Of a stretch of 64,000 bases of DNA, positions 1 through 64,000 are shown one piece after another. A program made the translations under genes and the position numbers. Position 1 is the first letter of the stretch, and each line of letters starts with the position of its first letter. Source of the DNA: Thozetella sp. PMI_491 (Eukaryota > Ascomycota > Sordariomycetes > Chaetosphaeriales > Chaetosphaeriaceae); the NCBI GenBank assembly GCA_021432635.1, contig MU270031.1, positions 746,118-810,117 of the forward strand, given 5' to 3'. The notes beneath the pieces are model-generated. The model searched no databases. It was not told the DNA's origin and worked only from the letters and a program-made list of their open reading frames with translations.

Positions 1-1
1 C

Positions 2-1062
2 GCGGCGGCCGAGGCACCTGCTGCCAAGGACGAACCCGCTACCGAGCAGAAGGCTCTCTTCCAATTCCAGGGCGACGAGAATTTCGAAGACTCCGAAGAA
101 GAAGTATGCTGCATCACGGCTAGAGGAAAAGCCACATGCTAATAAAAGTGATAGGCCGATGAAGAGGAAGGTGAAGAGGAAGATGATGATGATCTAGGCA
201 CTGCTTTCGAGATTCTCGACATGGCTCGCATAATGTTCAACAAGCGACTAGAAGCCGCACCGACCGAGCCCCAGGAGGGTGAGAGCGAGGGCAAGGGCAA
301 GGAAGTGCCACAAGAAGATTCTCCTTCTGTTAGGCACATCAAGGAGCGGTTAGGTGATACACATGATCTCCTTGCCGAGATCTCCCTGGAAGATGAGAAG
401 TCGGTCCTCCCAATCTCTGTTGCCCACGAAATCGAGCACTAACTCAGCGCAGGTATCCCAACGCAATCGCCGACGCTCGTGAAGCTCTTAAATACAAGAA
501 GGACCTCTATCCCCAGGAGTCTGAGATCATCGCCGAAGCGCACTTCAAGCTATCCCTCGCGCTCGAGTTTGCTTCTGTCACTCAGTCCGAGGAGGAGGCT
601 GCCGGTGGCGAGAAGACCATGGACGAAGGTCTCCGCGCGGAAGCCGCCGAACAGCTGCAGGCCGCCATCGACAGTGTCAAGCTGAAGCTACAGAATAAGG
701 AGGTCGAACTAGCGACGGTGCACAACCCGGACGACAACGAGGCAACACGCAAACAGATTGCCGACCAAAAGGAGATCCTCGCCGACATGGAGCAGCGCCT
801 CGTTGACCTGAAGAAGGGCCCGGTTGATGTGGATGCTGCCCTCGGTGCCGCCACCGGCGGCCTCTTCGGCGCACCTCAACGACCCGGCGTGGACGTTGAG
901 GAGGCGAAGAAGAACGCAACGGATTTGACGGGTCTCGTGCGCAAGAAGCGCAAAGCGGAGGAACCGGCCGAGGAGGCTGCTGAGAAGAAGCCAAAAGTCG
1001 ACGAAGCTGCCCCATCGGAGGAGGCAAAAGTCGACGAGCCCGCTCAAGCTGAGGCAGCTTAG
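2..1062 (+). CDS. NASP/Hif1/Sim3-type histone chaperone, 3' part
   Basis: Partial gene whose 5' end lies outside the window. Exons 2-103, 155-399 and 453-1062 join in one frame (319 codons including the stop). The protein has a Glu/Asp-rich stretch interrupting TPR-like helices (LGTAFEILDMARIMF, then ISLEDEKYPNAIADAREALKYK, then IIAEAHFKLSLALEF). This is the SHNi-TPR arrangement of the NASP/Hif1/Sim3 family. A coiled-coil segment follows (AEQLQAAIDSVKLKLQNKE), and the C-terminus is basic then acidic (VRKKRKAEEPAEE), resembling a nuclear localisation signal. Family members bind histone H3-H4, or CENP-A in fission yeast Sim3, in the nucleus. Introns are 51 and 53 nt, with TGCTAATAA and CACTAACTC branch sites. 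The family assignment rests on domain layout; which histone is bound cannot be told from sequence. Confidence 0.85.
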
Positions 1063-1706
1063 GTGATGGCATGGCACTTTCTTGCTTCTTTTGTGGTGTA
1101 TGATACGCTCACGGTTTCCTTCTCTTTTTCTATTTGACGGGATCCAGAAGGCAGCAACGGTTATTTTTATTGCGGTCAAGGTGGCATGGCACCTGATTCT
1201 AGCTGGGCTGGTGGTTGGCTTTGGGTGTAGGGAAAAAAACGATGGGACGTGTATCAAGTTCGCTCACGTGTGATCATAGTGGCGGTTCTTAGTTAGCCTA
1301 GGCAATTCGATGGATGCAAGACAGCAGGTAGATCAGATAGTGTACACGGATGCTATGAATGGGGGATGCATCATGAGCGAACTATTCTATTGACTGGCAC
1401 TCGGCGTGTCACGGAATGCAGTATTATATCGCCCTATGCTATGCCGCGCGGGCAAACCAGCCCGCCTGATATGCTAGACAAAACATGCAACTCATGTTGC
1501 TCTGCTGTAAATCTTGTGTCCTGGAGGCGCACCAAAAGAGGGCCAACTTAGGAGGGCGTCCGGCCCATCCGAGAAATCTCCCCTTGATCAGGGTTGTGTT
1601 TCTGTGTCGAGCTGCGTGGCTATATATACTCAACCGTGCCGGCTGCCTCGAGTTTCTCTGAGTGTGTGCTCTACTTCGCGTTGCGCCGGAACACCAAACC
1701 CATGGA
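1063..1706. other. Intergenic, convergent 3' ends
   Basis: This spacer lies between the chaperone stop and the RabGAP stop (tail to tail). It contains short random open frames only. A CACGTG occurs near 1264. I see no gene, tRNA-like element or clear repeat. Confidence 0.6.
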
Positions 1707-3787
1707 TCAGAGCTGGAGGTTCATAGACGGAGATCTGCTCGTTGGCCCTCGCAGGTGCGCCGCAGAGCCCTTAAACAGGCTCTGCCAGATATACGCCTCG
1801 CTCAGCAGGAGCTCGATGTCTTTCTCAGTCCACTCCCGGGTGGGCAACGACTGGAGGAACATCATGATCTCCTGGAAGTCCATCTTGACGAGCTTGTCGG
1901 ACCATTTCACGAGGAAGGCGGCGCAGACGTAGAGGTGAAATTCGGAGAAGCCCTGTTCCTCGGCCTGGGCTTGTGTCAGCTAACGTCATCGATAGTATAG
2001 TATGCGGCATACCATGTATGTATCCCACATCCTGATGGTGTTTTTCACACTGATCTCCCTCATGAGCAGGCAGTTCATCCACCTAAAGCTGAACTGGATG
2101 AACTCGACGTGCTCTGCCTCTAGATGCTTGGACAAAGTAGCATCAATCCTCGCGGTGAGGTCGCGCAGCGCTGCCACCTGGCGTTGGATGCCTGGCTGGG
2201 CCACAATGTAGTGGTCTTGAATACCGTCGAGTAGCTTCGTTAGACACCAGAAGGAATCTGCCTCGACTGCGTCTAACACGGTCTTGGGAAGCTGACCCGG
2301 GTCCATGCCACTCTCGACATCTGGATCCGTGATGTATGTTCCCAAGAAGACTTCCCAGAACGGAGTCACAAGGTCGTTGATGCCCTGTACATACCCGCTC
2401 GCCGGATGCCGCACTGCCCAAACGTACAATATCCTCTCCAGGGATCGCTGTGTTGCTTCGTAGCTGTACAGCTCGATGTGGGGATTCGTACGCGGGACAT
2501 CGATGCTGATTTGATGCCAAATCGCCTCATCAAGCCCTCTCCCACTCCCCTTCGGAGCGGCTGTGCCTCCGCCCTTTTCAAAGGCCTGCCGTACCCCGTC
2601 CAGGTACTCCTTCCGTTTCCTTTCAAGCGTTGTGACGCGCCTTTCACTACTCGTGGGAAGATAGCCGAGGAGGAGCTGCCATGTCATAGCACGGACCTCC
2701 TCAGGCACACCGGACCACGCTAGCGCTCGGAGATCGGAGAGTGGTATTGTTGAAGCCTGGAGTATTTTTTTGAACTTGTTTATCCTGGTGATCCTAGAAT
2801 TGATAGCATCGACTTCCTTTGGTGTCGCATCATCCGGCGTAGACGGGTGGTTGATCAAGTGCAGAGCATTGGCTGGGTCCCTGAGGATTTCTTTATACTG
2901 CGGCCGCAGTATCTTGCCCTCGCTCTTCTTGGGCATCGGGTAGGTCGAAGCCGGTCTCTCAATAGCGATGTCCGCAGAGTTCGAAAAGCGCCGGGTCTGC
3001 AGCCCAAACCCATCCTGCGTCGGTGAAAGCCCCCCGCTCGGATCGCTCTGGTTCTGGGCTGCTGCCATCCGCCTCGTCTTCCTCTTCATGTTGGAGAGGC
3101 TGGGAAGTCCGAAGTCGTCCCCGTCGTCGTCCTCGTCGTACATGTCGGCCGACTCGTCGACATTCCAGTCATCGTTGGTATTGGAGAGGAAATTCATGTA
3201 GGTCTTCAAGGGAGGCGACGAGAGGCCGGAGGGTTTCGGCGGAGGGGAGGTGGTCGAGCTCCGGGCGTGGCTGGTGGATGTGGAGGATGGCGGGGTGCGA
3301 GGTCGCGAAGACGAGCCAGATATGTTTCTAGATTGCGTGTAAGCACTGAAGCCGTTGGGTTGGAAGCATATTGTCGTGCACGCACAGATTGTCAAACTTA
3401 AGTATGTCAGCATGGGAGTAGGCGGCGCCAACCACCAGGCTGGAATCCCTTCCCTTCTTTGGAGGCGGGGTCTCTCGTTGAGGGGCTCTCCAGAAAGGCG
3501 AGGCAGAACTAGGAAGCAGGAATTGGTTAGCTGCTTTCGGCGGCCCGCCAGAGGGATTCCACGTACTCGGATCTCTCTATTTTGCAGCCCAAAAAAGGTG
3601 GTTAGTACTCTGGCTGTGGTACAAGGCTGCTCTGCTGTTCGAAGGAGGTCTGGAGGGGAGGTGGCATACCGACTTGGACCATCTCCTGCTTAGGAACAAC
3701 ACGTTAGTCCAACCGCTGGTCTGAAACATGGGGCGGGCGTCTTACCTGCGGAGGCGGCTTCTTGCCGCTTCCGGACGAGGAGAACAT
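1707..3787 (-). CDS. Gyp1-like TBC-domain Rab GTPase-activating protein
   Basis: Five exons on the minus strand: 3746-3787, 3670-3685, 3386-3572, 2013-3327 and 1707-1964 (605 aa). The start gives MFSSSGSGKKPPPQ, and the second exon is only 16 nt. Residues 1-200 are Ser/Pro-rich and low complexity with an acidic patch (DMYDEDDDGDD). The TBC domain runs from about residue 280 to the C-terminus. It has the arginine finger in ISIDVPRTNPH (R361) and the glutamine finger in GYVQGIND (Q396), then WDTYM and FSEFHLYVCAAFL. Both fingers are intact, so an active dual-finger GAP is expected. Yeast Gyp1 acts on Ypt1/Rab1 at the Golgi; this target is inferred from family. The last intron (1965-2012, 48 nt) has a GCTGAC branch point. 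The N-terminal exon chain is less certain than the TBC part. The gene is divergent from hrp1, 672 bp away. Confidence 0.88.
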
Positions 3788-4459
3788 TATGAGAGGGATG
3801 CTGTGTTGACTGGCAATTGCATGGTCGTTTGCAGGTCACCGGGTCCAGAATCCACGTTCTAGATGTGGTGGGAGGTGCTGGTTGATCGTACCCGACGGTC
3901 TCAACCAGCTGTCCGCCACTGCTGGCCGCACTCTTTCTCCACAACACTGCCGGCGCTCGGCAAAGCTCCTTCCCCACCCAGTCTCAAAAGGTCAAAACGC
4001 GTGCACAGACCACTTCCCGACCACTGCGCTTTGATTTCAACAGGTCCAGGATCAGACTCTATTCACCTTCTGCGTCCCAGCTCACAACAACAATCGGGAG
4101 AGTCAGCAGTCAAAGATTGCTGCTGCCCGCCGCTTCCCTGCCTTTCCTGCTAATCTCCGCCCTAGTTTCTCTTTGAGAGGTTGATTTTTCTCTCCTCTTC
4201 GCTCTCTCTCGTCTGCGCCCTCGCGTCTCCTGTCGCGGTGCTCATATTCGCCACGGCAGAGTCAGCCTGGAAGTCATTTTTGACCAGGTTGGCGACCGCA
4301 GGATACACTCACTCATATCGTTTCCCGTCTCTATTCGTACCTTCTTTTACCTTTCAGTCTTCCCGCGCCTCTGCCGAGAGCTCAGGAACACCGAAAGGCA
4401 TCCTAACCCTATCGCAGCCCGAGTCGTAGCCGGATTGTCATCACAGCAGGGCCGCGACA
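3788..4459. promoter_or_regulatory. Shared divergent promoter region, RabGAP / hrp1-like
   Basis: A 672-bp interval separates two divergent start codons. The half next to the hrp1-like gene (about 4140-4380) is strongly C/T-rich, as in leaders of highly expressed filamentous-fungal genes. No TATA box is obvious. The promoter role is inferred from position. Confidence 0.5.
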
Positions 4460-7400
4460 ATGGCGGAGCAAGATGCTTTCGAGGATGAGCTTTTCGCTGA
4501 CCTGTGCGTCACCCCTTGCGCCTCCATCTACCTCAATGGAAAGCACGCGCTCACTTTTCGTTTTTCTGCAGCTATGCCGATGATGAACCTGCCAAGGGCG
4601 CGTCAACCGAGGCCACGAGAGATGCACCATCTGCTGCGCCGCCCGCTGCTTCAGAGAACGTGATCGCAACCGATGACACCGGCCGGTACGATCCTCAGGA
4701 TCAAAATGGCGACGACTCCTACATGAACCAGGATGACTACGAGGATGACGATGACGAGGTTGCCTTCAACCTGGGAAACGATGCCTCCGCTCACCATGAG
4801 GACACACCTACCCACAGTGCGCCTCCTATTCTGGCAGCCGCCGCGGCCGCTGTGGCCCCCCCTTCGAAGGGACCGAATGCCAAAGAAGATGGGTAAGTTT
4901 CTACCTTGTAATCCTTTTTCTTTTTGTACAATCGAGCTTTTATGCTCCGCGCTTGGATGCCGTGTTGAGGTTGGCCGGGGATGAGAGGAGGTCTGCTACC
5001 AGTTCGGCAAGCCGGCGGATTGGTGTCCGCCAGGATGGCTTTGTTGTGTGAGACTTCGGGGCATTGGACCTTCAAGAGCTGGATCTCCGCTGGGCTCGGC
5101 ATTTCAAGAGGGGGGTGAGGGTTTCAGACCGGCCCTCGAGGAGCACAAGAAGAAAAGACCTAGGCAGAGGCAGAAACTGCAAGACTCCGGGGAGCGCAAT
5201 CAAGAGATCCAAACAGAAAAGACATGTCCGATGTCACGGACAGGGCTAAGAAAGGACTGCCTGCAACTACTCACAACAAAGCCCGAAAACGCCCATTGAG
5301 GGGCCCATCTCGTGTCTTCAAAGTCACCCGGGGGCTTATAGAGCCAGACAGGTCCACCGAATGGGGACTGTGTCGACTGCTGGAGCAAGCAAATGTGGCG
5401 AATAGCGCAACACGCAGAGGCCAGTACCTAGCTTGACGATAGCAAAGAGCTCGAGACAGATCAAGAGATATTCGACAAGAGTCCACCAGGCTTCCTGCGC
5501 TGCACCTTTCTCCTCATATGTGAGAGCTGCTGTAGCTTGTACGCAACCCTCTTGGGCGGCGCAGGATTCGGGAGCGCGGGTCGACGACACTTGCCATTAG
5601 TCGACCCTTCCCATGGCAACCTCTCTGCATCGGAAATCGGCAAGCCCAAGATACCACCCGACTCTCGCCCTCAACAACCCCTCCGGCTCGTCAACTTTGT
5701 CAACGCTATCCTTGCCGCTGTGGCCCAGAAGATGGAAGACTTTGGCTCTGACCAAATCGGCCCAACAATTGGTCCTCTTGCTGCCGACAAGTACCCTGCG
5801 ATCATCAGTCGAGATTTCATCCCCTTAGATTCTGAGTCTAGCAGTGACGAAGAACTGAGTTGCGCCCCTCTTAAGCTCGAGCCGCTCCAGCTCAGAGAGG
5901 CAAACGAAGAGAGTGATGCCCTGAAAGAACAGCATTTGCAGCCAGCTTTTGCCGTCTCGGATCGATCCTACGACCGCTTTCACGACATGTTTGGGAAGGA
6001 AGGAAGGTCTGGTCTTCAACGTTGGAACTTCATTGCCTCATGCCACTTCGTCCGCGAGCCTCAACCCGCCTCCGTAACTGTCGAGCACAGGTTTCCCCGA
6101 GAGATCTCCTAGCGTGGCATCCCAGGACCGGGCTCCGTACATTACATGGGAAACTTTTTATACAGCGCTTGTCTGCTAGCTTGATGCTAACCAAATTTTG
6201 TTCGCAGAAAGATGTTCATTGGCGGCCTGAATTGGGAAACCACTGATCGTAAGCGTCACATCAATTAAGCTAGACCATTGAATTCGCTGCTAACGGAGCC
6301 GCAGAATCTCTCAGAGATTATTTCTCGCAGTTCGGAGAGGTGGTGGAATGCACCGTCATGCGGGACGGTGCCACCGGCAGATCACGAGGCTTCGGGTTTT
6401 TGACATTCAAGGACCCCAGGACGGTGAACATTGTTATGGTCAAGGAGCACTTTCTTGATGGCAAGATTGTAAGTCACTACTTCGCGAGCAAAGCTTCCTC
6501 CAAATGGCTCAGGACGCGGCAAACCGAGGTCATGTAACTCACCCTTTGCGTCTCCTAGATCGACCCGAAGCGTGCCATCCCCCGCGATGAGCAAGAAAAG
6601 ACGTCCAAGATTTTCGTGGGAGGTGTGAGCCAGGAGACGACAGATCATGAATTCAGGGAGTACTTTGCCCAGTTCGGCCGCGTCGTCGACGCAACCCTTA
6701 TGATGGACAAGGACACGGGCCGTCCTCGTGGATTTGGCTTCGTCACCTTTGAAAGCGACGCCGGAGTCGAGGCATGTCTGAACGCGAGCCTCGAGATCCA
6801 CGGCAAGCCGATCGAAGTGAAGAAGGCCCAGCCACGTGGTAATCTGCGCGAGGATGAAGAGGCCCAACGCCGTGCCGGCAAATTCGGGCGGAAGGGCCAA
6901 CAGACCGGGGGCAACGGCGGCTCTGATGACGGCAACCAAAGCAACATGAGCAACATGGGCGGCGGCCAAGGAAACATGACGCCTCAGATGTTCGCCCAGT
7001 ATATGCAACGCATGCAGCAGGCGTTCAATATGATGCAGCAGCAGCTGGCAATGAACCGCGGCATGGGTAGCCAGATGAACCCGATGATGCAGATGATGCA
7101 GATGCAACAAATGCAGCAGATGCAGCAGATGATGGCCCAGGCCCAGGCGGGCCGCGGTGCTGGAAACCCCATGGGCGGTATGAATCCCCAGATGATGCAA
7201 CAGATGCAGCAGATGATGGCTCAGCAACAAGCCGGGGGCGGCGCCGGCGCCGGCGGCGGTGGTGCCGGCCCCCAGGGCGCCGGAAACCCACAGGGCTTTG
7301 GTGGCGGTTTCGACCAGCAACAATTTGAGCAACAGAAATACGAACAGCCGCGCGGTGGACGGCAAGGCGGCGGTTATGGTGGCAACCAGCAACAACAAGG

Positions 7401-7707
7401 TTACAACCCTACCAGCTGGGAGGGCATGTACGACGATGTTCCGCAGCCGATGATGAACCAGGGCGGAGGAGGTGGCGGTGGTGGCGGCGGCGGCGGCCGA
7501 GGAGGATTCCACCGCAACCGCGGCGGCGTCGGCGGCGGCGGCGGCGGCGGCGGCCAGTTTCAGAACCAGGCTCCGCGGGACCCCAATCAAGCGCCACCAG
7601 CCAACGCACCTACCGGTCCGAAGAATGCCGGCAAGCCCGGTGCGAACTATCGCGGCGGCGGCCGTGGCGGTGGCAGCCGTGGCTTCCACCCGTACGGCCG
7701 GGGTTAG
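4460..7707 (+). CDS. hrp1: Hrp1/Nab4-like hnRNP with two RRMs
   Basis: Exons 4460-4503, 4572-4892, 6208-6248, 6305-6468 and 6559-7707 (572 aa). The N-terminal ~120 residues are acidic and Ala-rich. RRM1 begins at residue 123 (RNP2 MFIGGL, RNP1 RGFGFLTF) and RRM2 at residue 207 (RNP2 KIFVGGV, RNP1 RGFGFVTF). A Met/Gln-rich, prion-like segment follows (many MQQM units), then Gly-rich RGG-type repeats ending in FHPYGRG. This matches yeast Hrp1/Nab4 (CF IB), which binds AU-rich polyadenylation efficiency elements and shuttles mRNA. Arg methylation of the RGG region is expected from family knowledge. All junctions fit GT-AG rules; the 1315-nt intron 2 is an outlier. RRM1 is itself split by two introns. 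The GC-rich repeats also create a long antisense open frame, which I regard as a shadow. Confidence 0.92.
4893..6207 (+). other. Unusually long (1315-nt) intron of the hrp1-like gene
   Basis: The donor is GTAAGT at 4893; the acceptor TTCGCAG ends at 6207 with a GATGCTAAC branch sequence 15-20 nt upstream. Other introns in the window are mostly 48-100 nt. A 191-codon open frame (5537-6112, +) lies inside on the same strand. Its middle is acidic and Ser-rich ([11 protein letters not shown]), but it shows no recognisable domain. It could be chance, a nested gene, or exons of an alternative transcript. Confidence 0.75.
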
Positions 7708-8213
7708 AGATCCTATGCCTATGGTGCGTGAGGCAAACCTCAACTAATGCTGCTTGCTTCGACGGCCTGCAACTGCTCGCCGACTCGACTAGGGGAACCT
7801 CGGAAACACCAACCCATCACTTAGCTCCATGCCTAAAAAGTGTTTTTTATCTCTCCTTCTCTCTGCCTTTTCTTCATCTGTACTAATAATACTCGGCCTT
7901 TGGTTCTTGCCGCTCTCCACCTCACGGCAACATGTTCTTTTCCGGCAACTTTGCAGGCGCTGGTGGGAAGGAGGAAGGGGGAAGGGCCATGGAGGCTGGG
8001 AGGCGAGCTTCCGGGGTGGTCTTTTCTTTAGAACGCGGACCAACTACGCCGAAAGGAGAGACAGGGAAAATGAAAAGAAGAAAAAAAAGTAAGTAGCAGG
8101 GATCGGCAAAGCGCATAGGAAGGGCACAAGAAGACGAAGTTGCAAAGGAGCTTGGTTGGCGTCATGGCTTCCCTCGCAATTGGGAACGAGAAAGACTAGC
8201 TATAATTTGTTTT
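7708..8213. other. Intergenic, 3' of hrp1-like gene
   Basis: This is the 3' flank of the hrp1-like gene up to the candidate LTR. It is T-rich and A-rich in places, with an A tract near 8075-8090. No gene is supported. Confidence 0.5.
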
Positions 8214-8580
8214 TGTTGGAATAGCTGTTCGCAGCGCTGGCGAGCTGTGGAGGATCTGTAGTATTAGGATCCCATTGATCACGTGGATTCTTCTTACGTG
8301 ATCAATGGGAGCATATAAAAGTCGTTCCTGAGCTTATTGGCTCTTAGGAATGACAATACACAAGATAGATACTAATACACGATACGGATTTACACAGTTT
8401 GTTTGCTTTATTGCTTTACGAGATCTCGTACGCTTACCAAACAGTTTTTCTATATCTCCGCCACAACTCTCTGTACTACTCTCGGAAGTACTTCGCTCGG
8501 CGTCGTGGCTCATAGATCAAACAGAATACAACGGTCAATACAATAAGAATTCTGGATCTACGTCTGGAGAGCACCTAGCA
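8214..8580 (+). mobile_element. Candidate solo LTR, Ty1/copia-like
   Basis: An insertion-like segment sits between two convergent genes. It starts with TGTTGGAATAGC, the usual 5' end of copia LTRs. It carries a perfect 14-bp inverted repeat (8271-8284 and 8296-8309, 11-nt loop), then a TATAAAAG box near 8314, then AT-richer sequence with ACGAGATCTCGT. It ends at a possible CA near 8580. I could not find a clean 5-bp target-site duplication, and no gag-pol lies nearby, so both boundaries and the class are tentative. Composition differs from the GC-rich flanks. Confidence 0.45.
8271..8309. repeat. Perfect 14-bp inverted repeat with 11-nt loop
   Basis: The arms CCCATTGATCACGT and ACGTGATCAATGGG are exact reverse complements. 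The sequence lies just upstream of TATAAAAG inside the candidate LTR. It could be a hairpin or a paired factor-binding site; each arm contains TGATCA. Confidence 0.9.
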
Positions 8581-8673
8581 TGATTTTGTGTGTGAAGCTA
8601 GGGAGGGGTATCTATATCACCCCAATCCTCACTCGCATCGTAGAGAGAGTCATCATGTTGACGGTAGGTTGGC

Positions 8674-9615
8674 CTAGGCGTAAATTTTCGTGAAGCCCTC
8701 CGCAGGCGGTTGTAACCAGTTTCTCTTGTCATACTCCCTCCCTTCACCTTCAATGACATGGAACGTGTAGATGATGCGGCCCTTCTGGCTCAGGTTCTTC
8801 TCGCTCTTGTGCAGCAAGTTTCCATGGATTAGCACCAGGGAGCCCGCCTTGACCTCTCCTGGGACGTATTCCTCGTCACCCTGGCCCTTGTTGGCGTCCG
8901 CTGCGTATTCGGGCCCGGGCGGGAAGACGGACCCGGGGTGGTCCGCGATCTCGGTCCCTGCGTCGCCCGGTTTGCGCACCAGCCGCTTCCCGATCGGCGC
9001 CCATTTATGCGACCCGGGCAGGAAGCTCAGGCAGCCGTTTTCAAGCGTCGCATCCTCCAACGCGTACCAGAAGCCCACAGCGCTCGGCGGGTCCGTGTAC
9101 AGGAAGGTGCTGTCCTGGTGCGGCGGGACAGCGCCGCCAATCTCGGGCTGCTTGCAGATGACCATGCTCTGTAGGCAGCGCGGGTCTCGGAAGCCCAGGT
9201 CCCGCGCGACGGCGGCCGGCTGGCCGCGGAGGTCGGTGCGGGTGGAATCCAGCAGCGAGGCGAAGGGCGGGCTCAGCGCGTGCAGGTAGTGGCCGATCTT
9301 GTTGACGGCGCGCTCCTTGGGCTTCGTCAGGGCACCCGCGGCGTCGAAGGCGTCCTCCTCGAAGAAGAAGCGGATCTTGTCGCCCGACGTCAGGAAGTAG
9401 TCGTCGCCCACGTGGTCGGTGCCGTCCTCGCCGCCGGTGCTAAACTTGGTCATGGGATGGTCCACCAGGTTGAGCGATTCCAGCAGCCGGTCCGTCTCGG
9501 CTAGCAGGCCCGAGACGGTTGCGGCCGGGAGGGCATCAGGGATGATGAGGTAGCCGTCGCGATGGAAGTCGGCGACCTGCGCAGGAGTGAGGCCCGGAAC
9601 GGGATCGGCAGCCAT
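8674..9615 (-). CDS. Phytanoyl-CoA dioxygenase (PhyH) family Fe(II)/2OG oxygenase
   Basis: Single-exon gene, 313 aa. I chose the ATG at 9615 (MAADPVPGLTPAQVADFHRDG) because the PhyH fold starts there; the open frame extends upstream without homology-like sequence. The iron ligands are visible: H166 and D168 in PPHQDSTF, and distal H264 in VLIHGNLLHKS. R280 in KGRIIYTFH is the likely 2-oxoglutarate contact. It most resembles PHYHD1-type proteins (an HGxxxHKS arrangement and NGCLSFLPGSHKW) rather than peroxisomal PhyH proper. The C-terminus FTKIYA has no PTS1. It is probably a cytosolic dioxygenase of unknown substrate. All catalytic residues are present. Confidence 0.9.
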   Translation of the reverse strand: MAADPVPGLTPAQVADFHRDGYLIIPDALPAATVSGLLAETDRLLESLNLVDHPMTKFSTGGEDGTDHVGDDYFLTSGDKIRFFFEEDAFDAAGALTKPKERAVNKIGHYLHALSPPFASLLDSTRTDLRGQPAAVARDLGFRDPRCLQSMVICKQPEIGGAVPPHQDSTFLYTDPPSAVGFWYALEDATLENGCLSFLPGSHKWAPIGKRLVRKPGDAGTEIADHPGSVFPPGPEYAADANKGQGDEEYVPGEVKAGSLVLIHGNLLHKSEKNLSQKGRIIYTFHVIEGEGREYDKRNWLQPPAEGFTKIYA

Positions 9616-11134
9616 GGCGTTGCACGGGGAGGCCTGTCGGCTTTGGTGAGAATGATTGACCGATGCTGGAGCTGTCCGGCTTCTCTTTCCCTCGATGACT
9701 GGGCTGTGTTGTATCGAATGCCTCGTCTGGACTCTGGTCTGTTGTACATGCACGGCGGATATCGTATTGCTGTGTTGTCGCATGACCCCGTGGCAGGCGC
9801 CTCCCCTCCACTTATCCCCCACCATGAAGCTCTATTGATAACGATAACAAAAGCCGTGGCCGACGCTTGCCGGCCGAGCTCTTGGCTTCATCACAGCCAG
9901 CCGCCCCAAAAAGTACGAGCATCTTGCCAGTGATATGCACTTTGGATTCCGCCAATTCAAACTGGATATTACCGCGGACTTGTTTAGTTTCGTAATTTTA
10001 AGGCGCAATACAGTAAGTAAAACTGGGTCGCCGAGATAGACAACGAAAGGAAGGAGCTAGTCTTCTCGCAGTAACTAACAGCAACGCTGCCGGGGTCGGC
10101 TGTATGAACTCGCAACAGCTTTTCGATGACTTAGATTTTCCTTATTCGTCCGTAGGTATCTAGCTCGAAGTGATATAACGTTATCGTAGCTCGCATTGTG
10201 AAAACGAGGGGTTAGATAAGCATTGGCTGTTGTGGAAGAATATACCCTCTCGTTAGGGAATGGCCTCTAGATTTCTTGTGGTGACGGTGTTTAGACTTCC
10301 AACAATGCAGCAGCTTGGCTTATCCATATAAAGTGAACGAATGTGTGCCGGTACTTTAACAATCTTGCTTTTCGTTCGTCAAGACAAGCTGGGTCTGTCT
10401 CGTGAAGAGTAGGACAGGACAGCAGCTTGGATCTAAGTGGATGGCCCACCAAGATGCTCGCACAGCACAGCCGCCAAGATCGGCTAAGAGGATGCGCCCT
10501 TATGTATGGAAACTTCTTGATAGTGGTGGTGAGGCATATTTCGGATTGGATATGCCCCTGTGGAGCGGTGATGCTGGGCTTCCTCCTTCTCCATGTACGC
10601 GCACCCACTCCGTTCAGTTCCAACTCGCCTGCGGGAGTTTGCATCTCAGGCATCGCGAATTCAAGTCAACACGCATATAGACTAGCCTATGTCTGGGTAG
10701 CGGCAATGTGTCCTGTCACGGTTCAAAAGCAAGTCATAGGTGTTGGGAACTTCTGCATCCTGCACTCGGCTTGAAGCAGCGTGTAAAGGCATCCAATGAG
10801 GGCGGCACATTTCCCCAGTGTGGCGTGTGCGAGAGCCCCGCACCGTTTTTGGATGGGCACCTTGGAAGATGATGCATGACGCGGGGGCGGGTTTGGCGGG
10901 GGTTCGGCGGTGAACAGCCACTGACAGGCAGCGGTTTAAGGCTGCCTCCTTATCGCACAGCTGATCGCCAGTGGGAACCGGCCACCTTTTCCTTCTCTTC
11001 CCACCACCGCCTTTCTTTGCTCATAACCTTCTCCTCCCATCCCTATCAGCTCAGGCAGAACCTGAGGCACAACCTCTATTCCTTTTGTCACTGCCGCCGA
11101 CAACGAGAGATCTGGCCCCTTTTTAGCAAACACT
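9616..11134. other. Intergenic, divergent promoters
   Basis: This 1.5-kb region lies between the dioxygenase start (-) and the membrane-protein start (+). The stretch 9950-10350 is AT-richer than its surroundings. Open frames here are short and lack domain-like sequence. The last 150 bp before 11135 are C/T-rich. No RNA gene was recognised. Confidence 0.5.
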
Positions 11135-12082
11135 ATGACGCGGAGCATTGTATATTCCGCCGCCCTCGTGGCGTTTGTCGCCGGTATGTCTTTGCCCTCT
11201 TTGCCCCGGTTTTATGCATAGGCCACCCAAGCGACGTCATTGATTCCAGCCGCTTGCGCGGCGGTGGGCATGTTCCCCTGGCGGCTCAACCGCCCTGGGC
11301 GAAGAAACTCACGATACTCGCGCTGCCTGCGATATCGAAATCCCATTTTGTGCGATGGCTCTAAGCCATCATTTTGACTAGACTTTACATTTTTGTATCC
11401 TGAATTAGATTTTTTCCCCTTTCTTGCAGTGCCGGGATGCTGACGTCGAAGCAGCGACGGCGATGACGCTCGCGTCGATTGTCATGCCGGACTGGGTGTC
11501 ATACAGCGTCACCGCGTCGACCGGCCACACCGTGTCGCGCAGTATCGGTCTGCACAAGAGCTGCAGTTCCGTAGCTGACCCCGAGTGCCGCCACTACCCT
11601 GCCGATTCCGAGTGTACCGGCGATGAGCGGTACTTCTGCTCCATGTGGCGGACCACTGGTTTCCTGATGAGCTTCGCGACCGTTGCCGAGCTGGCCACCA
11701 TCGTCGGGTTCCTGATCATCATGAGCGGCGGGAAGCTGAAGCGCGAGAAGGGCTGGAGGGTATTGGGCGGCCTTCTCGGCGTGGTCGCGGCGATCCACTT
11801 CAGCGCCATGGCCATTGTGGTGAGTATCTCTCCTGGTGCCTTAAAGCACGGCACGAGCGGCGGAGTGGGGTCCGTTTTGCTGATGAGACCGGCCTGCAGG
11901 CATACCTGTTCGATAACGACGAACAATTCATCGTCCCTGGATGGCGCCTCGACACGTCTTGGATCCTGTGCCTTGTGAGCGGCTCCATTGCGGTGCTCTG
12001 CGCCCTCGGGCTCGCCATCTCCGCCTTCGTGCTCCCGCCAGAAGACGGCTACGAGTTCCTCGACGATCCACTCAACGTTTGA
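11135..12082 (+). CDS. Claudin-like four-helix membrane protein, fungal
   Basis: Exons 11135-11183, 11455-11819 and 11900-12082 (198 aa). The first hydrophobic segment (SIVYSAALVAFVA) is split by intron 1. It is followed by an extracellular-type loop with several Cys (SCSSVADPEC, ECTGDERYFCSMW), then helices FLMSFATVAELATIVGFLII, LGGLLGVVAAIHFSAMAIV and SWILCLVSGSIAVLCALGLAIS. Layout and Cys-rich first loop resemble PMP22/claudin- and Sur7-type fungal proteins. Homologues I recall are annotated only as membrane proteins, so no function is assigned. Intron 1 (271 nt) ends in AAGCAG, which allows two acceptors three bases apart. An earlier TTGCAG (to 11429) gives a broken frame. Confidence 0.75.
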
Positions 12083-13358
12083 ACCATCTTTGCCTTCCTT
12101 TTTCTTCTCATTACACGGAATACCCCCTCCCTTGGTCTATTTGTTGGGGTTGAATGGATATAAAATACACGAGGCGTTAGTTGGCAACATTTGAAGGAGC
12201 ATGTGTACATGCTGCATAGCGTGGAAACCTGCATTCCCCGAAGTGGAAATTTTAATACTTTTGTTGGTACTCTTCGATACGGTGTTACGACGCCATTATT
12301 CGGACGGCGCACAGGGCTGGTGTTCCCCGTCACCCCGTCCGCGTCACATTCGAGTGGAGATGTTTGTTGTTGACGACTCCTTTGCGCCATGAATTAATTT
12401 CTATATAAAAATCTGCGGTGGCACCCCGTCCTTCTATATAGTTTTAGTTACCTACCTTTACTCGAATGTTGTGTCATTGCGAAGACCGTTGATAAGCGAC
12501 TTGAAATCTGTAAACACGACGGGCACCGGCACATTTGTGTGGAGTAACTTCTGGAGAGACAAAATGAAAATATTGTGGTCTCTCCGTTGAAGGGCATATT
12601 ATGCATCTTGCAAGCCCCGGGTATCCTTTGGCGAGTAGGGATAGGTAGGAAGACCGTGGCTATTTTGAGGGGTGGGCTGGCTTAGGCATATAAGTGCTTG
12701 GACCTTTCCAATCTAGGCATGTGATAGAATAGTGGGTCATGACCCTAGCTCTACTAAATGGGTACCTAGGCTCTGCTGCTTAGTACTGACTGTTTGCTTG
12801 CTGTGGTATAAGTCGGGCTGCCGAGGTTCGTGACGAGGTTATGCGCGCGATTGCTCCTAGTGCACATGAAGGTGGAAAGCGGCTAGGGAAATGTCTTAGA
12901 GGCTGCCAAGAGTCTTTCGAATCTAGCAAGGTCCTCGACATCTTTTCAGTAGCTCCACCAGCGAGCTGCACGTTTTTACTTTGGATGAAGCTGCACGCGA
13001 CATCGCAGCTTTCTCACCTAGCGAGTGCCCACTTCGGCGCCCGTGCATTCGCCATGTAGCCCCAGACTTCACGTTGGAACGCTACCTCTGGCCACAGCAT
13101 GTAGCAAGGTAGCATCCAGGTGCATCAGAGCTGGGGGAAGCCGGACGAGCCATCAAGGTAACCCTCAAGGTATAGCCAGCGCGGTATTTCGACCTTCCAA
13201 GCCACCATGTCACCGTGGTCGAGTGCTTGCTGCCTTTGCGTATATATTGACTCGGTCCCTCCTATCCTGAACAGCCTCGCGGGGACGAAGGCGGTTTGGC
13301 CTCGACGTCTACGCATCATGACGACTACGGCCTTGGTTGGTAGCGAGCTTGCCGCGCA

Positions 13359-13364
13359 CACGTG
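13359..13364. promoter_or_regulatory. CACGTG box, distal
   Basis: CACGTG followed by GG, about 1.2 kb upstream of the alkaline phosphatase start. NUC-1/Pho4-type bHLH phosphate regulators bind this core; use here is inferred. Confidence 0.3.
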
Positions 13365-14092
13365 GGCCAGCTCGAGCTCGAGAGGGATCCCTTCTACGGA
13401 ATAGACGGCGCCAACAGCTATTGCCCGGTACCGGTCAATAATCATCGGTGGACACAGGAGGCAATCCGGTTCCAGAGGGCGACAGAAAGAAGGCAATGGA
13501 GCTCGGGGCTTGCTAGCTTCGGGGCGCTGCAGAGATGGGGGTAGTCGCTACTTCCCGAAGAGGACTCGGTGAGAAACATGCACCCCAATTTTTTGCTCAT
13601 TTCGCGGGAAGGATCGGTGATGAAGGCGTCGACAAAGACTCTTTCCCGTACGATAGCTGGGCCGAAGCCCTTTCTAGTTGGGGGGGGGGGCAATCACGCA
13701 GCAATGAGCTCTACGAGCCCAAGTTCATGCCGGCCGCAGCTACCACCCGGCCCTAGTTCCTTGGCATGGCGGGTGCCACCAATCATGCCCGCCACTGCCG
13801 GCACGTTGGGCTGCCCAGCTGCTGGGCCCCCATGGACTTCTGGGCGATATAAAGTCTTGGCAGCTCGCCCCTCCTCGTCCGGTGCGCCCGGTTGGCGACC
13901 GTTGGGCCGGACAAGCTTTCTGCTCTCGAGGGTTCGACTTGCATCGCCAAGTGCCAAGATCAGCCACGCCGGGGGCATCCAGCCTCCCACGATGCCAGGC
14001 CCGCCCAGGCCTTGCAGACCTTCCAGGTTGAGGACACCAGCCCGCTGCCAGGGCCTTTAACGCTTCCGCTAGCACCACCGATCGCCGTCCGA

Positions 14093-14098
14093 CACGTG
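14093..14098. promoter_or_regulatory. CACGTG box, proximal
   Basis: CACGTG about 480 bp upstream of the alkaline phosphatase start. It fits the NUC-1/Pho4 core that controls phosphate-repressible phosphatases in Neurospora and yeast. Regulation by phosphate is an inference. Confidence 0.4.
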
Positions 14099-14577
14099 CG
14101 CCAGGAGCCCTCGATGATTCCTGAGGTCGCATCCAGCAGCCTCCGCTAGCGATCAATTTTACCTCTTGGCACTCTCGACGCGAATCATGACGCGGGCGGC
14201 CCTGCAGCCGACGGACTCTCTAGCCCTGGGGGACGACGGACAGGTGGAGAGGGGAAGGGTGGAGGGTCGGGATCCCAAGTTGGCGGGTAAGCGGGACTGT
14301 GTGACGGCATGTCTATGATTCAATTCGTAGGATCGCGAAGAAGCTGTAGCCTGACCTGCGTTGTCCTGCACAGCTTCCGGAGCTCTGCCCCCCCCCCCGG
14401 TTCGTAGCTCGGTCTGCTTGGGAGAGAGGAGAGCGGGAGCTATATATTCACCCGCCCGTCCCGGAGACCTGGGATGTTTCTGCGTGTCTCTCTTACCCGG
14501 CTGTCCCTCCGCTGCCGCTCCAATTCTCCCCTCTCAAGACCCAATTGGACGCCAAAGTGGCATAATAAAGGTCAAAC

Positions 14578-16887
14578 ATGCTGTCCAAGAGCTCTCTCGC
14601 CGTTCTGGCGGCTGCTCTCTCCGCCGTCTCGGCCCAGACCTTCCAGCGCCTGGGAACGTGCCCGACCTTGGGCTGCGTGCTGCCCCCGGACCAGCAGGAC
14701 TTCCTGCCCGGCCAGCAGTTCGACATCCGCTTCGAGGTCCACGCCCCCGTCAACGGCTCTGAGGCCTTCAACGGCGGTGTGCCGGACGAGAAGTTCACGG
14801 CCACCATCGCCAAGGACGGCGGCGCGGCCCAGAGCATTGCCCAGTACTTCAACCGCACCTCGGAGCCCGCTATCGAGAAGTGGACTTTCTCGTGGTGGGA
14901 GGATCTGTTCGCCCAGGACGCCAAGAACGCCTCCGTCGTCAATGTCGCGTCCAAGATCTACCGCCGCGTGGCCCTCTACGAGCCCGGCACCTACACCGTG
15001 ACCCTGAACTATTTCTCGGGCAAGACCACCACCGCTACCTGGGTGGTCCGCCCCATTGCCAAGGTCAAGAAGGCCAAGAACGTCATCTTCTTCATTGGTG
15101 AGCTCTTTAAGACCCAATGGCTGCAGAAGCTGGATTTTAACCACTGCTCCCTTCCCCAGGTGATGGCATGACCACCAACATGATCACGGCTGCCCGCCTG
15201 CTTGGTCACAAGGCCATCAACGGCAAGTACCAGAGCGTGCTCAAGCTCGATGAGTTCCCCATCGTCGGCCACCAGATGACGCACTCGATCGACAGCTTCA
15301 TCACCGACAGTGCCAACTCGGCCTCTGCTCTGTACTCTGGCCACAAGAGCACTGTCAACGCCATGGGGTACGTGGGACGCTAGAAGAAACGAATGGACGA
15401 GGTGCCGCCTCGAGAACTATAGATGCTAACGCTCTGCAGTGTCTATGCCGACTCTTCTCCTGACTTGTACGACGACCCCAAGGTGGAGACCGTTGTCGAG
15501 CTTCTGAAGCGCATCTGGGTATGTTTCCGCCGAGCTTCAGCCTGCTTGAGCAAACAATTACTGACGAGGTGTTTAGGGCTCTGCTTGGGGCGCCGTCTCG
15601 ACCGCCTTCATCGCCGACGCCACCCCCATCGCCCTGACCGCCCACACTCGGTCCCGCTACGCCTACGGCCCGCTCATTGAGCAGGCCCTCAATGGCTTCA
15701 GCAACTACTCGTGGACCAAGATGGACGGCCCCGACGCCTACTTCGGCGGTGGTGCCGAGCAGTTCCTCCCTGGATCAGGCTCGTACCTCGGAAAGGACTA
15801 CTTCCAGGAGTTCGCCAAGAAGGGCTACAGCATCAGCCTGAACAAGACTGCGCTCGCCGCCGCTTCCAACACCTCCAAGGCCCTTGGTATCTTCTGCACG
15901 TCCAACCTGCCTGTCTGGGTCGACCGCAACGTCTTCACCGACAACCTCAAGAGCTTCAGCAATGACCCCTCTGGCAACAAGAAGCCCGCCACCGACCTCC
16001 CCGGCCTCAAGGAGATGACCCTCAAGGCCATTGACGTCCTCCACGCCCGCGGCGGTGACAAGGGCTTCTTCCTCATGTCCGAGGCTGCCTCCATCGACAA
16101 GCAGATGCACGTGCTCGACTACGACCGCGCTCTGGGCGATCTGCTTGAGCTCGACGATACCGTTCGTGCTACTATTGAGAAGCTCAAGGCTCTTGGCGAG
16201 CTCGAGAACACCCTCATTGTTGTGTCTGCCGATCACGGCCACGGTTTCGGTACGTCTTAACCCCCCTCTTACCTTGCCTCTTTCTCTTCCTAATTCAACT
16301 TTACTGACCCATTTGCTCAGATGTCTTCGGCAACGCCGACACCAAGTACATGTCCGCGCAGAGCGATGACCGCAAGAAGCGCAACGCCGTCGGCGTTTAC
16401 CAGAACTCGGGTCTGTCCCAGTACACAGTCGAGCAGCCCGGCATCAGCTACAACACCGGCCCGAACTTCCCCGTCAACTGGGACCCGCGCTACGTCATCG
16501 CCGCCGGCCTCGGCGCCAACCCCGACCACCGGGAGAACTACAAGATCAACAAGACCGCTTCGCGCGTGCCAGCCTCGGGCTCCTCCGGCTACGTGTCGAC
16601 CTACGACAACCCCGATGGCTTCATTGTCAACGGAACCCTTCCCCCGGCCGAGACCCAGGGCGTGCACTCGCTGACCGACGTGCCAGTGGTAAGTTCCTTT
16701 CCCCGCTGTCTGGTACGAGATGAGGCGAGAGACCTGATACTGACTTGCGCCATAGTTTGCCTGGGGACCTTGCCAGGAGACCTTCAGCGGCACCTATGGC
16801 AACATTGACGTCTTCTACAAGATCGCCAACTGCCTGGGTCTTGCCCACCCCACCAACCGCACCATCAGCAGCAACTGCACTCAGTAA
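14578..16887 (+). CDS. Secreted alkaline phosphatase
   Basis: Six exons: 14578-15097, 15160-15367, 15440-15518, 15577-16249, 16321-16688 and 16756-16887 (659 aa). An N-terminal signal peptide is clear (MLSKSSLAVLAAALSAVSAQ, cleavage likely after VSA). A ~150-residue N-terminal extension precedes the alkaline phosphatase fold. Metal and catalytic residues are visible: FFIGDGM (D175), nucleophile S224 in ITDSANSASA, EAASIDKQMH, and SADHGHGF. Many NxS/T sequons (NRT, NAS, NKT, NYS) fit an extracellular glycoprotein. It hydrolyses phosphomonoesters outside the cell; family members of this type are phosphate-repressible. No C-terminal anchor is seen, so it is not the vacuolar Pho8 type. All five introns are 58-72 nt with good signals. 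Confidence 0.93.
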
Positions 16888-18086
16888 ATAGACTCTGAAT
16901 GTATATACGAGCGGGCTGGCCGATAGACGGCTAGCTAATGTGTAATGACCAAAAGCTAAAGTTAATGCCAATGGACTAAAGCCTAGTCTCTAGTAGTCCT
17001 CGGTCCAACCCTGATGTGATGTCCAGCCGAATGACTCAAAGGTGTGGTTGATGATCGGCAGTAGGTTGTGTGCACAGGCAAGCTTCGGGCGATGTAGTTG
17101 ACGCTATCCTCCAGGTGCAAAGAGTAGAGCACGTAGTAAACAGCGTTTAGCGCACAATCCTGTCTCGCCTCCTTGTCTTTTATGCGATGGACATAACCTC
17201 GCCGTCTGACTAGGAGATGCAGCGGCCTCTATAGCTATCACTTCGGTTTGCAGGGGGGGCGCTTAGCACCGAGTTGTATTCCGTCTCTATCCACGTTGGC
17301 CATGCAGGCAGAGAGACATTGTCTTTAAACCTCGACTATCCGTTGTCTCTCCCCCTCCCCTACGAATCTGCTTCGATCAAGATATCATCCAGGTCACCAA
17401 GACGTCCTGCAATCTTCGCCCGAAGGAAAGTGTTTTGTGTTTCACCTCCCCGTCTAGCGATAACAATCGGTGCCGAAGCCCAACATGCGCAGCGCCAACC
17501 TCTGGCAAGCCAAAACACCTTGATGCGTCGACCTTTTTAATCCGATCAACGCAGGCCACGAACTCCAGAAACGCCGGTCCGATGCGTGAACGAAGGGGAA
17601 AGAAACCAGTGGCCCTTCGGGACAGAACAGTAAATGAAGGAAATCCTTGCTTCGCTTCCACGCCCAAGCTCAGTCCCTTTGCGGAAGCCGAACTCGAGCG
17701 CTAGCGCTACTTTCCCTTTTATAACCATTTCCTCGTAGACTTCCTTCTATTATCGTATGGAAGCTGTTTCCCCTCCGGTTCGGACTCCTGCTTGAGCTTG
17801 CGATCACCCTGGACGCTCCTGCACATGCGTCGGGGACTTGTAGCAGCGACTGCTGGACCCTCTGCCTCACCCGAAGTCCACTGTGCTTGTGACTGGGTGG
17901 AGCTGGTGTTTGTGCATCCCCGGCGCGGCGCGGCTTCGGCCAGTCTCCCGCCGGCAATGTGAAGCCAAAGCTATCGGCCGCGGGAGTAGACGGTGCCGAG
18001 TCATGACTCATACCAAAAGTGTCGAGATTGGTGCCCACGCCAACCGCCCTCGTTGTTGAGTGTGTCACCACGACAGCCGGGGCTTC
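16888..18086. other. Intergenic, convergent 3' ends
   Basis: 1.2 kb between the phosphatase and kinase stop codons. Short frames on both strands have no recognisable content. No repeat or RNA gene was seen. Confidence 0.5.
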
Positions 18087-21000
18087 CTAAGGCCACCGGA
18101 CGTCCGAGCTTGGCGCCCTGCTCCGGCGCTTCCCGCTGCCATTGGTTACGGAGGTCTCACGACTCCTAGTACGACCTAATTCCGTGATAGGCGAGATACC
18201 GCTGCCGCCGCTCGGCGGTCGCGCCCCGCCCTGGCTGGAGACACTTCCCGCGCGACCGTTGTTCTCCTTATTGCTCAGCGAGCTCTCGCTGCGCACAATG
18301 GGCGCGCCGGCGGACATCGCGCTGGACAGGCTCGGGCGCGTAAACTGGGTCGAAGTGCGCGGGAGCCTGCTCTTAGATGCCGAGGCGCCGACGGAAGAGT
18401 ATGGCGTCTCGCCACTAACACGCCGCGGTATGCTTGTTCCATTAGACGGGCCATCCCTGCTACGGGGGCGGTAGAGTACAGCGTCGCGCTCGTGGGTGAT
18501 TGAGACGGCAGATCGCTTCGGGGTCTGCGCAACCTCGATAAATGTGGAAGAGGATTGGGACGGCCGGTGGTGGCTTGGGTGACCGTGAGTTGGAGTGGGA
18601 GGCATCGACACACTCGAGTGAAGTCCCGGAGGAGTATAGCTAGTCGTCCGCCGAGGCCCAGATCGAGATCGCGGCCCTGAGCCGGCGGTAGAGCTACTTC
18701 CACTCCCACCGCCAAGGCTGAGCCCACCCATGGGGAGCGAATCAGGGTGGACATCGCCGTTGATATGGCTGCGAACGAGCTCGGAGGCCAGATTTCGCAC
18801 TAGTACCGCGGAGTCCTTGTCCGCCAATGTCTGGATGTCGTCGAAGAGGATGCGAAGCTGACGACCAGTGCTAGATGTGCTAACTGCAGCCTGTGCGGCG
18901 CTGTCCACCTCGCATCCATCCATGATGTTCCGCACAAGACGCAGTAGGTTGAGTCGCACTACGGCCTTCTTGTGGTTGAGCTTTTGGGCAATGCCGGCGT
19001 ACATCTCGGCCTTGGCCAGCGACGCGGCGGCTGCTGGACTCAAACGGAGCACCTTCTGGAGAGGTTCAAGAAGGTTTGGGTCGAAAGCGTTGGCCTTGTT
19101 AGTGTTAAAGCAAGATGTGATGGCCGTGGTGAAGTTGCCATCCAATAGATGGCTTTCCACTTTGGCGGTCTCTTCTTGGAGCCTGCAGAGCCCAATTAGC
19201 TTTGCACTGAAATGTCTATGCGGGGGTAGTAGCTTGGATACTCACCAGACGAAAATGGCATCAAGGGCAGTGACCTGCCAGTACTGATCCGCAAGAAGAG
19301 ACACGTAAAAGTCCAGGCCATTGTTCTGCCATAGATATCGCCGTCCTTTGCTGCCTGAGTGCGCCATATCGCAGAGGATTGGCAGCACAAACTCCTTGGG
19401 AGGTCGATCTGTCTTCATGATCTTGAGAAGGAGGGGTATGATGCCGTTTGCCGCTGCGTACTCTTGCCTTTGCTTGCTTAGACGGCAGAGGTTGAACATG
19501 GTATTCAAGACCTGATTGGATATCTCGCGGAAGTGCTTCTGTCCCTTCTTCATCGAGAGGCCAAGCACATCGGTGAGGAAGTCGATGGCATCTGCAGAAT
19601 GCAGAGCTTCGATTGTGGTCGATAACATGGACAGATTCTTGATGAACTTGAGCATCGTAATCTGGTGGATAGGCGTCATGTACCGAAGGTCTTTCAGGAC
19701 GGCTACGACTTGGTTAGCAAAGTTGTGCAGCAAGGCATGTTCACAACCTACTCTTGAGAACTTGTCGGTCAGCGACAACCTCCTTGACGTAGTTCTCGGC
19801 TTGGGAGAACAGGTAGAAGATGTTGACGATTCGGCCTTCAATGAGTTCCGAGAGCTCATTCTTGGGGTCCTCTTCAACCACCTTGTGTAGCACTAGAGCA
19901 AGGGGGTCTAGGATCTTGCTCCGTGAGAAGATGCGGCAGAAGTCGTTCTTGGGCGTCGGTCCTTGCAGCTCAAACACGCTCCAAATGCCATTGACTCCGA
20001 TAAGCACGAGATCCTGCGAGGTATCATAGTCCTCATCGAGGAACTCGACGAGGACATTGAGACCGCCCGCGCTGACAAACATCTGCAGAGTGAGGGTCGA
20101 GGTCTGGTACATTTGCCGGACAAACGCAGCCGCCTCGAGACGGATCTCGTTCGAGTACTGCCTAGCAGCGAATTTCGTAATGATGGGTATGCCACCGACG
20201 AAGCACAAGTTTTCTTGCAGCTCGACATCGTCCAAAATGATCTAATCTTGTCAGCATACTCAATTCATCCTAAGCCACTTCCCCATATGCACCGAGGCCG
20301 ACTCACTGCGTTGACTATTTTGAGTAGCTGCAAGATCATATGCTGCCGGGTCTTCACCGTACAGGGCTCGAGGATCTCCAGGATGGGCAGGAGGCCATGC
20401 GCGCTGATGATGAGGTCTTTCACCTCACCATTTTCCCAGAGCAAACTAAGCTGCGAAGACAGTCAGTTTCGTATGTTTTAGAGGGCCGATAGTCTCAACG
20501 TACCAAATCCTCTGAGACTTCCATCAAAATGTCTTCCCCTTCGGTGGTCTTTAGTGACTTGACGAGCTCTTCCACCTTCTCAGCCAGTCTTGCATGCCTG
20601 TCTCGGGCGATATTGGCCTCAAGATCCATTTCATCCCAGCCAGGATCCATCATAGCGAATGGGTCGTCCTCGTCCTCGTCGTCTCCGAGCCATGAGCTGT
20701 TGGAGAGCTTGGACAGGAGCATCAGTTGCTGGCCGTCTTCTGAGCCGCGATCGCTCTCCTCTTTCTCGGTCAACGCGCTGGTTGCGCCGAAGATGTCGGA
20801 AAAGTCCTCGTCGCCCTCATCCTCCGCGAACTTCTGTATCTCTACGGAAGACCCCGTCCTCCGCATCTCGCGGTCGGGGATGACAGATGGCCGGGATGAT
20901 GTCTGCCTTCGCAGGCTCCCAGGTACGGCGGTTGCCTGTGATTGCATGGATCGTGGCAAGGTGGTCAGGTCTGAAGGGTGGAACAACTGAGGCGCGTCCT

Positions 21001-23330
21001 ATACTAAGTCAATTTACCAAGCTAATAAGCATCGTACGACCCAGGCTGCCCCGACTCACCTTTACGACCAGATTCGGTTTATTGTTGAATACATTGTCGT
21101 TGTCTGCTAGCAAGTCCGAGTAATCTTCGACCGATTGCTCCCGGTAGATGAGGTCTGGGCGTGGTGGAAGCTCAAATTTGGCCGGGAACTGGGCTTTGAC
21201 TGGCGACTTGGACGAAGTCGAAGTGGCCTTGCTCTTCTGCCGACGGTGTCCCTGCTGTGCCTTCAATTCGAGGGGGGGCCTTTCCCTATCAGACTTCCTG
21301 GGCGGGAGCGGCCGTATCGTCTGCTCTTGAGGGTCGGGCTCGGCCCAGTGCTGTAGGCCCTTGATGGTCACGAGTTCGCCGTCGAAGTTGTCGTCCCAGT
21401 CGCCTGAGTCATCACGCTGGCCGTCGATGGATGCGAACGCCTTCAGCCGGTCAGCCGAAAGCAGGCCACCGAAGTTATCCTGCCCCTTGATATGCGGTAA
21501 CTGCAGCGCGGTGGGTGAGATGGCGGTCGCGAAGTCATTGTCCCAGTTGTCGTCGTCTAGCAATGTTAGCGAGAACGAACAATACTCCTACAGTCCGGCC
21601 GGTCGGCTTACCTGCGAGCTCTGGGGAACTGAACGCCTCGGCGATGGCCCTTGGTTTCGCCAGCACCAGGGGGCCTTTGGCGGGGGTGGCGTGGTTGGAG
21701 CGGTGGGGGTCTGAGGGGTTGAAACGGCTGCCGGCATGGCCCTGGACCGGCGGGCCGCCGCTATCAGAACCAGTAGACGCCCTGAGATTATTGACTGAGG
21801 ACTTCAGGGCCTTGTTCCACTGTTTCACCTCCTCGACGGCGTCGTTAAAGTTGGATGGTGCCTTGGAAACGGGGGCGTCGCTCCGCCGGCACCCGACAAT
21901 CCAAGGATGTTTCGAGAGCTTCCGGGCCGAGACCCGAAGATTCGGGTCTTTTTGGAAACATTGCATCAGAAAGTCGCGGGCAGCCTAGGCAGGGTTAGCA
22001 AGGGTGGCCATTGAGTTGTCATTAGGACGACATGACAGACCGGAGAGACACCTTCGGGGAGTGGCGGGTGATCATCGTTAACAATAGCGAACAATGCGGG
22101 CATTGCAGCCAGATTGTGATACGGCGGCTTTCCTTGGAGGAGCTCTATGACTGTGCATCCTACACTCCATATATCTGACGCTGAGGTTGCACCGGAGAGC
22201 TGAATAATCTCAGGAGCCATCCAGTACGGTGTTCCCACCACCTGTGCCTCCTTGTCGGGTCCCGCGAGGGTACTTGTCGATACACCAAAGTCGGCAAGCT
22301 TTACCGTTCCGTCTTTGGTCGTCAGGATGTTGGCGCCCTTGATGTCCCTGTGAATCACACCTTGGTCGTGCAGATACTGCAGGCCCTGGAGGACTTGCGT
22401 CATGTATACGCCGACCAGGTTCTCGGGAAACTTGCCGTAGGCCTTGCAAATTGAATGCAAGGATCCATTCTCACAATACCTAACTAGATGTCAGCGACAG
22501 ACCACTGGTCCTTCGAGAGCAATACTGACTCGAGAATGATGTTCAGGTAGTCGGTCGTTTTGTTGAAACCTATGTACTTGACAATATTAGGGTGCTAGCA
22601 GCTCGTCAGTACCGTGGTCACGCTTGGCAGCGGGAGACCTAGTGGGAGTCCGCACATGAAGATCTTTCAAGAGGTGGATTTCGGCCTAATATCTCGTCAG
22701 CATCAGCCCATACTTCCTCGGGACTACCTGCAGTGCTCACCTCGATCATGCGGAGCTCGCTCTTCGGGACGTCCACTAGCTTGATCTGCTTCACGGCCAC
22801 GGCCTCGCCGGTACCCCAATTGAACGCCTTATAGACAGAGCCGAATGCTCCCTTGCCAATGCAATCGCCTAGTCGCTGTCAAAAAGCACAAAAGTCAGCT
22901 ATTCACTCTTGGGGTGGGAGGAACAGGCGCGTCAGATCTTGGTCGAGGGGCGATTGGGCAGCAATCCCATCACCCAGCTATGTGGGAACCAGCCACTCGG
23001 CCAGGAACGCTTCGCAGGTCTAGCGAATTGAGAGTGCATATACAACCGGATGCACGGCAGGTGGGGGATATCCCGCGCGCGCGCGGCGTCCGTTCCCTTC
23101 CTCCAACAAGTGGGCAGCATATGCACTCCCTTCCTGCGATACCAAGCCAGATGGGACGCCGAAATGGGCATCCAGTGGGCGGTACGTACGTAGTCCTTTA
23201 GGCCCGGGTCCTGCACGGCTTTGTCGCGCACACGGCTTGTCTCTCGCCTCGGCGTCCCGGGCACCTTGGCGACCTTGCCATTGGCGCCGTGGTATGGCCG
23301 CTCGGCCCCTGAGCTGCCGGACGGCGCCAT
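18087..23330 (-). CDS. sepH: SepH/Cdc7-type septation initiation network kinase
   Basis: Twelve exons on the minus strand: 23190-23330, 22741-22875, 22656-22685, 22530-22594, 22041-22479, 21612-21984, 21060-21556, 20504-20998, 20307-20450, 19752-20241, 19246-19702 and 18087-19182 (1453 aa). The kinase domain spans about 48-300: glycine loop GKGAFGSV, K76 in [15 protein letters not shown] (D169), DFG (187-189) and GTPYWMAPE, a STE-group signature. An acidic/Ser-rich linker follows, then a long helical armadillo/HEAT-like half ([26 protein letters not shown]), and a Ser/Arg-rich tail with many potential phosphosites. This matches Aspergillus SepH and fission yeast Cdc7, which act at the spindle pole body to trigger septation. 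All kinase residues are intact. Exon 3 is only 30 nt, and intron 1 (314 nt) is the longest. Confidence 0.93.
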
Positions 23331-25144
23331 GCCTGCGGCCTTCGGATGATTCCACGCGAGCCTCCACGTCCAAGGGAGAGAGTGGCCTGGGGAGGCGCTC
23401 GAACGGTTCCCGGGGGTGTGGTGTTACGCGGTCGGCCTCGCAGTCGGCAAGATCGCGGGCTGAGGGGTTAGATGTCGGGTCTGGTCCTCCGGTGTGGCTC
23501 GCATGGGATAGGTATATGGCCTTGGAGGAGCCTGGTTCTCGATCCGCAGCGCGTCGGAGGGTGTCGTGCGGCCGAACGTCACGTAGGAGACCGCTTGCTC
23601 GTCATCAGACCCGGTATTCTAACGGCGGTGGAGGTAGAAATTATTCGCAGTAGTCGTGGCAGTAGTTCGGGCAGCCACCGGCCAAGTGACCGCCAGCCGT
23701 TCAGTGGGGCAGGCGGCGTGGAAATCGCACTTGCACTTCAGCCGAGTCGAGGCTCGCCCGGGGCAAAAACTAGGAATCGGAAGACTTTTTTTTGCTCGGA
23801 AGAATAGAAGAGGAAGGGGGGAATGGTCAAGGCGGAGCTCGTTTCACGTCGCGATGCCGTCGCGGGGTATTTTTTGGGGGGATGGAACGGAGAGAGGTCG
23901 AGTCGTGATCGATTTTGGCAGGAGAGGAGCTGGAACTAAGATCCAGGTTAGGTATATGCGGATCCTGGGGCACGCGATCCCAGTGGCTGCCGCGGTGCTG
24001 ACCGCGCCTGCAGCGAGCACTAAAAGGTGCTAGCAGGAAGTGCACCACAGTCGTTTGGGCATCGGCACGCCGTGCAGCGACTGCAGCCTAGGGGCTTTGA
24101 CCTCGACCGCGTCTGGTTGTTGGCGTCTGTCGGGCGACGGGACGACACGAACCAGACAACAAGATGAAGCCACATGCAGCTTTACTGGCGTCTCTATTCC
24201 GTACGTACTCTACGGGCGTGTTTCGTTTCCTAAGCTGCCGACGAAAGAAACACCTCGGAGAAAAAAAAGAAAAAAAAAAAAGGACAGGCAGGGAGGGCGT
24301 ACTGGGGCTCCATTGTTAGGCCTTGTCGCTGGCCTCGGGGACCCTTCCCCCTCCACGGCCACTAATGCGTCTCATCCACAATGCAACCTCGGTGGCGATC
24401 GATCGTTGCCAGCGCCGCTCGCCTCCTGCTGGCGTGGCTTGGGCCGGAGATTTCCTCGACGCTTGAGTGCCGACCTGGGCCACTGAGAAATGACAGGGCA
24501 CATGGCGTGCCTGGGAATACCGCCGATGGTCTCGAGATCTTGACTCAGCGGTCTCAATTAAAGACGCCTCGCGCCTCCTGGGGCGTTTGGGTAACCGGGG
24601 AAAGTGAGACCTTCCATTCTAAACAAGCAAATAGTTGCGTGAACCGTCATGTTGGGACCGACAACAACAAATCTCAACGCAGCGACCCTGTGTCTCGTGA
24701 CCCCATAATGATGTCTGTTGATCCGAAACATCTACATCGAATGAACCCCCCGGCGCGCACCCAACCTAGAGCCTACGAGATGCGTACAAAAAGTAATCGT
24801 ACAACTGCCCGCTCCCAGTGTCGCAGCCAACATCAAAGCCAGTCCATGCTTTTTTAAGCCCCACACCAGAGCAGCCCTATAAGCAAGGGGCTCTCCATCC
24901 TTGGGGGGGCCTTGTATTAAGTGCGGGCCATGCCCAAAGCACCTCGCTGCCTCACCTCCGCGTTCCCGTACCCGCGCCAGAAGTAATTCTGATATGCGGA
25001 AGAGATGTCATAGAGCCGCGACAAGAAATAACAGACCGACGCCACCCCGCTTCCCTTCCAAAAAGAAACCAGACCATCCTAACTCCGATGATGCTTTTCT
25101 CAAGTGCCGATTCCCATAATCCTCAAAAAGTAACGCCGTCGCTT
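23331..25144. other. Intergenic, upstream of the sepH-like gene
   Basis: 1.8 kb between the kinase start and the stop of the next minus-strand gene, so it carries the kinase promoter and leader. A homopurine A-rich tract lies near 24259-24280. Overlapping short frames lack domains. Confidence 0.5.
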
Positions 25145-26634
25145 CTAATTGGTAGAAGTTTCGCGTGAAAGAGTTCGGCTGAGGCCGGCCTCGGCCCACC
25201 ACTCGTCGGGAATGTCTTCCCGTCGAGCTAGGTTGCTCACGATGCGGAGCATTCCGGTGAGGTCATCGTTGCTGTCGCTACGGCTAGTGCGCCGTGGGAC
25301 GTCCGCGTAGGAACGACGAGCACCGTACGGCCGCCTCGGCGCAAACAGAGCAAGCATGTTATCGACTCGTCTGCCCTCCAAGCGCACTGTTGTCCTCTGG
25401 TCAAGGTCGTCATCCCCTTCGGTATCAGACCCTTCGAATCCAGACTCGCAAGGATGCTCCAGTGCCGAGTCCTCAGCCACCTCTGGCCCCGTCAGCGAAG
25501 TGCTAGAGGAGCCTGTAGCGGCACTCTGAGAAGCCACAGCCGAGGCCGAGGCCGAGGCGAAGGACGAGCCAACGCTCGGCGGCTGCGGGTCGGGGGTGAG
25601 GGTGCTCAGGAGGGTATCCCAGACATTGTCACCCTCGGGGCTGAGGCTACGGTTGCGGTCGCCAAGGCCATCGAGCTGGGCCTGCTCCAAAGATGGAGCA
25701 TCATCGCGGCGACTAGCAGCTCTTTCAGAACGGCGGGACTCATACCGCTGGAAGAGATCATCCACCTGTCGGCGGCTCTCCAACTGGCTGTGTCGCTGTT
25801 CAATTTGGGCTCGTCGGGCACGGTACGCTGCCGCCTAATATGATAGCTATTAGTATTCTGAGGTTCAAACTTGGCTCTCATAGGCGCTCATAGGCGCAGG
25901 CACGACTCACATGTCTGCGGAACATATCCGCTCCTCTCACGTTCGAGAGAGGGTATTGCTCAACATGGCCAATCCCTCGGGGCCGTGGGCCACTAGAGGC
26001 GGAGTCCAGGCGCTCGGCACTGTCCTCGCGGCCGTCTATGGCCAGGAAACGAGGTGTAGATCGCGACCACAGTGAGTCCTCAGTCCCAAACATGGCCGTA
26101 ATACGATCATCCAGTACGCCGATGCGCGCGGCGGTTTCGCGAAGAACACGCCGCGCTGGTTCCGCGGTACCATCGCCTGCCGAAACCTGTCCGCTAGAGG
26201 ATGACTCGGGCTGATCCTGAGGCGGCGATTGTCGCTGCGTCGAATCCAGGGCGTGCCCTAGCAAGGCGCGGCGGCGGCGCTCGCGAAGCGCATCGTGAGA
26301 TCCACGTAGCGTGCGACTGCGACGTATCGAAGATCGCGCTTCTGCGGAGCTCTTCTCGGCGAGCGGTTTGGATTGGATGTCGGACTCGACCGGCGGCTGA
26401 TACAATCTGATTGGCGGGGAGCCAATGTCAGCATCAAGATTTACGCCATCTTTTTTTTTCTTTTACTTTCGGGTATTACGATCACGGCGACAAAGCCACG
26501 AGTGTAAAAAAGAAAAGGAAGCACACTACGCGTTGCTCGGGCCAGAGAAAGCAGGCTTGGGCGCGATGAAGAAAATTGGTAGGGGATGGCCTAAGCGCCG
26601 TCGCGAACAAGGGGGCGACATACCGGAGACCCAT
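25145..26634 (-). CDS. Uncharacterised Ser/Arg-rich fungal protein
   Basis: Exons 26624-26634 (only 11 nt: ATG plus three residues), 25911-26406 and 25145-25834 (398 aa), beginning MGLRLYQPPVESDIQSKP. I found the start by splicing: the large open frame has no ATG of its own, and intron 1 (26407-26623) has GTATGT, GCTGAC and CAG. The protein is hydrophilic, rich in Arg and Ser, with an RERRRRALLGH block. A helical, charged middle (RRAQIEQRHSQLESRRQVDD) precedes a stretch SPEGDNVWDTLLSTLTPDPQ that looks constrained, and a C-terminal block LRIVSNLARREDIPDEWWA. I recognise no catalytic motif. From memory, similar proteins exist across filamentous ascomycetes without a function. It is divergent from dihydrofolate synthase. 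Confidence 0.75.
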
Positions 26635-27351
26635 TTTCCTCAATTCGAAAAGAGCGGCAAGCTAAGGGATGCAGCGAAATGAGGAGGAAAAAAAAATCAA
26701 CGAGTGTGCTAGTCGGGGGACAGCGACCGTGTTGGCGATGCAGGGACTCGTGAGTTGATGGGAATACCGATGTTGGGTGGATGCGCCGGGGAGTTGGATG
26801 GCGGAACCCTCGCGCGAATATCGTGGGGTTGCGAATGATTGAAGTAGGAAGGGAAGGAGGTCGGGGTGGCGAAGGGGCGATTACCTTTTTGAGTGGGCTG
26901 CTGCGTTTATGCAACGTTTGCGGGACGCTCCTGTCGCGTATCGATAAGGGAGTTAGTGTCTGTTATAATGGTACCTACACCTTGGTCTCTTCTCCAGCAG
27001 CCTATGGCCAACCTCCATGTACCCCGATCACAGACTAAATCTCGACCCCCTATATCAGCATTTGGCTGGTTGCCCCTTCCCCCAAAGCAGGGGCAGTTTG
27101 CAAAATCGACAGGCTCGCAAGCGCCCTGGCTTTGGACCCTGGCGACGACGACAGAGCCTCATCGGCCAACCGCGTATATGAGTCACTCTCTCAACATCAA
27201 CACACAGAGTCAACAAACCTTGGACTTCTTCACCCATCGCCAAGGTAGTGCTTCATCATTCGAGTGTCACCCCACCCCATTCTCGGTGTCGGAGCTCGCG
27301 GAGGTCCAGCCAACGGCGCATTAATATAATCCTCTGGATTATGCGGCCGCA
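26635..27351. promoter_or_regulatory. Shared divergent promoter region
   Basis: 717 bp separate the starts of the uncharacterised gene (-) and dihydrofolate synthase (+). No TATA box is clear. The promoter role is inferred from the head-to-head layout. Confidence 0.45.
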
Positions 27352-28566
27352 ATGATCGACCTCAGCCTGGCTCGTATCTCCCGTCTTCTCCAGCACACTC
27401 CGCAGAGATGGAGGGCCATTCATGTGGCCGGGACGAATGGCAAGGGCTCGATATGTGCGTACCTATCGGCCATGCTCCGCGCCAGCGGCCAGTCGTGCGG
27501 GAGATTCACCTCACCCCATCTCATTGATCGATGGGATTGTGTCACCATCGATGAGAAGCCTATCTCAGAGACGGTGTTTCGGGATGCTGAGGCAGTCGTG
27601 AAGAAGAGGAACGACGAGGATGCCGTAGGCGCTACGGAATTCGAGCTTCTCACCGCCACCGCGTTCGAGATCTTCAACTCGTCCAACGTGCAGTATGGTG
27701 TGATCGAAGTCGGGCTAGGCGGCAAGCTAGACGCCACAAACGCAATGAAGCAGAAAGTAGTCACAGTGATCTCTAAAATAGGGCTCGATCACCAGTCAAT
27801 GCTCGGGAACACCATAGAGGAGATCGCCCTGCAGAAAGCAGGCATCATGAAACCCGGCATTCCATGCGTTGTTGATGGTAGCAACAGCCCTTCAGTCCTA
27901 GAGGTTATCAGGCGTCACGCCAAAGAAGTGGGAGCAGAGGTTCACTGTCCATCAGTAGCTGGCGTTGCCGACAGCGTGGTAGGCGAGGCATTCGAACCAC
28001 ATCAGGTCCAAAATCTCACTTGTGCCTATCATGCGCTCCGACTAGCACATCCGGAGGCACCTCCTTTGACTCATCTACTCGACGCCATCAAGAAAGTCTC
28101 GTGGCCTGGCAGGCTGCAGCGACTCAACATAAGCAAGATCACTGGTCGAGAGCAGCCGGTCCTCCTGGATGGTGCCCATAACCCGCAGTCAGCTGAAGCG
28201 CTGGCAATCTTCGTCGATAAGCACCTTCGGGCTCCCGGGCAGCCTGTAACATGGATCTTGGCCGCATCACAAGGAAAAGACATGGATGGCATACTTGGCC
28301 TCTTGCTTAAGCCTGGTGACAACGTGGCAGCCGTCAAGTTTGAGCCCGTGGATGGAATGCCTTGGGTACAACCTGCCGACCCAAGCGGCTTGCTTTCCGT
28401 GGCTACGAGCTATGGCGTTACTCTGGCCGACCAGCATGATGGCGGGGACAACATCAGCGAAACCTTGACCTGGGCTTCACAAAAGGCGGGCACGGGCCAA
28501 ATTGTCATAGCCGGCAGCCTGTACCTTGTGTCCAGCATTCTCAGGCTACTACGAGACGCGAAGTGA
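27352..28566 (+). CDS. fol3: Dihydrofolate synthase (Fol3-type Mur ligase)
   Basis: Intronless gene, 404 aa. It attaches the first glutamate to dihydropteroate (ATP-dependent) in folate synthesis. Mur-ligase/FPGS features: P-loop VAGTNGKGS (residues 25-33, K31), folate loop TSPHLIDRWDCVTID, EVGLGGKLDATN, ISKIGLDHQSMLG with KAGIMKPG, and LLDGAHNPQSAEAL. Length and the DHFS-type sequence fit yeast Fol3 better than the longer folylpolyglutamate synthase Met7. There is no mitochondrial presequence, so it is likely cytosolic. The start is the first ATG in a frame that begins directly with the conserved helix IDLSLARISRLL. Confidence 0.93.
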   Translation: MIDLSLARISRLLQHTPQRWRAIHVAGTNGKGSICAYLSAMLRASGQSCGRFTSPHLIDRWDCVTIDEKPISETVFRDAEAVVKKRNDEDAVGATEFELLTATAFEIFNSSNVQYGVIEVGLGGKLDATNAMKQKVVTVISKIGLDHQSMLGNTIEEIALQKAGIMKPGIPCVVDGSNSPSVLEVIRRHAKEVGAEVHCPSVAGVADSVVGEAFEPHQVQNLTCAYHALRLAHPEAPPLTHLLDAIKKVSWPGRLQRLNISKITGREQPVLLDGAHNPQSAEALAIFVDKHLRAPGQPVTWILAASQGKDMDGILGLLLKPGDNVAAVKFEPVDGMPWVQPADPSGLLSVATSYGVTLADQHDGGDNISETLTWASQKAGTGQIVIAGSLYLVSSILRLLRDAK

Positions 28567-28756
28567 ATGGTGACCGCGACGTATGCCCTGTCTCCGGACC
28601 GTTGGCTTATACCATGGGTCGATGCTCATTGCGGGCTCTATCACATGATCTCACATAATCTTTACATAGTTCAGAAAGGCGGTGAAAGCTGAAGTTTCCA
28701 GCCAACAAGTTTCCATAACGAAACAACTATTATACGCCACTCCCAAGCGTGCCGGC

Positions 28757-29722
28757 ATGGCTATTTCTAACCACCTCGTGATCGTCTGTGGCCACGCAAT
28801 TTGGTCTGGTGGTCCAAAGAACGGGTGGGATGAGGCTGAATGGCTGATAGAAGCCTACAAGCAGGGCGAAACCCCAACATTCATCGAGCATATTAAGGCT
28901 GGCGTGAAGATACTCGGCGAAGATGATGGGGCTGTCCTGGCTTTTTCGGGGTATGCGCTCAATTCCGTCTATTTGTCCGCTCTCGAATCTCGGCCTTCAT
29001 CCATTGTACCTGCTGTGGTCGAGGAGCCGTTCCCTCAGATATAGTCCGATGCTTGAACTTGAACGCTCTTCAGCCACTAATCTTCACTCAGAGCACCTAC
29101 TCGGAAGGAGGTCAATCTCTCTGAAGCCCGGAGTTATTACAACCTGGCGGCAGCCAATTCGTACTTCGGGCTACTTCCTGGAGATATTAGTGATCCACTC
29201 GCATCGTCACGCATTATCCTAGAAGAGCGCGCTCTGGATTCGTATTACAACGTATTGTTCTCCCTGATCGCATTCTGGCGGGCCCATGGCGCCTGGCCAG
29301 AACGGATTACGATTGTCAGTCACGCATTCAAGAAGGCTCGTCTCGTAGATGCACACTGCGGTGCTATCGGTTTCCCGCTGGACCGGGTGGAGTTCGTTGG
29401 CATCAGCCCTCCCGAGTTCGACCCGTTCGGTACGTCCGCCAAGGACATTGAGAAGGCGGCGCAGCATGGCGAGGTCTCCAAGGACAAGGCAGACAAAATG
29501 CTTGACGTGTACCTTGTAGTCGGGCAATGGATCGAGGACCCCCACGGCTTGGGGGAAAATCTCGCTGGGAAGCGGAAGAGTCGTAACTGCTGGAATGTGG
29601 ACCAACGGCTCTTCATGACAGATGAAGAGAGGGCGAGGAGTGGCGTTCAGACAAGGATACTAGAAGACGGTGCCGAAATCCTAGTAGACGAGGCCCCGCG
29701 GCCGTGGGCAAAGACGGCATGA
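28757..29722 (+). CDS. DUF218-domain protein
   Basis: Exons 28757-28950 and 29092-29722 (274 aa). The DUF218 fold begins at once: HLVIVCGHAIW, a later GAVLAFSGG, TRKEVNLSEARSYYNLA, RIILEERALDSYYNVLFSL, RITIVSHAFKKARLV and HCGAIGFPLDRVEFVGI. Family members are Rossmann-like proteins of uncertain function; bacterial relatives (SanA/YdcF type) are linked to envelope and S-adenosylmethionine binding. No signal peptide is seen, so it is probably cytosolic. The 141-nt intron falls inside the SGG motif and restores it exactly. The gene ends 54 bp from the stop of the convergent hydrolase gene. Confidence 0.85.
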
Positions 29723-29776
29723 CATATTAATACACACCTATCCGAAGACGATAGACTGAAAGGGACATTATTGTAT

Positions 29777-30898
29777 CTAGATCTTCGCTCCCTTGACTTC
29801 ACTCCCACTAGATGCCGACGCAACCGCATCCGTGATGAATCGGATCGAGTCCGTGATCATGCCTGGGCTAAACTGATGTCCCACCCCGGGATACACATTG
29901 TTCTCTACGCTGAAGATCCCTTCGACGTCCCAAGCCTTCGCTGCGGTAACGAGCCACTGCGCGAATGGCTGGGTGCATCTGTACGGGACCAACTTGTCGT
30001 CAGCTCCCGAGCAGAGCAGGAACCTTTTCCCACGGATGCGCCCGTTCAGAATCTGCTTCGCCCTCGGTCGATCGGCCGGCTCGTCGGCCACCGGGCTCGT
30101 CCCGAAAACGAGAGCCTTCGGATCGAACTTTTTGGTCGCCTCCACCAGCGCAGGCGGGAAGTCCTTGCTGCCCAGGAAGGAAGCGCCATTGTCGGCTGCG
30201 GAGAAGGTCCCTCGCTTGGAGAGCCTTGCTCGGTCGCTGAGGAGGTCTGTGGAGGATCAGCAAATGTCCTTCCCTGGTTTCTATCACGGAAGGCGGCGAG
30301 AGCAACCGCTGTCTGCACCATCCTAAAGGGAGTACTCACGCATCATGTCGGGGCATCCCACAATGATCGCGCCAGCCACCAACCTCGGCTCCGTAAACAT
30401 GGTCTGCCACACGCTGTGACCTCCCAGTGAGACTCCCAGCGCCACATGCTGGTCGATGACCCTCCTCGGGCCCGTGAGGAAGAGGTATCCGCCGACGGCG
30501 TCCATCAGCGAGCTCTGGTCCAACACAGTGCCAGAGATGATGCCGCACATATCCTGGGCGTGGGTCTCGTTGCCCTGGCGCCACGCCTGGTTGGCGGCCT
30601 GGTCCACCATCCGGCTGCCGTGATTCCGCTGGTCGTACGCCAGCGCGACCAGTCCGCGCTCCTGGTCCAGGCCGGAGGCGACGCGAGCATTCCAGGCGCC
30701 GACGGTCCGGTGCGCGATGTCGCCCATGTCCTCCTTGGTTTTCTCGCGCGGGTTGTGGAGCCAGAGACAGGAGATATGCGAGGCCGAGGGCGCGAGCTCG
30801 TCGATGCCGTAAACGTCGACGAGCAGGCCAGCCATGGCAATGGTCTGCTTCGAGACGGGCGCCGGAAGGGGAAGCCCCCCGGGGAGAACGTCACCCAT
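29777..30898 (-). CDS. Alpha/beta hydrolase
   Basis: Exons 30340-30898 and 29777-30246 (342 aa from the ATG at 30898). An in-frame upstream ATG at 30982 would add 28 residues; I prefer the downstream one because MGDVLPGGLPLPAP looks like a natural start. The fold shows LVALAYDQRNHGSR, nucleophile elbow GVSLGGHS (S157), an acid loop SGADDKLVPY (D269/D270) and catalytic His in YPGVGHQFSP (H310). These suggest a serine hydrolase/esterase-like enzyme with a complete triad. Substrate is unknown. No signal peptide or peroxisomal tag is visible. The 93-nt intron has a GTGAGT donor. The 3' end lies very close to the DUF218 gene on the other strand. Confidence 0.85.
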
Positions 30899-32164
30899 TG
30901 GGGCGGTAGGGGAGAACAAGCGTGCGTAGGGAGCGGCTGAAGGGCTGAGAAGTGTCAAATCGAGAGAGAGATAGACGTTCAATCACATGTATTGGTCTCG
31001 AAACTTGTAAGAGCTGCATCCCGCCGAGGCATCTCACGACGCGGGGAAAGGTGGGACCGGATTAGTAGTTGGTCGGGCCGGCAGAACAATTGATGTAACG
31101 GCTTAGTCGGTAATGGCCTCCCGGACGGTTACCTACACCACTTGGAGAAGCAAAGGAATTGCATCCAAGTTGATGGAAGGAGGCATGCTCCTTGACGACT
31201 ATCAAAAGAGGGTGTTGAAAGGGAAGAAATAATTGTCTACGCCGCGAGAGCATAGCTCACTTGCAGAAATAGGTAACCAACGGGACGAGGCAGTTGATTG
31301 GCGGGGCAAGCTCCCATTACGGCAAGAGCAGAGCTTTACACAGGGTCACGGCACAAGGGCGGGATACAAGACGTGGATCGTCTGGAGTTCTGAACAAGCA
31401 AAATGCACAATATATTCATTCCGTGAACACTCGAGCCACGCCTCGATCCTGGAAAGCATCCACAACTAGGTAGGTGACTATCCTTCCGTTCCTGCCGTCC
31501 CTCACTAATTCCTCCTGACCAGATATCCCCTGCGCAAAAACGAGAAGCAAGTTTGATACAAAAAACGCTGAATCAAAAAAGAAAAGAGAAACCGTCCCAA
31601 CCGTCCCCCCCAACTTCTCCGATTAGGTCGTCATATTCATCAAGGCGGACCGGGGCTTTCACCCAAGCCCAAGCCGCCGAGGTCGAAGACGGTCCAAGGC
31701 AGCCCTTGAGAACGAAGGGACCCTATACCAACCAAAAACGTCCAGGGCATTTTATGGGCAAACGGAACCAGGCAAACCCGTCGTCGCAAAAAATAAATAG
31801 GAGGTGGAAATGGGAGGAGGTATCAGGCGGCATGAGGGAAGCCGAGAGCAGCCGAGACGCCAGAAACGCCTTGAACGCCATTCCGATGTTCCTCGCCGAG
31901 TCCGCTGGCGCGAAGCCCGGGTGAAGCAGAAGAGAAAGCAGCGTGAAAACCGTGGTCCATCAAACCTCGAAAACGGGAGCCCTGAGCATGGGCCGCAGTC
32001 GGCCACCCCGGAGCGACTAGCCGTATATGCTTTTTGAGGCGCTTAAGATGCAATGAAGAGGCGAGGCTGAGCTATCGCTGTCGCAGCGGCACAGGGCCGG
32101 TGCCGAGTAAGCAGAGTAGCCTGTCCTGCTGGGTCTCGTGCCGAGGCAGCGAGCACAGCAGCGC
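30899..32164. other. Intergenic
   Basis: 1.3 kb between the hydrolase start and the SAP-like gene stop, both on the minus strand. It is purine-rich on + around 31540-31620 and 31780-31930. No gene or repeat is supported. Confidence 0.5.
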
Positions 32165-33599
32165 TCACTTCCTCAGCACCGCATCGTAGACGGCCGCGAG
32201 GCCGGAGACGGCAGAGCCGACGATGACGCTCTTCCAGCCAGCGTAGAGGGCGGAGTTGATGCGAGCGACGGCGACCTGGTCGATCCAGTCGCCGAAGGTG
32301 ACCCCCTGCGCGTAGACGACGTAGCTGATGACGGCCTTGACGATGCTGAAGGTCAGCGGGTCGACGACATACTCGGGCTGGCTAGCACGGCCGCGGCGAC
32401 CCGTGGGGTGGCTGGCGGCGCTGAGGTTGAAGAAGTAACCGAAGAGGCTGGGCACGATGTAGCTGGTGAAAGCCCAGGTGAGGGCAGGGTTCCAGAAGGC
32501 CGACGTCAGCAGGACAAACATGTCCGGGATGTGGACGGGGTAGTCGTTGGTGCCAAGGAAAGCGATCGAGGGGATGGTGAAGGCATAGCGGTTAGGGATC
32601 AGCTCGGGCCGCAGGTAGAATAGCTCGAAGGCGGCGATGGTGAAGATGATGGACGTCACGGTCGACAGCGTCTCGCGCGTCGCCTGCGTCGCCTCCGTGA
32701 TGCCCGAGTCTTGGTACAGGGACACGACACGCTCGCGCACGACCACGGTGCTGTGGTCGACGGCGCGCGCGACGTCAGCCGGGGTGGCCGGCAGCGGGAT
32801 GCGCGCGGCGAGCGAGAGCGCGCGGCCGGGGGTGCGGGTCAGCGCGGTGGAGGCGCCTCGCGAGGACTCCTCATCCCTACGCGGAGGAAAGCGGGTCAGC
32901 AGATGCGTCCAGAGGTCGGGCTGGGGGGGCCTTTGTTTACTCGGCGTCGCGTTGGGGCGCAACGGCGAGGGCGAGCTGGGAAGTGCGCCACGAAGGGCGG
33001 CGGGGTGATGCGCTTACTCAACGGCGACGATCTCGTCGGCAGCCTTGGTCCTGCGCTTCGACACCTTGAGCTCGGGAGCCTCCTTCTTGACGGGCGACCC
33101 GGCGGTGCGCGCGCGCGAGGCGAAGTAGGGCTGGAGCTTCGGGTCCGACGAATACTGGTCCGCGTTCTCGGAGATGTACTCGTCGATGGTGGTCTCGAGC
33201 TCCGTCTTCTTGAGGGATTCGTAGCTGTGCGAGCGCGTTAGCAGGCGTCTACCGTTGGGTGCCAGGTGGCGCTAGGCCAATGCAGCGCGGGGCGGCGCGT
33301 CGGCGGAGCGGTGGCCGGCGAGGTCGAGCAGTGCGCCGGAGCGGGTGCATGCACAGGCCGGCGGAGGACGGCGGCAGCGGCGCCGCTCTTCGGAAAAAAC
33401 GGCCGTCCGACATGTCTGCGCGCTCCTGCGCCCAGGCGCCTGCTTGCGACCACCACCGCATCGTCGCCGCCAGCGAGGCGAGCTGCTTGGGGAGGGGAAT
33501 GGCGGAGGACACGTACCCCTCGAGGCCGACGTGCTGGGCGATCTCAGAGAGATCCGACTTGCGCTGGCGCGCGAGCCAGCTGTTTGTTGTGCCCGACAT
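32165..33599 (-). CDS. SAP-like domain protein with C-terminal membrane segments
   Basis: Exons 33517-33599, 33018-33224 and 32165-32876 (333 aa). The N-terminus (KSDLSEIAQHVGLEGY, then ESLKKTELETTIDEYI) has the helix-turn-helix spacing of SAP/HeH motifs; intron 1 (292 nt) cuts it exactly and splicing restores it. A basic linker follows (KVSKRRTKAADEIV). The C-terminal half has four to five hydrophobic stretches (TSIIFTIAAFELFYL, MFVLLTSAFWNPALTWAF, SYIVPSLFGYFFNL, FSIVKAVISYVVYA, VIVGSAVSGLAAVY). SAP/HeH plus membrane segments recalls Heh/Src1/Lem2 inner-nuclear-membrane proteins, but the number and order of helices differ, so nuclear-envelope location is only a suggestion. Confidence 0.78.
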
Positions 33600-34552
33600 G
33601 ATTGCTGTGCAGCTACAGAAGCGATGAGAATATGGGTAGAAGCAAATGAGTCGCGACGACGAAAGCGTTGGCGATGCGATGGGTCTGGAGGAGGGGAGAT
33701 GAAGCACCAAAGTGGTCCGTGATATGCTGGATGGACGAGCGTTGCTGGAGGTGAGCAGACTGGGGGGGGTGGGAAAGGAGATGGGTGCGTTGTTTATGTT
33801 TTTTGGGGCCGTGTTGTGGTAGGCGAGTCGCGGGACGGGGGGGGGGATTGGAAGGGAACGGGTGGATTGGTGGGGAGCAGGGGGTAGCAGGGAAGGGAGC
33901 TTGGGCTCTGCGGCGTTCCCATTGTGCCAGTTTTGGAGGAGCACCAGCAGCAGCGAAGCTCCCGTCGCAATAGTGGGGGGGCTGGGTGGAGTCGCCCGGG
34001 TGGTGCGAGAAAGGATGGGGACTGGAGGGGGGAGCAACACAGCGCGGAGGGGAGAGAGAGGGGAGCGGGACCCATCGAAAATCGAGTGGCTGGGGATCGC
34101 CGCCTCTGACCATCGTTCCTGAATGACCTCGGACTGCCTGGCCCCAGCTCGCCCGGGTCCAATGGGCTGCACCTCCGGCTTACCTCCTGCTCATGTGCCT
34201 CGAGAATTGATTGCTCGCAATTCGGTTGGGCCTCCGCTCCCAGGCTCATGATAGCGTCGCTCCCTAAGTCAATAAAAACAAACCTCTCGGCCAATCAAGC
34301 GCCGCGTTGGCGCTTCCCGTTTTACCCCCCTCCCAAGAGCCGGAATGAGCTGTCAAAAAAAGAGGCGCCGTCCCTCAGCGCGAGAGGGGGGTTAGGGCAG
34401 GGAAAAGACAACAGACATGCCGTCACGCTCATTTTTTTTTGCCCCATGTCCATTAGGTAGTTTCTTTAGTGTGCCATGGGACCCATGGGCTCTTCTCGTC
34501 ATTCGCCGCGGCGACGCGTCGCTACTGTTACAAAAATACCATCGCGCTTGCC
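33600..34552. other. Intergenic, G-rich on +
   Basis: Upstream region of the SAP-like gene. It contains several runs of 7-9 G on the plus strand (33760-34030) and correspondingly long but low-quality open frames on the minus strand. No gene is supported. Confidence 0.5.
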
Positions 34553-36673
34553 TCACAGCGAGTCCGTCCTCTTCATCAGGTCTACCATGTTCACGAACCG
34601 CTCCTCGCCCCTCTTCACCAACCGCACTGGCACGTATTTCCCGCCGTGCAGCTTGAGCGTCAGGATCGACGTCGCCTCGCGTATCGTCTGCCGGCCCTTC
34701 TCCTGTGCCTTGAGGTACACCGCCAGCTTCTCCTCCGGGCCCATCCGCGCCACCTCGTCGTCGGTCGCCCACTCGTCCACCGCCAGCTCGATGCTGCACT
34801 TCTGGAACACCACCGCCAGCGCGGCGATCATCTCGACGAGCGCGATGCGCCGCCCGAGGCAGGACCGCGCGCCGTCGCTGAAGGGCACGAAGCTGCCGCG
34901 GACGGGCCGGAAGAGCGATGCGCTCGTGTCCGGCCCGGAGAAGCCGCCGTAGTCTTCGGTGTCGGCACCTTCGATGTCTGCTTCCTTGGAGTTGTCGCTG
35001 CTGCGGTACCACCGCTCCGGGAGAAAGTCGTCGAGGTCGGTCGGCGCGTCCGTGAGCCGGCTGGGCTTGGTCGGCCAGTAGCGCGGGTTGCGATGCACGC
35101 TGACGCCCTCGATGCTGATGCGAAGGCCCGCCGGCAAGACGTGGCGCGCGCCATCGATGGAGAGCACCTGGTCGGCCGCGTGGTTCACCACCTTTGGGAT
35201 CTCCACCACGGGCGGCGTCAGCCGCAGGGTCTCGTTGACGCTGGCCCCTAGATACGACGCGAGCATAGGGCCCACGTTCTGTTCGTAGTTCCACGTCTTG
35301 GGGTCAGTGGTGCCGAAGAGGGCATCCACGTCCTTCTGTAGCTGGCGCTGCAGCGCCGGGTTGATGGCGAGCTGCACTAGGGTAAAGTGCAGCGTGTTGG
35401 CCGTCGTCTCGTGCCCGGCCACTGTGATGATGAAGGCGTTCCCGATGATGTCGCTCGCGGAAAGCTCGGCGCCGTCCTTCGTCTTGCCGTATTTGGACCG
35501 CACTAGCTGGCCCATGATGTCCATGCCATCTGGAGGGCTCGTCTCGTGCTCGACCTCCTCAATCTTCTCCTTTAGGAACTCGTCCATGTAGGTGACGTAG
35601 TTTTCCTTGGCCTCCCACGCCTCCTTGGCCCACTTGAACGGGAGGATGCCTAGGCGGGCTGTCAGTTCTCGCTCCGTGCAAGGGGGTTAAGTCACACGAG
35701 GGGCACGGCGTACTCAACAGCTTCCATGGGACCAACAGAAGCGCCAATATTCTGTGCAGGACGCTAGACAGTGCGCTCGAGAAGCTCATCGAGTGTCCCG
35801 GCGCAGGCTTTTGCGTGCCATACTTGGCCACCTTGGGGTTGATGCCGTCGGGCAACGCCTCCCCAGGCCAGAGCAACCGCAGTCCAAAACCAACGTAGCC
35901 GATGATGTTCAGCGCTAGGGTCATCATGTCGTGCTCCAGATCCGTCAGCGTCTTCGTGCTTGTCTTGCCCTCGTTGTTGCCTCCAAACCAGTGATCCAAC
36001 ATGCCAATGCTCTGTTTGATGGCTTCGGCGAAGGTGTGCGCGGCATTCTTCTCATTGAAGCTCGCGCTCGTGGCCTTGCGGTGCATGCGCCACAAGGCGC
36101 CCTCCGTCCCTAGAACATTGATGCCGAAGAGCGAGAGGATAGCGTAATTCGTGGTGTCCTTGGGGAAGGCCTCGCGTCGAGCTGTGATCTGCCGGATCGC
36201 ATCGGCGTTCTCGGTAAACATGGTCATGTTGCCCGGAGCCACCACGATGAAGGTCTCCCCAATGCGCTCAAACGGGTCCTGCAGGCTCTTGTAAGCCCAG
36301 TCGGGCAGCATGATGCTATCGGAAGCACGAGTGAGCGGCCGGCCATTTTGGGGGGGGACGGGGGGCAACAACGGTACGTACAACAACCATCTTTCATACC
36401 AAGACTTGGGAAGCAGGAGCTTGATCAAGGGGACCCATATCGCAGAGGTGAGCTGCCAGAGGCCATTGTGCGGGTGGATTGCTAGGTGATGTTCGTCAGC
36501 CCGCGATTCCCGTCGCATGCCTCGTGGCTTCCTCCCCGGGGTCACTCACGGACAACAATGTAGGGGAGCTGTGTTGCCTTGGCCTTGGCAATGTTCGCGC
36601 GCAGGCCGGACACGATTTTGTACGTCGCCCATAGAGCTGCTGCGCCGAGCAGCACGAGTATCCGCGAGACCAT
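34553..36673 (-). CDS. Cytochrome P450 monooxygenase, microsomal
   Basis: Exons 36550-36673, 36382-36481, 35714-36315 and 34553-35649 (640 aa). An N-terminal anchor is visible (MVSRILVLLGAAALWATYKI). P450 landmarks: WRMHRKATSASF (C helix), AGHETT (353-358), ETLR (415-418), the PERW region, and the heme loop FVPFSDGARSCLGRR with C539. All are intact, so an active heme-thiolate enzyme is expected, needing the reductase in the ER. It is longer than the usual 500-550 aa, partly because of an acidic insertion between PERW and the heme loop (SSDNSKEADIEGADTEDYGG). Substrate is unknown, and no biosynthetic cluster surrounds it. Intron 2 (36316-36381) is 66 nt with no stop, so retention would also give an open frame. 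Confidence 0.92.
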
Positions 36674-39600
36674 GTTCTTCCCTCTCAGTATTGCAGTATC
36701 GTGCAGTCGAAAAGTCCCAGCCTTTGCGCCGCCGGACACACTGGCCGTTTTGTCTGGCTAGCCGCGCCGCGCACAACTCGTGGCTGGCGTTTCGTCGTCG
36801 CAAATCTCGTCCGCCCTTCGCGCTCGGGTCGTTTCGAAGCGGGCGCGGGCCGTGGAGGAGGGGCGCGGCAGGCGGCAGGATCGCAGGGCGGGAGTATCGG
36901 GCGAAGATGCTCGAGGAAGGAGACAAGGGTGCGCCACTTAGAAGAAAGCAAATTTCGATGGTTCGGGAGAAGATCCAGCCTTTCGCCCAACGAACGCCCA
37001 CTGCTACATTGACTGCTTCCAGCTTCCAACTGATGAATTCCCGCCTAGTCGGTCGTGACAGGTCGCAAGGGGCCACGGAGCTAGCCAGAAAACTGTGCCC
37101 GTTTCGGATGGCGCCCCTCCGGCTCAGCGCTAGGATCTCTGAATCCGCCATTGGGCGGTTGGTTGGGCGCTGTGGGGGGGCCCGTCAAGGAGCTCTGGGC
37201 AGCTCTGGGCAGCTCTCGGCGCGCTCGCCCTGCAGGAGCTGAGGGGCCATCTTCGAACGCCTTATCACGTTACCACGGGGCAAGTATGCATCTCAGCATT
37301 CCAGCTGGCGAGAGGCCGAGAGCCAATCGCCGAATTTGCGCCGACTGCACCGCTAGAAAACACATATACCTTGTTTTCTGGAAACGTGGGACAGTTGACA
37401 TCCGGCTCGCGTGGGCCAGCCCGCCTATCCGCCCGGCCTTATCACCGGGCTAGAAACCATTTCACCCTTGGCCCGTTCAAGATTGCGGAAGACGACCCTG
37501 CTGGGGGCGGGAGAGGCTGAAAAAATGGGGGCGAGGAGCCGCAAGACTTGGCCAATCAATACTAGCCAGTTACGCAGTAAACTCTCCGACTTGAATAATC
37601 CCCGCTAGCTTACCAAGGTTAACTACTCTGACCCCAGCACCCAGGTATAGGTATTATAGTATATCCTATCCCTGGTGTTAGCTATCCTAATAATTGCCTA
37701 TGCATCGAGGCGCTTTGTTATTTGCGTCTATTCACTATTGTCGCTCTTACTGCGAAGTAGAACATAACTTGGGCATGCCAAATTTATGCCTTCATCTAGA
37801 ACTATCTATACCTTGGTATTCTGCCGTCCTGTGGCCGATCTTCAGGCATGTTTCCTCGGCAGGGCTTCTGTTAAACCATGTAATTATACTAGTATCCATA
37901 TCTGGCCAAAGTCCAATCCATTTGAGTCGTTTGTGCTACTAAGAAACTGCAGGGGGGCGGCGGGAAATTGCCCTAGTTCAACGCTACTCGTCTTCGGTGT
38001 CAAGATCTAGATCGGTCATAATGATAAATCACCGCCTTATGAAAAAGGGAGGTCTTGAATGGGAAATTGTGGAGCGAGAACAAAGAAGACTTACAGGGAA
38101 TCTTGGTCACTTTAGAAATGGACAACAATCGCAACAGAGCACTGCCCAACCAATAAGGTGCATTAACGGAGCCTCATCCCATACTATTCTACACATCACT
38201 CCGAGCTCCCAGTCAATATCCCATACCTTCAGATCGACGAGGCACTTGTGCTAAATCAAGTGTAAGAAGTACGGGTCTCATGTGATAGCATCCCGGCGGA
38301 TTCAAGGTGGAACAAGGTTAGAAAGATCATTTACTAGAGCATTCATTATATTCCTATATCCCTAACTGAATTGCCATACTTAGCTGGGGTCTTCTACGTC
38401 TTGAAAATACAACCATTACACACTTGATAAAATGACCATACTGTATCTATATGTGAGCCATAACTTACTACATAGAAGCCACAGCCAGCCGACACGTGTA
38501 ATTTTTCCTCTTGGAACAATGGGCCGATCGCCGTATGCTGGCTACCCAATCGGGGATACCGAAGCACCCTGATCGAAGCAGAAAAAGAAAAGGCAGCCAA
38601 GACACATCGATTGGCGTAACCGGGATCCCTGGCTACTCGCCAGCGTTCGGACCAAGCCGCCGTTGAACCTTTTGACTTACTCATGACCACTTCTACAACC
38701 ACACCCTCGCCCCCCCCCCTTCCTGAATCCGAACCCCCTTGCGGATATCGCCCAAGAGACCAGACGAAACCAGGGGGACTAAGGAGCCGAGAGACCCGGA
38801 GTCCGGCGGCGAACTTTGCATCGGAAGTCGCGGCGCACAGCCCATCATGGCGGATGTCGAAGCTTCGGCCGATGTTTCGAAACAAGGCGGCTGATCGCTG
38901 CTGCATCTAGGGGATTGGGCGAGTGTGCTTGCTACCAGGTGGTCCAAGGGGCCCCGGGGAGAGACCCAAGCGTCTCCCGGGTAAGGGGCTTCCCTGAACG
39001 ATGGAAAAGCAGGGTGCTTTGCGGGGCGGCAGCCGTGGTAGGCTTGATCAGGCGGAAGGGGTCATGCTACCTTCGACGAAAGGCATTGGACGACCTCCTC
39101 GAGGACCATTTTCGGCCAGTGGCCAGACTGGTCCGGCCTGACCGAGCCATTTGGGCTGGTACCACTTTCGCGCTGCATGGGGCGAGTCTGGGTCGATCGA
39201 CATGGAACTAGGGAAGTCAGTAAAGCTTGGGGAACGAGCTTGCCAGGTCTTGTACAATCGGGTAGGGACCGCACCAAACTCGTCACCTCCACATTTCAAC
39301 CATCACCATTCCACAAGGTTTAGCTCAAGCGTTCATTATTTTCTATACCTCCTATTTACTGGAGAAGTTGTTATCCTAACATAGCTTCTGTCCTAAAAGA
39401 GGAATGTCCTAGGCCGTCTGTCTCGTATCCTAAAAAGGGTTCTTCGTCTGTGGCCTGGTTACCGGAGTCATCTCCTCATGGGGGATTCTATTCATCTGCC
39501 TTCATCACCGGCACTTCATGTGAACTGACCGAATCACGGACTTTTATTTAGCTACGTAGGTAGCTGAGATGGCCACTAGGGTCATGTGGGGTGAAGACTA

Positions 39601-40232
39601 AACTAGAACGCAAAGCAACTCTGTAGCACCGACGCTGGCTCCAGGAAAACACGAAAAAGGCGGATGCTATGAATCCCAAAGCCCTGCAGAGGGGAGCAAG
39701 CGCCGTCTCTCCCGTCTCAGAGAACGAAAGAGGTCGGGTATCACGGAAAGGAGAAAGGGAGAAGAAGTTCCACAACCGCCACCGGCCGACTCCCCCTTGC
39801 TACCCGTCTTATTACCCGTTACAGTTCCGATAATGCGTCCGCGCAGAGAAGAAAATGAGCAGAAAAGAAGGGCGTGTAAGAGCAGAATTTCGTACAACAC
39901 CACCACGTCGCAGCTCCGTTTAGGTTCCGTTTCCTCCCTGGTCGTCTGATGAGTGTCCTGCCTCCAGTGTCGTTTGTGCCGTGAAAGATTTTTCATAGCC
40001 CATTCTCGGATAAAGAAATGGGGTTCGGTGGTCGCCTCTCCCCTTTTTGTAGTATTGTCCCAAGCGCGAGCATAGGAGTGAGCCCGATGATAGTCTAGTA
40101 GTCTAGAAAAGTGTAGCATCGCTTTTCCCCTCCCCCACCCCCAATTAGTGCAGTCTGAAGATTGAGCGTCCCGTGTGGTTGGTCCCTCGGGAAGAGATTT
40201 ACAAGAAGAAATGGTACATCGGTATGTCGTCA
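36674..40232. other. Intergenic, partly AT-rich
   Basis: 3.6 kb with no supportable gene. Near 37190-37221 a short tandem repeat of AGCTCTGGGC units occurs. From about 37600 to 38450 the sequence becomes AT- and TpA-rich relative to its surroundings, which could be decayed repeat DNA. The longest frames (up to 241 codons) overlap P450 exon 1 or are low quality. Confidence 0.5.
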
Positions 40233-43120
40233 TTAGTGACGAGCAGGGTAGACATCACGGTCCTCGTCGACGCGCGGCATGCTGGAGCGAGGTGCAGCGT
40301 ACGACTGGTGGCGGACGTGGTGATAGCTGGGAGCGGGAGCTTCATACTGAGTCTGCATAGGCGAGTTGTTCATGCCCTGACCGGAAAGCGTGCGAGTCAT
40401 CTGCATTGGCCGCATGGCGTTTGGAGTGCTCTGGTGGCGCATGTGCCGGGGGGCATTACCCATGGGGGCAGGCTGAGGCGCTGCCGCCTGCTGGTAGAAC
40501 TGAGGGGGCGGGTAGTGTGGTTGGCGAGCGGGCATCTCATCGTAGTATCCCGGAGGACCCTGGGTGGCAGCAGCAACATACGGGTTTTGGTACTCAGCCG
40601 TATACTGCATAGGCGCCGCCGTGTCGTAAGGGTAAGGCGCAGCAAAGTTGGTATTGTTGAGCGGGTAACCCTGTGAAGACGAGGGGCGGTACGTCATCTG
40701 CTGAGTTTGGTTGAAAGCACTGACATCCGAGTATGACCGTTGATGAGAAGGGCGGCTGGTGCGACCATCGTGGTACGCAACAGCGGCCTGGTTCAGCTCT
40801 AGGTGCTCAGTCATGTGCGGACCACCCACACGCTGGGGAGTCGGGGCAGGCAGAGGACCGTGGGGACCGGACGCCATGCCGAAGTTGTAGGCAGCCGGCG
40901 GGGCACCGGGTTGACGCTCGTCGTAGAACCGATCCTCGGTCTGGTTCTCGCGGATGTTGCTGAAGGCTGGGCGGTGAGCAAGGGGGCCCATACGGCGTCC
41001 GATGGTGGGGATGACCCGGTCTGTGACGCCTCGCGCGTAGAAGTCCTCGTACTCGCCATCGATGCGAGGACGCTTCTCTACTGGCGAGACGAAGTCAGGA
41101 GTGGCCCAGTAGCCGGTGTTAGGCTGGCTGACGCGGCGCGTCATCGGGAAGGGCTCGTGGGCAGCACGCAAAGCTACACCCATACTATGGGAGCGCTTAT
41201 GGGTGTTTCCAGTGCTGGGCTTGCGCTTAGGGTAGGCCTTCGCCTTGCTCTCCTCAGATGTATCCGTTGTGATGTTGGGCAGGATCTCGATGTCTGGAAT
41301 TTGTGCGATTCGGTTCTCGTCCATCTCCACCTTGAGCTGCTGGACGACGGCTTCGATCTCCGCTGTAGAGTAGCCCGTGGCGGTCTTCTCGAGCAGCCAC
41401 TGGGGAACAGCAGTGCCTAGAGCGACCGCATGATCGTTGAAGTTATCCATGTCCTCAAGGTCGTCATCCTGGAAGCGCCTCTTCTTTGTCTTGTCATCGA
41501 GGCGCTTCTGCTCGCGCTTCCGCACGGTCAAGGACCAGTCCTGCACCACACCGGCCTTGCCTTGGTTCTTGTTCTCATCGCTCCAGGCCTGCACCCGAGC
41601 GATCTGCTTGAGGACCAGCTCGCACTGGAGCTTCGCATACTCTTGAGCATTGCGATACCGGGAACGCTGGTAGTGCTTTCGGCAGAAGTGCACCCACACG
41701 TAGTTAGGGATGAGCCGAGTGCAGAGCTTGTTCCGACCAAAGATGTGGGAGATAGCCTTGCGGGGTTGCGAATTGGTGTCACAGTTCTCAATGTACATGC
41801 ACTTGATAGTGCCGTCAAGAATGGGGGCGTCCGAGCCTGCGACCTGTTAGTTATGCCCATGCACATAAAAGGCTAAACAATGAGAGTTTCTTACTTTGCC
41901 CAGTAAGACCCGATGGGTTTGAAGACTCAGGAATGGAGCCGATGCTGTGCTGTCCTATGGTTGGCAGTGGAGCGAAGTCGGGTGCTGACACCGCCCTTTT
42001 ATGGGATCTTGTGGGCGGCGACTCAGGGCGAAGCAGCGGACCGAAGTCTGAATCACCTTCACCGATGCTGTTCGAGACGATTAGCTGCTAGTCTTGTTGC
42101 GCAGGGATGGTGTGCTGGAGTTCGAGACGGGCAGTTGCTGGCCATGCTCTGTTTTGTGCCCAGTGTGAACGTGTTTTGGTTGGTGCGTAGTATGACCTTC
42201 CGAAAAAGGAAACCACGAAGGGACACCAACTCCGTACAACAATCGATGCAAGTGTTCAACACTGGTGAACCTCTGTGGTACCTGGGGTAGGAGATCCACT
42301 CGAGCACCCACCGGGCAAGAACGACTGGCATGCCGAAAAAAGACGGACGGGTATGCCGAATTGGGTACAGGGAAAGGAAAGAACGACGCAGAGTATCTAC
42401 TTACCGCTCTAGACCGCGGCCCATCATGGCCGCGTCCGACGGCGAGCCAGGGCGCCGCTCGACCGTCTTGGGGCTGACTTTGCCACTACTAGGAGATGTC
42501 GGCTCGTCATGATGCGGGCGGGCTGTGACCGGGGATGGAGGCTGGACCACGCCAATGATCGGCGCAGCCTTGGAAAGTACGGACATGTCGAAGGTTTCTG
42601 TTGTCGGCAGGCGCGGATCCAGAGAATTCTCGGTCATAAGCGTGCCTAGAGGCTGGAACTCGCTCACAGTCGACAAGGACGAGATGCGAGAGTGTGATTG
42701 CGAGTTGTTTGACGAAGATGTGTAGGAAGAAAGGCTGCTTCGAGAGTCCGAGAATTTATGTTTTGGTGACTTGGGGCTTGCAGACGCTAACCCGTCCGTT
42801 GGTGATTCAGAGTAGAAGGCCGGACGAGCAGTCGAAGGGGTCTGGATGAGCTTAGTGTCCAGTGTTAGAGGCAGAGAGTAACCGCCAGCGTCCCATGGCG
42901 TCCGGTTTCTGTTGGGTGACTGCGAACTGCTAGTCCTCCTTGGCGGTGTCCGCTCCGGTGAAGGCGTAGGGACGGCAGTGTTCGTCGCTGTCGTGCCTCC
43001 GGTTGCAGAGGGGGTTGGTGTCTGGTCGAGAGATTCACTCCGCTGATGGCTGTTCCTGTTCGCCGCCGCCGCAGCAGCTGCCGCCGCCGACGACGTGTTT
43101 AAGAGTGATGTTACGTCCAT
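40233..43120 (-). CDS. Putative fungal regulator with a conserved Cys/His block
   Basis: Exons 42405-43120, 41895-42067 and 40233-41836 (830 aa), starting MDVTSLLNTSSAAAAA. The first ~290 residues are Ser/Thr/Pro-rich with 14-3-3/kinase-like sites (SHKRAVSAPDF). Around 308-360 lies a compact block with C309, C315, C335, H346, C348 and H351 (KCMYIENC, then KAISHIFGRNKLCTR, then VHFCRKHYQRSRYR). It could be a small zinc-binding DNA- or RNA-binding fold. A basic KREQKRLDDKTKKRR segment follows, a likely nuclear signal. The C-terminal third is Pro/Gln/Tyr-rich, like an activation domain. I believe this block occurs in developmental regulators of filamentous fungi, but I cannot name the gene with confidence. 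A very long upstream region fits a regulatory gene. Confidence 0.78.
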
Positions 43121-46100
43121 TGTGTTGAGTAGATCTGGGTTCCGGGCTTGACAGTCCGATGTCTCTGCTGGTCGTGTGCTGCTTCACCGAGCCTTGCGGT
43201 GCTCACGAGGCCACTTGCCTTTCAGATGCCCTAGCTGGAAGCCCCTTTGTTGAATCAGCAGCCCAAGGCTATGACTCGGGATCCAGGAAGTGAGGCTGGT
43301 GAGATGGATAGGTGGGCTAAAGGGCGAGACGAAGACCGGATGGAAGTCTTGGTGCTGTTCTTCCCCGGATCGCTTCTGAAGTGGTCAGGAGCGAAGGGTT
43401 CTCTTCCTTCTCTCCACGAAATGCCGTTATTCTTGCTTGTCCGTCCAGTCCAGATATGCACGACTGCAAGATTCGCCAGCTTCTTGTCTGGTATATATCG
43501 AGGATTTCTGCTCGTCAAGGCTGACTCTCCTATGTCTTGGCACAACAGTCACTCTAGAATCCGGTTCTCGAGAGACAATGTTGTTCAGGACTGAGGCTGG
43601 CTCGAGTGACCACACTGTTCCAGGTTGTCGTCGATGACTTATCCTCCCAGTTGTCACTGATCCTCCGCACACCCGGGCTCAGGCTGGACAGGGTCGAAGG
43701 TCGAGTGACCCGCGGGGTTGTGTTGGCGTAGCGGTGGTTGCAGATAGCGTCCGAGGCAAAGCTTAGGTTGACAGGGTGCCGGGAGATCCTCCAGGTTTTG
43801 TGGCCCTCGAGGGGACGGAGCGAGCCCACAAGCAGGTAGGATAATCAGACCTATCGACGGGATCGACGTTTGAGCGTCGCACTGACAGTCCCAGCAAGGA
43901 TTGAAACACCCGAAACACCAGTGATCCAGGTACCGGACTGACTAACGGAGTCGTCCCAACGCCAGGGAAACATCTGACTAGCAGAGCCTCCAATGGAATT
44001 CGGATACCGAGAGAACCGAGAAAGAATAAGAAACCCTTGCGCCGACTTGGCTGGCCGCTTGCGCTGAAATGAGTTCAAGACGGAGGAAATGGGGACGACG
44101 CCGAGCCAGCTAGAGGGACTCGAGCAAGCGGGATATCTAGGTGGGAAGGAGGGGAGGGAACACCCCAACTAGTATGTCACCGAGTGTGTAGCGAGAGATG
44201 CCCTGCGAGAAACAAGCCACCTCCTGCCTGATACTATGTCAGCCGTCTTGATAGCTGAGGGCAAAGGGACATGGGCAGGTACGGTAGCAGAGTAAATGAA
44301 AGGAGGCCCGGGGGGAGGTGACCAGCAAGACAAGAGAAAACAAAAAAAGATGGGACGAATGGTAACACCGAGCCTGTAGAGGAGGGGAGAAGCGAGGTAG
44401 GGCTGTGCTGAAGTGCATGAACGGAGCCTACAGTCTGAAGGAGGTTGCTGTTTGGGGTTGGATTAGAGGTGCACGATATGGGATACCCAGGTTGGGGGAT
44501 CACACCTGGGGGGCCACTACGGACTGCCAGGGCAACCTGGCCTAAGTGCTGCAGCAATACTCAAGTAGTATGGGCAAGGTATGGGGCTAGGCCGAGCTGG
44601 ACGCAACGCTAGCAGATGCGGACGGAGGAGGGGACGGTGGCCACAGGGGAATGGGCAGCGGCATGATCACAGCGTTGTGGGAGAGGGAACAGAGTTTCCA
44701 CATGCGGCAGGACGAGGGAGGGCCGCGCATTATGCATTGAAGACGGTGTTAGTCGATGTTTAGGCTTCCCCACACTAGGCTTGGGGCCGGGTCCCAGACT
44801 CGCTAGATATCCCCGACTGGTCGTATTCGAGAGGCAGGGCCCCTGTTGTGGCCGTGGTGGGTGGTATGGAAAAGGGGGGAGGGGTGGCGCTATCTGCCGC
44901 AGAGCCCTGGTCTAGGGACGGATATCCCAGGTCCTGGATCTGGCCAATATGCCGGCCGTTTTAGAAGGCATCCTGGTGCGTCAGATTGGCCCGCCGAAAA
45001 TCATGGCGTCAGATGCACCGTCTGAACCACCATGATCTCCACAGGGGGCCTGTCCGGACCAGGGCTCGGTTTCCAATTCAATCGGAACTGCACAGAGGGG
45101 TGTGAGTCTGGGATAGGGAGACGGCCGGCTGCCGGCCCTCGGGGGGGAATGTAAGAAGGGCTTGGCCAAAACCAAGACGTGGTGGGTGTGGGCGGTAACT
45201 GGGCACTGTCCAGCGCGGACAGTCGAGGCGCAGGCCCTGCACCTCTGAAGAGGGATCTGCGAACTGAGACCTTGGGACGGGGCTTCCTAACTGCTGCTCC
45301 CCAGAGGGATTGGGAGAACGGACGGGGGGCTCAGTTGCTCTTCTGCGACCGAGCTGGCACCCGTGGAGGGTGTGAGGGGGCCACTCGGGTTCAATCGCCG
45401 TCCGCCGTGTCGATTTGTTCCGAACGAGTCCGGGCCATGAGTTCCTTCAGATTAGACGGAAGTGCACGCTTAATGGGATCGTGGTGGTGAGAGGGCGCAG
45501 GGCAGGTCTCCAAGATGAGCCTACAATACGTACAATACAGCCGGTACGGAATGCTCTCCGCAACCCCTCCTCGCTACCTCGAGTTCTTTCCCTCTGCAGG
45601 AGGGGACGCAATCGACATGGACGGCTGCGAATGTCTGTGAGCCCCGGCAGGGGGACACGGTAGCCGCGGTCGGGCTAGCTGCTTCACCCTATTGCGGTAA
45701 TTTCATCTGCATGCAAGCGCAGCCGGCGATCTTGGGGGGAGCCTTTGCGCTGCTCAAGTGTACTTCTCCCCATACGCGCGGAAGGGGGGCAGTTTCGGGA
45801 AGTAGACCATAGCGGCGGGGTAAGGGATCTTGAGTGCCTCAGTCGTGAGCACACCCCCGCTAGCACTGGGAGATGTGTGTATTGCACCAGCCTCATGGAG
45901 GCGCATCTTACCGGACGACAAAAAGGGCATTGTCCCTTGAAGAAAAAGACACCGGCGCGCGCCCTCGTGGCAAGAAAGTGGCGGTGACGAGCAAGCTTGC
46001 GCAAGCGGCAGACCGAGAGCAAACCGGATATCAGCCTCCAGTAGCCCGGGCGTGCTAAAGTAGCGGGCGACGAGCGAATGATAGCGCCACCTTACTGCTG

Positions 46101-49100
46101 CATGATACTTGTTGCTTGCTCTAGTTTGAAGGGGATAGCAACGGCAAGGACGAGAGGCTTGGCTGTCTTGTCCGCAGAAGTCTATCCCACTGCCGGTGGC
46201 CGGTCGGCAGTTGGTTACGACGATATCATGTTCCATTGAGCTTCTATCGCAGCCCCTGAGGGATACTGTGATGGCAGCGGCAGCCCGAGGTAGCATTGCT
46301 GGGTGACAGCGACACGTCTCGGAGCTCTCCGCGCTGGAGCATACATGGAGACCGGAGACCCGGCTGCATACCGCAGGGGGAGTGCCGCTAAAACTTGGGG
46401 GATGCAGCCCCAGCATCACCATCAGGCCACATAAGAACAGGGCTAGACAGCCAGCAGGGAACCACGATAGGAGGAGGAGGGGTGACATCGACTAAGCAAA
46501 CCCCTGTCCTGCCAGCTTGATGGTGGTCGTCACATCGACTACAATCTGCAGCCCAGCAGATCAGCCACAAAACACGCAGGCGGAGACGTTGTCATCCTGT
46601 CAAGGTCGGCTTGCGATTGGCTTCTGGGCACCTGCTCCACGTTTCAGAATTGAAAAGGAGCCAGGATGCCGGGGGAGCGTCACCCAGAGGAATGACTCGG
46701 CCTGATATTTTTGGGACCGCGAAAAAGTACAGTATGGGGGGAGAGGGAGCGAGATGGCTGCATTGGGCGAGCAGTTCTGCCCGAATTCCCTCCACCATCA
46801 GGAGAGCCAAAGCCGTCTTTTCTAGGCGTGATTGGCGGCGGAATGAATGGATGCATTGAGCTGCCCGGGTGTCTAGAGACGGGTAGTTGGGAGGACGGGT
46901 GGAGGCTCCCCCAAAAGTTGCTGGACCCGAAGGGTGGGTACGGCTTCGTTTCAGCCGATGTTGGAAAGCGCCCATTCCAGGAACCTCGGGGTCCTCAGGT
47001 TCATGCGATAACACAAAGGCCGGCTGGTCCCTGGGGGATGGCGGAGATCACAAGGGCCAGGCAAGAAGCGAACGGACGACGGTAACATGTTGACCGGACC
47101 AACCCCTGGGGGGGGGGACGCGATATGGGGGAGGGAGGGGAGGACCTGGACGACGATGGCATTCGGATCTGGCAAACTGCGACACTAAAAAAACAATCGG
47201 GCATTTTCTCGATCGTTAGCGCCCTCGCACCTTCCCCCATTCAGCATCTATCGAGGCTCGGTGCACGTGCCAACTCTGGCGCCAACCTCAGCTGACGGCG
47301 GTGGGAGTGGGGGAAAAGGGTGGGAACGAACGGGCTTGAGGCGGCAAGGAAGGAAAGAAAGGACTAACTATTAGATGCGCCTTCCCGGGAACGCCCAACG
47401 TTTGCTGGAAATGGGTGGCTTCCAGAGATTCTTAGACACATGTCGTGCGCTCCCGCCCTGGACAGGCCTGCTGTGCCGATGTTTGGGGGCGGTCGGCGAG
47501 GCGATCTTCAGCTCCAGGTGGGAGCATCGGCTGCTGGATTGGGAAACCCTTGGCCTGGTCTCAGACAAGCACTGACACAGTTTGAACCCCGGGCCCTGCT
47601 GAATCGATGAGGCTCCAACATCGGACACAAAGCACTCCCTCGTCCGTATGTACAACGCACGCATAAAGGTACCCAGCGAGGCGTATTCTGCTGTCCCCAA
47701 TCCCCGTCTCCCATCCCCATCCCCATCCCCGTCGCCGTCGCTCTCACGGTTTCGGATCTCATCTCGTCACGAACGCATCCGATCCCGGGCGCCCCCTCGG
47801 TTCTGTCAAAGCATTGTTTCGTCGCCCCAAAAGCTTGAACCCTCCCTGGTCCTGTGTGCCAGCCTCATCCCGGACCGCAAGGTTGGATGATCGTGTTCGG
47901 CGATCCAAACATCCACCATCCGAAGCTGTCAACAGCGGCGCCCGGCTCACGCTGGCTGCGCTGCAGTCGCATTCCGGCGCCGGGCTGCAACTTTTTAAGG
48001 TTAATCTGGCCAGCACGAGCCGCACTGACGCGGTCCTCGGCGCCGGCAAGCCCATGTGAAACAGCCCATGTCGGCATCAAGCCCGTTGCAAGCTCGCCTC
48101 ACCGCAGTCAACGCCCGCCAGGGTGCGCACCGCACCGCACCCCTCCTAGTGCTTTCTCGTATTGCCGCCCGAGGACGAACTGACAATCCCCCAACGCAGA
48201 GGGTCTGGATTTTACGCGGACGTGGCCTGGCAGGATCGCCGTTGAGGCGGCCCCTTATTGCCCTCTATTCATAGGAGCCGGCGAGCGCTAAATAAAGAAG
48301 GCGTGAGGCGGCTCAAGCTAGAAAACCAGGGGGCGGAAGCGAACCGTAAAGCTCTCTAATGCGGCTTTCTAGAAGATCGTCGTTAGTGTTAGGGATGACG
48401 AGGGGTCGCCCTTGCCGTGGCCCCAGTGTTCTGTGGGTTTCAGCGACCAAAAGGCGTTGCGTAGCGATCACCAAACCCACGTGGGTTTCGCGTTCCAAGT
48501 TGATATCGTGCCTTGGGTGAGGTGGAGTTTGCTCGTGTGGCCCATTTCCTTCGCTCCAGAGCTGCCTGAAGGCGGCCGAATCCGGCAACCCGGGCGTATT
48601 TCCCATCATGCGTCTCGCTGAGTTAGTTAACTCCGTCTTTTGCAAGAGAAACTGGCTACTTTATCATCCCATACATTAGAGCAGTTATTGGACCGTGAGC
48701 ACAGTCAGCTTACTGCAATTTTTTGCTCTACGAGTCGACAGGTGCTGGCCGTCGACTTGTTGGTCTCTATACCTATCTAGGCAGTCTAGGTTGGCTCAGG
48801 ACCCAAGGACCTGCACCATAATACATATTAGACGTGGCTGTTCCACCCGTCGTCCCGTCCGTCGTGGTCCGTCTCGACCCAACAAGGCCGCGTGCTCCCT
48901 GGAAGTGGGGGGATGGTCAGAGTGTGGATATGTCACTTCTGGGGTTGACAGCTGGCGGGCCATTAGTCCCCGTCAGACGAGCATAGCCACGACGATACGC
49001 AAACATGGGCACGATTCAAGACGTAAAGGCGAAACTCTGGAGCTCTGAATTCTTGACAGTCCAGGTCTGCCTGGATTGGGAAGTGGCTGATGGCAGCTCA

Positions 49101-52100
49101 ATGCTTATCCTCAATGCGGCAGGTGTACAAGTCTACTGCCACCGCACCGCCCATGTTTCTGGAGGCTGAGGCGTTGATGCAGCCAGCTGCCCTGGTCGAT
49201 AGATACAAGGGAAGAAGCGATAGAGGTTGTTTGCTGCCGCCTAAACGCCCCCCCAAAGTCTCGGTTACGTTCTTAGTTACCGCCGCTCCCCGGCCTCCGA
49301 CGGATCCCTGGCTGGCGTTAGGACAGGCGGCGTGGCGAGCACCTATCTTCCGGTGACAGATCATGTGCCATAAGCGAGCGTGGGTATGGGTAGCGTTCCG
49401 GCGTATGTTGCGCCTACGTATACCAATCCGACGGCGCCCTTGGGCTGCGCATGTGAGGTCAGGCGGGGAGTTCCACGGTGGCGGCTGCTGCAGAGGAGAC
49501 CAACACCATGTCCATCCAAGGAGGTCGCTTGATGACTCCATGCCCGACGTCTACCGGAAATAGAAGTTCGGTAAGGACAAGCCATTTTCATCCTGCTCGC
49601 ATGGACTTATGGGGAGCTAGCATGCAGATGGCATCTTGATGCCCCCAACTTCCACATCAACACACCGATGCAGACACCATATCTCCCAGCTAGCGGATGC
49701 TGAAGGAGCGAGTGCCCGCAGGGGAGCGAGTACAATACAGCCCCCGGTATTTGTTTGTTTGTCTGTTCGGTAGAGTGGGAATTAAACGGCCATTTGTCCC
49801 AGTGGCGAGCCAAAAGGACCGGAAACGAGCCACCGGAGCTGTTTACTGTCTTTCGAGCCCTCCAATTTGCCTCGCCTCTGCCTCGTACCCAACTAACAAA
49901 CATGCAGTGGGTGGAGTGAATGTAGGCACGAGAACGCTAGAGACCTAGCTAGGAACACTCTGGAGGGCCTTCACTCGTACTGCGATACAGGGCAGCCTCA
50001 GCTCCCTGCCTCGTGCTGCTGGAGACTTGCACGGGACGGTACTGAGCACTCTCCAGCTACAGAACCGGGAACGTGCCAAGGCTTTCGATGGGCTTGATGA
50101 ACCGTTCGATCCTATAACGGTATCAGACGGTGGTCCGGGTTCGATTGGGGAGGGAATGGCAACATGACGCTGCGCCTCATACTTCTGTGCCAATAATGAA
50201 GCCGTCTTCTGTGCTGCCTCCAACGCGACTCTCATCGGCGCTCGTCCACAAACGCGCCCTACCCTGGGCCGCCGGCGCCTTCGAATAGTTGCAATACGCG
50301 ATTCTGCCTTCCTGAAGGAAGGAATGGCCCCATGAGCTCTCGTTTCAGATACACAGATGCGCGATTCGTAGCGTGAAGGTGGGCAAACCGCAATGCAGTG
50401 CAGTTTTGCATATCAACGGATTCTTCGTGCTTACGCGCTGGGCCCGATGGCAAGTCCGGGGTTCAGACGCTGTGTGCTGCCAGGGATGGCAGGACGACGA
50501 TCGGGAAGCGACCCCAAGCCCGGTTGCCTCTGGAAAGGCGCCCCCCGAGGCCATGTTAGGCGCGACTTCTGTTGCGAAGGTAACAGAGTTCGGATGCGGA
50601 TGGGAGGCGGTGGAGGATGGGGGCGGAGGCGGCGGCCGCGGCCTATGGGAATCATGCTAGCGACTCACACCTCCAACGCTCGCCTCGATACATCAGCGTA
50701 CGACAGGGTTGCACAGGCAGCGCACTGCTCGCTGGTAGCCCGCCACTGGGGCCCCGACAATATCGAGGCGCAATATACCCGGCAATGCAGGGTGCCGAGT
50801 GTATTGTCAAGCACAGTTTGCCGACCCAGACAAGATGACGATGCCTTTGGGCGGTCTGTTCAGCTCCGCTGCAGGCTGTTTCTCAGCAAACCTCATCGCC
50901 CCGACCACCGCACCGGGTTGACGTACGCAGCGACCCGGCAGATACATTGCCTCCCCACCCACAGTCTGTCGATTGCAGAATCTCGGTCCCGGAGGGTACG
51001 TCCCAGATGATGTACTGTACTCAATCTACTTCCGACGCCCGAGCCACAGCCGCGCAGAGGTCACCGCTGAACCACTGACAGGCGCCACTCTGAACCCACC
51101 CCCCTAAGCCTATTGATCCTCCGGGCGCGTAGACGCGTCCCAGCGGCTGAGCTGGGCCACGATCACAAAAAGGCTCATCATCAACCAGGAACCGCGGACA
51201 GCCCAAGGCTTTACTGCGGACTTGTTTGGAAGCCTTCATCCGTACTATTTCCCCGCCTCTGCCGCTGTACCACCAGGCCTGCACCATCCACCCCCCCACG
51301 ATAGCGTGGCCCGAAGGACCCCAAACCGTCCCGGCCGGGCCTGCATCGTGGGCCATGACCGAGATGGGGACCGGCGGCGCGGATGCCGGGGCGAAAAAAA
51401 ATGGAGATCAGGAGATGAACTCGTCGCGCTGTTAGGAGGGACCCCCGGGCAAGGCCCGTCCGATAGAGCAGGCCATCCCGTCCTGATGCCTTGTCGATCC
51501 CCTGGCGAGGGTTACAATCCACAAGAGTTCCCGACTCGTGCCATCCCGTCACGGACCATCTATTGGGTACCCGCTGACTCCTAGGATGGAAAGTCACCTT
51601 CTACTCTGGTTCTTCGATGCGGGTTCCCAAGCGGGAGCTAGGGTAGCGGCTCACGGCATCGGCACTTGGAACTCCCGCTGTGAACCTCCTGCGGACGATG
51701 GTTCTGCACGGGGCTCCTGTACAACGCCAGGCACTGGAATCCAGAGTAAACACGCAAAGACATATGGGCCGCCCCAGCCACGTCATCCGATGCTGGCACG
51801 ATCGGGCAGTTTCTGCCAGCTCAGGGCGGAGGTGGAGAGGGAGAGGCAGTGTGTGTGTGTGGGCTGCTACGTCAGGATCCCGGTGGCAGAGATCCATAGG
51901 GTTTGGACGAAAAAGAGGCGCATAGACTACACGGCCCGATTGGTCGTGGGAGAGACCTGGAGAGGTCGGTGAGGCCACCGACGGCCTCCCAACGACCTCT
52001 GTGGGGGCCCATTCGACCTAGATGATATTCCTGGCCCGGTTGTGGAGCGGCGAGTACGGCCCGCGAGGCATATGAGCATCCTGCCGGGATACTGACATTG

Positions 52101-53282
52101 GGCACTCGGTCAATAGCGCAATAGGCACCAGAGAGACGCAAATTCCGTAGAGCGTTTGATCCATGTGCTTACGCAGGCCAGAACGGCGACCGCGGCTCGG
52201 ACGTCTTATCCCAGACGTGTGTCTGCAGCGCCGTGCCTGGGTTACACTCCTGGGCACTGAATACGGGACCTTTGTAAGCTGTTGGGTGGCTATTCGAGGT
52301 ATATTCATTTCTCCTTCCCAGGTTTGAAATAGATGCTTCGTTAGACCAGCAACCCAATCCCAGGGTCTCATTCTCTGGCGTCTGCAGCTTACGTTTCCCA
52401 GACTGCCACACAGCTGCACTCGCTTCGATGCCGTGGTCATGGTGGCGCGCCGGTCGGGGTCGAAGTCGCTCCTCTGGTCATTCGCGAGCCCTGTCGCTAC
52501 AACGGAGCCTGGCATCAGGTAAGCTACCACGATGGGCATTCTCTGGAGCCTGCTGACTCCGGCGTTTTCAGGGAATACTGACAGGGGAAGAAGGACTGAC
52601 TGAGGAAGCTTTCGACCCTCCTGGGGCCACAGGATAAGTCGTATCAGTTTTCGTGATGTAGATGCTGGAGAAAAGCACCGACTGGCTTGCACGCCGGCAT
52701 ACTGGTATGCTGGTATGAGGGAACATTGGCCCCCATCAGGTGCCGCCACAGTTCACGTAGAGTCGACGGTCCCTGAGAATATCAGCGAAGCGCGTCTTCA
52801 GGTGGCCTCCTTTTGTTAACTTTCTTTGAAGCTATTGTGCTGACCCCGCGGAAAGGAGGCCGACGAACAAATAAACACGCCGAGAATGCCTCGAGGGCTC
52901 CCTTCCTCTACAGATTCATGCTTGTCCGTCTAACTACTTGTTTCGTGCCTACCTCTCCCCCCTGTCGACGGATAGAGAGCACCCGGACGCGACGCTGAAT
53001 GGGCGGGAACGCTATGGTAACATGTTGAGACATTGATGGTGGTGTATGCCTAGGGAAGGACTGGACGGACGGTTGGCCAAGAATATGTTCATATTTAAAA
53101 TTGCGAGATCATGTCTCAGTCTTCTCAGGTCTGTCTAGCATCTAGATGACTTACAAACAAAACATCCCAGCAACCGAACCACCTACTGCAACGCCCGTAG
53201 ATGACCGTCGATCCATGACGAACACCATAGGATATCTAAAAGGAAGCAACTACTGGCGGACTTTTCATACCATCTTCTTATC
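43121..53282. other. Ten-kilobase region without a supportable gene
   Basis: This lies between the putative regulator (start at 43120, -) and the isocitrate lyase stop. It holds many overlapping 60-245 codon frames on both strands, none with a domain, plausible splicing or consistent codon use. Features seen: C/G homopolymer tracts (for example 47109-47117), a CCATCC-type microsatellite at 47711-47730, and a CACGTG at 47264-47269. It may hold the long promoter or leader of the regulator, or noncoding transcripts; none can be proved from sequence. Confidence 0.5.
47711..47730. repeat. Short CCATCC/CCCCAT microsatellite
   Basis: About three imperfect hexamer units followed by GTCGCC units. It is small and probably of no function. 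Confidence 0.7.
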
Positions 53283-55124
53283 TCAGTGGAACTGGTCCTC
53301 TGTAACTCCCTTGCCCATGGCCGCCGTCGAACTGATGCCACCGGTCACCATCTTTAGCAGCTCGTCGGCGTAAGTGGCACCGCTCCACTTCTGGTGCTTG
53401 ACGACGTCGACGCCACCCTCCATCTCAGGCTCCTGCACGAGCTCGCCGTACGCACGCATACCGATCTGGCTATATGCCTTGGCGAACGTGTCGCTGATCA
53501 GAGCTGTCGTGTGCAAACCGGCGAGGGTTATGAACTGCCAGCAGTAGCCCAGGGTGGCGAGACGCCGGATGTACGTCTCCTGCTCTTGCCTGGGCATGGC
53601 TGTCTTCCAGTTGAACGAGGGAGAAAGGTTGTAGGCGAGTCTGTAGAAGACAGGTTAGTGTTAGCGGCGGGGAGGGGGGACGAGGCGACAAACTTTTGCT
53701 CAGGCCACACGGCGTGGACGCCACGGGCGAATTCCTCGGCCTGCTTGTAATCGGGCAGCTTGCTCTCCATCCAGATAGCATCGCAGTAAGGCGCGTAGGC
53801 AACCGCACGGTTGATGGCGCAGTCGCAGCCGCCCTTGAGGCGGTAGTAGCCCTCACGGGTCCGGGGCGAGTCCCAGTCGAAGAAGACGTCCTTACCGAGG
53901 ATACCGCGTGCGACAGCCCGCGCCTCGGTGTTGGACAACGCCTTGCCGCGGATGGCCGAGCGGTACTGGGCGACGAGGGCCTTGGCGTCGGCGCCGGCCT
54001 GGGCCTGGATCGCAGCCACGACGGCGTCGTCGAAGCGCATCAGCCGGGCAGACGCCAGCCAGCTGTCCTCAATGGACTGCAGCTCGGCACCAACCTTGCC
54101 AGCGCGCTCGGCTGCCAGCATCAGGTCATTGAGCGGCTGCAGCGTCGGGTTAGTGCAGCCCATGATGAATGCATGGTCGCGCGGGTCGATGGTGGTGGTG
54201 ATGAGGGTAGCAGCCTCGGCGTCGGTTCGCGCTACGGCAACCAGGTTGGAGCCCATGATGTCGGCCTGGGCACGAATCGCCACCAGCCGGTTGATGTGCT
54301 CGCTAATGGGCACAAGCACCTTGCCGGCCATGTGACCGCACTTCTTGGTACCGGGCGCCTGGTCCTCGATGTGGATGCCGGCCGCGCCCTTCTCGATGAA
54401 GAGCTTGGTCAGCTTCATGACGGCTGTCAAGCCGCCGTGGCCCGTGTCGGCATCGGCAATGATGGGACGCAGGTAGTCGATATTGGCGAGCTTCGCGCGC
54501 TCCGCCCTCGGCACGGAGAGACGCTCCTGGCGTTGCTTGCGGTCGTGGAAGAGCTGCGCCATGAAGAGATGGGCCACCTTGTTCGGCACGGTGGTCTGGG
54601 GAGCAAGAGAGGCTTGTCAGTATCACCGAGGCACAAAGTTTTCCCGGACCACTCTAGGGGTTCTTGGGGAGACTCACGTAAGGGTAGTCAGCGAGATCCG
54701 GGCCCGGCTCGTCGGACGCGGAGGCGGTGGAGGAGGACTGCCATCCCGAGACGTATACGGTGTCGAGGTATTTGGCCATTTGCGTGACCATTGTCGGCTC
54801 CAAGCAGCCATATGTGTAGCTCGCGTCTCGTGTCTGGCATCTTGTTAGCCCTGTCTCGTCTTGGTTTCCAGACCCTTAGGGATAGCCGCGCACCTGGAAG
54901 CGGTTCTCAAGAATCTGCCACAGCTTCTTAGACTGCGCGTTGCTGGGGTAGTCGATCTTGAGGTGGCCCCTCTTAGATACGATCTGCTCCGCCGTGAACG
55001 GCCGCTTGGTATACCTCCATCTCGGGTCGCTCCACCACTGCTTGACGGCAGCAACCTCCTCGGCAAAGAGCTGGTCTTCCCGGCTGGGGTCGACAGCGGT
55101 GTTGATCATGTTGCTGGCAGCCAT
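53283..55124 (-). CDS. icl1: Isocitrate lyase (glyoxylate cycle)
   Basis: Exons 54894-55124, 54678-54833, 53694-54595 and 53283-53640 (548 aa, the normal fungal length). It cleaves isocitrate to glyoxylate and succinate, allowing growth on acetate, fatty acids or C2 sources. The signature KKCGH lies at 213-217 with catalytic C215. Other family segments: [58 protein letters not shown] and [11 protein letters not shown] chose the ATG at 55124 ([18 protein letters not shown]) as fungal ICLs start this way; the frame continues 35 codons upstream with nothing conserved. The C-terminus (TEDQFH) has no PTS1, so glyoxysomal import would need another signal. Orthologues are acu-3 and acuD. Introns are 60, 82 and 53 nt. 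Confidence 0.95.
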
Positions 55125-56496
55125 GTTGGGGGCAGCCCGGGTCCGGGGATGGCGCGTGGTGCTCTGGTATGTGATGATGAGGGGTTGGCTTGATGTACAG
55201 GATGTGTTGCTCGCTGGAGGTTCGAGCAAGCCGCGGCACCAAGGGAGAGGGAGCAGCTCTTGAAGACAAAGACACGGGTGGAATGTGAAGCTTGGGGGAG
55301 AGGGGAAAGGCCAAGCCAGGAGGAGACGGGGAGCTAGTCAGCTTTAACTATCTCAAGGAGCGGTTCGCGGCATGACATGACATGGCAGGGCATGACACGA
55401 CGACCAGACGGTCGGCTGGTGGAGGCCGGACTGGCGGGCGTCATATCGAGCTATCCCTCCCTCCGGTTGGCTAGGCCGGAAGCACGAGCCTCGGGAAGAA
55501 GCTTTCTCTATCTCTCGCCCTCCGCCGCCGCCCATTCCCAGCGCGTCGGTCGTTGGCCGAGCTGCGTGGACTCGTGAGGAGAGGATTCGGCTGAAGGGGA
55601 TGTGGTCTAGAAGCCCCCACTGATTTAGTGCCGCCATTGGCCGAAGAGCCGAGCAGGTGCCGGGAACGTCTCACTAAGCTGCTGCTATCCAACTTTAGGT
55701 ACCTAGCTCTGCTTGCTGTGGGGAAGATTTTTTTAAGGGCACTAACAGGTGCTCCCCCTCAGGCCTGTCAAGGGACCCCTCCCCCACTGCCCAAAAACCC
55801 CGAGTGCAGGGCGCGCGAAAGCAAAGGGTCGTGAGGCTTCTTGATGAGCTTCTCAATTGCAATTGGGTAGCCAATTGAGTTGGGGATGGCCGCCTCTGCA
55901 CCCGGGCCGAAAACGCTATTTCACAAGCCTGGGCGCCTTCCGGGGCCGAAGGACGAGGGGCAGCCGCTGCGGAGGGGCCGACTCTTTACATGTGAAAAGG
56001 GGAGGTGCGTCATAGGCCAGCCCGGCCGCCCCTCCTTTCCTAGTCATGCGGCTCCTGCCCTGGGAGCGCCCCCACTGCGTTCATTGGGTCCCCTGGCACT
56101 CGGTCAACTTCCGAGTAGACGTCAACCGCCGGGTTTAGCGCCTCGCTGCCGACAAATATCATGTGCCGGACGGATGCGAGCAGGTGCAAGCTCTGAGCGG
56201 TGGTTGACCCACTCCTCACAATATCCCTAGATGAGCCGCAAACACGGTATGGAGAATGAAGAATGCAGTAGCAAAAGTTTTTAAAAGAAAAAGATGTCAG
56301 CTCGGATTAAGTACCTATCAGCTCCGTCTAAAATCAGTCAGAGGGACATCTCCAGAGGGTGGAATGCCTCGACTATTCCTTAGGTCATGCTGAGCGCAGA
56401 AGCTACCAAGCAGTGTTCGCGTTGCTAATATCGGCGGAGGGCTTCTCCCCACCCCAGAAATCAATGCCATTACAACCTCTTTTCTGCGCAGCAAGG
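55125..56496. other. Intergenic, ICL promoter and flank
   Basis: 1.4 kb upstream of isocitrate lyase and downstream of the helicase-like gene. No gene is supported. It marks the left edge of a less GC-rich, accessory-looking stretch. Confidence 0.5.
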
Positions 56497-59400
56497 TCAT
56501 CGTCGTCGCTCTCGTTCCCAGCAGTTAGAGCGCTTTGAGTGCTTCACACCCCAGCCATCCGTCGTAGCAGTTGTCGTGGCAGTGATGTCCTTTCCATCGA
56601 AACCGGCAGAGGGTTTCGCATTCCATCCACCACTGTTTGGCGCATCTTTCAGCCACTTCAGAGGCTTTGCCTCGTCAAGGCGTAGCTGAGCTGCCTCAAA
56701 CTCCTCTGAAGTCATAGTCATAGCCATGGTGCTTAGCTGGTCCTTCTTGACCCATCTCTTCTGCCCGACTGGGGTTAATTCTTCCAGTTCCAGCGTGTTG
56801 CTGAGATAGACAGTTGCAACCTGATCATTCCCCTTGAAGAACGCATGCATTGCAGCGATCTCTCCAGTAGCTCGTGTAGCTGATTTCGGCACAATATAGA
56901 TATTTGCGTGCGACGCTCGGGATGCTGCAACAACATTCGTCGGTCTATCTCCACTCAAGCCGAGGCCATCGCTACGTGTAGCGTCGTATACCGCGATATG
57001 TGCGTCATGTCCTTGTGCACCTGTAATTTTTAGACGTTAGTAAAACCAGATGTACATAGATCGGGGCTGGCCTACGTACCTGTTACGGTTCGGACGTCAA
57101 TAAGATCAGGGTGTGCGTGGATTGGGGCCAACGATGTGACCACCTGGTTGAGAAGTTCGGCTTGCGCTTGAGAGGGCGACATGACCAAGACGTGGGCTCG
57201 GTGTCCAACTTGATCGCTGTTGGTGTCGGGATGGATATGACAGGCTCCGTATTGAAAAATAGTGCGCACTACCTCTCGAACAACACGGGCAGTGCCGTTG
57301 TTGATAGGGCTAAAGCCAGACTTCTTGTGCCTCGAACCCGGGGAATCAACCAACAGGAGGAGCGAGCTACCCTTGACATTTGGGCCGCCTAGCACACGAA
57401 GGATGCGACGAATACTCCGGTTAACCAGGTCGGATGATGATCCATAGCTATAATTCTCTGCCATCATAGTACCGGCGTAGTACCTGGTTGAGACCCAGCG
57501 CTCAACGCCGCCATGCGCACGCATATTGATGTCGAGATAGTTGACATCTACCCCAGCGAAAGCAGCGCGCTTAAGAAAGGCCATTCGGATCTGCGCAGAT
57601 GGGTTGATCATGTCAAGCGCCGGAAGCGTGGTGATGTCTGTCGTCACTGTAAAAGGGCCAATTTGCTTGATATCGCCAGTGACTAGTCGGAGGATGGCCT
57701 CCGGCGCGCATTGCCATTGAGCATATTGCGATGCTTCTGTCTCTCGTGCGCCTTCCTCAGTCAGTACCACTTGCCAGGTACAGAACTCTGGGAAGCGGCT
57801 GTGGAAGCTGTATGCTGCCAGAGCGGTGCAAATGATGACATCCGATTCCATGGAGACTTCGCTCATGACATCGTACATCGTTGTCTCGATGTACTGGCTG
57901 TTGGCTTCCCAGCCTCGGGGATCGGAGCCTCGAGTTTTGATGAGCTCTGCCAACCATTCGTAATCCTCTGATGTGTCGATCAGGTGCTTGACACGGGCGC
58001 AAAAGGACATATCACCGCCCCAATGCTGCCTGAGCTTATCTTGACCGCGACACTTTTGCCCAAGCTCGAAGAGCTGGTACTCAGTCTCAGCCAAGTTGAC
58101 GATCTTGTCCTTCTCTTTCGGAAACACGTTGAGGCGCGTGATCACGGCGTCCTTTTTACCGAACCGCTCAAAAATGGAGCGAGTACGGCCGAGAAGATCG
58201 TCGCATTGGCGGTTTTGGGAGCCAATAATTAGTGCTCGACACTTGTCCGGATTTACCGTCGATGTATTGCAGCCACCAAGACAGGCGAGAGCAAGAAGCG
58301 TAAGGCCAGTCTCCGTCTTTCCGGTTCCCGTTGCGCCGGAGGTAAGCCATATTCCGTATGGGAGGTCGCTAATGTTGAGAATAGCTGCCTGCTGGTGCTG
58401 ATTGAGGCGAGAAAACTGCTTATACGTGTTGTACAGCGCTTCATCTGCCTTGGCCGTTTGCTCGCGGGCCTTGATGGCACGAATAGCCTCAAGAAGAGGG
58501 AAATGCTTGAAAGCATTAACCCTATCGGCCGGGTCTGGGTCTGTGAACCGAAGAAGATAGTCGCTAATGCCATCCTTCTCACGACAATCGCCCTAAACAT
58601 TCAGCGCATTGATGCGCATGTTCAAAGTAGCTTGACGATGGAGAGGCGTAATATTGCCTGTTACAGAAAAGCGATCTTGCTGGGCTGCCACCATTGCCTG
58701 AGCCATGCTGTTGTTGCGAACCGAGACAGCTTTGAAGGAAAACTGGATGATAGGTGCCCGGCCGCATGCACGGGGCCAACCCGGCTGGCGAGGCGCTGTC
58801 GCATAGATAAAGGCTCTGCACCACGAGAGTTCTCTTGGTACGGCAAACCGGCAAGCGTGCCATACTGGACGTTTGATGCTTTTCTCTAGAGGAGGCGGTC
58901 GGGCATTTTTATCCTTTACCAACGCCGAGACCCATTCGCGGAGGCGAAGTAGGTGCTCCTCTGCAGTATCACCCGCAATAAACGAACCCTGCGGATCAAA
59001 CTGACCGGGTTTCCGGCTGACAGTAAGCTCAGCTTTGATCACATCTTGCTGGCTCATGTCCTGGTTGGAGATTGTCTGGATAGCCGCTCGAATGATCTCG
59101 CTCGCCGCTTGTGGGGTATCAACATCCCGCGCGTGTCCGGTAGTTACTTGAAGTAGATACTGGTATATCGTGTCGATTAGCTCATTATCTGTGAACATAC
59201 CAGCCTCCGGCGTCTGAAGTTTGTATTCAGAATCTAGCTGGAAGTTGAAGGAGGCTCCAACTGGAGGAAGTAACCCCAAGCATTCTTCATCGCGGAGGCA
59301 AAAAAAGTAGCCACATTGGACGCCGTCGATAGATTGGCCGGGAACCTTAATGGGAGCCCAGGTAGTTGGTATTCCGAGGATCTGGTCTTCAACCGCTGAC

Positions 59401-61205
59401 TGGATATCGTATTCGAAGATCTCAGAGAGGCCAATCATAACAGAACGGTGATCGCGTGTATGGAAGAGGGTTGTTTCCCTCATTGGGGTCGCGTATCCTG
59501 ATATTTCCAGGGAACGAATGTCGGTCTTGCTCAACAATCGGGCATCTTTTGAGTTTGGGAAGAAGTACTCAAGTTTGTCGATCCGACCAACTGACCAATA
59601 CGCTTGCAATAAAGCCCCAAAGTCTTCAAATGCTCCCAGTCTTAACTGGTTCATCTGTATTGTAATTGTAGGCTCTGCTTGAGGGTCGTGGCGGAAGATA
59701 GGGGAACTGAGCATGTGCTCGACGATGCTCTCCACCTTGAATGAATATGCATACACCTGCTTGAACTGCATCCAATTGACGCAGAGGCGAAGATGCTTTG
59801 ACACTCTTAACTGGAACGAGGTGTTCCAATCGTCGGATGAGATAGGCTCAATACCAGTAATGTCAGAGAAGGGGATGAAGACACGTGCAAGGACGCCATC
59901 CTTTCGGTTCGGCACGGATACCATAACCGTGAGCCTAAGCTCAGAGCCACCGTCTCGCTCATACCTCAAGTTAGCAGCGAGGTAGATAAAATCATCTTCC
60001 TCGCGTATCATCTCCTTGGTCTTGTCGCAGAGTAGCTCAGGGACATCAACCTGAAAAGAGCTCGAAAATTTCGACGTAGAAGCGCGTAAGATGCTCTCCC
60101 AGGCTTTTCGATTAGCTGTAGGGGATTGCTGTTGTTGCTTATACTCATTCTTCGCGACATTGATGAGGTTTAATTGTTCCTCTGCCGATAAGCCACGGCC
60201 GAACTCGTCTTTGTCATCGTCCTGTCGCTTCTTGTGAGCGCGTTTTTTCGGCTTCTCTGGGATGGGATTCGGTGTCTGCCAATCGATGCCCCGTGCCGAC
60301 CTTTCATCGTCGTCGGATGAAGAGTTGTACTCATGGGGGTCTGCATCATCCTCGCAGGAACTCTCCTCGACTTGGCCGACGCTGTCTTGTTGCGACGGAA
60401 TGGTTGAGTCCTCTGGTGGATATGAGAACCCTTTGTGTGAGATTCCCGACCAATGGGCATACTTCCAGTCTTCATCAGAGACATTGTTGTTGTTGTTGTT
60501 ATGGATCCATAGCACGTCGGGGACGTTGCCTTCGATCGGCACAAATGCGAACACATGCCCATGGTTGGTGAGATAGATATATCCCAACTGGATAGGAGGG
60601 AGTCGGATGCTCTCGAGGTATGCAATGAGGATAGATGCGAGCTGATCCACACGGTACGTGTCTTTATTGTCCATGTCAAACTGCGGAAAGCGTTGGCCAA
60701 GCTCTCTATAGATGTGCTGTAGCTCAGGCAGGGTCGGAGTCTTGATGTCGGGGAACTGATTGCGGAGGCTATCAATCAGTGCAAGTAGGCCACACTGTAG
60801 GTTTGTCCCATCATTGTGGACGAGACTGAAACCCATTGGGAAGGTCTCTGCAAAACACTCCGCCGCAATCTGGTGGGCTCGATTCTAATAAACTTTGTGT
60901 CAGTAATGTACGATGAATTGCTTCGCTTGACTAACCTCAGTTGCCGGGTCGCCGACGTTCGCTGGCTCATCGATGACTGTGGATGGCTCATTCACGTTTG
61001 CTGTCTCGTTCGCAGCCGTATCGACGGCCCAAACTTTGTTGAGAGACTGAATGGTAGACTCGATTTCGGATTTGACGAGTTCGATCTCCTTACTATCGCC
61101 TTTGCTTTGGACACTCGAGATGACGGACTTCAGTGCCTCTTGGAAAGCAGCCTGTACTGCTCCCCGTACGGCCTGCTGAATATTATGATGTTCGTTGTTC
61201 GCCAT
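56497..61205 (-). pseudogene. OTU-like protease / UPF1-like SF1 helicase fusion, interrupted by one in-frame stop
   Basis: Exons 60936-61205, 57080-60884 and 56497-57020 form 1,533 codons including the final stop, open except for TAG at codon 854 (58593-58595). Residues 1-90: helical, coiled-coil-like. Residues 107-240: OTU/papain-like, with Cys121 in NLQCGLLALI and His234 in YAHWSGI (or H218 in LWIHNN) as likely dyad. A basic PKKRAHKKR stretch follows, then a beta-rich region (about 300-700) I do not recognise. After the TAG: Walker A GATGTGKT (940-947), motif II-like LTEEGAR (E1133; usual Asp replaced), motif III GDIKQIGP, and motif V/VI GAQGHDAHIAVYD and NVVAASRASHANIYIV. This is a UPF1-like superfamily 1 core. 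Both introns (51 and 59 nt) have good signals. It is either a recent nonsense allele, a read-through gene, or a sequence error. No in-frame ATG occurs between the TAG and about codon 1049, so re-initiation would lose Walker A. GC content looks lower than in neighbouring genes. Confidence 0.8.
58593..58595 (-). other. In-frame TAG within the OTU-helicase reading frame
   Basis: Read on the minus strand, the frame runs ...AAT GTT TAG GGC GAT... with coding-like sequence on both sides in the same frame. A CAG to TAG change (CpA to TpA) would be a single transition of the kind favoured by RIP. No GT-AG intron here preserves the downstream frame. Confidence 0.85.
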
Positions 61206-61850
61206 GATGGGTACGATTTTGTATCGAAAATCCCGAGTGGGTGGCGACGAACGTCTGCGGAAGAGGATGGAGGATTGAAGGTGAAATTCCAGTCGATGGC
61301 AGGCCTGACAACACGTTTCGATAATGCACTACAAAGTGTGCTAAAGAGTTTGTCCTGTTAGTCAGACTCAAGAAGTACGGCTATGACCTGATCGATGACG
61401 CCTTCGTATTGAAAGATGTGTGACAGGCTGTAGAAAATGGTTAATGTTAATCAGAGAGAGTATGAGAGTTACTTACTTGGTCTTTGAGTAGGGAAATAGA
61501 AGTAATGCACCATTACCAAATGCAGCAACCATATGAGCTAGTACTATTGAGTTACGGATGAGGATCGCAAAATCATCGGGCGAGATATGAAGGAGAGAGG
61601 AGCTGTGCTCACAATAACTTCAGATTGTTCGACGATACCATGCCTCAACGACTCACAATATGGAGAGCCAAACTATGGATGTTTCAATGTAGGTAACCTG
61701 TATTAGGCCGTAAGCTTAGGCGATTCTCAGTGACTGGATGATTGGTTCCAATTTTGAGGACTTTTAACTGAGTTTTGTAATGAATTTGTTGTTTTGCTGA
61801 GGACGCGGGTCCTAGAGGTAGTTGCTCGTACCTCTCAAAAACACTACCAG
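61206..61850. other. Upstream flank of the OTU-helicase gene
   Basis: AT-richer sequence presumably holding the promoter of the minus-strand gene. Only short random frames are present and no clear TATA box is identifiable. Confidence 0.4.
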
Positions 61851-61967
61851 TCCACCTTTCACAATCAAGTTTCATGCCAAACAAATATCACCTTTAAGCT
61901 TACGGGCTCATCGGCTTAGCCGCGAAGACGTCTTTTACTCCGGCGATCTACGATTGAACTTCATATT
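61851..61967 (+). repeat. 117-bp direct repeat R1, copy 1
   Basis: Matches 62530-62646 over 117 bp with four mismatches by eye. It begins TCCACCTTTCACAATCAA and ends TTGAACTTCATATT. It contains CGCGAAGACGTCTTTTACTC. No coding frame is evident. Confidence 0.92.
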
Positions 61968-62084
61968 GAGCTGGGGGTAGTCAGTGGATTTTTCTTTTCG
62001 CCCAGCGTGGCCCTGGTACTAGAGGAACTGCGTGGTGGATCCAGACCCTGGTCTGACCAGGCCATACCAGCTCGATTTGTATAA

Positions 62085-62400
62085 GTAGTTAAGGGATGCC
62101 GTCCTACCTCTGGGAGGAGGACCATACATCTCCATATCATCCTTATCCTCATCCAGATCATCAAGAATAAAGCTTCATTCGTTTCCCTAGACAAGACCAA
62201 CCACAAGACCACTCTGTACGACCATTACGGGGCTTCCCCCCATTTCTACGTGTTCATTCAGCCCTGGTCAGAGCCCAGCACTCGTTGGATCTCGCATAGG
62301 CATGCCCTCTCCCACGTACCACTAGACTTACGCTGCTTCAACGGCCCTACCTACGAACTGGATCGCAAGATCGTGATATTGGTTCCGCGCTGTGGCTACT
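62085..62400 (+). pseudogene. Possible decayed coding fragment
   Basis: An ATG-less open frame on + ends at a TAG near 62402. It reads protein-like sequence such as HYGASPHFYVFIQPWSEP, then LRCFNGPTYELDRKIVILV. I do not recognise it. It lies between the two R1 copies, so it may be the remnant of a mobile element or duplicated gene, or chance. Confidence 0.25.
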
Positions 62401-62476
62401 AGGCTACGGAGTGTATGGTGGTGGTGTTGTGTGTGGGTTGTTCCGCACGTGCTCTGCTTCCTGCTCCCCGTTCTCA

Positions 62477-62529
62477 ATATTTCTTGCCCCAGATTGCGGC
62501 ATCACAAATGGGAGTTTGACTCACTTTTG
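62477..62529 (+). repeat. ~50-bp direct repeat R2, copy 1
   Basis: Starts ATATTTCTTGCCCCAGATTG; its first 37 bases match 62642-62678 exactly, with looser similarity after that. It abuts R1 copy 2 on its left. Confidence 0.9.
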
Positions 62530-62646
62530 TCCACCTTTCACAATCAAATTTCATGCCAAACAAACATTACCTTTAAGCTTACGGGCTCATCGGCTTAGCC
62601 GCGAAGACGTCTTTTACTCCGGAGATCTACGATTGAACTTCATATT
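62530..62646 (+). repeat. 117-bp direct repeat R1, copy 2
   Basis: Second copy of the repeat at 61851-61967; three of the four differences are transitions. It is flanked on both sides by R2, giving an R2-R1-R2 order. Confidence 0.92.
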
Positions 62647-62695
62647 TCTTGCCCCAGATTGCGGCATCACAAATGGGACCTTAACTCACTCTTTT
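62642..62695 (+). repeat. ~50-bp direct repeat R2, copy 2
   Basis: Second copy of R2, overlapping the last bases of R1 copy 2 and followed by a T tract of about 12 bases. Confidence 0.9.
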
Positions 62696-62846
62696 TTTTT
62701 TTTAAGAGCAAAGCACTCACTCCTCAAAGCAAATAAACAACCACCTCACGCACCTCCTCCCCTCTAAACTACTACCACAATTCTCTCACCCCAACCTCTC
62801 CAACTATTGGAACTCTCACCACAATCTCTTTCCCAGGGACACAAGC

Positions 62847-63380
62847 TTACTCTGATGGCTGGATTCCGCAACAATTATCTCTTGCCGCTCCTCGATATAT
62901 TGAGAACAGTGGTCCCAGCCAGCACTGATATACCCAGGTCTTAGATATAGAGCCCTGAGCTTTTGGAAAGGCGCTACACGAGCAAACACGACCCGAGATC
63001 AGCCAGACACTAGTCGTCGAGACTTCTGTGTAGTGGAGCTTTAAACCACCTGGCAGCGCATACATCTTGGTCATGGTGGGGTCGACGAAAAATCGTTTCG
63101 ACCATCTAAATTCGTGGGAAAAGAGAATGGGTAATTTGGCCACGATGTAGTCCTAACCAGTCTGCTAAATTTAATTCATTGCTTCCCTCGTTGGCAATCA
63201 ATCCTACTGAAGACTTTGGGCATTCCAATGCTGTGATACTTGTTAGAGGGAGTGGATCATACACTAGTGTCGATCTGGATGAGTTCTGCAAGCCGGCTGC
63301 TAGGGGGGTTGTTCGGATGTATGCCAAGCCACCGCGTCCTCTACTATTCATATCGTAGAAAGAGCCACACGTATCGAGTG
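62847..63380 (-). pseudogene. Possible frameshifted gene remnant
   Basis: Two overlapping minus-strand frames look like halves of one protein. The upstream half (to about 63130) ends in GSNELNLADWL; the downstream half continues one base out of frame as DYIVAKLPILFSHEFRWSK and runs to CCGIQPSE at 62847. A single-base indel near 63150 would join them. The sequence is not low complexity, but I recognise no family. It could be a relic or a chance pair. Confidence 0.3.
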
Positions 63381-63560
63381 ACCGGCCCTATTGACTCTGA
63401 TGGCACTCTACGGTAGCCTAACCCAGACGTCACAGCGGCGATTGCGAGCTGATTTGGCAGAGGAAACCACTAGTTATTGGCTAACCCATCATAATTGACA
63501 AGATATCATAGAGCGCAAGAATACGTTTCGTAGCTTCGGGGAATCTGGGCAAAGTACAGA

Positions 63561-64000
63561 TCAACTCGTGAAGAACCGCTTGATAGCGGCTCGGAAACCA
63601 GTCTTCTTATCCTCCTTCGCCTTCTCTTCCTTGCGCTTCTCGCTCCTCTTGGACCGATGCGCATGCGCTTCCTCCTCACCGCCGCTCGACGAACCGGCCG
63701 CCACAGCACCACTCTCCTTCGCGCTCGCCTTGTCCTTGTCCTTGTACTCCTTCGCCTTGGCCGCCACCTCGTCGCGCGCTCGCTGCAGCCTGGTGCCGTC
63801 GAGGGACTTGCGGATCTTGTTGACGGAGCGCGTCGTGCTCGACCGCTTCACCTCGGCCGGTTTGGCCGGGGCTTCCCTCTCCGCCTCCTTGCTCGCGGAC
63901 GGGATGCCGGGCGTCATCACTGACTCCCCGTTCTTCATATCGAAGAACTTCTTGCTCTGGGGAGCCGGAGAGGACTCGGATTTGGGCAGAGGTGGCCGCT
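63561..64000 (-). CDS. Lys/Glu-rich protein, 3' part
   Basis: Partial gene whose 5' end lies beyond the window. The frame is open from 64000 to TGA at 63561 (about 146 codons visible). The sequence is hydrophilic and Lys/Glu/Ala-rich: LPKSESSPAPQSKKFFDMK, TTRSVNKIRKSLDGTRLQ, a charged helix AAKAKEYKDKDKASAKE, a His/Arg patch, and the tail KKTGFRAAIKRFFTS. GC3 is high, as in the conserved genes on the left, which suggests the accessory island ends before it. The amphipathic basic tail could bind membranes or nucleic acid. I recognise no domain. Confidence 0.7.
   Translation of the reverse strand, partial: RPPLPKSESSPAPQSKKFFDMKNGESVMTPGIPSASKEAEREAPAKPAEVKRSSTTRSVNKIRKSLDGTRLQRARDEVAAKAKEYKDKDKASAKESGAVAAGSSSGGEEEAHAHRSKRSEKRKEEKAKEDKKTGFRAAIKRFFTS

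Follow-up and report, generated by a model that had tools for sequence, protein, structure and literature searches.

Is the gene at positions 56497–61205 of this stretch, in which a cysteine-protease-like module precedes an SF1 helicase, a working fusion, the coding part of a mobile element, or an accessory gene put together from separate parts? The explanation that we place first, while holding it tentatively, is an accessory gene built by shuffling, in which a papain-fold (OTU-like) module was joined to a UPF1/IGHMBP2/Sen1-type SF1 helicase and which is now interrupted.

Gene organization and the helicase half

The window, i.e., the whole stretch of 64,000 nucleotides from Thozetella sp. PMI_491 analysed here, is part of G000:C17. 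The gene lies on its minus strand, as do all features given below, and runs from an ATG at 61205 to a terminal stop at 56497, in agreement with the gene, strand and coordinates of the earlier note. It comprises the exons 61205–60936, 60884–57080 and 57020–56497, separated by intron 1 (51 nt, 60885–60935, GTTAGT...TATTAG) and intron 2 (59 nt, 57021–57079, GTACGT...TTACAG). With these two implied introns the frame of 1,533 codons that had been described is obtained exactly, but this frame contains two stop codons, one of them internal. The public model P0001 (GQ53DRAFT_860504 of Thozetella sp. PMI_491; 1,313 aa) covers the gene with other splice choices, by which it loses the segment immediately preceding C121 as well as other parts near the in-frame stop; this makes the module hard to recognise in databases. 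The 51-nt form of intron 1 is preferred because it retains the segment before C121, which the two other members of the module family conserve, with F, F, P and G as invariant residues.

The cysteine-protease-like module, of papain/OTU-like type, occupies residues ~91–252 (60399–60884). It is followed by the basic run KPKKRAHKKR (residues 301–310; 60225–60254), which is present as previously noted and may act as a nuclear signal, and by a middle region without a recognised fold (58596–60224), most of which is common to the protein P0002. The description of this region as beta-rich was not borne out, the predicted model of P0002 having a mean pLDDT of 34. An in-frame TAG at codon 854 (58593–58595) lies inside conserved coding sequence, and behind it stands the SF1 helicase core (56905–58337), identified by profile and motifs.

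The helicase assignment stands. The core matches AAA_12 (E value 3.3e-6; 27.3 bits against a cut-off of 27), while AAA_11 stays under its cut-off (23.3 against 27 bits), and it matches TIGR00376, the IGHMBP2-family helicase, with an E value of 2.5e-7 but with a score far under that profile's own cut-off. The AAA_12 and TIGR00376 matches support the proposal that a protease-like module and a UPF1/IGHMBP2-type helicase are combined in one gene. The helicase motifs follow in order: GATGTGKT (Walker A; 58337–58314), LTEEGARETE (Walker B position; 57764–57735), TGDIKQIGP (57680–57654), INMRAHGG (57530–57507), TVTGAQGHDA (57089–57001, spanning intron 2) and VVAASRASHA (56934–56905). The Asp-Glu pair of Walker B is absent, Asp being replaced by Glu: the window gene has TEEG and P0002 has TEEA where L005/P0003 have DEG/DEA. 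Because P0002 shares the change, it does not go with the stop. The gene thus resembles the IGHMBP2/UPF1/Sen1-type SF1B helicases in its AAA_12 and TIGR00376 matches and in motif order, but differs from them in the Walker B Glu, in some 900 further N-terminal residues, and in giving no Pfam match to the UPF1 CH zinc domain in four pieces of the gene to an E value of 1. The L005/P0003-type SF1 helicases share the SF1 core; L005, however, has seven C-terminal zinc knuckles, for which the window gene gave no match. At C11 lies a more distant SF1 frame, likewise with seven zinc knuckles, which is open over at least 1,162 codons. Helicase matches were weak both in PADLOC (best E value for the helicase exon 0.00095) and in PHROGs.

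The only close relative found is P0002, an ENA metagenome protein of 1,156 aa whose best local match, at 45% identity, spans 24% of the query. It has the same middle region and helicase (31% and 39% identity by exon), and its model lacks the module. Two broken relics belonging to this helicase clade occur at C73 and C42 (L031 4727–5995 and L043 4730–4954), with no significant module match within 9.9 kb around each (best E value 3.0). As far as these sequences go, the P0002 model and the two relics would argue against the fusion being general. The search with the spliced protein gave 3 matches among 7,991 scored candidates; that with the module region, among 108 candidates of roughly 830–2,640 aa, returned only itself, as did profile A4 among 7,992 candidates, the sensitivity of A4 being low since it failed to recover P0002. 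These protein searches, which put bounds on rarity without proving it, yielded no second gene in which a protease-like module is followed by a long unrecognised region and then by a UPF1/IGHMBP2-type helicase. No relatives were found in GTDB genomes by a pattern method needing short conserved words, and the architecture was not found in print in the open-licence literature.

The cysteine-protease-like module and its other contexts

The N-terminal part had been described as an OTU/papain-like domain. A cysteine-protease-like module is indeed present, with C121 and H234 as described, but an assignment to OTU is not reached by sequence. The module occurs three times in the genome; the two other copies were recovered with E values of 4.6e-13 and 8.6e-6. 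Compared pairwise, the three modules score 33, 16 and 33 s.d. higher than shuffled sequences (500 shuffles each). The Cys-Gly of NLQCG, with the putative catalytic C121 (60789–60803), and the His of KYAHW, with the putative catalytic H234 (60450–60464), are invariant in all three modules, and the residue after the His is aromatic in each (W, Y and Y). H218, suggested as an alternative catalytic His, is not conserved in the module family. A weak match at C66 (E value 0.24) was considered as a further copy and taken as chance, as it has no Cys-Gly motif in either reading direction.

None of the three modules matches the OTU profile PF02338 up to an E value of 5. This profile does match two places in the genome, C79 and C41, neither of which holds a module copy. 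The module profile has no match among PDB sequences up to an E value of 10, nor does the predicted module structure have a Foldseek match at an E value of 0.001 or less; the model shows weak fold resemblance to papain-fold DUBs within the limited set of families compared. The module therefore differs from OTU deubiquitinases in profile, and is like these and other papain-fold DUBs in the order Cys then His, the aromatic residue after His and the weak fold resemblance. Together these features suggest a papain-like fold, in which C121 and H234 would carry out catalysis. PADLOC gave nothing for the three modules, and in PHROGs the module of the window gene was weakly similar to two families of unknown function (E values 0.21 and 0.26).

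At the C2 locus (L006 159–7705, G000:C2), the module is followed in one frame by a Clr5 domain and then, in separate frames, by ankyrin repeats; a HET-NACHT frame adjoins the module-Clr5 frame in divergent orientation. At C26 (L032 4635–7607, G000:C26), the module lies within a 991-codon frame. The C-terminal 402 residues of this frame have no Pfam match up to an E value of 10, so that a presumed resemblance to GIY-YIG, seen by eye, was set aside. The placement of the module before Clr5, within the 991-codon frame and before the helicase is the strongest hint that it is a swappable part, and it hints at swapping among fungal self-defence genes.

The in-frame stop and the genomic surroundings

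P0002 is a single predicted protein that reads through the place of the stop. Upstream of the stop its alignment (31% over 503 columns; E value 2e-70) ends one residue before codon 854, and downstream of it a second alignment (39% over 557 columns; E value 1e-118) begins right behind this codon. Beyond the stop, no in-frame Met occurs until +195, past the Walker A motif (GTGKT at +89), so that the helicase is cut off in the present assembly. The idea of one protein with both activities is thus weakened by the stop between the halves. The composition of the gene is not RIP-like (TA/AT 0.62; (CA+TG)/(AC+GT) 1.29), and RIP was rejected as the origin of the stop.

It is possible, if doubtful, that the gene is functional, the stop being an assembly error or hidden in a real intron, with a full-length protein of 1,508 or 1,532 residues. 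There is a single internal stop in 1,532 codons, RIP-like dinucleotide bias is lacking, and an in-phase GT-AG stretch of 72 nt (GTAACA...GTTTAG) could remove codon 854. However, nearly all of this stretch lies inside the 503-column alignment, and its splicing would delete residues that have counterparts in P0002, where the register holds to within two residues of the stop; this counts against the intron only and not against an assembly error. P0001, moreover, escapes the stop only by splicing out sequence common to P0002.

Several features of the surroundings were also recorded. A repeat of ~510 bp lies at 61964–62480; its inverted ends are short (ATATTGAG...CTCAATAT), and both edges carry the 5-base repeat ATATT. 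Counting this copy, there are at least 43 matches in the genome, from the scoring of 40 of 93 candidates. The repeat sits in the first of two tandem flank copies of ~170 bp, the second of which (near 62638–62650) shows its empty site. A very long frame of low complexity, rich in Glu, Pro and Ala and partly reading N, extends into the right end of the window (L034 1682–9901). A 106-bp stretch elsewhere (L020; G000:C16:920948–921053) matches the gene's 3' end at 80% identity, with no helicase frame seen around it.

We consider it improbable that the gene is mobile-element coding sequence, from a Helitron-like element or from some other type that uses a DUB and a helicase. Helitrons are described as encoding proteins in which an OTU or VTD deubiquitinase domain accompanies a helicase (PMC9741609), and DUB-type domains with a helicase are likewise known from Helitrons in a second source (PMC5148889). 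This pairing, shared by Helitrons and Helentrons with the window gene, speaks for a mobile element, as do the broken helicase relics in the genome and the repeat family 5' of the gene. Against it, neither Rep (HUH) nor PIF1 was matched in the four gene pieces to an E value of 1, which upholds the contrast to Helitrons drawn in the earlier note; the upstream repeat is a separate ~510-bp insertion; and apart from the 106-bp stretch at 80% the gene has one DNA copy in the genome, by a search that skips very common words. Its GC3 (0.57 and 0.59 by exon) is below that of all eight other long window frames measured, which are open frames (0.62–0.90), and near that of three frames of the C2 locus (0.51–0.56). 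The downstream neighbour is, as we take it from its frame, isocitrate lyase-like. GC3, composition, the single DNA copy and this neighbour fit an accessory gene better than a transposon.

We give little credence to two adjacent genes, one for the module with the middle region and one for the helicase: the stop does separate the halves in this strain, but no in-frame ATG lies between it and Walker A, and P0002 is predicted as a single protein across the boundary. An endogenised RNA-virus polyprotein is most improbable, for while tymovirus-like viruses do have a protease followed by an SF1 helicase, here the helicase profile is of UPF1/IGHMBP2 type, the gene has introns, no polymerase profile was found in the gene pieces, and a pattern method needing short conserved words found no relative in two scans of viral contigs.

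Proposed origin and role

In the proposed shuffled accessory gene, a cysteine-protease-like module from a small papain-fold (OTU-like) family would have been joined to a UPF1/IGHMBP2/Sen1-type SF1 helicase. The intact helicase would bind and move on RNA or single-stranded DNA, its target probably being a genomic parasite or an aberrant transcript, and the N-terminal module, through a putative C121/H234 dyad, would be the output, cleaving a ubiquitin-like conjugate or a host protein. The analogy is to fungal nonself-recognition proteins, which swap N-terminal effector modules. This strain would carry a decaying or truncated allele; since the stop cuts off the helicase, the product would have at most ~853 residues, i.e., the module and the middle region.

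A broader reading, which we rate as unlikely, is that filamentous fungi share a hitherto undescribed protease module of papain fold that passes among intracellular surveillance proteins as an exchangeable N-terminal effector, with the window gene as a helicase-wired counterpart of fungal NLRs; if so, the helicase would be nucleic-acid sensor and motor and the protease the output. The link to fungal NLRs with swappable N-terminal effectors is that another module copy belongs to a Clr5/ankyrin-type gene beside a HET-NACHT frame; the window gene differs from them in having no NACHT or NB-ARC match in four pieces to an E value of 1. The words OTU and helicase are absent from the main text of two NLR papers searched for them (PMC9815663, PMC12258605).

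Modular fungal accessory genes, and DUB domains with helicases in Helitrons, were known; the order of a protease-like module and a UPF1/IGHMBP2-type helicase, now interrupted, appears to be new, with a function that can be proposed from its parts. Because the gene is single and stop-interrupted and the enzyme activity putative, the value lies in the module family and not in the locus. If the module is a protease swapped among helicase, Clr5/ankyrin and other genes, it would represent a new effector class in fungal nonself recognition and provide a testable helicase-based sensor.
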